Positions 1 through 37,802 of a stretch of 37,802 nucleotides of DNA are shown here, in pieces. The notes beneath the pieces were generated by a model. The model was not told the DNA's origin, ran no database searches, and saw only the letters and a program-made list of their open reading frames with translations. The position numbers and the translations under genes were made by a program. The stretch is from Galbibacter marinus (GTDB lineage: Bacteria > Bacteroidota > Bacteroidia > Flavobacteriales > Flavobacteriaceae). The stretch is from the NCBI RefSeq assembly GCF_000300875.1, contig NZ_AMSG01000024.1, forward strand, positions 1-37,802, read 5' to 3'. The number at the start of each line of letters is the position of its first letter. Position 1 is the stretch's first letter.

Positions 1-468
1 ATCAAGTAGTTTCTTGCGATAATATACCCGAAGCAACAATTCTGACTGCTCTTGATAATTGTGATGACACAGTTAGTGTCGAATTTGAAGAAAAAATAAC
101 CACCGATGGATGTAAGAGTACCCTAGAGCGTATATGGACGGCAACAGATTGCGCTGGAAATACCACCAATCATACTCAAATTATTACCATCGAAGATAAA
201 CAGGCACCCAGCTTTGTAGAAACGCTACCAGTAGATCAAGTAGTTTCTTGCGATAATATACCCGACCCAGTAATACTGACAGCTATAGATAATTGTGATG
301 ACACTGTTAGTGTTGAATTTGAAGAAAAAACAACCACCGATGGATGTAGTAGCACCCTAGAGCGTATATGGACGGCAACAGATTGCGCTGGAAATATCAC
401 CAATCATACTCAAATTATTACGATCGAAGATAAACAGGCGCCAGTTCTAGCTGCTACTAGCATTGGTT
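1..468 (+). repeat. 234-bp tandem coding repeats
   Basis: Two adjacent copies of a 234-bp unit (1-234 and 235-468) begin with the same 30 bases and differ at only scattered positions. They encode 78-residue repeats of the adhesin, so unit length is a whole number of codons. The first copy is cut by the window edge, so more units may lie upstream. Later units (from 469) are far more diverged. Confidence 0.85.
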
Positions 469-1964
469 ATTTAGAAAACATCAGTGTGAGCTGTGGAGAA
501 ATTCCAGAGCCACCTATTTTAGCCTTTGAAGACAACTGCACCTTGGATTTAAGCATTCATTACAGTGAAATAGATAGTGCCATGGACCCAGATGGAGGTT
601 ATCAAATCACACGTCTCTGGAAAGTTTCAGACCAATGTAACAATACTGCGCAGTTTACTCAGCTAATCAACATCATCCCAAATGGTGAACTAAAGTTCAA
701 TCAACAGCCAGAGGATCTAACGGTAAATTGCGGAAGTATTCCAGAACCAGGAATTATATCAGCCACCAATGGGTGTGAAATCGATGTGCCCGTAACCTTT
801 ACCGAGACTCTAACTGGAACCCAATGCAGCCCAATTATCGAGCGCCAATGGACAGCCACTGATAGTTATGGAAACAGCATTACGCACCTGCAAACAATTA
901 AAATTGAAGATATACAAGCTCCAGTTTTTGTAGAACCACTACCAGAGGATCAAACCTTATACTGCAGCATATTGCCAGAGCCTATAACACTTACTGCAGT
1001 GGATCAATGCGATAGTAATCTAGTTGTGGAAATGGAAGAAATCACTACTACGGAAGGTTGTAAACAAATCACCACTAGAACATGGAACGTATCGGATTGC
1101 GCTGGGAACTCCACCTCTCATACCCAGACTATTGCACTTATTGTAGACCAAGAAGCTCCTACCCTTACTACTTCTTCTATGGAGCTATTCAAAGAAGAAA
1201 TCACAATAAGCTGTGCGAACATTCCAGAGGCACCTCAACTAGAATTTCAGGACCATTGTAGCCAAGAGGTCACCGTAATATTTGAAGAAACATCGAGTTA
1301 TGTCAACGACCAAAGCGACTACGAAATTCAACGTGTTTGGGAGGTAACTGACCCGTGTGATAACCAAGCTACCTTTACACAAATCATCAAGGTCAACCAA
1401 CACAATACTCAACAAGACTTAGTGGAGATTATGCTATGTCAAAGAGATGCCGTTTATGATTTAAACGATCTACTACCACCAGGTAGTAATTTTGGAGGTA
1501 CGTGGACACTTGCCACACAAGACGACTATCTAAGCGGTAATTTCTTTGATCCTAACTCAGCCGAATTAGGAGCTTATACAGCCTATTATACACTCGAGGA
1601 TTCATGTACGCCTCAAACCATTGTCACCATAACAGTACATGATGATTGCGTGGTACTACCCTGTGATTCTTCACAAAGCATTTCCATCTCCAAGGCTATT
1701 ACGCCCAATGGAGATCAGTACAATGAATATTTCACTGTAAGTGGACTAGAAGATTGCGGTTTTAAACTAGAGCTTCAAATATTCAATCGCTGGGGACATA
1801 AGATCTTTGAGTCCATGGATTATCAAAACAATTGGAATGCCTTTAGCAACACTAGCAACAGCCAGTTTATGCCTGCGGGCACCTATTACTATATACTCAC
1901 TGTAGTGGATAGCGGATATGACCCAATTAAGGGATATGTTTATGTAGGAACCACTGCCAAATAA
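1..1964 (+). CDS. Repeat adhesin with type IX sorting domain (5' partial)
   Basis: The reading frame is open from the left edge (first full codon at base 3), so only the C-terminal part of a larger protein is present; the GTG near 486 is not a real start. It contains about six degenerate repeats of roughly 78 residues, each with a Cys near the beginning (VVSCDNIP, VSCGEIPEP, VNCGSIPEP, LYCSILPEP, ISCANIPEA), an internal DNC/DQC and an ending like TATDCAGN, an HYR/Ig-like layout. A linker (about 1400-1650) leads to a C-terminal domain from about 1670 (KAITPNGDQYNEYF, IFNRWGHKIFES, AGTYYYILT), the gliding-motility-associated type B signal for type IX secretion. Family knowledge predicts export and surface attachment. 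The stop is 6 bp before the PorP/SprF gene, so they are probably co-transcribed. Adhesion is inferred. Confidence 0.9.
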   Translation, partial: QVVSCDNIPEATILTALDNCDDTVSVEFEEKITTDGCKSTLERIWTATDCAGNTTNHTQIITIEDKQAPSFVETLPVDQVVSCDNIPDPVILTAIDNCDDTVSVEFEEKTTTDGCSSTLERIWTATDCAGNITNHTQIITIEDKQAPVLAATSIGYLENISVSCGEIPEPPILAFEDNCTLDLSIHYSEIDSAMDPDGGYQITRLWKVSDQCNNTAQFTQLINIIPNGELKFNQQPEDLTVNCGSIPEPGIISATNGCEIDVPVTFTETLTGTQCSPIIERQWTATDSYGNSITHLQTIKIEDIQAPVFVEPLPEDQTLYCSILPEPITLTAVDQCDSNLVVEMEEITTTEGCKQITTRTWNVSDCAGNSTSHTQTIALIVDQEAPTLTTSSMELFKEEITISCANIPEAPQLEFQDHCSQEVTVIFEETSSYVNDQSDYEIQRVWEVTDPCDNQATFTQIIKVNQHNTQQDLVEIMLCQRDAVYDLNDLLPPGSNFGGTWTLATQDDYLSGNFFDPNSAELGAYTAYYTLEDSCTPQTIVTITVHDDCVVLPCDSSQSISISKAITPNGDQYNEYFTVSGLEDCGFKLELQIFNRWGHKIFESMDYQNNWNAFSNTSNSQFMPAGTYYYILTVVDSGYDPIKGYVYVGTTAK

Positions 1965-1970
1965 CTAAAA

Positions 1971-2888
1971 ATGAAAACACTTTACACCTTACCACTACTT
2001 ATTTTGTTATTGTGGAACATGGATATCCATGCACAACAACTTCCGCAATTCACCCAATACATGTACAACACCATTTCCATCAACCCGGCCTATGCAGGCA
2101 GCCGAGATGCATTAAGTCTAGTTGCACTTCACAGAAGCCAATGGAATGGATTTGACGGAGGTCCTAAAACATTAACCCTTTCGATGAACACTCCTCTTAG
2201 AAACGAAAAAATAGGATTGGGATTTTCTTTCATTAGAGACCAACTCGGTTATGAACGTTTCAATTACCTATACGGTGATTTCTCCTACACCGTGCACACG
2301 GGTATTAACACTCAGCTTGCCTTTGGCCTTAAAGCAGGCTTTACCCAGTATGCTCTGGATGAAGATCTATTGACAGACCCTTCGGTTATTAACGACCCCT
2401 ATTTCAATGATTTTTCTAACCATTGGACACCAAATTTAGGTGCAGGAATCTATTGGCATTCAGACAAATGGTATATAGGAGCGTCTATACCAAGACTTTT
2501 CACAAATGATTTAAACAGGCAAGATGATTACAAGGCAGCAGAGCGCGTAAGCTACTATTTTACTGGAGGCTATGTGTTTACCTTAAGTCAGAACATCAAG
2601 TTTAAACCAGCTTTTATGGTCAAAACCACCAAAGGGAGTCCGGTTTCTTATGATCTTTCAGGAAATTTTCTTTTCTACGAGCGCATGTGGTTAGGCGCGT
2701 CTTATAGAGTGGATGATGCTTACGCATTTTTAGTTGATTTTCAAGTCAGCCCACAACTTCGAATAGGCTACACCTACGAACAACCTAACTCAGACATTCG
2801 TCCCTATAACTCAGGCACCCATGAGGTATTACTAATGTTTGAGCTACGTTTTAAAAATTCAAAATATAAATCCCCACGATATTTCTAA
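1971..2888 (+). CDS. PorP/SprF family outer-membrane protein
   Basis: A 305-residue protein with an N-terminal signal peptide (hydrophobic LPLLILLLWNM, cleavage near IHAQQ) followed by the family hallmark QLPQFTQYMYNTISINPAYAGSRDALSLVALHRSQWNGFDGGPKT. The rest is rich in alternating strands (GLGFSFIRDQLGYER, LGAGIYWHSDKWYIGASIPRLF), as expected for an outer-membrane beta barrel. PorP/SprF proteins work with the type IX secretion system and are often paired with one large surface protein; SprF is needed for SprB display in Flavobacterium. Its place between the adhesin (6 bp upstream) and the OmpA-like gene (11 bp downstream) fits a dedicated partner of that adhesin. The family call is firm; the pairing is inference from gene order. 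Confidence 0.93.
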   Translation: MKTLYTLPLLILLLWNMDIHAQQLPQFTQYMYNTISINPAYAGSRDALSLVALHRSQWNGFDGGPKTLTLSMNTPLRNEKIGLGFSFIRDQLGYERFNYLYGDFSYTVHTGINTQLAFGLKAGFTQYALDEDLLTDPSVINDPYFNDFSNHWTPNLGAGIYWHSDKWYIGASIPRLFTNDLNRQDDYKAAERVSYYFTGGYVFTLSQNIKFKPAFMVKTTKGSPVSYDLSGNFLFYERMWLGASYRVDDAYAFLVDFQVSPQLRIGYTYEQPNSDIRPYNSGTHEVLLMFELRFKNSKYKSPRYF

Positions 2889-2899
2889 TACCAACAACG

Positions 2900-4807
2900 A
2901 TGAAAGCACATACATTATTTCTTATAATACTCGTATATGTTGGGGCTTTAAGCGGCCTACAAGCACAACATGGAAAACAACAAAGGGCTGACGTCTTATT
3001 CACGAATTTCTCTTTTGTAAAAGCCGCTGATATTTACAAAGAACTTATCGAGGCCCAATACAATGAAAAATATGCACATCGTAGGCTTGCAGATTGCTAC
3101 CTCATGCTTCGAGACCCTGAAAAAGCAGTAAAACATTACAGACAAGTAATCGATCAGCAGAAGGTGGCAAACGAAGTATATTATAATTATGCGGTTGCAC
3201 TTCGCTATCTTGGAGACTATGAGGGCTCTGAAAAATGGGCTAAACACTATAAAAAACAAGGTGGTGATGCCAAATTAGTCCGAGCATTAAAAAAAGACCA
3301 ATCCACCTATCTACCTAACGAGCCTATCTTTCGATTAAAAGAAAGTAATTTTAATACCCCCAATAGTGATTTTGGTGCATTTAAACATGGAGACCTAGTA
3401 TACTTTGTATCCTCTAAAGAGCGCGATGGTGTTTCTCAAAAAACCTATTCCTGGAACGAACAACCATTTTTGGATATGTTTACCATTAATATAGCTACAA
3501 ATGACAGTATACCAACTGCTGTAGCTGGAGAAATCAATTCGAGGTATCACGAGGGGCCAATGACTATTAGTCGTGATGGAAAGACCATGTACTTTTCTCG
3601 AAATAATTATTACCTCAAAACGAAAACTAAGGATAAAGAAGGCGTAAACCACCTTCAGATTTACAAAGCAGAGTACCTTAATGGCCAATGGACGAACATT
3701 CAAGACCTGCCTTTTAACAACGACAATTATTCTGTGTCCCATCCAGCCCTAAGCCCTGATGGCAAGACACTCTATTTTGCAAGTGACATGCCAGGAGGCT
3801 TTGGAAAGAGTGATTTATACAGCGTTAGCATCCATGATAATGGCAGCTATGGTGAGGTAGAAAACCTTGGACCGATAATCAACACAGAAGGAGAAGAACT
3901 CTTTCCTTTTGTCAATGCAGAAGGCAACCTATTTTTCTCCTCCGATGGTCATCCTGGCCACGGATTACTCGATGTTTTTGGAACCTTAAAGAATGATAAA
4001 GGTGTACTAGTGGAAGTGACCAATTTAAAAAGTCCAATCAATAGTAACAGAGACGATTTTTCTTTTTTTATGGCCGAAGATGGCCTAAGCGGTTATATAG
4101 CCTCCAACCGTAAGGATAAAATTGGAAATGATGATATCTATGAATTTGAAACCATTCTTCCACTACTGCTCAAAGGGATAGTTACGGATTCTATCAATGG
4201 AAATCCAATTGCAAATGCAAAGTTAGTTCTGACTAAGCAAGATGGTACCCCAATCGCGGATCTCACCACAGATGTCAATGGCTATTATCAGCATAGCATC
4301 CAAAGAGAACAATACTATAATTTAGCAGCATCACATCCAAAGTATCAGGATAAGCTTACCCTTTTCAATTCTATGGATATTCCAAGTAAACAAACAGAAC
4401 TTGTGGTAAACATCCAGCTTGTTCCTGTGATGGATTTAAAGGTACTTGCGGATCTAAACACCATATACTTTGATTTTGATAGATACAACATCCGACCAGA
4501 TGCTGCCAAGGAACTTCATAAAATCATCGATCTGTTAACCAACCAATACCCCAATATGACAATTAAGGTCGAATCTCATACTGATTCTAGAGGAAGTAAA
4601 AGTTATAATGATCGATTATCGATTGATAGAGCTAATTCCACCTATGAGTACCTGATCTCAAATGGACTCACTAAAGAACGAGTCATTGCACATGATGGCT
4701 ATGGAGAACATCGTCTAACTAACGGATGTTCAGATGGAGTACATTGTGAGGAACCAGACCATCAACTAAACAGAAGAACCGATTTTACAGTAATTAAAAT
4801 GGAGTAA
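2900..4807 (+). CDS. OmpA family protein with TPR, PD40 and CarboxypepD_reg-like parts
   Basis: 635 residues. After a signal peptide (LFLIILVYVGALSGLQAQ) come TPR-like helices (about 30-130), then PD40/WD40-like beta-propeller repeats (about 150-420; motifs such as SRDGKTMYFSRN, SPDGKTLYFASD, FFSSDGHPG), a carboxypeptidase regulatory-like domain (about 423-505; GIVTDSINGNPIANAKLVLT) and a C-terminal OmpA domain (about 515-632; TIYFDFDRYNIRPDA, ESHTDSRGS, NRRTDFTV) with Asp and Arg residues expected to bind peptidoglycan. This architecture is common beside porP/sprF genes in Bacteroidota and resembles PorE-type proteins that anchor type IX components to the cell wall. It is the last gene of the operon; the next gene lies convergent. 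Confidence 0.92.
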   Translation: MKAHTLFLIILVYVGALSGLQAQHGKQQRADVLFTNFSFVKAADIYKELIEAQYNEKYAHRRLADCYLMLRDPEKAVKHYRQVIDQQKVANEVYYNYAVALRYLGDYEGSEKWAKHYKKQGGDAKLVRALKKDQSTYLPNEPIFRLKESNFNTPNSDFGAFKHGDLVYFVSSKERDGVSQKTYSWNEQPFLDMFTINIATNDSIPTAVAGEINSRYHEGPMTISRDGKTMYFSRNNYYLKTKTKDKEGVNHLQIYKAEYLNGQWTNIQDLPFNNDNYSVSHPALSPDGKTLYFASDMPGGFGKSDLYSVSIHDNGSYGEVENLGPIINTEGEELFPFVNAEGNLFFSSDGHPGHGLLDVFGTLKNDKGVLVEVTNLKSPINSNRDDFSFFMAEDGLSGYIASNRKDKIGNDDIYEFETILPLLLKGIVTDSINGNPIANAKLVLTKQDGTPIADLTTDVNGYYQHSIQREQYYNLAASHPKYQDKLTLFNSMDIPSKQTELVVNIQLVPVMDLKVLADLNTIYFDFDRYNIRPDAAKELHKIIDLLTNQYPNMTIKVESHTDSRGSKSYNDRLSIDRANSTYEYLISNGLTKERVIAHDGYGEHRLTNGCSDGVHCEEPDHQLNRRTDFTVIKME

Positions 4808-4844
4808 CACTAAAAAATAATATGGGTTATCGTAGCGGCCTCTT

Positions 4845-5336
4845 TTAGCGCTTGACAAATATATTAGTAAAATAATATAAGCCATCCTCATTTTGAGAGG
4901 CTGCTATGCCCATACTATCAAAATCGCCTTCTATATTTTTCTTGTGTTCTTCGCTTTTTATCCAAGCTTGAACAACCCCTTGTGCGGTCTGAAAACCATA
5001 ACCTACGTTTTCAGCCACCACTATTGCACCTAGTCCAGTTCCTAGTTGCTTTTCACGAGAACCAAAACCGTGATGGCATACCTCGCCATTTGCGATCATA
5101 TGAATATTATGACTACTGGCCGTAGTTGCAATAAGTCCTACAGGCTCCAGGGCTTCTAAACCTTGACTAAGACGATATTGATTAATTTGATCATGGATCT
5201 GGGTCTCCATTTGAATATAATCAACAGAAGAATCATAAATAACCTCTTCGGTAGCATTTTCATTGGTACAATTACACAAGCAAAAACATGTAAATAAAAC
5301 TACACTCCACGTTTTAATTTTTGAAATAGCATTCAT
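4845..5336 (-). CDS. CAP (SCP/PR1) domain lipoprotein
   Basis: 163 residues. The N-terminus is a signal sequence ending in CLCNC, a somewhat irregular lipobox, suggesting a lipoprotein. The rest is one CAP domain: INQYRLSQGLEAL at its start, HGFGSREK with the conserved His, AIVVAENVGYG, VVQAWIKSEEHKKNI with the second His, and YFTNIFVK at the end. This corresponds to the bacterial CAP family whose members have few proven functions (proposed protease, lipid-binding or adhesive roles). The gene stands alone: 37 bp from the convergent ompA-like gene and 122 bp from pdxH on the same strand. No clear terminator was seen between the convergent pair. Confidence 0.88.
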   Translation of the reverse strand: MNAISKIKTWSVVLFTCFCLCNCTNENATEEVIYDSSVDYIQMETQIHDQINQYRLSQGLEALEPVGLIATTASSHNIHMIANGEVCHHGFGSREKQLGTGLGAIVVAENVGYGFQTAQGVVQAWIKSEEHKKNIEGDFDSMGIAASQNEDGLYYFTNIFVKR

Positions 5337-5458
5337 AAGCTTCGCTATTTTGCTTTAAGCATTAGCTCATTATAAAGGATAATCAAACCCCTTAAAAAAC
5401 TAAAACTTATTGCATTAAGTCAGCAAAGTGCAAAAAAATTCGGTGAAATGCAAATTTG

Positions 5459-6112
5459 TTAAGGATTTAACCGTTTTAGATCCCAACTATAGTGGTCATT
5501 TAATTTAAATAAAAGACGATCGTGCAGTCGATTTGGTCTTCCTTGCCAAAACTCTACGCTATGTGGTTCAACGGTAAACCCACCCCAATATGTTGGCCGT
5601 GGAATCTCTTTGCCATGATACTCTTGTTCAAGGTTCTTTAATTTATCCTCGAGAATTTCCCTAGACTCTAAAGGCTCACTTTGATTCGAGGCTATAGCTC
5701 CTAATTGACTTCCTCTGGGTCTGGATTCAAAATAGCCATCGGAGAGGTTTTCGGCGAGTTTATGCGCGGTCCCCTTTATGATCACCTGCCGCTCCATAGC
5801 GGGCCAAAAAAACGAAAGACACACATGTGGGTTTGCCGCTATGGCTTTTCCCTTTTCGCTATTATAGTTGGTAAAGAACACAAAACCATTTTCATTAAAT
5901 CGCTTTAACAAAACAACTCGACTTTTTGGAAAACCATCCAAACCAATTGTTGTCAAGGTCATAGCATTCACCTCATCAACAGACCCACTTTGCTCCACCT
6001 CATAAAACCAACGTTGAAAAAGGGTAATGGGATCTTCTGGAACATTGCTGTGATCCAATTCACTCTTTTGATATACTTTTCTATAATTACTTAAATCGTT
6101 CTCCTTTTCCAT
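5459..6112 (-). CDS. pdxH: Pyridoxamine 5'-phosphate oxidase
   Basis: 217 residues, normal length. FMN enzyme that oxidises pyridoxine or pyridoxamine phosphate to pyridoxal 5'-phosphate (vitamin B6 synthesis and salvage) in the cytosol. Family blocks visible in order: AMTLTTIGLDGFPKSRVVLLKRF, FVFFTNYNSEKGKAIAANP, LSFFWPAMERQVIIKGTA, ESRPRGSQLGAIASNQS, WGGFTVEPHSVEFWQGRPNRLHDR and the C-terminal RLNP. It is the last gene of the pyrR-pyrB-STAS-rnz-pdxH run, 19 bp after rnz. Nothing unusual in length or key residues. Confidence 0.96.
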   Translation of the reverse strand: MEKENDLSNYRKVYQKSELDHSNVPEDPITLFQRWFYEVEQSGSVDEVNAMTLTTIGLDGFPKSRVVLLKRFNENGFVFFTNYNSEKGKAIAANPHVCLSFFWPAMERQVIIKGTAHKLAENLSDGYFESRPRGSQLGAIASNQSEPLESREILEDKLKNLEQEYHGKEIPRPTYWGGFTVEPHSVEFWQGRPNRLHDRLLFKLNDHYSWDLKRLNP

Positions 6113-6131
6113 ACCTAATACTTCATGTTAT

Positions 6132-7040
6132 TTAAATTACAAATTCCTTTCCATCCTCTGCGAGTTCCACTTTATCAAAAACTAATTGAGCCTCGGATCT
6201 AAAAAGCTCCAGATCCTTGTAACGCGTAGAATAATGCCCTAAAATTAAGGTATCAACCTTAGCCTTCTCAGCAATGGTGGCGGCTTGTTTAGCCGTTGAA
6301 TGTCCCGTTTGTAAAGCCATATCATGATGTTGCTCTAAAAAGGTAGATTCATGATATAACAGATCCACGTTTTCAATCAGTGGTATCACCTGTTCACTAT
6401 AGGCGGTATCACTGCAAAAGGCGTAAGATTTCGGTGGTGGTGGATCCAAAGTCAATCGCTCATTGGCTATCTGTTCGCCTGATTCCAAAACCACATCCTT
6501 TCCTTTTTTAATATTTCGGTAATAACAAGTATCAATATTTAGATTGAGGACCGCATCTATATCGAGCTTTCGCTCTCCAATCTTTTCTTTAAACAAAAAC
6601 CCGTTGGTATACACCCGGTGTTTCAAAGGAATGGTGTGCACCTCTACCTTATCATCCTCCATAATAAGCTCAGACTCAACGGCGCTTAACTCATGAAAAA
6701 GTAGCGGATAATTGGTCCATGCTTGCCCGACCTTTAACATGGTGGTCACTGCCTGCTTTATTCCTTTTGGACCATAAATATGAATCTCAGTTTCCCTACC
6801 AAGTAATCTAAAGGTAGAAAGAAGTCCTGGCAATCCAAAGAAATGGTCACCATGGAGATGAGAAATAAAAATATGTTTAATTCTTGAAAACTTAATTTTC
6901 TGTCGACGTAATTGCACCTGGGTCCCTTCGCCGCAATCGATCAAAAAGAGGTGTCCTTTGATCTCTAGCACTTGGGCTGTTGGATTGGTAAATGCCCTTG
7001 GAGTGGCACTGTAACAACCCAATATTTGCAATTTCATCAT
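6132..7040 (-). CDS. rnz: Ribonuclease Z (tRNA 3' processing endonuclease)
   Basis: 302 residues, the short RNase Z form. A metallo-beta-lactamase-fold zinc enzyme that removes 3' trailers from tRNA precursors. It begins LQILGCYSATP and carries the zinc motif HLHGDH in SHLHGDHFFGLPGLLSTF, then HTIPLKHRVYTNGFLF, FCSDTAYSE, YHESTF, GHSTAKQAA and LGHYSTRY, which supply the remaining ligands and the family's His motifs. Two adjacent ATGs are possible starts. It lies 22 bp after the STAS-like gene and 19 bp before pdxH, so translation is probably from the shared pyrR-led transcript. Confidence 0.96.
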   Translation of the reverse strand: MMKLQILGCYSATPRAFTNPTAQVLEIKGHLFLIDCGEGTQVQLRRQKIKFSRIKHIFISHLHGDHFFGLPGLLSTFRLLGRETEIHIYGPKGIKQAVTTMLKVGQAWTNYPLLFHELSAVESELIMEDDKVEVHTIPLKHRVYTNGFLFKEKIGERKLDIDAVLNLNIDTCYYRNIKKGKDVVLESGEQIANERLTLDPPPPKSYAFCSDTAYSEQVIPLIENVDLLYHESTFLEQHHDMALQTGHSTAKQAATIAEKAKVDTLILGHYSTRYKDLELFRSEAQLVFDKVELAEDGKEFVI

Positions 7041-7062
7041 TGTGGTAATTTTATACTATAAA

Positions 7063-7395
7063 TTAGAAATCTAGATCTCTTTCTATGTCTTCGATTTCAA
7101 TGACATCATAAGCCTCCTTTAAGGTAGGCGCTACGCTTAATTCTATATGAACCTTATCAAAGTCCACAGCATTGGCAACCAGTACAAATGACTTGTTAGC
7201 TTGCTTATGTTTTCGAGAGAATTCCAAAAACTCCATAAGATCATTGGCGCTTACCTTGGTAAGGGACAGTAAATTCAGAATTAAATGATTCTTCTCCACC
7301 CCAGGTAAAGCCTTTTTGAAGTTCTCCAAAAAAGTGTTTAAGGACACCTTTTCTTGAGTAAGTACAGTTATGTTCTCTTGACTATCGATAATCAT
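7063..7395 (-). CDS. Small STAS-like domain protein
   Basis: 110 residues. The pattern MIIDSQENITVLTQEKVSLNTFLENFKKALPGVEKNHLILNLLSL followed by ANDLMEFLEFSRKHKQANKSFVLVANAVDFDKV fits the alternating strand/helix order of a small STAS (anti-sigma antagonist-like) domain. The loop that carries the phosphorylated Ser in classical antagonists reads LTKVSAND here, without the usual D-S-S/T-G signature, so switching by phosphorylation is uncertain. It sits 4 bp after pyrB and 22 bp before rnz. This placement beside rnz is one I recall from other flavobacteria, but I know no demonstrated function. Family call is by pattern only. Confidence 0.65.
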   Translation of the reverse strand: MIIDSQENITVLTQEKVSLNTFLENFKKALPGVEKNHLILNLLSLTKVSANDLMEFLEFSRKHKQANKSFVLVANAVDFDKVHIELSVAPTLKEAYDVIEIEDIERDLDF

Positions 7396-7399
7396 ACCG

Positions 7400-8329
7400 T
7401 TATTGTTTAATTTTTGAAGCTAATAAATAAATCACTGCCATACGAATAGCAACCCCATTTTCCACCTGATTTAAAATAATGGCTTGTTTAGAATCTGCTA
7501 CGTCGCTGGTTATTTCCACCCCCCTATTGATAGGTCCTGGGTGCATGATCACAATTTCCTTATCCAAGGAATCTAATAGTTTCTTATTCACTCCGAAGAG
7601 TTGGGTATATTCCCTTGTGGAGGGAAAATAACTAATGTCCATTCGTTCGTTTTGCACCCGTAACATATTGGCAACGTCACACCATTCGAGCGCCTTTCTT
7701 AAGTCCATCTCTACCTCAACTCCTAGAGAGTGGATGTATTTCGGAATCAAGGTTTTTGGTCCACAGACCTTCACCTGAGCACCTTGCATTTGAAGAGCAA
7801 AAATATTGGATAGAGCTACTCGGGAGTGCAAAATATCTCCGACGATCACAACTTTTTTACCAGCTACATCACCAAGTTTTTCTCGAATAGAATACGAATC
7901 CAACAAAGCTTGGGTGGGATGTTCATGAGCACCGTCTCCAGCATTTACAATACTAGCCTTAATATGTTTGGACAAAAATACTCCAGCACCTGGATTGGGA
8001 TGACGCATCACCACCATATCCACTTTCATGGAAAGAATATTATTGACCGTATCGATTAAGGTTTCTCCTTTTTTTACCGAGGATTGTGCGGCTGAAAAGT
8101 TAACCACATCGGCAGAAAGCCTTTTTTCCGCAAGTTCAAAAGAGAGCCTTGTTCTAGTGCTGTTCTCAAAAAACAAATTAGCGATGGTAATATCCCGCAG
8201 GGAAGGGACTTTTTTAATGGGACGATTAATAACTTCTTTAAATTGGTCGGCGGTCTCAAAAATCAATTGAATATCCGATTCCTTAATATACTTTATTCCC
8301 AATAAGTGATTCACACTTAATTCGCTCAT
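7400..8329 (-). CDS. pyrB: Aspartate carbamoyltransferase catalytic subunit
   Basis: 309 residues, typical length. Catalyses carbamoyl phosphate + aspartate to carbamoyl aspartate, the first committed step of pyrimidine synthesis. The carbamoyl-phosphate motif is FFENSTRTRLSFE, followed by SSVKKGETLIDT, VMRHPNPGAG, GAHEHPTQALLDSYSI, VVIVGDILHSRVALSN and the HPGPINRGVEI loop near the C-terminus. No pyrI-like regulatory gene is adjacent, so the enzyme may act as a catalytic trimer or associate with other subunits. The start lies 7 bp after the pyrR stop, supporting co-transcription with its regulator. Confidence 0.97.
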   Translation of the reverse strand: MSELSVNHLLGIKYIKESDIQLIFETADQFKEVINRPIKKVPSLRDITIANLFFENSTRTRLSFELAEKRLSADVVNFSAAQSSVKKGETLIDTVNNILSMKVDMVVMRHPNPGAGVFLSKHIKASIVNAGDGAHEHPTQALLDSYSIREKLGDVAGKKVVIVGDILHSRVALSNIFALQMQGAQVKVCGPKTLIPKYIHSLGVEVEMDLRKALEWCDVANMLRVQNERMDISYFPSTREYTQLFGVNKKLLDSLDKEIVIMHPGPINRGVEITSDVADSKQAIILNQVENGVAIRMAVIYLLASKIKQ

Positions 8330-8336
8330 CGTTTAG

Positions 8337-8876
8337 CTATTTATTTATCAAATATACCTTATCTTCTCCTTCTTGTTCTTTCCACATCACCTTTACTTCT
8401 TCTTCGTTGATCGCATCGACCTGTCTCCCTCTATAATCTGGCTGAATAGGTAGATGTCTGCTGAATCGTCTATCGATCAAGGTCAACAATTCAATTTCCT
8501 TAGGCCTTCCAAATGATTGAATAGCCGTTAATGCTGCGCGTATACTTCTACCAGTATACAACACATCGTCTATAAAGACCACTTTTTTATCCTCTACTAG
8601 AAAATCAATTTTAGTTTTATTGGCCTCTAAAGGCTTTCCGCCTCTTCTGAAATCATCCCTGAAAAAAGTAATATCTAAATACCCCAATTTTAAGGACTTA
8701 ATATCGTAATGTTCTTGAAGAATTTTTGCCAATCGTTCAGCCACATAAACCCCTCTTGGCTGAATTCCCATCAAGACAGTTTCACTAAAATCCAAATGAT
8801 TCTCAATAAGTTGACAAGCCAAACGGTGGAGTATGATATCGATCTCTTTTGCGGAAAGTAGAACTTTTTGACTCAT
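8337..8876 (-). CDS. pyrR: PyrR: pyrimidine regulator / uracil phosphoribosyltransferase
   Basis: 179 residues from the ATG at 8876 (MSQKVLLSAKEIDIILHRLACQL). The frame stays open 19 codons further upstream, but PyrR proteins normally begin at this point, so the internal start is preferred. The PRPP-binding motif is VVFIDDVLYTGRSIRAAL; other family blocks are GIQPRGVYVAERLA, RDDFRRGG, LIDRRFSRHLPIQPDYRGRQVD. PyrR binds pyr mRNA leaders in Firmicutes and has uracil phosphoribosyltransferase activity. The 173-bp gap to murA contains no obvious PyrR anti-antiterminator, so its RNA target here is not apparent. First gene of the five-gene run. Confidence 0.94.
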   Translation of the reverse strand: MSQKVLLSAKEIDIILHRLACQLIENHLDFSETVLMGIQPRGVYVAERLAKILQEHYDIKSLKLGYLDITFFRDDFRRGGKPLEANKTKIDFLVEDKKVVFIDDVLYTGRSIRAALTAIQSFGRPKEIELLTLIDRRFSRHLPIQPDYRGRQVDAINEEEVKVMWKEQEGEDKVYLINK

Positions 8877-9049
8877 ATGCTTTTGAAGTAAATGGAATGT
8901 AAAATTACATATTTTTATGGAGAAAATCTTCAAGGCAGCGCTTTTGAGTGAAATATTTATGGTTTGCCTTAATGAAAACGTCTTAATGCCTTTATAAGCT
9001 ACCCAATTCTTATCACTCTACTTCCTTAAAATCATCCTGGTAAAAGTTA

Positions 9050-10360
9050 TTAATCAAGTCTTACAATGTGAGCTCCGATAGCTTTTAAACGACCGTCTAT
9101 GTTTTGATACCCTCTATCGATTTGTTCGATATTGTGAATCGTTGATGTCCCCTTTGCAGATAAAGCAGCGATGAGTAGTGAAACTCCTGCACGAATATCT
9201 GGCGAGGTCATCACAGTAGATTTTAAACTCGATTTAAAGTCATGTCCAATCACAGTGGCGCGATGCGGATCACAAAGGATGATCTTCGCCCCCATATCGA
9301 TCAGTTTATCGACAAAGAATAGACGGCTTTCAAACATCTTCTGATGAATCAGAACACTACCTCTGGCCTGGGTTGCCACAGTGAGGATAATACTTAATAA
9401 ATCAGGTGTAAATCCTGGCCATGGCGCGTCAGAGATCGTCAGTACAGAACCATCTATAAAATTCTGAACCTCGTAACCATCCACATGTTCTGGAATATAA
9501 ATATCATCACCTCGTTTTTCAACAGTGATTCCAAGTTTTCTAAATACATTTGGAATAACACCAAGATGTGGCCAACCTACATTTTTAATGGTGAGCTCAC
9601 TTTTGGTCATTGCAGCCATTCCAATCCAACTCCCGATCTCAATCATATCAGGAAGCACGGTGTGATCAGTTCCTCCTAGGCTTTCTACTCCTTCTATGGT
9701 TAATAAATTTGACCCTACTCCAGAGATCTTAGCACCCATTTGATTGAGCATGGTGCAAAGTTGTTGAAGGTAAGGTTCACAAGCAGCATTGTATATTGTT
9801 GTCGTACCCTCAGCTAGAACCGCAGCCATTACAATGTTTGCAGTACCTGTTACCGAAGCCTCATCCAAAAGCATATAAGTTCCTTTTAGTTTTTTAGCCT
9901 CTACGCCATAAAAGTATTCCTCTTTATTATAACGAAATTCAGCACCTAGTTTAATGAAACCTTCAAAATGGGTATCAAGTCTTCTTCGACCAATCTTATC
10001 TCCACCAGGCTTTGGGATATAACCTTTCCCAAAACGAGCTAACAAAGGCCCGACTATCATAATGGAACCTCTTAAGCCTTTACCATCTTCCTTAAACTGC
10101 TCTGATTGTAAATAGTCTAAATTCAGATTATTCGCCTTAAATGAAAATGAAGAAGTACCGACTTTGCGGATATTCACCCCTAAATTCTCTAGCAGCTTAA
10201 TCAGTTTATTGACATCAATAATATTTGGAATGTTGTGAATCGTTACCGTTTGATCGGTAAGCAATACAGCACATAAAATTTGAAGCGCTTCATTTTTTGC
10301 CCCCTGCGGGGTAATCTCTCCGCTAAGTTTAGCTCCCCCTTCGATCCTGAATGTACCCAT
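9050..10360 (-). CDS. murA: UDP-N-acetylglucosamine 1-carboxyvinyltransferase (Asp active-site loop)
   Basis: 436 residues, slightly longer than the E. coli enzyme (419). Transfers enolpyruvate from PEP to UDP-GlcNAc, the first committed step of peptidoglycan synthesis, in the cytosol. It starts MGTFRIEGGAKLSGEITPQGAKNEAL, including the catalytic Lys of GAKN. The mobile loop reads PGGDKIGRRRLDTH, with Asp121 where E. coli has Cys115 (PGGCAIGARPVDLH). Cys115 is the residue alkylated by fosfomycin, and Asp at this position is known from other bacteria and confers insensitivity while keeping activity. The start is 17 bp after the DUF4290 stop, so the two form an operon. Confidence 0.96.
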   Translation of the reverse strand: MGTFRIEGGAKLSGEITPQGAKNEALQILCAVLLTDQTVTIHNIPNIIDVNKLIKLLENLGVNIRKVGTSSFSFKANNLNLDYLQSEQFKEDGKGLRGSIMIVGPLLARFGKGYIPKPGGDKIGRRRLDTHFEGFIKLGAEFRYNKEEYFYGVEAKKLKGTYMLLDEASVTGTANIVMAAVLAEGTTTIYNAACEPYLQQLCTMLNQMGAKISGVGSNLLTIEGVESLGGTDHTVLPDMIEIGSWIGMAAMTKSELTIKNVGWPHLGVIPNVFRKLGITVEKRGDDIYIPEHVDGYEVQNFIDGSVLTISDAPWPGFTPDLLSIILTVATQARGSVLIHQKMFESRLFFVDKLIDMGAKIILCDPHRATVIGHDFKSSLKSTVMTSPDIRAGVSLLIAALSAKGTSTIHNIEQIDRGYQNIDGRLKAIGAHIVRLD

Positions 10361-10377
10361 AAATATACTATACCGAT

Positions 10378-11013
10378 TTAATATCTTTTCTTTCTTCCCT
10401 TACTCTTTCTGGGATTGTTGTTTTGTCTTTGTTTGTTTGCTCTATTTTTTACCAAATCTTTACTCTCAGCTAAATCCTCATCCCATTTTGCTAAGTTAAT
10501 TTTACCTTCACTAAGCTCGTATAAATGTTCAAAAATAGTTTCATCTTTCACGCTGTCCTTATTCCAATTCAGATAACTTTTCTTCATGTGATTAGCAATA
10601 GTGAACTTTAAGGCATCCTTTAAGTCACCTTCCTCCCAGCTCACGCAAACATCGATCATCCTTTTGATATTATTACCGTAAAAACGATACTTAGGAAAGT
10701 TCTGTGGATAAGGCAGTTTATCTGGTCGCTTTTCCAGCAATTCCCTTGTAGGCTTGGGAAACGGTGAATCTACATCCAATTGAAAATCAGAAATTATAAA
10801 CAATTGATCCCAAAGCTTGTGTTGAAAATCAGGAACGTCCCTGAGATGCGGGTTTAAATTTCCCATTACACCAATAAGAGCTTGGGCTACTTTATTGCGT
10901 TCTTCTCGATCTTCTATGGCTACAACATAGTCGACCATTTTTTGAATATGACGACCGTACTCAGGAATATTAAGCTTTGGTCGCTCACTGTTGTATTCTA
11001 AATTATCTATCAA
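10378..11013 (-). CDS. DUF4290 family protein
   Basis: 211 residues beginning MIDNLEYNSERPKLNIPEYGRHIQKMVDYVVAIEDREERNKVAQALIGVMGNLNPHLRDVPDFQHKLWDQLFIISDF, which I recognise as DUF4290, a family confined essentially to Bacteroidota with no established function. The body looks helical and soluble; there is no signal peptide or membrane segment. The C-terminus is a strongly basic, low-complexity tail (RANKQRQNNNPRKSKGRKKRY), suggesting nucleic-acid or ribosome contact, an inference only. It is directly upstream of murA (17 bp) and probably co-transcribed with it. Confidence 0.88.
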   Translation of the reverse strand: MIDNLEYNSERPKLNIPEYGRHIQKMVDYVVAIEDREERNKVAQALIGVMGNLNPHLRDVPDFQHKLWDQLFIISDFQLDVDSPFPKPTRELLEKRPDKLPYPQNFPKYRFYGNNIKRMIDVCVSWEEGDLKDALKFTIANHMKKSYLNWNKDSVKDETIFEHLYELSEGKINLAKWDEDLAESKDLVKNRANKQRQNNNPRKSKGRKKRY

Positions 11014-11105
11014 AATAAAATTAAAATTAATTAGGATGAAGTCATTGCGATACTCGCATTAAACAAATTGCAAAATAAGAAAATTTACGGTTTATCAAAG
11101 CGTAT

Positions 11106-11396
11106 TTACAAAGAAATAACACCCTCTACTGCACTGACAGCTTTATATTTATCGATCACAGCTTGTGAACTCTCCATAGTCACTGCAATAGATACACTGG
11201 TATAATTTCCTTTGGAGGAAGTTTTGGTATTGACCACCGCACCACTATTATCAAAAAAAGAAATGACCTGTTTGATCTTATCCTCACTACTAGGTACAAT
11301 AAATTTATACAAATAGAGTGATGGAAATTCTGTAGTATCGTCCAATTGCTCTTTCAATCGCTCGTAAAATGCCTTTTCTTCTTCTGGATTTTTCAT
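11106..11396 (-). CDS. DUF493 (YbeD-like) family protein
   Basis: 96 residues with the DUF493 pattern: FPSLYLYKFIVPSSEDKIKQVISFF, then TKTSSKGNYTSVSIAVTMESSQAVIDKYKAVSAVEGVISL, a ferredoxin-like ACT-type fold. In E. coli the YbeD protein is encoded near lipoate synthesis genes, but no lipoate gene is here and its role is unsettled. A match to the Bacteroidota -7 element lies about 40 bp upstream of the ATG on the minus strand, so it probably has its own promoter, divergent from that of the P-loop NTPase gene. Confidence 0.85.
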   Translation of the reverse strand: MKNPEEEKAFYERLKEQLDDTTEFPSLYLYKFIVPSSEDKIKQVISFFDNSGAVVNTKTSSKGNYTSVSIAVTMESSQAVIDKYKAVSAVEGVISL

Positions 11397-11435
11397 TAAT
11401 TCTTTTCTGAATTTCTCACATTTGTTTCTTTAGTA

Positions 11436-11443
11436 CAAAGATA
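11436..11443 (-). promoter_or_regulatory. -7 promoter element for the DUF493 gene
   Basis: The minus strand reads TATCTTTG, a perfect match to the Bacteroidota -7 consensus TAnnTTTG, 39 bp before the ATG at 11396. No convincing -33 TTTG at normal spacing. Confidence 0.45.
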
Positions 11444-11484
11444 CAGTTTTCAACTACAATTTTTAAAAAACCGCTGCATTTAGT

Positions 11485-11492
11485 TATTTTTG
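11485..11492 (+). promoter_or_regulatory. -7 promoter element for the P-loop NTPase gene
   Basis: TATTTTTG matches TAnnTTTG and predicts transcription from about 11498, twelve bases before the ATG at 11509. It would place the alternative TTG start (11497) at or before the transcript end, arguing for the ATG. Confidence 0.5.
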
Positions 11493-11508
11493 CCCTTTGA
11501 AACGCATC

Positions 11509-12045
11509 ATGGAAGTACACAAAAAGGTAGTCATCACAGGAGGACCAGGAACGGGAAAAACCGCAGTTATCAATCATCTGAAATCTCAGGGATATTTTTG
11601 TTTAGCTGAGATTTCAAGGGAAGTCATCCTTGAGGCTCAACAGCAGGGTATAGATCAGTTGTTTTTAACTGACCCTATATTGTTTAGTCAAAAGCTCCTA
11701 GAGGGTAGAATTGCGCAATATCAGCAAGTTGAAAAAGTGAGTAAGACCATCTTTTTCGATCGAGGTATCCCAGATACGGTGGCTTATATGGATTATTTCA
11801 ACACCCAATATCCAGAACATTTTATCCAAGCCTGCCACAATCATCCTTACGACGTGATATTTTTACTTCCACCTTGGGAAGAAATATACTGTAGCGATAA
11901 TGAACGTTATGAGAGTTTCGAGCAAGCCGTAGAAATACACAAAGCACTTAAGGAAACTTACCTCAATTATGGATACACCCCTATTGAGGTCCCATTCGAC
12001 ACGGTAGCAAATAGGGTCAATTATATAAATTCACATCTCAAATAA
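11509..12045 (+). CDS. AAA_28-type P-loop NTPase / nucleoside kinase-like protein
   Basis: 178 residues from ATG 11509 (MEVHKKVVITGGPGTGKTAVINHL). The Walker A motif is GGPGTGKT near the N-terminus. FFDRGIPDTVAYMDYF resembles the DRG-type motif of P-loop kinases, and DVIFLLPPWEEIYCSDNERYESFEQAVEIHKAL the lid region of the AAA_28 family, which includes NadR-like and other small-molecule kinases; the substrate is unknown. A frame extension to a TTG four codons upstream is possible but conflicts with the predicted promoter. The recQ-like gene follows after 37 bp and may share its transcript, though TAAATTCG (12056-12063) is a weak internal -7 candidate. Confidence 0.82.
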   Translation: MEVHKKVVITGGPGTGKTAVINHLKSQGYFCLAEISREVILEAQQQGIDQLFLTDPILFSQKLLEGRIAQYQQVEKVSKTIFFDRGIPDTVAYMDYFNTQYPEHFIQACHNHPYDVIFLLPPWEEIYCSDNERYESFEQAVEIHKALKETYLNYGYTPIEVPFDTVANRVNYINSHLK

Positions 12046-12082
12046 GGATTTTTTATAAATTCGCAAGTCAAGCACCATCACG

Positions 12083-13990
12083 ATGGAACAACAGAAGGAT
12101 CCAATAGCAGTTCTACAAGAGTTTTGGGGATATTCGGGTTTTAGACCCCTTCAACAAAAAGCGATAGAGACTGCCTTGCAAAAGCAAGACTGTTTTATTT
12201 CCTTCCCTACGGGAGGAGGAAAAACCTTGTGCTATCAAGTCACTTCTATGGCTAGTGAAGGCATCTGTATCGTTGTCTCTCCGCTAATTGCCCTAATTGA
12301 AAATCAGGTAGCTGATTTAAAACAGCGAGGCATTAAAACCGCAGCCCTTACTGGTTCTATGAAATACCAAGAAGTCGATACCATTTTGGACAATTGTATT
12401 TATGGAAACTTTAAATTTCTTTACCTATCACCTGAGCGATTACAACAGGACTTGGTACAGCAACGCATAAGGGCTATGAATGTCAATTTAATCGCCATTG
12501 ACGAGGCCCATTGTATTTCACAGTGGGGGAATGATTTTCGACCAAGCTACAGAGATTGTAAAGTCTTGAAGGATCTATTGCCTGGAGTTCCAATGATGGC
12601 ATTAACTGCCTCGGCTACTCAAAAGGTCTGTGATGAAATCCTTGAAAACCTTCAACTCACAGACCCAGTTCTTATTAAAAAAGATATCCATAGAGCAAAC
12701 ATTGCTTATCATGTTCTTCAGACAATCGATAAAACCGAGAGTCTCTATAAAATATTTCACAAACATCAAGGCAGCGCAATTGTCTATGTGAACACCCGAA
12801 AAGCAACCAGGCAAATTTCCGATGCGCTTAGGAAGAATAACATTTCTGCTGATTTTTTTCACGGAGGGCTAGAGAGCTGGGATAAAAATGAAAAACTAAA
12901 GCAGTGGTTAAATAATAAAACCAGGGTGATGGTGGCCACCAATGCATTTGGAATGGGCATCGACAAGCCCGATGTACAAACCGTTATTCACTACCATTAC
13001 CCCAGTACATTAGAGGGGTACTTTCAAGAATCTGGAAGAGCTGGTAGAAACGGCAGCCGCGCCTATGCTGTTATTTTAAGAGGATCAGATGATATTAAAC
13101 ATCTTAAAGGACAGTACTTAGGATCCCTTGCTGATGTGGACTTTATTAAACTGCTATACAATAAGCTCAACAACTATTTTCAAATACCCTACGGAGAGGG
13201 TGAACATCAAAATGTGAGTTTAAATTTCAAAGATTTTTGCAACACCTATAAACTCCCTACAGCAAAAACATACAATGGTTTAAAGGTATTAGATCGCCAT
13301 GCGATTATATCTCTTATAGAAAAGCCAACAAAAAACACCGTTTTACAATTTACTACAAGTCATCACCAACTCTTTAGGTATCTTAACCAGCAACCAGGGT
13401 TAGAGAAGATAGTACAAAGTTTACTCAGAACCTATCCAGGTATTTTTGATTATCCAACTACAATTCGTTTGACCAATATGGCAAATAAAACAGGGAGTTC
13501 TGAGAAGCAAATTCAGTTTTATCTAGAGCAGTTGGCCAAAGACGATATGTGTCAATACACGGAGAATAACGCGGATACCAATATAAACTTTTTGATCCCT
13601 CGCGAGGATGATAAGACCATTAACGTGATCGCAAGAGCCATAGAACACTACAACGAAGTTAAGGTAAGTCAATTACAACACGTGATCGATTACTGCACTA
13701 ATGATCAGCGGTGTAAGAGTGTTCAACTTCTTGAGTATTTTGATCAAAAGGATCCAAAAGATTGTGGCATCTGTTCGGTTTGCAGTAAAAAGAAACAATA
13801 CCTTGCCCCCGATATACTAAGTATTGTAAAACAGGAAGTTTTAAAGACACTTGAAAAAAAGCCTCAAACAAAACAAGAGCTAGGAACCAACATTACTTTT
13901 AAATCAATTTTTGTAAATGAAGCTGTTGCGCAATTATTGGAAGAAAAAGCCATTGTCTTGGATAATGAGCAACACTATTCAATAGCTTAA
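12083..13990 (+). CDS. recQ: RecQ-family ATP-dependent DNA helicase
   Basis: 635 residues. A 3'-5' DNA helicase of recombination and replication-fork repair. Motifs: 0 (GFRPLQQKAIE), I (PTGGGKT, residues 42-48), Ia (VVSPLIALIENQV), II (DEAH, 140-143, followed by the RecQ aromatic loop CISQWGNDFRPSY), III (LTASAT), V/VI (ATNAFGMGIDKPDV; ESGRAGRNG). The RecQ zinc-binding cysteines are at about 544, 561, 564 and 567. Only about 68 residues follow and contain no recognisable HRDC domain, so it is a shorter RecQ type; flavobacteria often have more than one RecQ, so the symbol denotes the family. It ends 3 bp from the convergent anmK. Confidence 0.92.
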   Translation: MEQQKDPIAVLQEFWGYSGFRPLQQKAIETALQKQDCFISFPTGGGKTLCYQVTSMASEGICIVVSPLIALIENQVADLKQRGIKTAALTGSMKYQEVDTILDNCIYGNFKFLYLSPERLQQDLVQQRIRAMNVNLIAIDEAHCISQWGNDFRPSYRDCKVLKDLLPGVPMMALTASATQKVCDEILENLQLTDPVLIKKDIHRANIAYHVLQTIDKTESLYKIFHKHQGSAIVYVNTRKATRQISDALRKNNISADFFHGGLESWDKNEKLKQWLNNKTRVMVATNAFGMGIDKPDVQTVIHYHYPSTLEGYFQESGRAGRNGSRAYAVILRGSDDIKHLKGQYLGSLADVDFIKLLYNKLNNYFQIPYGEGEHQNVSLNFKDFCNTYKLPTAKTYNGLKVLDRHAIISLIEKPTKNTVLQFTTSHHQLFRYLNQQPGLEKIVQSLLRTYPGIFDYPTTIRLTNMANKTGSSEKQIQFYLEQLAKDDMCQYTENNADTNINFLIPREDDKTINVIARAIEHYNEVKVSQLQHVIDYCTNDQRCKSVQLLEYFDQKDPKDCGICSVCSKKKQYLAPDILSIVKQEVLKTLEKKPQTKQELGTNITFKSIFVNEAVAQLLEEKAIVLDNEQHYSIA

Positions 13991-13993
13991 CTT

Positions 13994-15052
13994 CTATGGC
14001 TCATATATACGGCCACTACTATGATCCATAGTCGCCCCCGTAATACTACTTAAACAATTAACCTGGCCATTGAGCCTTAGCACACCTAAAAGTCCAAAAA
14101 TCAATGCTTCTTTAAAATCGACAATTAAAGGCACTGGAATATGAATTTTAGCTGAACTTAAATCACCAGTACGCTGCATTAGAAATGAGTTATAAGCTCC
14201 ACCACCAGTGACCAAAACCGAAGTACTGGGTTTAAAAATATTACTTAACTGTAAGGCGATATGCTCCACATAGGTTCGTAGTAAATCGGCCAATTTTAAA
14301 TTATAAGAGTCTAGAATAGGAAAAACTTCACTTTTAACCCATTCCATACCTAAGGACTTAGGATAAGGTTTTTGATAGAAAGGTAAATTTTGCAATTGCT
14401 CTAAAAGCGTACTATCGACCTCTCCACTTGAAGCAATTTCTCCACCTTTGTCATAGTCCAAACCGATGGAAGCCACTAAATGATTCATAACTGTATTTAC
14501 AGCGCAGATATCAAATGCGATTCTTTGGGAGCCCTCTCTAAAGGACACATTTGCAAACCCACCAAGATTCAAGCAGTAATCATACTGAGAAAACAATAAG
14601 GCATCTCCAATTGGAACCAAAGGAGCACCCTGCCCTCCAAAAGCTACATCATCTACCCTAAAATCACAAATCACCTTCAGATTTAAAAGTTTTGCAATAA
14701 GAGGGAGGTTACCTATTTGAAGGGTATAACCCGACTCGGGCTGATGAAATACAGTATGACCATGTGAGGCTACAAAGTCTACCTGAGAGATCCCATGATC
14801 AGCAATGAATTCTAAAATCACCTCAGCTAAGTACCCCGTATACTCCAAATTAAGTTGTTCCAAGGCATCTTTAGGAAGATTCATAGACTGCGATAGCCGT
14901 TTTTGCCAAGAATGGGAATAGGCAATAGTCTGTGCGGTATGTATTTTAAACTCCCATGTATGATTTTTAAAAAAATCAACGTAAACTAGGTCAATTCCAT
15001 CCAAGGAAGTTCCCGACATCACACCAATTACTCTGTATCTCTGTTTTTTCAT
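13994..15052 (-). CDS. anmK: Anhydro-N-acetylmuramic acid kinase
   Basis: 352 residues from ATG 15052 (MKKQRYRVIGVMSGTSLDGIDLVYVDF); an ATG six codons upstream is also in frame but lies before the usual family start. Phosphorylates and opens 1,6-anhydroMurNAc to MurNAc-6-P in cell-wall recycling. Family blocks: GVMSGTSLDGID (nucleotide loop), DFVASHGHTVFHQP, LQIGNLPLIA, CDFRVDDVAFGGQGAPLVPIGD, NLGGFANVSF, AFDICAVN, LVTGGGAYNSFLM and ALIFGLLGVLRL. The gene is single, convergent with recQ at a 3-bp distance, leaving no space for a separate terminator. Confidence 0.95.
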   Translation of the reverse strand: MKKQRYRVIGVMSGTSLDGIDLVYVDFFKNHTWEFKIHTAQTIAYSHSWQKRLSQSMNLPKDALEQLNLEYTGYLAEVILEFIADHGISQVDFVASHGHTVFHQPESGYTLQIGNLPLIAKLLNLKVICDFRVDDVAFGGQGAPLVPIGDALLFSQYDYCLNLGGFANVSFREGSQRIAFDICAVNTVMNHLVASIGLDYDKGGEIASSGEVDSTLLEQLQNLPFYQKPYPKSLGMEWVKSEVFPILDSYNLKLADLLRTYVEHIALQLSNIFKPSTSVLVTGGGAYNSFLMQRTGDLSSAKIHIPVPLIVDFKEALIFGLLGVLRLNGQVNCLSSITGATMDHSSGRIYEP

Positions 15053-15076
15053 ATTCGTAAAAATAATCAAGTTCTG

Positions 15077-15107
15077 TTGAAAATGTTACAATTTAAATAT
15101 ATATTTG
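15077..15107 (+). promoter_or_regulatory. Promoter of the acyl-CoA dehydrogenase gene
   Basis: TTG at 15077-15079, a 20-bp spacer and TATATTTG at 15100-15107 fit the Bacteroidota -33/-7 promoter (TTG-N17-23-TAnnTTTG). The predicted transcript starts about 25 bases before the ATG at 15139. Confidence 0.6.
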
Positions 15108-15138
15108 GGGAGTTCATTAAAAATATCACAAAACAACC

Positions 15139-16281
15139 ATGGATTTTAAATTTACTGAGGAACAATTACTCATACAAGAAGCTGCAAGAGATTTTGCGAA
15201 AACCGAACTTCTACCAGGTGTAATCGAGCGTGATGAAAAACAAGAGTTCCCAAAAGAGCAGGTTAAGCGAATGGGAGAGCTTGGGTTTTTAGGTATGATG
15301 ACCTCGGAGCAGTACGGAGGTAGCGGCATGGACACCGTATCTTATGCCTTGGTAATGGAAGAAATATCTAAAGTAGATGCTTCGTGTTCAGTCATTGTGA
15401 GCGTCAACAACTCACTGGTATGCTGGGGTTTGGAGAAATTTGGAAATGAAGAACAGAAACAAAAATACCTTACACCTCTTGCCAAAGGTGAGATCATTGG
15501 TGCTTTTTGTCTTTCTGAACCAGAGGCTGGTAGCGATGCCACCTCCCAAAAGACCACAGCAATTGAGCATGGAGATCATTATATCATCAACGGTACAAAG
15601 AACTGGATTACCAACGGTTCAACTGCAGATGTGTATTTGGTAATCGCCCAAACGCATCCAGAGTTAAAACATAAAGGAATCAATGCCTTTATCCTTGAGA
15701 AAGGAATGGCTGGTTTTGAGATTGGACCTAAGGAGCAAAAGCTTGGCATTAGAGGAAGTGATACGCATTCTCTTATTTTTAACGATGTAAAGGTTCCAAA
15801 AGAAAACAGAATTGGTGATGATGGTTTTGGCTTTAAATTCGCTATGAAAACCCTAGCTGGTGGTCGTATCGGAATTGCTGCTCAAGCTTTAGGTATTGCA
15901 TCGGGCGCTTATGAGCTTGCCAGAGAATACTCTAAAGTCAGGAAATCCTTTGGCACTGAAATATGCAATCACCAAGCCATTGCGTTCAAATTAGCTGACA
16001 TGCATACCCAAATTGAAGCGGCAAGACATTTAGTACTTAAAGCTGCTTGGGACAAAGATCAAGGTAATAATTATGATCTCTCTGGGGCCATGGCAAAATT
16101 ATATGCCTCACAGGTAGCTATGGATACCGCGATAGAAGCAGTACAGATTCATGGAGGAAATGGTTATGTCAAAGAGTATCACGTAGAACGACTTATGAGA
16201 GATGCGAAAATCACTCAAATTTATGAAGGCACCTCTGAGATCCAAAAAATTGTAATTTCAAGAGCGCTACTAAATAAGTAG
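15139..16281 (+). CDS. Acyl-CoA dehydrogenase (short-chain type)
   Basis: 380 residues, the usual length. FAD enzyme making the alpha-beta double bond in acyl-CoA, passing electrons to ETF. Signatures: GFLGMMTSEQYGGSGMDTVSYALVMEEI, AFCLSEPEAGSDATSQKTTA, NGTKNWITNG (FAD contacts), GGRIGIAAQALGIA, RKSFGTEICNHQAIAFKLADM and MRDAKITQIYEGTSEIQKIVI, where Glu363 in YEGTSE occupies the catalytic-base position of butyryl-CoA dehydrogenases. Similarity to the butyryl/short-branched group is by motif, so chain-length preference is uncertain. It has its own promoter and is followed by a likely hairpin terminator, so it is probably monocistronic. Confidence 0.95.
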   Translation: MDFKFTEEQLLIQEAARDFAKTELLPGVIERDEKQEFPKEQVKRMGELGFLGMMTSEQYGGSGMDTVSYALVMEEISKVDASCSVIVSVNNSLVCWGLEKFGNEEQKQKYLTPLAKGEIIGAFCLSEPEAGSDATSQKTTAIEHGDHYIINGTKNWITNGSTADVYLVIAQTHPELKHKGINAFILEKGMAGFEIGPKEQKLGIRGSDTHSLIFNDVKVPKENRIGDDGFGFKFAMKTLAGGRIGIAAQALGIASGAYELAREYSKVRKSFGTEICNHQAIAFKLADMHTQIEAARHLVLKAAWDKDQGNNYDLSGAMAKLYASQVAMDTAIEAVQIHGGNGYVKEYHVERLMRDAKITQIYEGTSEIQKIVISRALLNK

Positions 16282-16320
16282 CGACGCACTATATTTAAAA
16301 AACACAGCTGTGGTAAATAT

Positions 16321-16346
16321 AAAAATAAGCTAAGGCTTCATTTTTT
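16321..16346 (+). terminator. Probable intrinsic terminator after acyl-CoA dehydrogenase
   Basis: AAAAATAAGC pairs with GCTT-C-ATTTTT (one bulged C) around a TAAG loop and ends in a run of T, 40 bp after the stop codon. The GC part of the stem is short, so strength is uncertain. Confidence 0.45.
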
Positions 16347-16604
16347 ACTGTCATAGGTGTGTTTTTCCCTTTAACTAAATCCAAAAACTTTCCTAAAGTC
16401 ATAATCTGCATAGGAAAATTCAGTAAATTTAACATTAGTGAGGTATTTGTTCTTTTACATTATAAAGAAAATGGCAAAGTAAACTTCCCCCACTCCCACC
16501 CTATTCTACTCTCAAACCTTGGGGTGTCATTATTTAAAATCATCCCCTTGGCAGCTTTTCTAGCCTAATCCTACAAGGAAGTGAAAATAAAAACTGAATT
16601 ATCT
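16347..16604. other. Intergenic region before the DUF748-like gene
   Basis: Between the terminator-like hairpin and the next ATG no gene could be supported. A 69-codon open frame (16359-16568) has no recognisable sequence and no promoter. The region is AT-rich apart from a C-rich stretch near 16486-16500, and contains no perfect TAnnTTTG element on the plus strand. Confidence 0.5.
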
Positions 16605-17660
16605 ATGTTTAAAAAATTAAAAACTCCATATAAAATCCTGCTCGGCATTATAGTCCTTGTGATCATCTTTCGCATTATGTTGCCTACAATTGTTAAAAAC
16701 TATGTCAACAAAACTTTGAATGACCTCCCTGGATATGTTGGCCATGTGGATGATATAGATATTCGATTGATTCGGGGTGCTTACGCCATTGATACATTAG
16801 TATTAAATAAAAGAACAGACACCACTAATTATCCCTTTTTAAAAATTAACCACGCTGATTTATCCATAGAGTGGAAACAAATCTTTAAAGGCAGATTAGT
16901 TGGGGAGATAATTTTAGATAAACCAAGCATTCATATTTTAACTGAAACACCAGAGCCCACACAGGAACCTTCTAAAGAACACTGGACAGAAGCTTTAAAG
17001 GATCTTATGCCTCTAACGATAAATAAACTTGAAATTACAGATGGCGAATTCACCTATTTAGATCGTACTACAAGTCCTGAAATTGATCTTTATATCCACA
17101 ACATGAGACTTACGGCGAAGAATTTGGCCAATGTAGAGGATTCCACTACAACCAGACTACCCTCTTCGCTGTCCTTATCTGGAGTCTCTATTGGTCAGGG
17201 AAATCTGAACCTTGATATGCGAGTGAATGTCCTAAAGGAAATTCCAGATTTTGATATGGACATGAAATTAACAAGCGTAGATCTTACCAGTTTAAATAAC
17301 TTTATCAAAGCTCAAGGCAAGTTCGATGTGGAAAGAGGGAAATTAGATCTCTATAGTGAATTAAAATTAATGGATGGAGAGATCAATGGCTACGTGAAGC
17401 CGTTTATTGAAAATTTAAAAGTATTAGATTGGAAAAAGGATAAGGAGCAAGGCGGTATACTAACGGCCGCAAAGGAGGCAGTGATTGGCCTTGTGAGTAA
17501 AGTGGTAGAAAACCCTAAGGAAGATCAGATTGCAACCACTGTTCCCATCCAAGGCAATATCAATAGTCCTGAGACAAATGGCTGGGAAACTTTTGTAGGT
17601 ATACTCAAAAATGCATTTATAGAAGCCCTAAATCAAGGAATTGAAGGTTCAATTAAATAA
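16605..17660 (+). CDS. DUF748/AsmA-like membrane-anchored protein
   Basis: 351 residues from ATG 16605 (MFKKLKTPYKILLGIIVLVIIFRIMLPTIVKNYVNKTL); a GTG eight codons upstream is in frame but the ATG places the basic residues directly before the membrane helix. One N-terminal transmembrane segment (about 13-28) is followed by a large domain with the DUF748 pattern: GYVGHVDDIDIRLIRGAYAIDTLVL, INHADLSIEWKQIFKGRLVGEIILDKPSIHIL, INKLEITDGEFTYLDRT. This is related to AsmA/TamB-like proteins of the envelope, implicated in outer-membrane lipid homeostasis. The body probably faces the periplasm. Family call moderate; function inferred. Confidence 0.8.
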   Translation: MFKKLKTPYKILLGIIVLVIIFRIMLPTIVKNYVNKTLNDLPGYVGHVDDIDIRLIRGAYAIDTLVLNKRTDTTNYPFLKINHADLSIEWKQIFKGRLVGEIILDKPSIHILTETPEPTQEPSKEHWTEALKDLMPLTINKLEITDGEFTYLDRTTSPEIDLYIHNMRLTAKNLANVEDSTTTRLPSSLSLSGVSIGQGNLNLDMRVNVLKEIPDFDMDMKLTSVDLTSLNNFIKAQGKFDVERGKLDLYSELKLMDGEINGYVKPFIENLKVLDWKKDKEQGGILTAAKEAVIGLVSKVVENPKEDQIATTVPIQGNINSPETNGWETFVGILKNAFIEALNQGIEGSIK

Positions 17661-17700
17661 ACCTTGATGGACAAATGATATATTAGAAATTGTGAGAGTA

Positions 17701-18429
17701 TTATAGTATCCTATAATTTCTAACCAAGAAATCTTCGCTAAACCCAATGTCCTTATAGACTGATTTACCCATAGATGATGCTTGCAATGTGGCCAATAAA
17801 ATATTCTCCTTAGCTGCATTGTTCAGTAACTCAAGCATTACCTCTTTTGCAAACCCTTGTTTTCGGAAAGAAGGAATTATGCCCATCCCATGGATCCCAA
17901 CTACTGAGTTGGTGGTAAAGGTTAAAACAGTGCCAATAGGATTCTCATTGTGGTAGATAAGAAAATAATTAATGTGATCCATTGTATATTTCACTGTTTC
18001 GGCTGAAATAACATATCCAAAACTCTGAGGATAGAGCTTCTCCCAGAGTAACGGTTGCGCCGGGGAGGTGATTTTGTGTAGCTTAATACGCCTATTTGAT
18101 GGGTACTCTTTTTTAGAAACAACAAGAGACATTCCCACCTGCTCGGATTTTAACACTAGTCCATCTGATTCAAAATACCTGAAATTAGGATCATCAAAAT
18201 CTGCCCAATAACTAAGGCTTCTAGGAAGTTCACCTTGGCCACAAGCAACCAGTATTTCACTTATGATCAATTTACTAGGTTGGGAATTTAACCAGATTCT
18301 ATTGGGCCATTGTGAATTTTCGATATTAGAATAACTATAAGATTCCCTAAAACAATACTTCCCATAAGCATCACCTACTATCTGCCATAAGGTGGTTAAA
18401 TTATAGATGTTTTCGTTTAAATTTTTCAT
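17701..18429 (-). CDS. GNAT family N-acetyltransferase
   Basis: 242 residues. The C-terminal half carries the GNAT fold: NYFLIYHNENPIGTVLTFTTNSVVGIHGMGIIPSFRKQGFAKEVMLELLNNAAKENILLATLQASSMGKSVYKDIGFSEDF, with the acetyl-CoA loop RKQGFA. The first 110 residues are less conserved (PSKLIISEILVACGQGELPRSLSYWADFDDPNFRYFESDGLVLKSEQVGMSLVV) and look like an N-terminal GNAT-like substrate domain. The substrate is unknown. The start is 15 bp after the dienelactone hydrolase stop, so the genes are probably co-transcribed. An AT-only stem (ATTATAG/CTATAAT, 17698-17715) overlaps its stop region. Confidence 0.85.
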   Translation of the reverse strand: MKNLNENIYNLTTLWQIVGDAYGKYCFRESYSYSNIENSQWPNRIWLNSQPSKLIISEILVACGQGELPRSLSYWADFDDPNFRYFESDGLVLKSEQVGMSLVVSKKEYPSNRRIKLHKITSPAQPLLWEKLYPQSFGYVISAETVKYTMDHINYFLIYHNENPIGTVLTFTTNSVVGIHGMGIIPSFRKQGFAKEVMLELLNNAAKENILLATLQASSMGKSVYKDIGFSEDFLVRNYRIL

Positions 18430-18444
18430 TGATCAAATTCAATT

Positions 18445-19143
18445 TTACTTTAAGACCTCATCCAAAAATTGAAGTGTATGCCTCCATGCCCTATCAGCCA
18501 TGGTTTTATGATAATCGGCTGACCATGGATTGGTAAAAGAATGCATGACATCTCCATAAGTTATAAGTTGCCAATCTGCCTGACTTTCTTTCATCTCTTG
18601 CATTAAGCTCTCTACATCACTAGATGAAATAAACTGATCATCAGCGGCATGCTCAATTAGAACTTTTGCCTTTGAAACCGCTGATACTCGAGTAGGAGAT
18701 TTAAAAAGATCTCCATGAACACAAACAGCAGCTTGAATTTCTAATTGTCCTCTTACTGCCTCCAAAGCACCAGTGCCACCAAAACAATATCCAATAATCC
18801 CAGTAGAACAAGAATAACCTCTGAGGTCTTTAAACTCCTCTAGCGCTAAACAAATTCTTCTTTGATAAAGTTTAAAATTTTCCTTTAAGTCTTTCGAGAA
18901 CTCTGAAGCATCTTCGATGGAACTAGGCTGCTGGCCCTGCCCATAAACATCAGCTACCATAGCTATATAGCCATGGGCCTGCAACGAATCAGCCGCCTGA
19001 ATTGCTTCACGATCAATTCCCATCCAGGCTGGTAGAATTAAAACTCCTGGCAGGTTATTTTTATAATTTGGAGTAATAAGACTTTGGAACTCTATTGCTC
19101 GATCCTTATAATGAACAGGAATTAAATCAGAGGCATCCATCAT
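18445..19143 (-). CDS. Dienelactone hydrolase family protein
   Basis: 232 residues, alpha/beta hydrolase. The nucleophile is Cys120 in GIIGYCFGGTGALE, with Asp169 (EHAADDQF) and His201 (GDVMHSFTNP) completing a Cys-Asp-His triad, as in dienelactone hydrolases. PAWMGIDREAIQAADSLQAHGYIAMVADVYGQG is the family's N-terminal block. There is no signal peptide, so it is cytosolic; actual substrate unknown and no aromatic-degradation genes are near. Two adjacent ATGs are possible starts. It precedes the GNAT gene by 15 bp and has a -7 element upstream, 72 bp downstream of the Crp/Fnr gene. Confidence 0.93.
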   Translation of the reverse strand: MMDASDLIPVHYKDRAIEFQSLITPNYKNNLPGVLILPAWMGIDREAIQAADSLQAHGYIAMVADVYGQGQQPSSIEDASEFSKDLKENFKLYQRRICLALEEFKDLRGYSCSTGIIGYCFGGTGALEAVRGQLEIQAAVCVHGDLFKSPTRVSAVSKAKVLIEHAADDQFISSSDVESLMQEMKESQADWQLITYGDVMHSFTNPWSADYHKTMADRAWRHTLQFLDEVLK

Positions 19144-19163
19144 ACTTTTTAACTTTTACATAC

Positions 19164-19171
19164 CAAAAGTA
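19164..19171 (-). promoter_or_regulatory. -7 promoter element for the dienelactone hydrolase gene
   Basis: The minus strand reads TACTTTTG (TAnnTTTG), 20 bp before the ATG at 19143. It suggests the hydrolase-GNAT pair is transcribed separately from the Crp/Fnr gene; no -33 TTTG is evident. Confidence 0.45.
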
Positions 19172-19214
19172 CGCCTAGCTTTCCAGATTTCACTTTACAT
19201 ATGTTGAGCAGCCC

Positions 19215-19811
19215 CTAAATATTCTTAATTTTTTTTCTTATCCTGCTGAGTTGAGTTGGTGTGATCCCAAGATTTGATGCAATGTGTAGAAGTGGTACCC
19301 GATGATGTATATCTGGAAATTTCTGAATAAGTTTTTGGTAACGGATACTTGCATCCTCCATAACTATAGACACCTCACGCTGCTCCTTATCAATAATCCA
19401 ATTCTTTTCCAGATAAGCTATGTAAAAGTTTTTTAACTTCTCATTTTGTTTAATCAATTGCTGGTATTTAAGAAAGTCAATTCTTAATAACACCGAGTTT
19501 TCAATAGCCTGAAGAGTAAATTCAGAAGGTACTCTTAAAAGAGAAGAAACAGTGGATGCAGCCAATTGATTATCCATGAATATATTTTTGTTGTAGGTAT
19601 TACCCTTAGAATCGGCATAAAAAGCAATCAGTGTCCCTGTGTAGATATAGAAGATATAGTTGGATACTACGCCCATGGATAGAAGTACTTGATTTTTATC
19701 CGCTTTAACCACTTCTGCGATCTGATCAATCAATAGAATTTCCTCATTTGATATCTTCGAATAACTATTTATATAATCTTTAAAGCTAGTCAGTATTTTA
19801 TACTTCTCCAT
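19215..19811 (-). CDS. Crp/Fnr family transcriptional regulator
   Basis: 198 residues. The N-terminal cyclic-nucleotide-binding-type beta roll spans about 15-120 (KADKNQVLLSMGVVSNYIFYIYTGTLIAFYADSKGNTYNKNIFMDNQLA; FTLQAIENSVLLRIDFLKY). A dimer helix follows, then a helix-turn-helix (about 170-195, LLHIASNLGITPTQLSRIRKKI). The phosphate-cassette residues that bind cAMP in CRP are not evident, and there are no Fnr-type Fe-S cysteines, so the ligand is unknown. This is the common Bacteroidota Crp/Fnr type. The likely promoter and a 20-bp dyad lie directly upstream, consistent with autoregulation; the neighbouring hydrolase/GNAT genes are candidate targets. Confidence 0.92.
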   Translation of the reverse strand: MEKYKILTSFKDYINSYSKISNEEILLIDQIAEVVKADKNQVLLSMGVVSNYIFYIYTGTLIAFYADSKGNTYNKNIFMDNQLAASTVSSLLRVPSEFTLQAIENSVLLRIDFLKYQQLIKQNEKLKNFYIAYLEKNWIIDKEQREVSIVMEDASIRYQKLIQKFPDIHHRVPLLHIASNLGITPTQLSRIRKKIKNI

Positions 19812-19842
19812 AAACCAAATTAAATAAGAAACTTACTTTTGT

Positions 19843-19850
19843 CAAAAATA
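19843..19850 (-). promoter_or_regulatory. -7 promoter element for the Crp/Fnr gene
   Basis: The minus strand reads TATTTTTG (TAnnTTTG), 31 bp before the ATG at 19811, predicting transcription from about 19837. Confidence 0.5.
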
Positions 19851-19864
19851 TTAAAATTTGCAAC

Positions 19865-19884
19865 TTACGAAAACGCTATCGTAA
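19865..19884. promoter_or_regulatory. Dyad at the Crp/Fnr promoter
   Basis: TTACGA-N8-TCGTAA, perfect 6-bp arms in a 20-bp site. Its centre (19874.5) is about 38 bp upstream of the predicted start of the Crp/Fnr transcript, covering the -33 region. Crp/Fnr dimers bind such dyads, so autoregulation is a reasonable inference. Confidence 0.45.
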
Positions 19885-19956
19885 AATCACCGTATAAAAC
19901 AACATCTGAAGCATAGTTTTAATTCTGCAAAACTTAAATCTTTCAAATTCAATACT

Positions 19957-20069
19957 ACACCCCCTTAAAATAACACGATGCTCTACATAAAACTATCAAT
20001 TACCTAACACACCCCCTATTACATCGGTTTATTTCCTTCAAAAACCATTAAACACAACACACACCCCCT
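19957..20069. promoter_or_regulatory. Three ACACCCCCT motifs at 52-bp spacing upstream of gltB
   Basis: The nonamer ACACCCCCT occurs at 19957, 20009 and 20061, exactly 52 and 52 bp apart, in otherwise AT-rich DNA; the sequence between copies is not conserved. A 52-bp period is close to five turns of B-DNA, so the sites lie on one face of the helix. They lie between the Crp/Fnr gene and gltB, about 175-285 bp upstream of the likely gltB start point. A cooperative protein-binding array acting on gltBD is the simplest reading, without direct evidence of the protein. Confidence 0.55.
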
Positions 20070-20230
20070 TGTTTTTACAAAATCACCCCGAGATAATTAC
20101 TCAATTAACAATATGATAACATAGACCTGATTTCATTTATTATATTGGGTTTTTTACAAGGATTTATTCGTAACGTTCAATTAATTACAACATTATCAGC
20201 GAAACCTTAATAATTCCTTAATTTTCTTGA

Positions 20231-20238
20231 TATTTTTG
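20231..20238 (+). promoter_or_regulatory. -7 promoter element for gltB
   Basis: TATTTTTG (TAnnTTTG) ends 18 bp before the ATG at 20257. The expected -33 TTTG is absent at 17-23 bp upstream, as might be seen at an activator-dependent promoter. The remaining leader (20070-20230) is AT-rich without obvious structure. Confidence 0.5.
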
Positions 20239-20256
20239 TGGAAATCACACTACCAT

Positions 20257-23200
20257 ATGAAGCCAATAAAACAAGGACTGTACTCTCCAGAGTACGAACA
20301 CGACAATTGCGGTGCAGGTTTTATCTGTAACCTAAACGGAGTAAGAACCAATGACATCATTCATAAAGCACTGGATATTCTGATACGACTTGAACACAGA
20401 GGAGCAGTAAGTGCGGATGGTAAGACTGGTGATGGGGCAGGTATATTGATCGACATTCCTCACGACTACTTCAAAGAAGTTTGTGATTTTGAAATCCCCC
20501 AAAGCAAAGAGTATGCTGTCGGAATGCTTTTCCTTCCAAAATCAGATAACCAATCAAAACTTTGTAAGGACATTTTTGAGCAAAATGTCAAGCGACAGGG
20601 TTTAAATATTATCGGATGGAGAGATGTCCCTGTTGATAAGAGTTGTATTGGCACTATTGCAGCAGAAACAGAGCCGACTATAAAGCAGGTTTTTATCGGA
20701 AAAAATAATCAAGAATTATCCGAGCAAGCCTTTAATGCTAAACTTTTTGCAGCAAGAAAAATCGCAGAACACGCCATCCTAGATTCAAATCTAGCAGAGG
20801 CTGAATATTTCTATTTTGCAAGTCTCTCAACCAATACCATAATATACAAAGGACTACTGATGCCACAAGACATCAGCCGCTATTATATTGATTTGGAACA
20901 ACCAGAGGTGGTTACCAAACTCGCCTTAGTACACCAACGTTTCTCCACCAACACCTTCCCCACTTGGGATTTAGCACAACCTTTTCGCTATATGTGTCAC
21001 AACGGAGAAATCAACACCCTAAAAGGAAACCTAAGTAGAATGAAGGCTCGTGAAGAACTCTTTAAAACGGAGCTTTTCGGAGAGATTATAAATGAGGTTC
21101 CTCCAGTGGTCTTAGAGGGAAAATCAGATTCTGCCTCCATGGACATGGTTTTAGAATTGTTATTACAAACAGGACGCTCCCTTCCAGAGGCCATGATGAT
21201 GATGGTACCTGAGGCCTGGGAGAAACACCTATCGATGAGTGATGATAAAAAAGCCTTTTATGAATACAATGCTTGCATCATGGAACCATGGGACGGACCC
21301 GCATCCATCCCGTTTACTGACGGAAATTATATAGGAGCTCTACTGGATAGAAATGGATTAAGACCATCACGTTATACCGTTACAAAAGACGGCTTTGTTA
21401 TCATGTCCTCTGAAACAGGAGTCATTGATATCGAACCTGAAAATGTAGAACTTCACGGTAGGTTGGAGCCGGGTCGTATGTTCCTTGTGGACATGAATGA
21501 AGGTCGTATCATCGGAGATCAGGAGGTCAAGAAAAGTATTGTTTCTAAAAGATCTTACAGAGCGTGGTTGGATGAGAATCTATTACACTTATCCAATATC
21601 GATTATACAGGAAATAAGACCCCTGTTGAAAAAGAAGATTTCGTAACCCGTCAAAAAGCATTTGGATATACGGAAGAAGACATCAAAACGCTTATTATTC
21701 CTATGGCTACCCTTGGGAAAGAAGCCATCGGATCCATGGGTACTGATACCCCACTGGCCGTTTTATCCGACAAATCCCAATTGTTGTTTAACTACTTTAA
21801 ACAACTATTCGCTCAGGTTACCAATCCACCATTGGATGGTATACGAGAAGAAATCGTAACCGATATCAGTCTTTGCATTGGAGGGGATAAAAACATCTTT
21901 GACATCATTCCAGAACAATGTAAAAAGTTAAAGATTCAAAACCCAGTCATCTCCAATGAAGATTTAGATAAAATAAAATACATCGATCACCCAGATTTTA
22001 AAGCGACTTCTATTTCAATGCTCTACGACATTGACAAAGGACTCAATGGTCTCGAGGCGCGTTTAGATGCAATGGTTGATGAGATTGCCTCTGCGATCGA
22101 TAACGGCAGTAATATCATTATACTCTCCGATAGAAATATCTCCAAAGAAAAGGCTCCTATTCCTTCAGCGCTAGCCTGTTCATTTGTGCATCACGAACTT
22201 GGACGTAGAGCTAAAAGATCTTCAATTGGAATAATCATAGAATCAGCTGAACCAAGAGAACCGCATCATTTTGCTTTATTATTCGGATATGGCGCTAGTG
22301 CAATCAACCCATATATGGTTAATGAACTGATCGACAAACTTGTCAATGATGGAGAAATCACGACCACTTTCGAAGAAGCTGTATTGAACTACAACAAAGC
22401 CATCGGAAAAGGTATTGTGAAGATTATGAATAAGATCGGAATCTCTACCCTGCACTCCTATCGCGGAGCTCAGATATTCGAAGCTCTTGGATTAAACAAA
22501 AAATTCGTCGATAAGTATTTCACCAATACCCCAACTAGGATCGAAGGTATTGGAATCTATGAAATTGAAAAAGAAATACAAAACAAACATCGTAAGGCGT
22601 ACACCCAAGACAGTAATTACGCTAAACTCGATTTAGAGATTGGAGGAGATTACCGATGGAGAAGAAACGGGGAGCGTCATATGTTCAACCCCACCACTGT
22701 TGCAAAATTACAACAAGCCGTACGAAGCAATAAGTTCTCAAGCTACAAGCAATATGCTGAAATGATCAACGAGCAGAGTGAGCGCCTAATGACACTTAGA
22801 GGAATGTTTAAATTCAAAAGTCTAAATCCTATTCCAATTGAAGAAGTAGAGCCATGGACAGAAATTGTTAAACGTTTCAAAACTGGTGCTATGTCCTTTG
22901 GTTCCATTAGCAAAGAGGCACATGAGAATTTAGCCATTGCCATGAATCGTATAGGAGGAAGAAGTAACTCTGGTGAAGGAGGGGAAAACCCAGATCGTTT
23001 CCATAAAGACCTCAACGGAAATTGGAGAAACAGTGCTATTAAGCAAGTTGCTTCAGGACGTTTCGGGGTATCTATAAATTACCTGTCAAATGCCAAGGAA
23101 ATACAAATTAAAATGGCTCAGGGTGCTAAACCGGGAGAAGGTGGACAATTACCTGGACCAAAGGTAAATCCAGACATTGCCAAAACCAGAAATTCCACCC

Positions 23201-24777
23201 CATATGTAGGGCTTATATCCCCACCTCCACATCACGACATCTATTCGATTGAGGATTTGGCACAACTTATCTTTGACCTTAAAAATGCCAATAGAGAAGC
23301 AAGAGTAAATGTCAAATTAGTATCCGAGGTAGGTGTAGGAACTATTGCAGCTGGTGTGGCAAAAGCAAAAGCAGATGTGGTACTAATATCAGGATTTGAC
23401 GGAGGAACAGGAGCCTCTCCACTGACTTCCTTACGCCACGCAGGTTTGCCATGGGAACTAGGTATTGCAGAGGCGCAACAAACACTTATACTTAATGATC
23501 TTAGAAATCGAATCGTTGTTGAGTGTGACGGGCAATTAAAAACAGGAAGAGATGTGGCTGTAGCTTGTCTACTGGGAGCAGAAGAATTCGGGTTCGCCAC
23601 CGCACCGCTTGTTGCCTCAGGTTGTGTAATGATGCGCGCTTGCCATCTAAACACCTGCCCTGTTGGAATTGCCACCCAGGATCCAGAGTTGCGTAAAAAC
23701 TTTAAAGGAAGTCCCGAGCACGTAATTAACTTCATGTACTTTGTGGCCGAAGAATTACGACAAATCATGGCCGATCTTGGATTTAGAAGTATTGAGGAAA
23801 TGGTGGGTCAAAGTCAAAAATTAGACATGAACACAGCCATTGAGCATTACAAAGCACAAGGCATTGATTTATCAAAGATTCTTTACAAGCCAAGAGTTTC
23901 AGAAGATGTAAAACTATACAATACTCAAAAGCAAGATCATCATTTAGAAGGTGTATTGGATTTTGAAATTCTAAGGCAGGCTCACCCTGCGGTGTACCGT
24001 AAGGAGAAAATGACCTTAGATTTCCCAATTACCAATATTAACCGTACCACAGGAGCTATCTTAAGCAATGAAATTTCCAAAATACACGGAGAAAAAGGAC
24101 TACCAGAGGACACCCTTCATCTAAACTTTAAAGGAGCTGCTGGGCAAAGCTTTGGTGCATTTGCAACCAAGGGGCTTACCATGACAGTAAGCGGAAACAC
24201 CAATGATTATTTTGGTAAGGGACTCTCAGGAGCAAAATTAATTGTCAAGGCTCCAGAGGAAGCAACCTTTAAACCAGAGGAGAATGTTATTATCGGAAAT
24301 GTAGCCATGTATGGTGCTATCAATGGAGAGGCCTATATCAATGGAATTGCAGGGGAGCGTTTCTTGGTTAGAAACTCAGGTGCCAAAGCCGTAGTAGAAG
24401 GCATTGGAGATCACGGTTGCGAATACATGACTGGAGGAATTGCAGTTATACTAGGTAAAATAGGTCGAAATTTCGCCGCTGGAATGAGTGGAGGAATCGC
24501 CTACATCTACAATCCAGATCACGCACTAGACACAAACGATATCAACATGGAAATGGTTGCCTTTGAATCTCTCAGTGAACAAGATTTACAAGAATTAAAA
24601 AGACTAATCACAAATCATTTAGAATACACCCAAAGTCCCCTAGCTGGTAGAATACTGAGTGATTGGTTAGCAAATAGTAAAAATTTCATAAAAGTGATGC
24701 CAACCGAATATAAAAAGGCACTGGAATTATTAGCCGAACAAAACACTGAAGTTGAACAAGAATTAACAATAGCATAA
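20257..24777 (+). CDS. gltB: Glutamate synthase large subunit
   Basis: 1506 residues from ATG 20257 ([22 protein letters not shown]); a start ten codons upstream is in frame but would overlap the predicted promoter. Forms glutamate from 2-oxoglutarate and glutamine with GltD. Order: class II glutamine amidotransferase domain with nucleophile Cys18 (HDNCGAGF, after a short propeptide), central domain, FMN-binding synthase domain ([54 protein letters not shown]), 3Fe-4S cysteines ([22 protein letters not shown]) and the C-terminal GXGXG beta-helix ([34 protein letters not shown]). Stop and gltD start are one base apart, so translation is coupled. Confidence 0.97.
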
Positions 24778-24778
24778 G

Positions 24779-26239
24779 ATGGGAAAACTAAGAGGATTTT
24801 TAGAATACGAGAGAGAACAAGAAACTACAATTGCTGTTGATAAGCGTCTTAAGGATTACAAAGAATTCACCAAAGAATTAAATCCACAAGCACTGAGTAA
24901 TCAAGGAGCACGATGCATGGATTGTGGAATCCCATTTTGCCATAGTGGATGCCCCTTGGGTAATTTAATTCCCGATTTCAACGATGCAGTCTATAAAAAC
25001 AACTGGCAAAAGGCAATCCATATACTTCACTCAACCAACAATTTCCCTGAGTTTACTGGTCGATTATGCCCTGCACCCTGTGAATCAGCTTGTGTTTTAG
25101 GGATCATTCAACCTCCAGTATCGATAGAGCTTATTGAAAAATACATTGTTGAACGCGGTTTTAAAGAGGGCTGGATAAAGGCAAATCCACCTAAAAAACG
25201 TAGCGGAAAAACCGTTGCAGTTATTGGATCAGGACCTTCTGGACTTGCAGCAGCTCAACAGTTAAACCGCGCTGGACATATGGTAACAGTCTTTGAGAGA
25301 GATAAAAAAGTAGGTGGACTTTTGCGCTATGGTATTCCGGATTTTAAATTAGAAAAAAGTGTTATTGATCGAAGAATTTCAATCCTAGAACAAGAGGGAA
25401 TCGAATTTAAAACAGGTGTTCATGTTGGTGTTAATTACAAAGTCGAAGACTTACATGACTTTGACGCTGTGGTTTTATGTGGAGGAGCTACCAAAAGAAG
25501 AGGACTTCCAATCCCTGGAACCGACGCTAAAGGAGTCGTACAAGCGATGGAATTCTTAAAAAGAAATAACCAAGTTGTAGATGGTCAAGCGGAAAGTTCA
25601 GCTGATTTAAATGCCAAAGGAAAAGATGTTATTGTAATTGGAGGTGGTGATACAGGTTCTGACTGCGTAGGAACTTCCAATCGTCATGGCGCTAAATCAG
25701 TGACTAATTTTGAAATCATGCCAATGCCTCCGCAGTACAGAAGCGAGGAAAATCCTTGGCCATATTGGCCCTTTACCCTTAAGACAAGTTCTTCTCATGA
25801 AGAAGGAGTTGAAAGGAATTGGAGCATTTTGACAAAAGAATTTGTAAAAGATGCCCAAGGCAACCTTAAAGCTATTAAAACTGTAGAGGTAAAATGGGTT
25901 AAAATTCCAGGAGAACGACCTCAATTACAAGAGGTTGATGGCACTGAGAAAGAGTGGCCATGCGACTTGGCATTACTAGCCTTAGGATTCACTGGTCCAG
26001 AAGAAACCCTTAGTGAACAGTTAGGATTGCATACCGATCAACGAAGCAACATTAAGGCCAGTAATAATTATCAAACCAACATACCACACATATTTGCAGC
26101 AGGAGATATGCGAAGAGGACAATCCCTAATTGTTTGGGCAATATCTGAAGGAAGAGAAGCTGCATATCATGTAGATCATTACTTAATGGGGGCATCCTCA
26201 TTACCAACTAAAGAAAAAGGAGATTTACCAGCCGCATAA
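24779..26239 (+). CDS. gltD: Glutamate synthase small subunit
   Basis: 486 residues. Supplies electrons from NADPH (or NADH) to GltB. The N-terminal cysteine region for Fe-S clusters is visible (GARCMDCGIPFCHSGCPLGNLIPDFN; GRLCPAPCESACVLG), followed by the FAD Rossmann motif VIGSGPSGLAAAQQLNRAGH, the GGLLRYGIPDFKLEK block, the NAD(P) motif VIGGGDTGSDCVGTSNRHGA, and the C-terminal FAD block IFAAGDMRRGQSLIVWAISEGREAA. It begins one base after the gltB stop. Two hairpins follow the gene, marking the operon end. Confidence 0.97.
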   Translation: MGKLRGFLEYEREQETTIAVDKRLKDYKEFTKELNPQALSNQGARCMDCGIPFCHSGCPLGNLIPDFNDAVYKNNWQKAIHILHSTNNFPEFTGRLCPAPCESACVLGIIQPPVSIELIEKYIVERGFKEGWIKANPPKKRSGKTVAVIGSGPSGLAAAQQLNRAGHMVTVFERDKKVGGLLRYGIPDFKLEKSVIDRRISILEQEGIEFKTGVHVGVNYKVEDLHDFDAVVLCGGATKRRGLPIPGTDAKGVVQAMEFLKRNNQVVDGQAESSADLNAKGKDVIVIGGGDTGSDCVGTSNRHGAKSVTNFEIMPMPPQYRSEENPWPYWPFTLKTSSSHEEGVERNWSILTKEFVKDAQGNLKAIKTVEVKWVKIPGERPQLQEVDGTEKEWPCDLALLALGFTGPEETLSEQLGLHTDQRSNIKASNNYQTNIPHIFAAGDMRRGQSLIVWAISEGREAAYHVDHYLMGASSLPTKEKGDLPAA

Positions 26240-26273
26240 ACCAACAAAGGCAATATTTGTTTTGGTGACCATT

Positions 26274-26310
26274 AGCTGGCTTGATATTATGTTGAGTCAG
26301 CTATTTTTTT
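26274..26310 (+). terminator. Intrinsic terminator after gltD
   Basis: AGCTGGCTTG pairs with TTGAGTCAGCT (ten pairs including G-T wobbles) around ATATTATG, followed by a seven-T run, 34 bp after the gltD stop. Confidence 0.75.
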
Positions 26311-26321
26311 AAAACCTTCAC

Positions 26322-26347
26322 AACCCTTGATAATTCCAAGGGTTTTT
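26322..26347 (+). terminator. Second hairpin, terminator or attenuator before the DUF819 gene
   Basis: AACCCTTG/CAAGGGTT, eight perfect pairs with loop ATAATTC, followed by TTT. It lies 23 bp before the DUF819 ATG at 26370, so it either backs up the first terminator or attenuates the next gene. Confidence 0.6.
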
Positions 26348-26369
26348 GTATTTTCCCAAAAATTTTTTT

Positions 26370-27629
26370 ATGCAAGATTCTCCAGTTTTTTCAGATGACA
26401 CTATGACATTGGGTATCATAATGTTATGCCTTGGTTTTGTTTTTTACACCACCGCGAGTTCTAATTCATTTTGGAAGAAGTTCTACAAAATCATCCCTGG
26501 AGTATTAATGTGTTACCTGCTTCCTTCGCTTTTTAATTCTTTTGGAATTATTTCCGATGAGACTTCCAATTTGTATTTTATTGCCAGTAGATATCTTTTA
26601 CCTGCAGCACTCGTTTTAATGACTCTTAGCATTGATTTAAAGGCTGTATTTAATCTTGGCCCAAAGGCATTAATTATGTTTTTCACGGGAACCATCGGGA
26701 TTATTATCGGTGGACCCATTGCACTATTCTTAGTCGCTTTAGTATCACCCGAGACTGTAGGAGGTGTTGGGCCCGATGAAATATGGAGAGGTCTATCTAC
26801 CTTAGCGGGAAGTTGGATCGGCGGAGGAGCTAATCAAGCGGCTATGCTGGAGATATTTAAATACAATCCGGAAAAATACGGTGGAATGGTATTGGTTGAC
26901 ATCGTGGTGGCAAATCTATGGATGGCGGTACTACTATTAGGCGCAGGGAAAAGCGATAAAATTGACCGTTGGTTAAAAGCAGATAACAGCGCCATTGAAA
27001 AGTTAAAGAAAAAAGTTACAGAATTTTCAGAGAGTATTTCTCGACAGCCAAGTCTCTCTGACTATATGGTTATACTAGCCTTAGCGTTTGTACCAGTTGG
27101 AATCTCTCATTGGGGAGCCAACAATATATCGGACTATCTCACAGCTAACTTTGAGGCCATTAGTGATACCTCGAGTGCACTTTCGTCTTTTGGATCACAA
27201 TTTTTCTGGATGATCACTATAGCCACAGCTATAGGAATAGGCTTGTCCTTTACCAAATTCAGAAACTATGAAGGAGCTGGAGCAAGTAAATTCGGATCAA
27301 TATGTATTTATGTCCTTGTAGCCACTATTGGAATGAAAATGGACATTTTTAAAATATTCGATAACCCAGGACTATTAGCTATTGGACTCATATGGATGAG
27401 CATTCATGCATTATTGTTAATTATAGTAGCCAAACTTATTAGAGCACCCTATTTCTTTTTAGCTGTAGGAAGTCAGGCCAATGTTGGAGGAGCAGCATCT
27501 GCACCTGTTGTAGCTGCGGAATTTCATCCATCACTAGCAACTGTTGGAGTGCTTCTAGCCGTCTTCGGATATGCCGTAGGTGCCTATGGAGCTATTTTAT
27601 GTGCCTATTTAATGCAAATGGCATACTAA
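26370..27629 (+). CDS. DUF819 family integral membrane protein
   Basis: 419 residues from ATG 26370 (MQDSPVFSDDTMTLGIIMLCLGFVFYTTASS); an in-frame TTG eight codons upstream lies in the hairpin and is unlikely. Roughly ten to twelve hydrophobic segments; conserved stretches include AGSWIGGGANQAAMLEIF, VVDIVVANLWMAVLLLG-like VDIVVANLWMAVLL, ATIGMKMDI and SQANVGGAASAPVVAAEFHPSLATVGVLLAVFGYAVG. This is DUF819 (YjcL-like), a family with a two-fold repeated transporter-like architecture and no proven substrate. The plus-strand neighbour is gltD, and no separate promoter was found, so low-level readthrough from gltBD is possible. Confidence 0.9.
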   Translation: MQDSPVFSDDTMTLGIIMLCLGFVFYTTASSNSFWKKFYKIIPGVLMCYLLPSLFNSFGIISDETSNLYFIASRYLLPAALVLMTLSIDLKAVFNLGPKALIMFFTGTIGIIIGGPIALFLVALVSPETVGGVGPDEIWRGLSTLAGSWIGGGANQAAMLEIFKYNPEKYGGMVLVDIVVANLWMAVLLLGAGKSDKIDRWLKADNSAIEKLKKKVTEFSESISRQPSLSDYMVILALAFVPVGISHWGANNISDYLTANFEAISDTSSALSSFGSQFFWMITIATAIGIGLSFTKFRNYEGAGASKFGSICIYVLVATIGMKMDIFKIFDNPGLLAIGLIWMSIHALLLIIVAKLIRAPYFFLAVGSQANVGGAASAPVVAAEFHPSLATVGVLLAVFGYAVGAYGAILCAYLMQMAY

Positions 27630-27684
27630 AGCTAGTATCTTAATAAAGAAATATGCATATTTGCGACTTGTAAAATAACACAAA

Positions 27685-28416
27685 ATGAATAAACTCATCA
27701 CCCTACTATTCACAGCTTTAATCCTGGCATCTTGTGCTAAAGAAACCGGTAATTTAACCATCAATGGAACTGTGAAGGGACTACGTAAAGGAAAAATATA
27801 TTTACAAAAAGTAAAGGATAGTACTTTAATTAGTATCGATTCCGTTAAAATTGATGGAGAGCCTAACTTTCAGTTTACAACAGATATTGAAAGTCCAGAA
27901 GTTCTCACCCTATATTTAGATAAAAATGACAGAAATAACTTAAATGATCAACTAGATATTTTTGCAGAACCTGGGGTGATCAATGTTCAGACCACCAGAG
28001 ACTTTTTTGCACCAGAGGCAAAAATTGAAGGTTCAGAGAGTCATACGAAATGGAATGAATACAAAAAAATACGTTCAAAATTTGGAGGCGAAAATCTTGA
28101 CCTGATAAAGGAAATTTTAGAGGCAAGTAAAGCAGGAAATATGACTTTAGTGGATTCGCTACAGACACGCTCCGATCAAAATGCAAAAAGAAGCTATCTA
28201 TACACCATTAACTTTGTACTTAACAATACTGACTCCTATGTCGCGCCATATATTACGCTTGTAGATGCTTATAATGTAAATATTAAATATCTAGATTCAA
28301 TTTCAAATACACTTACTCCAGAGGTCGCGGACTCTAAATACGGAAAGCTACTGAGGGAATATATCACGGATATAAAAGACGATATTGCTAAGGCCGAAAT
28401 TGACAGTATCAATTAG
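27685..28416 (+). CDS. DUF4369 domain lipoprotein
   Basis: 243 residues. Signal peptide with a clear lipobox (TALILASCAKE). The N-terminal half reads GNLTINGTVKGLRKGKIYLQKVKDSTLISIDSVKIDGEPNFQFTTDIESPEVLTLYLDK, the DUF4369 beta-rich domain, which in Bacteroidota often precedes a thioredoxin-like domain. No thioredoxin domain or CxxC is present here; the remainder (about 125-243) is helical and charged. It is therefore a DUF4369-only protein, probably anchored in a membrane. CATATTTG about 30 bp upstream is a one-mismatch -7 candidate. A long inverted repeat follows the stop. Confidence 0.85.
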   Translation: MNKLITLLFTALILASCAKETGNLTINGTVKGLRKGKIYLQKVKDSTLISIDSVKIDGEPNFQFTTDIESPEVLTLYLDKNDRNNLNDQLDIFAEPGVINVQTTRDFFAPEAKIEGSESHTKWNEYKKIRSKFGGENLDLIKEILEASKAGNMTLVDSLQTRSDQNAKRSYLYTINFVLNNTDSYVAPYITLVDAYNVNIKYLDSISNTLTPEVADSKYGKLLREYITDIKDDIAKAEIDSIN

Positions 28417-28419
28417 AAA

Positions 28420-28484
28420 TAATAAGCTGTAGTGCCATACCGAGACATCCCATTGATACACCGATGTGGCACTACAGCTTATTA
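28420..28484. repeat. 18-bp perfect inverted repeat with 29-base loop
   Basis: TAATAAGCTGTAGTGCCA (28420-28437) is exactly repeated in inverse as TGGCACTACAGCTTATTA (28467-28484). It is located just after the DUF4369 stop codon and before the convergent nitroreductase. The loop can extend the stem by CATC/GATG with a bulge. Neither strand has a strong T-run beyond the stem, so it is unlike a standard intrinsic terminator; it may be a bidirectional terminator of another kind, an mRNA stabiliser, or a repeat-family member. Confidence 0.8.
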
Positions 28485-28526
28485 GCAAATTATTTTAACC
28501 AAATAAAGTCTTAGGTATATAACATG

Positions 28527-29156
28527 CTAACTGATTCTTGTCACCATATCTTTTACTGGTATTCTTACCTTTGGTGCATCAGCTAAGAAATCATTTTCTT
28601 GATCACGGTACCCTAAAGAAAGGATCACTACACTATGTAAGTTTTTCTCTTTCAAACTGAGTAACTCATCAAATAATTCAGGATCAAAACCTTCCATTGG
28701 AGTCGCATCTACCTTAACATTAGCTGCAGCGATTAAAGCCGTTCCCAGGGCAATATATGTTTGCTTTTCAGCCCAAAGTTTGTTTTGGTCATCAGTTCTA
28801 CTACTAAAATAAGAATCCATCGTAGTGAATAATCCTTCTAGTGATTCAGTAGGAACTCCTTGTTTTTCAGCAGTCAGTTCTACCAAATTTCTAATATGCT
28901 GCGTGGTTACTTTATTGTATGCAGCAAAAACTAAAAGGTGTGAAGAATGAGCGATCTGTTTATTAAATGAATTCGCGCCGAGTTTCTCTTTTAGTTCGGC
29001 GTTATCTATTGCCAATACACGGTATGGCTGTAGTCCACATGAGGATGCAGAAAGATTAATAGCCTCAGTGATAAAGTCCAATTTCTCTTCGCTTATCTTT
29101 TCATTGGAATAGCTTTTTGTGGCATATCTCCAATTTAAATCTTGTATTAAATCCAT
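28527..29156 (-). CDS. NAD(P)H-dependent nitroreductase-family oxidoreductase
   Basis: 209 residues from ATG 29156 (MDLIQDLNWRYATKSYSNEKISEEKLDFITEAINLSASSCGLQPYRVLAI); 15 extra in-frame codons upstream would run through the promoter. FMN flavoprotein of the nitroreductase superfamily (NfsB-like), reducing quinones, nitro compounds or similar. Blocks: RYATKSY, SASSCGLQPYR (FMN), DQNKLWAEKQTYIALGTALIAAANVKVDATPMEGFDPE, and SLGYRDQENDFLADAPKVRIP. Divergently adjacent to an HxlR regulator, an arrangement found for YodB-YodC in Bacillus and suggesting control in response to quinone or thiol stress (inference). Confidence 0.93.
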   Translation of the reverse strand: MDLIQDLNWRYATKSYSNEKISEEKLDFITEAINLSASSCGLQPYRVLAIDNAELKEKLGANSFNKQIAHSSHLLVFAAYNKVTTQHIRNLVELTAEKQGVPTESLEGLFTTMDSYFSSRTDDQNKLWAEKQTYIALGTALIAAANVKVDATPMEGFDPELFDELLSLKEKNLHSVVILSLGYRDQENDFLADAPKVRIPVKDMVTRIS

Positions 29157-29176
29157 AATTCTAATTTTTAAAACAA

Positions 29177-29184
29177 CAAAGTTA
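29177..29184 (-). promoter_or_regulatory. -7 promoter element for the nitroreductase gene
   Basis: The minus strand reads TAACTTTG (TAnnTTTG), 20 bp before the ATG at 29156. The first direct repeat (29195-29209) begins 10 bp upstream, in the spacer/-33 region. Confidence 0.5.
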
Positions 29185-29194
29185 TGTTTAGGCA

Positions 29195-29244
29195 GTGACA
29201 TTTAGTAACTTTATGACAAAAAGTAATGGTGACATTTAGGTAAC
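29195..29244. promoter_or_regulatory. Paired operator-like repeats between nitroreductase and hxlR
   Basis: GTGACATTTAGTAAC (29195-29209) and GTGACATTTAGGTAAC (29229-29244) are direct repeats 34 bp apart, each itself an imperfect GTkAC...GTAAC dyad. The left copy overlaps the nitroreductase promoter; the right copy lies 18 bp before the hxlR ATG. They are good candidates for HxlR binding, repressing both genes. Confidence 0.5.
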
Positions 29245-29262
29245 CATCAACAAACATAAGGC

Positions 29263-29622
29263 ATGGACAAAATAGAAACTAAATTAAAAGGGGATCACAA
29301 AATGTGTAGAAATAACATAAGGGCAATTCATGACGCTTTCGATGTTATCGGAGGTAAGTGGAAGATTTCAATCATATCATGCTTGAGTTTTAATGCGATG
29401 CGTTTTTCTGAATTATTAAAAGAAGTAGAAGGTATTTCTGGAAAAATGCTCAGCAGAGAACTCAAAGAATTAGAAACAAATCAACTCATCAATAGAGAAG
29501 TTTTAAGCACCCACCCTATCACCGTTCGTTACACGCTCACGGATTACGGTAAAACCGTGCAACCCCTAACTCAAACTATAGCAAAATGGGGGCTCAATCA
29601 CCGTAAAAAGATAATCGGGTGA
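29263..29622 (+). CDS. HxlR family transcriptional regulator
   Basis: 119 residues, a winged-helix protein. Typical HxlR blocks: a Cys near the N-terminus (KMCRNNIRAIHDAFDVIGGKWKISIISCLSFNAMRFSELLKEVEGISGKMLSRELKELETNQLINREVL), then VRYTLTDYGKTVQPLTQTIAKWG. Cys14-equivalent in MCRNN is where redox-sensing HxlR members carry their reactive thiol; Cys residues also occur at ISCL. It is divergent from the nitroreductase with 106 bp between starts, which contain paired repeats. Repression of both genes is inferred. Confidence 0.93.
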   Translation: MDKIETKLKGDHKMCRNNIRAIHDAFDVIGGKWKISIISCLSFNAMRFSELLKEVEGISGKMLSRELKELETNQLINREVLSTHPITVRYTLTDYGKTVQPLTQTIAKWGLNHRKKIIG

Positions 29623-29733
29623 TTTGGATGATGGGTTTGAAAGCGGAATCTGTAAAAAGAAGGCATACTGAGTTGTCAAAAATTAAAAGTTGTCATCCCA
29701 ATAGCCCTCTCTCGATTCGTTTTATATCCTAGC

Positions 29734-31197
29734 TTACTCTTTAATTGGAGTATTGGCAAGGATTTCTTTTAAAAACTTCCAAAACTTTTTTACTGATTCA
29801 ATTTCCACTCTTTCATCTGGAGAGTGTGCTCCTTTTATAGTAGGACCAAAACTAATCATATCCATTTCTGGGTAATTCTGACCTAGAATACCACATTCTA
29901 AACCAGCGTGACATGCTACAACTTTAGGTTTATCATTGAATAATTCTTCATACTTAGCCGTCAATACCTTTAAAATAGGACTGTTCATATTTGGATTCCA
30001 TCCTGGATAAAAACCTTTAAGTTCCACCGAACACCCACACAGTTCAAAACAAGAACGTAAGGCATTGGCGAGATCTATTTTTGAAGATTCCACTGAAGAC
30101 CGTGTTAAACACATTACTTTTAGCTTCCCTTCTTTAATTTTAACCCTAGCAATGTTATTAGATGTTTGTACCAAATCCTCCATAGTTGGACTCATAGCAT
30201 AAACGCCGTTGTGAGCGGCATAAATCGCTCTTGTAATCCCTTCCTGAACACCAAGCTCCATTACAAAGGCAGGAACATCTGTTACCTCCGCACTAATCAC
30301 AAGATTAGGATCCATTACTTTGAATTCTTTCTTTATGGAAGATGCCAATTGATTAAACTCTAAAGCAAAAGCATCGTGATGAATTTCATCCACTACAACG
30401 ACCGCTTCACTCTCCCTTGGAATTGCATTTCTGAGCCCTCCCCCATCAATACTTGCTATACGTAATCCAAAGCTTTCAAAACCTTCGAATAACAATCGGT
30501 TCATTATTTTATTAGCGTTACCAAAACCACGGTGAATATCCATACCACTATGTCCACCGTGAAGTCCCTTCACACTAATCTGGTATGCCATAACTCCAGA
30601 AGGAGTTTCTTCTTCCTTATATGAGCGGCTTGCAGTTAAATCTACACCACCAGCACATCCTATATCTATTTCATCATCTTCCTCTGTATCCAAATTCAAA
30701 AGGATATCACCTTTGAGAATTCCACCTTTGAGACCTTGAGCCCCTGTCATTCCAGTTTCTTCATCAATTGTAAACAATGCCTCAATTGCAGGGTGCTGTA
30801 ATTGATTACTCTGTAAAATAGCCATTATTGCAGCTACTCCCATTCCATTATCAGCTCCAAGTGTGGTTCCATTTGCCTTCACCCATCCATCGACGACCAT
30901 CATTTCAATACCTTGGGTACTAAAGTCAAATTTTGTATCGCGGTTTTTCTGATGGACCATATCCAAATGGGATTGTAACACTACCGTTTTGCGGTTTTCC
31001 ATTGTTGGTGTGGCAGGTTTACGGATAATAACATTGCCTACCTCATCTTTAGTTGTAGACAATCCTAATCCTTGGCCAAATGCCATCATAAATGCAATGA
31101 CCTGTTCCTCTTTTTTTGAAGCCCTAGGTACGGCATTTAAGTCTGCAAAATTATTCCATACCGAAATTGGTTCTAATGCTCTAATCTCTGAATTCAT
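29734..31197 (-). CDS. pepD: Aminoacyl-histidine dipeptidase (M20 family, PepD)
   Basis: 487 residues from ATG 31197 (MNSEIRALEPISVWNNFADLNAVPRASKKEEQVIAFM); 24 codons of open frame upstream precede the promoter and are excluded. A di-zinc dipeptidase (Xaa-His dipeptides such as carnosine). Metal-binding motifs: LQSHLDMVHQ (His and catalytic Asp), TLGADNGMGVAAIMA (bridging Asp), FTIDEETGMTGAQG (catalytic and ligand Glu), and late AHSPDERVEI (His ligand). SVKGLHGGHSGMDIHRGFGNANKIMNRLL is the dimerisation region. It has its own promoter and is single. Confidence 0.95.
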   Translation of the reverse strand: MNSEIRALEPISVWNNFADLNAVPRASKKEEQVIAFMMAFGQGLGLSTTKDEVGNVIIRKPATPTMENRKTVVLQSHLDMVHQKNRDTKFDFSTQGIEMMVVDGWVKANGTTLGADNGMGVAAIMAILQSNQLQHPAIEALFTIDEETGMTGAQGLKGGILKGDILLNLDTEEDDEIDIGCAGGVDLTASRSYKEEETPSGVMAYQISVKGLHGGHSGMDIHRGFGNANKIMNRLLFEGFESFGLRIASIDGGGLRNAIPRESEAVVVVDEIHHDAFALEFNQLASSIKKEFKVMDPNLVISAEVTDVPAFVMELGVQEGITRAIYAAHNGVYAMSPTMEDLVQTSNNIARVKIKEGKLKVMCLTRSSVESSKIDLANALRSCFELCGCSVELKGFYPGWNPNMNSPILKVLTAKYEELFNDKPKVVACHAGLECGILGQNYPEMDMISFGPTIKGAHSPDERVEIESVKKFWKFLKEILANTPIKE

Positions 31198-31218
31198 TTT
31201 TATAAATTTAGATTTTGG

Positions 31219-31251
31219 CAAAAATACCAATGTTATCTTAGAATTCCGCAA
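31219..31251 (-). promoter_or_regulatory. Promoter of pepD
   Basis: On the minus strand TTG, a 22-bp spacer and TATTTTTG (31219-31226) match the Bacteroidota -33/-7 consensus, with a predicted start about 15 bases before the ATG at 31197. Confidence 0.55.
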
Positions 31252-31413
31252 TCTAGGATAGGGATTCATCCTTTATGCAATCAATTATCTTAAGATTGAC
31301 TTTTAGAAAAATAAACCTATTTAACCATAGAAAATCTATGATGTACCTTACAACGTAACTGGACTGGGAAGATTCGAATATCGCAAATTAAGGTAAAACT
31401 AAAATACAAGAAA

Positions 31414-32584
31414 CTATAAGTCCCTCAAGAATTTAGAGTATTGATAATTCAAAATATAAAAGTAGGTTCCACTTGGAAGTGGCTGACTTTCATTAATCGT
31501 TAAACGACCATTTGAATAACCATCTAGTTGAACCATCATAACCACTAGCTGAAGCGTTTGTATCAATCGTGGCTATTGTTGTCCCTACTCCATTTGTAAA
31601 GTTGTAAACACCATCGGTTACTGTTAAGCTTGTGGTATTGGCGTCCATAATAACCTCAGCACCATCAACAGCTGTATGGGTAAACGTACCATCACCGTTA
31701 TCAACTAAAATATCGGTAGTTCCGTCAAGTTGACTTTTGATCTCTTCCAGTGCCCCTTGAACATTTGTAGAGGTAAAACCATTGGTAGAATTATCAAAAC
31801 CAAGCGAACCAGCATTCGTATCAATTGCAACAGGAGTCCCGTTTCCATTATCTATGGTATAGGTTCCATCTGTATTATCAGTTACCGCTGTTTTAGCTAT
31901 AGTTCCTAAAGGAGTTCCATCTTCCGATGCCAGAGAAACTGTCCCATCAACATTATCAATAAGACTAACACCACCCCCAGAATTAATCTCAGCTAACACC
32001 TCATCAATGGCATCCTGAACATTTGTAGATGTTAATCCACTAGTTGAACCATCATAGCCACTAGCCGATGCGCTGGTGTCAATTGTAACCAGAGTATTTC
32101 CAGGTTGATCTTTAAAACTATAGGTTCCATCACCGTTATCAACTACTGAAATTAATAGATCAATTTCGTTTAAGTCGATGACCGTAGATGTCCCGTCTTC
32201 GTTAACATATGTATAGGTTCCGTCATTGTTATTCTCTAAAGTAGTTACAGTTTCAGTAAAATCATTATTGACCTCATCAGAGATTACTATCCTTTTCCAA
32301 CTGTCCTCAAACCAATAGTAATATCAAGGTCTAACATCAGAAATAGTTTGGATATTATGTACCAAGAGACTTTCTATATTACTAGAACCGATCGTTGTTT
32401 GATCAGTTGTTCCAGTTAAAGAAACTTGTGGTATAAGAACCCCTCTATCTTTTGCTACAATTTCCAATTGACTGGATGAATTTGGCATATCGGTACCAAT
32501 ACCCACTTGTGCATATGCTAGTAAACTTCCAACAAAAAATAAGATAAATAGCAGTAGTAGTCTTCCAATAATTTTACGAATTAT
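31414..32584 (-). pseudogene. Decayed type IX-secreted repeat protein
   Basis: Reading from the right: a signal peptide (IRKIIGRLLLLFILFFVGSLLAYAQVGIGT) whose ATG has apparently become ATA (32582-32584) or been lost, since no ATG/GTG/TTG occurs between the in-frame stop at 32609-32611 and the hydrophobic core. The frame then runs through SSQLEIVAKDRGVLIPQVSLTGTTDQTT to an in-frame TGA at 32324-32326, where homologues have GYYYWF. It stays open through repeats of the type DNGDGTYTF...TIDTSASASGYDGST...TSTNVQDAIDEV to about 31525. There the frame shifts into DGYSNGRLTINESQPLPSGTYFYILNYQ, the tail of a gliding-motility C-terminal domain, ending at TAG 31414-31416. A large internal deletion joining repeats to the sorting domain explains this best. 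Confidence 0.8.
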
Positions 32585-33066
32585 TACTGAGTAATCATAA
32601 CAATTGAATTATAAATTCTTGAGGGGTAGAATCAAATTCCGGGCAAAAATGAGAAGAGACCATCAAACATGAAAAGAAATGAAGGTTACGCAGGTACTAC
32701 ATTTTACGGGTTTCCTTATTTTAAACCCCTTACATAGAGTCTGAAGGACTTTGATGATAAAATTTTAACAGCAGAATTAGTTAAAGAAATATAATAATAG
32801 AGAAGTTTTCGACCAGCGCTATCCAGATTTAATAAGACCTATACTCCTTTGAATTGTTTTTGAGCCATTGTGAGTTCCGAATTCATTAGAATGAGGAAGC
32901 GATAATCATAATAGGCCGTTCCTTTTTGCTTCAAAGTTTTATCGCACTATAGCATATTGGGATATCAAAATCTAGGTAATGCAAAAGTTTTATTAATTTT
33001 TCGGACTTTATAAATTCTTGTGTTTTAGTCTTTTTGCAACCACCAAGATTGACTAATTTTGAGTTT
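32585..33066. other. Gene-free region between the pseudogene and the DUF3810 gene
   Basis: About 480 bp with no supported gene. A short frame on the plus strand (32669-32737, MKRNEGYAGTTFYGFPYFKPLT) continues in frame after its TAG for another 18 codons (SLKDFDDKILTAELVKEI), which may be debris of a lost gene, but I recognise nothing in it. The minus strand also has short coding-like frames around 32780-32960 without recognisable family. No repeats or transfer RNA were seen. Confidence 0.45.
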
Positions 33067-34173
33067 ATGGCAAAACACTTAAAAACACTCATTGCGCTTT
33101 CCATTGTCCCTCAAATACTTTTGGTTAAAATAATTGGATCCTTTCCAAACTTTGTAGAAACCTATTATAGTTCTGGAATATACCCAGTAATTTCTAAAAT
33201 AGCACGCTATATATTCGGATGGATTCCCATTTCAGTGGGTGATATCATATACTCTATTGCAGCTGTGTTTTTAATACGATTCTTAGTTAAAGAATTACCT
33301 AAGCTTTTTAAAAAACCCATTGAAATACTCAGAGAGTGTTTTGTAGTGATCGCTGTGCTCTATGCCTTATTTCATCTGTTATGGGGATTTAACTATTATC
33401 GACTTCCCCTACATGAAAAACTTGGTCTTTCAGAGCTTTATACTCAAGAAGAATTATACAATTACACTAACTATCTTATCCAACAAAGTAACTCCCTACA
33501 CAAACAACTAAACCCTGATTCCACAGCTATAATCAAAATTCCATATTCTAGAGAGGAGATCTACCAGAAAAGTTTAGAAGGATACCAGAAGCTTGCCGAT
33601 CAATATCCAAATTTACAGATAGAGACCCAGAGCATAAAGACTTCTTTATACTCTACTGGACTAACCTACATGGGGTATGGTGGATACTTAAACCCCTTCA
33701 CCAATGAAGCCCAGGTCAATGGCTTACAAATCAACTACAGATATCCAGTGGTAAGCTGTCATGAACAAGCTCATCAAATAGGATATTCTGCAGAGAATGA
33801 AGCAAACTTTATCGGATTTTTAGCAGCCATACATAACTCTGATTTATACTTTAAGTATTCTGGATATTTATATGTACTGCGTTATGCGCTTGCCGCAGTA
33901 GAGAGAAAAAGTCCAGAACAATTTGAAGTTCTTAAAAACCAATTATATCCAGGTATCATCAAAAATTACATTGAAGTCAATACGTTTTGGAAAAAGTACA
34001 AGACAAAAGCCGAACCTTATTTTAAAAGAACTTTCAATTCATTTTTAAAAGCCAACAATCAGAAAAAGGGAATTAAGTCCTATAGCTATGTTGTAGCACT
34101 ACTAGTAAATTATCACAAAGCAAACCATAAAAAAAACAGCGAGATTCAATTTCCCTCGAACTCACTGTTTTAA
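33067..34173 (+). CDS. DUF3810 membrane protein with HExxH motif
   Basis: 368 residues from ATG 33067 (MAKHLKTLIALSIVPQILLVKIIG); an upstream in-frame TTG is less likely. Three hydrophobic segments in the first 115 residues (about 8-26, 55-72, 93-112, the last ending LLWGFNYYRLPL) are followed by a domain with the zinc-peptidase motif HEQAH at residues 232-236 (SCHEQAHQIGYSAENEANFIGFLAA), where Glu243 or Glu245 could be the third ligand. DUF3810 is found in Bacteroidota and Firmicutes and is predicted as a metallopeptidase without known substrate. The last 14 codons form half of a terminator hairpin shared with the convergent lipoprotein gene. Confidence 0.87.
   Translation: MAKHLKTLIALSIVPQILLVKIIGSFPNFVETYYSSGIYPVISKIARYIFGWIPISVGDIIYSIAAVFLIRFLVKELPKLFKKPIEILRECFVVIAVLYALFHLLWGFNYYRLPLHEKLGLSELYTQEELYNYTNYLIQQSNSLHKQLNPDSTAIIKIPYSREEIYQKSLEGYQKLADQYPNLQIETQSIKTSLYSTGLTYMGYGGYLNPFTNEAQVNGLQINYRYPVVSCHEQAHQIGYSAENEANFIGFLAAIHNSDLYFKYSGYLYVLRYALAAVERKSPEQFEVLKNQLYPGIIKNYIEVNTFWKKYKTKAEPYFKRTFNSFLKANNQKKGIKSYSYVVALLVNYHKANHKKNSEIQFPSNSLF
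34129..34171 (-). terminator. Terminator for the minus-strand lipoprotein, inside the DUF3810 3' end
   Basis: AAAACAG (34133-34139) and GAG (34141-34143) pair with CTC (34161-34163) and CTGTTTT (34165-34171), with one mismatch. Read on the minus strand the stem is followed by eight T (complement of 34129-34136), a good intrinsic terminator 62 bp after the lipoprotein stop. On the plus strand the T-run is only four, so it may act weakly both ways. Confidence 0.6.
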
Positions 34174-34232
34174 TTGTGTAGGAGTGGGTATACCGTACAC
34201 ATATGGTCATTAACACAAATTAAATAGTAGGG

Positions 34233-35045
34233 TTATTTTATAGTACTGTCCAAGTAGGAATATTCAACTGTTTTTGTACTTAAATGTAATTGTGCATCAT
34301 CTTTATAATAAACATTAGCTTTAGTAATTCTATATTTTTCATCATACTCAGGTATGAACCAATAACGATGTTCTAGTTGATTTTCATTCCAAAATTCGAT
34401 GTTCGTCGGATTAAAGGTCGGAAGGAATTCACTGGTAAAAAATTGTCGACGTCCTGAAATATTAGCCTTACTATCGGCAGCCTCAATAACACCTGCTAAC
34501 TCCAAATATGGTTTGTATGGATTCAACTCTGTATCATATGTTATATTGACATAAAGCAATTTCACTTCCTCATCCTCCTTTACAATCATCCGTAACAAAG
34601 TAGGATTAGAATATCTATCCTGCTCTAGAACATAAAATTCAGGCTTAGGATCATTATAAGGATTCGGAATAAGTAAATCAAGGTAAACGATCCCCTCTTC
34701 CCCTTGTTGGCCCTCTACCAAACTTTCAAAGTTCTTTAACTCACCATTATCCTCATTATATTCAAATTTAAGTTCAGGACTTTGATAATCATCACCTTCT
34801 TCCGGGTCATCACCAGGTACAATGGTTGTATTAATAAATAATAGCGTGTCTTGCTTTTGTGAATAGTTAAATTCATATAGCTTACCCACTTTACTATCAT
34901 TATTAGTTATTTTAATAGATTTTAATAAGTGTTCTCGATTAATTTGTACAGATTCTTGAAATATCTCATCTAGTGAATCGTCACAGCTTATTACACATGT
35001 AAATACCACTGACAGAATTGCCAGCACTCGAATTTTATTAAACAT
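34233..35045 (-). CDS. Hypothetical lipoprotein
   Basis: 270 residues. Signal peptide with lipobox (AILSVVFTCVISCDDSLDE), so a lipoprotein whose mature end begins Cys-Asp-Asp, suggesting outer-membrane or surface placement by analogy with charged export signals in Bacteroidota. I do not recognise the rest. It is acidic, beta-rich and has repeated short patterns of strand plus turn (KLYEFNYSQKQDTLLFINTT, LKFEYNEDNGELKNFESL, LLYVNITYDTELNPYKPYLELAG, KRITKANVYYKDDAQLHLSTKTVEYSYL-like end), resembling YD/RHS-like or DUF4595-type sugar-binding lipoproteins, without firm assignment. The promoter carries a strong palindrome. Confidence 0.85.
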   Translation of the reverse strand: MFNKIRVLAILSVVFTCVISCDDSLDEIFQESVQINREHLLKSIKITNNDSKVGKLYEFNYSQKQDTLLFINTTIVPGDDPEEGDDYQSPELKFEYNEDNGELKNFESLVEGQQGEEGIVYLDLLIPNPYNDPKPEFYVLEQDRYSNPTLLRMIVKEDEEVKLLYVNITYDTELNPYKPYLELAGVIEAADSKANISGRRQFFTSEFLPTFNPTNIEFWNENQLEHRYWFIPEYDEKYRITKANVYYKDDAQLHLSTKTVEYSYLDSTIK

Positions 35046-35071
35046 CTTTTCCCCAATAAAAGTTTATCCGC

Positions 35072-35079
35072 CAAAGATA
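35072..35079 (-). promoter_or_regulatory. -7 promoter element for the hypothetical lipoprotein gene
   Basis: The minus strand reads TATCTTTG (TAnnTTTG), 26 bp before the ATG at 35045; predicted transcript start about 35066. The -33 region falls within the 26-bp palindrome. Confidence 0.5.
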
Positions 35080-35095
35080 TTTAATGCCCAACGAG

Positions 35096-35121
35096 TTACC
35101 TTACGGTAAACCGTAAGGTAA
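35096..35121. promoter_or_regulatory. 26-bp palindrome upstream of the lipoprotein gene
   Basis: TTACCTTACGGT-AA-ACCGTAAGGTAA: perfect 12-bp arms with a 2-base centre. The centre (35108.5) is about 42 bp upstream of the predicted lipoprotein transcript start, the position of class II activator sites, and it replaces the -33 element. It is also 366 bp upstream of the divergent 392-codon gene. An operator for an unknown dimeric regulator is the likely role; a hairpin in RNA is less likely since the site is outside the predicted transcript. Confidence 0.6.
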
Positions 35122-35487
35122 ATATTAATTGCCGGAAATTAAGGTTAAGTCATTCTATTAATGGATAGCACAGAGGACATTTTAGGGTGAATAAATATAA
35201 AAAAGCAACTAATCAATTAGTAAAATCTAACTGCATTAAACACGTAACCTAAAACTGCTTAAAGGTCATAATAATCTCCACAAGCTAATTATAAACTCTG
35301 TGATGCTAAAAACTAACGTATTTACCATGTTTAAGTGTTGAAAATTCAGACGTATTAATAGTAAAAAGAACACTTAATCTGTTAATAAATAGTTGTTTAC
35401 ACCACTTTTTCTGTTTGATTTTTCTGATCATTATAAATAACATTACAACTAGTTGAACAAATAATATTAACCATAAAATTTTGAATC
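35122..35487. other. Long AT-rich leader of the 392-codon gene
   Basis: No gene, strong promoter match, hairpin or repeat was seen in these 366 bp. Its AT content is high and it likely contains the promoter of the plus-strand gene, but no perfect TAnnTTTG was found near the ATG; TAAAATTTTG just before it is too close. Confidence 0.4.
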
Positions 35488-36666
35488 ATGTTTCAGGAAA
35501 AAGATCCACAACTAGAAAAAATTATTGATCAATTAAGTACCATGATGGACCTATGCTATGTTTTCGAATCACAACTTAGATCCACTGAATCCGTAATACC
35601 TTTAATTATTGTACTACACCAGGGAAGTACTAAAACAGTTAATCAGGAGATGGTTTCAAAAATGAATGCTATTTTTAGGGAAGCACGTATGTATACTTTT
35701 AAAGTTTTCCCACTTGATTATGCAATATCATTATTAAAACAGCACAATCTGTTTTTTATGCAGCACTGTCAAATAGAAAACCTCATCTATCATGTTAGAG
35801 ATGCTAATTTGGAGCAGTTCCAGGTTGAGATCAATGAAGTGACCTTTGATCTTGTAAGAGAACAAATCGATCACCAACTCAGTTCTTGTGTACATCATTT
35901 AGATGCTGCCTGTGAACATAAAGATGAAGGGAACTTTGCAAAGGCACTTTTCTCCCTATATGCCTATCATAAAAGCTTATTGGATATCGCAGCTGAATTT
36001 CATTTAGGGCATCAGTTCGAAGAACATTTAATTAGCGAACTTCAAAATCTATTTGCTCCATTTGATATAAACCTAAGTTGCGTATATGATATTCACATTG
36101 AGCAAGACCGTCAACTATTGGAATATTTAGATCAAGCAGCCGAAAAAAACTTTATGACACCTACATTTTTAAACGAGCAAGAAATAGAAGCTATAACCTC
36201 CAAGGCAAACATTACTCTTAAAGCAACATTACAATTATTTAGAAGCCAGTTAAAGGCTACCAAATATGATTTTGAAAAACTTGGAAAGCTAAAGCGTCTA
36301 CCGCACTTAACTCCAGATCAAGGGTTTCAAAAAATCCGAAAAGATCTTCAAAATTTAGTGAATCGTAAAATTTTAGAACTTCGTCCTGGTCACGATAAAA
36401 TCTATTACAAGGCCAATCTAAAAGTAGATGGCACAGCCGACATCCTCTACCATATTTCAGGATTACTAAAGGTTTGTATAATGGCTCTTGGGAATGAGAA
36501 TACAGATATCTTTCCAGAACCAAAACTCAATATTCAAACAACTCTTGAACACATCCTAGAATTACTTCCATTTGAAGAAGTAGAATGTTTAGAACGGATC
36601 ATTGATGAATTAGAAATCACTACAGACCACTATTTATTAGAACCTCCAAAGTATTTATATGCCTAA
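35488..36666 (+). CDS. Unrecognised protein, possible MNT/HEPN-like two-domain organisation
   Basis: 392 residues, soluble, no signal peptide or membrane segment. I cannot assign it to a family. Residues 30-105 (VIPLIIVLHQGSTKTVNQEMVSKMNAIFREARMYTFKVFPLDYAISLLKQHNLFFMQHCQIENLIYHV) alternate strand and helix as in a nucleotidyltransferase-like fold but lack the GSx10DxD catalytic signature. Residues 120-190 (LVREQIDHQLSSCVHHLDAACEHKDEGNFAKALFSLYAYHKSLLDIAAEFHLG) resemble a HEPN helical bundle, without the canonical R-x4-6-H RNase motif. The C-terminal 150 residues are helical (TLQLFRSQLKATKYDFEKLGKL; DILYHISGLLKVCIMALG). It stands alone, followed by a terminator. The domain suggestion is speculative. 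Confidence 0.8.
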   Translation: MFQEKDPQLEKIIDQLSTMMDLCYVFESQLRSTESVIPLIIVLHQGSTKTVNQEMVSKMNAIFREARMYTFKVFPLDYAISLLKQHNLFFMQHCQIENLIYHVRDANLEQFQVEINEVTFDLVREQIDHQLSSCVHHLDAACEHKDEGNFAKALFSLYAYHKSLLDIAAEFHLGHQFEEHLISELQNLFAPFDINLSCVYDIHIEQDRQLLEYLDQAAEKNFMTPTFLNEQEIEAITSKANITLKATLQLFRSQLKATKYDFEKLGKLKRLPHLTPDQGFQKIRKDLQNLVNRKILELRPGHDKIYYKANLKVDGTADILYHISGLLKVCIMALGNENTDIFPEPKLNIQTTLEHILELLPFEEVECLERIIDELEITTDHYLLEPPKYLYA

Positions 36667-36702
36667 ATGGATTAGTCATAAAGCAACCTAAGTATTAATA
36701 AT

Positions 36703-36741
36703 GGCCAGAGCATTATCTAAAATGCTTTGGTCTTACTTTTT
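36703..36741 (+). terminator. Intrinsic terminator after the 392-codon gene
   Basis: GGCCAGAGCATT pairs with AATGCTTTGGTC (twelve pairs including two G-T) around ATCTAA, followed by TTACTTTTT, 36 bp after the stop. Confidence 0.72.
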
Positions 36742-36831
36742 CCACTATATTATCCTCCTGTTAAACTCGGGAGCTGCCCATATATGGTTAATCAATCTAA
36801 TAACCATAACTCATGGATTGTGTTAAATGCT

Positions 36832-36839
36832 TATTTTTG
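36832..36839 (+). promoter_or_regulatory. -7 promoter element for the RNA methyltransferase gene
   Basis: TATTTTTG (TAnnTTTG) lies inside the longest open frame, five bases after its ATG. The transcript would begin near 36845, downstream of that ATG, and supports the TTG start at 36857. Confidence 0.45.
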
Positions 36840-36856
36840 TCAAAAAAACTGGCAAT

Positions 36857-37651
36857 TTGAAAACAATAAGCAGTACCCATAATAGTCTTGTTAAGCAACT
36901 TATACAACTAAAGGATAAATCTAGAGAACGTCGTAAGTCTGGTCTATTCGTCTTGGAAGGTATGCGTGAACTTCAACTTGCCGTTAGTGCTGGATATGAA
37001 ATCCAAAGTATTTGGTTTGATCCAGAAATTATTGCGCTTGATCAGTTGATGGAGCTAACAAAGGTGCAAAACTCTGAACATTACATACAAATCACTAAAG
37101 AGGTATATCAGAAACTTGCATATAGGCAAACCACAGAGGGGGTCATAGCACTTGTAAAAAGTATTAATCATAATCTTGATCAACTCACCTTGAGTGAAAA
37201 CCCTTTAATACTTGTAGCTGAAGCTCCAGAGAAACCTGGAAACATTGGTGCCTTGTTAAGGACTGCAGATGCCGCAAAACTGGATGCTGTTATTATAGCC
37301 AATCCAAAAACGGATCTTTACAACCCTAACATCATCCGCTCTAGTGTAGGATGTCTATTTACAAACTCTGTCGCTACAGCAAGTACGGAGGAGGTTATTG
37401 AGTTTCTAAAAGCTAAAGGTATTCAAATACACACCGCCGCCTTAACAGCTTCAGTAAATTATAGTACAGTTGATTACAATAATCCATCAGCCATTGTAGT
37501 GGGTACTGAAGCAACAGGATTGAGTAATAAATGGTTAGATAATTCTGATCAGAACATTATCATACCAATGCAAGGAGAAATTGACTCTATGAATGTCTCT
37601 GTTTCGGCTGCAATTATCATCTTCGAGGCTAAACGTCAGCGGGGTTTTTAG
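36857..37651 (+). CDS. TrmH/SpoU family RNA 2'-O-methyltransferase
   Basis: 264 residues if started at TTG 36857 (MKTISSTHNSLVKQLIQLKDKSRERRKSGLFVLEGMREL); an ATG at 36827 adds ten residues but overlaps the likely promoter. The N-terminal SpoU substrate-binding domain (about 5-95; KTISSTHNSLVKQL, GLFVLEGMREL) precedes the knotted SPOUT catalytic domain: motif 1 EAPEKPGNIGALLRTADAAKLDAVI (conserved Asn and Arg), motif 2 IVVGTEATGLSNKW, motif 3 IPMQGEIDSMNVSVSAAIIIFEAKRQRG. It is an AdoMet-dependent methyltransferase of rRNA or tRNA; the exact nucleotide cannot be told. Single gene; no hairpin terminator seen downstream. Confidence 0.92.
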   Translation: MKTISSTHNSLVKQLIQLKDKSRERRKSGLFVLEGMRELQLAVSAGYEIQSIWFDPEIIALDQLMELTKVQNSEHYIQITKEVYQKLAYRQTTEGVIALVKSINHNLDQLTLSENPLILVAEAPEKPGNIGALLRTADAAKLDAVIIANPKTDLYNPNIIRSSVGCLFTNSVATASTEEVIEFLKAKGIQIHTAALTASVNYSTVDYNNPSAIVVGTEATGLSNKWLDNSDQNIIIPMQGEIDSMNVSVSAAIIIFEAKRQRGF

Positions 37652-37714
37652 TCCCTACATTAGTCAGAAATAAATCACTGCAAAACAGCGTGTTACATCA
37701 TTTTAAGATGCTTT

Positions 37715-37750
37715 ACTTTACATATTTAGAGTATTTCACTTTACATATTT
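37715..37750. repeat. 13-bp direct repeat near the right edge
   Basis: ACTTTACATATTT occurs at 37715-37727 and again at 37738-37750, a 23-bp period. It precedes a sharp change to GC-richer sequence (from about 37768) at the window edge. Function unknown. Confidence 0.6.
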
Positions 37751-37802
37751 CGAAAATATTTGGGATTCGCTGTGAACTACCCACCCACGGCAGAGCCAAT
37801 GG

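Follow-up and report, generated by a model that had tools for sequence, protein, structure and literature searches.

The question raised by this locus of Galbibacter marinus is what three identical short words, set at exactly equal steps, are doing upstream of a glutamate synthase operon. The window analysed here is the whole 37,802-nucleotide stretch of contig NZ_AMSG01000024.1. The 9-mer ACACCCCCT is present in the window only as the left arms of the three sites listed in the table, three copies against 0.25 expected, and three copies were reached in 0 of 100 shuffles. In dinucleotide shuffles of positions 19812-20256, three or more ACCCCC were found in 2 of 20,000, and three at an equal step (10-149 bp) in 0 of 20,000, so the exact positions and 52-bp stepping given in the preliminary description are confirmed. 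It is proposed here, with a probability of roughly 0.85, that the array is a control region bound by dimers of one putative transcription factor through which Flavobacteriales control nitrogen assimilation.

Table. Features of the gltB locus and of genes elsewhere that bear on the array.
Feature	Location	Strand	Basis or remarks
Site 1	19957..19979	+	Left arm ACACCCCCT at 19957-19965; right arm (AGGGGT in aligned relatives) lost
Site 2	20009..20031	+	Left arm ACACCCCCT at 20009-20017; no right arm, aligned relatives likewise
Site 3	20061..20083	+	Left arm ACACCCCCT at 20061-20069; right arm (AGGGATTA-like in relatives) lost
Conserved block AATTAACAATATGATAA	20103..20119	+	Between array and gltB promoter; alignment
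Sigma-A-like -7 box of gltB, TATTTTTG	20231..20238	+	Sequence, alignment with relatives
gltB, glutamate synthase large subunit	20257..24777	+	ATG at 20257
gltD, glutamate synthase small subunit	24779..26239	+	Pyr_redox_2, Fer4_20; directly after gltB
Crp/Fnr-like protein P0001	19215..19811	-	Divergent from gltB; cyclic-nucleotide-binding match below the Pfam cut-off
Host porin copy	L099:14513-15583		PF07642
Lrp/AsnC-type candidate	G000:C17:21191-21661		
Lrp/AsnC subfamily gene	L349:10192-10662	-	

The gene downstream is taken to be gltB from its sequence and established knowledge. Beside site 3 there is an extra CACCCC at 20084. The block between the array and the promoter is strongly conserved, with AATTAACGATTTGATAATTTG at its place in most aligned relatives, and the gltB -7 box reads TAGATTTG in several relatives. 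The divergent protein P0001 gave no match to a helix-turn-helix family. In the array loci viewed, no Crp/Fnr-like gene was found beside gltB, where acyl-CoA dehydrogenase-like or porin genes occur instead, and P0001 is therefore probably outside the system.

What recurs is a palindrome of 20-21 bp, ACCCCT-N8/9-AGGGGT, with an A/T-rich middle. A multi-site operator had been suggested with the 9-mer as its unit, and the first part of this stands, but the 9-mer is one arm of the palindrome. A full example among the gltB relatives is ACACCCCTATTTTTTTAGGGGTGT, and the consensus of 72 arrays has ATACCCCTAAAATnATGGGGGT as its far site. In Sinomicrobium, GGGGT arms occupy the same aligned places as the C-rich arms elsewhere, as a dyad predicts. 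Spacing was counted in 19 glnK and 80 gltB upstream regions, chosen independently of the motif. Of 27 palindromes, 26 have a spacer of 10 or 11, and the centres of site pairs no more than 160 bp apart lie at 52-54 bp in 20/26 for glnK and in 13/35 for gltB, with a further 6 gltB pairs at 104-106 bp. The 52-bp step is retained, but the multiples of 10.4 bp that had been envisaged in general are replaced by a measured step of 52-54 bp. Midway between paired palindromes is a conserved A/T-rich element, TnATAAAAAT (alignment A1; L015:1536-1545 at the host glnK), which is possibly a site for the alpha C-terminal domain (alpha-CTD) or for bending.

The gltB comparison covered 80 loci from named genomes, the best 80 of 583 relatives. 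C-rich sites near -298, -246, and -194 from the gltB ATG recur in Galbibacter, Joostella, Sinomicrobium, Robertkochia, and Leptobacterium, although some genomes of these five genera have fewer than three of them. When aligned with two members of its own genus, the window retains all three left arms, and at sites 1 and 3 the right arms are gone; the window copy is atypical for the operator type. Arrays of ACCCC within 500 bp of gltB are absent in most of the remaining loci among these best 80 of 583 (mainly Flavobacterium and Salegentibacter), and a search of the array-less gltB upstream regions for another 52-bp palindrome found none. The motif and its spacing are thus present upstream of gltB in close relatives, as had been anticipated, but are missing in most of the more distant gltB loci viewed. 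A Joostella copy (L020) is terminator-like by eye and adjoins an upstream gene.

The host genome (3.57 Mb) contains 13 copies of the 9-mer, compared with 5 for the reversed control. Nine of the ten copies outside the window were viewed, that at C32 being left out; six are inside open reading frames and three are intergenic (L001, the glnK copy L007, and C16). Pairs of the form CACCCC-N30-60-CACCCC occur at 10 places, versus 0 for the reversed control, of which 2 are the window's own, 6 lie inside open reading frames, and 2 are intergenic. One intergenic pair (C13:12663) has a 53-bp step and stands directly before the P-II (glnK)-amtB operon, which is the kind of further locus that a genome scan had been proposed to reveal. 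At L016 (G000:C16:50623-50668), CACCCCCT and CACCCC lie 40 bp apart in an intergenic region flanking promoter-like sequence; its neighbours, named by reading the proteins, are presumably a ribosomal-protein-like gene and a polA-like gene. This pair with its 40-bp step is probably due to chance. The concern that the 9-mer might be frequent genome-wide without a spacing preference is not borne out, as it is rare and a genuine preference in spacing is seen in the related upstream regions.

The genes that carry such arrays are, for the most part, genes of nitrogen assimilation. A search for glnK in 21 named genomes located it in 19, of which 18 have site pairs upstream of it, mostly at about -117 and -65 by eye; the exception is Flavobacterium muglaense, with a profile match about 400 bp upstream. 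A strict pair pattern was found in 93/299 Flavobacteriaceae genomes. By hand count it gave 142 places in the family; with the reversed pattern as control there were 28, which means that part of the 142 arose by chance. Among the 110 Flavobacteriaceae array loci examined, 104 adjoin gltB, glnK/amtB, glnA, glnN, ald, or a porin gene, although the 80 array loci that were fetched had been selected for AT-richness, a choice that is biased towards real arrays. The neighbours are gltB at 33 loci, amtB at 31, glnK at 30 (nearly always the same loci as amtB), the GSIII gene glnN at 28, a beta-barrel porin at 26, the GSII gene glnA at 25, and ald at 10, and many of the arrays lie between two divergent genes and serve both. 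The six loci without a nitrogen neighbour comprise three inside open reading frames and three beside unrelated genes. The regulator of gltBD put forward in the preliminary description therefore keeps its gltB array, but a role confined to gltBD does not survive, the regulon being much wider.

The beta-barrel porin accompanies amtB and gltB as a member of the regulon, and it is possible that it serves as an outer-membrane channel for small nitrogen compounds. In the porin-bearing loci the array is mostly at the porin promoter, 313-344 bp from gltB. One further locus, L249 (G465, genus g127), has an array at about 1362-1612 between what we take, from reading the proteins, to be a urease operon and a urea-transporter-like (urtA) gene, which extends the regulon to urea use.

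A sequence-only profile was made from the 72 arrays, with the host sequence excluded; it comprises the same gene classes in other genomes. Run against the host genome, it gives its best match at glnK-amtB (E 1.4e-12), followed by the region between glnA and glnN (E 2.5e-6), with all other matches at E above 0.005. The window array scores 9-10 bits (E 0.03-0.1). In the named genomes the profile matches every one of the 19 glnK loci; none of them is a row of the profile, though near relatives of some may be. Upstream of gltB, a match was found in 7 of the 32 loci searched. Together with the low score of the window, this indicates that gltB copies are atypical, which counts against a strong role of the array in the host.

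Across the order, 86/246 genomes, other families included, have a profile match at E <= 1e-4. The loci viewed numbered 69 (29 given automatically and 40 picked from other families and genus g127), and 65 of them adjoin the same nitrogen genes, with one match inside a called amtB open reading frame; 4 do not. In g127, a large genus inferred to be Flavobacterium, 24 genomes have a match and at least 10 have none, and the g127 loci viewed mostly adjoin amtB or a porin gene. An earlier conclusion from the strict pattern, that the array is missing in Flavobacterium and confined to Flavobacteriaceae, is overturned by the profile matches in g127 and in other families. In a phylum scan of 395 genomes with the strict pattern, matches outside Flavobacteriaceae look like chance by sequence; this is no proof of absence outside the order, because the profile matches show that the pattern was too strict. 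The first reading of what kind of element this is was correct, and the element described at one promoter becomes, with these comparisons, a nitrogen operator that occurs across the order.

Promoter geometry provides insight into how the sites may be used. The -7 box was defined as TAnnTTTG with at least 5 of its 6 letters, and distance was measured from the centre of the near palindrome to the start of the box. A box lies 24-27 bp after the near centre in 28/30 glnK, 24/25 porin, and 24/25 glnA promoters, and twelve other four-base windows held 0-5 boxes for these three classes. The corresponding counts are 14/27 for glnN, 10/33 for gltB, and 3/10 for ald. The near palindrome overlaps the -33 region, where only 15 of the 76 glnK, porin, and glnA promoters with a -7 box have TTG. 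Between the near palindrome and the start codon, a -24/-12 element of the TGG..TTGC type occurs in 0/80 promoters of these three classes, and GG-N10-GC in 1/80. The excerpted text of a flavobacterial start-point mapping study gives the -7 box consensus and its place at -12 to -5 (PMC9723704), which puts the near centre at about -38 and the far one at about -90. The anatomy of the glnK, porin, and glnA promoters is, as judged by sequence, that of a sigma-A promoter whose putative activator replaces the -33 contact. In the window, about 158 bp separate the gltB -7 box from the centre of site 3, the three-site array lies about 158-263 bp upstream of the box, and by eye none of the three sites has a -7 box at 24-27 bp.

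The arrays are most likely the operator of a nitrogen regulon that would be bound by a dimeric activator. Each dimer would read one 20-21 bp palindrome, with successive dimers 52-53 bp (five turns) apart and on the same side of the helix. In the promoters of glnK-amtB, glnA, and the porin gene, the near dimer would be centred about 38 bp before the start point, take the place of the -33 element, and recruit sigma-A polymerase directly, like a class II activator, presumably under nitrogen limitation. The far dimer at about -90 may hold the C-terminal domain of the polymerase alpha subunit over the A/T-rich middle element. At the host gltB, the three-site array might act by bending, by looping, through a secondary start, or not at all. 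A cooperative regulator had also been suggested; a nitrogen operator is supported by the sequence comparisons, but cooperativity is plausible only.

Several other explanations have to be weighed against activation by such a dimer. The overlap of the near palindrome with the -33 region would also suit a repressor that covers this region and shuts the nitrogen genes when ammonium is plentiful, yet the -7 box is kept and TTG is scarce in the -33 region, the usual mark of activator dependence, and a fixed second site at -90 suits activation, so that repression appears unlikely. It is very improbable that the palindromes are RNA hairpins, that is, terminators or leaders, rather than protein sites. 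The Joostella copy does resemble a terminator, but at glnK, porin, and glnA the palindromes stand upstream of the -7 box at a fixed distance, and neither the 52-54 bp step nor the single-arm copies fit an RNA element. A doubtful but more local alternative concerns the host gltB copy, which may be a relic of an ancestral array that served a divergent porin gene, absent here, leaving arms that are now functionless. The position of the array in most porin-bearing loci speaks for this, as do the missing right arms of sites 1 and 3 and the poor profile score of the window. Against it, the three left arms are letter-perfect while the sequence between them drifts, and they have kept their place relative to gltB in several genera, in which the neighbour, when seen, is acyl-CoA dehydrogenase-like and not a porin.

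As for the protein itself, no recurring transcription-factor gene was found beside the 110 array loci by reading the proteins, and the regulator families Rrf2 and Lrp/AsnC were scanned. An Lrp/AsnC-type protein (see table) could be the regulator by analogy with Lrp at E. coli gltBDF. The candidate is present in 211/299 family genomes, and in about 14 genomes it lies, by eye and for no obvious reason, some 4-9 kb away from glnK-amtB. However, it is missing (E <= 1e-20) from the array-bearing genomes G641, G465, G035, G046, G064, and G037, which rejects it as the sole regulator, and no nitrogen link was seen among its immediate neighbours; its claim is accordingly slight. Among the first six genomes, it was present in 4/4 with arrays and in 0/2 Flavobacterium, a contrast that means little because arrays were later found in many inferred Flavobacterium genomes. 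It was found in 9 of 38 genomes chosen around the presence test, and two other Lrp types are present in 6/6 genomes compared. For Rrf2, a single protein is present in 2/4 array genomes, and members occur in both Flavobacterium genomes too. The Rrf2/IscR-type site is CCxYA-N7-TRxGG, which the N11 palindromes fit but the N10 palindromes do not.

We would give about even odds to the fuller proposal, that Flavobacteriales have their own global nitrogen regulator, with a site unrelated to those of NtrC, GlnR, AmtR, and NtcA, and with two dimers locked 52-53 bp apart at -38/-90 and alpha domains over the A/T-rich middle. Such a regulator would control both glutamine synthetases, glutamate synthase, P-II and ammonium transport, alanine dehydrogenase, the porin, and in places urea use. 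In the titles and abstract openings surveyed, from which subscription journals were largely outside, no nitrogen regulator or operator for Flavobacteriaceae or Bacteroidota was recognised, and the nitrogen operator array is likely new to the literature. The array offers the glnK or porin fragment as a bait, together with a set of target promoters and a geometry for their start points, and makes nitrogen sensing in an abundant marine and soil group a directly testable question.

Nitrogen control in other bacteria provides a useful comparison. The NtrC/sigma-54 system of Proteobacteria likewise uses upstream operators with several sites to control glnA, glnK-amtB, and related genes. However, its palindrome is different, with operator arms GCAC...GTGC that are not those of the 72-array consensus, and the arrays described here have a sigma-A -7 box at a fixed distance instead of -24/-12 elements. 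GlnR/TnrA in Firmicutes, AmtR in Corynebacterium, and NtcA in cyanobacteria share the content of the regulon, namely glutamine synthetase, the ammonium transporter, P-II, and glutamate synthase, but none of their site consensuses is known to fit ACCCCT-N8/9-AGGGGT. The NtcA operator is GTA-N8-TAC and that of Crp-Fnr is TGTGA-N6-TCACA; the 72-array consensus differs from both, and its arm spacing is N10/N11. Lrp at E. coli gltBDF binds several phased sites far upstream of gltB, a likeness to the host array, although some array-bearing genomes lack the Lrp candidate tested here. Tandem CRP promoters of E. coli combine a class II site with an upstream class I site, at -41.5 and -93.5. There too, two dimers (putative in the present case) lie 52 bp apart with the near one against polymerase, but the site sequence and arm spacing are different, and here the near centre is at about -38 on a Bacteroidota -7 promoter. 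The tandem class II feature, a near site in fixed register with the -7 box, is found at glnK, porin, and glnA but is not the rule at gltB, ald, and glnN.
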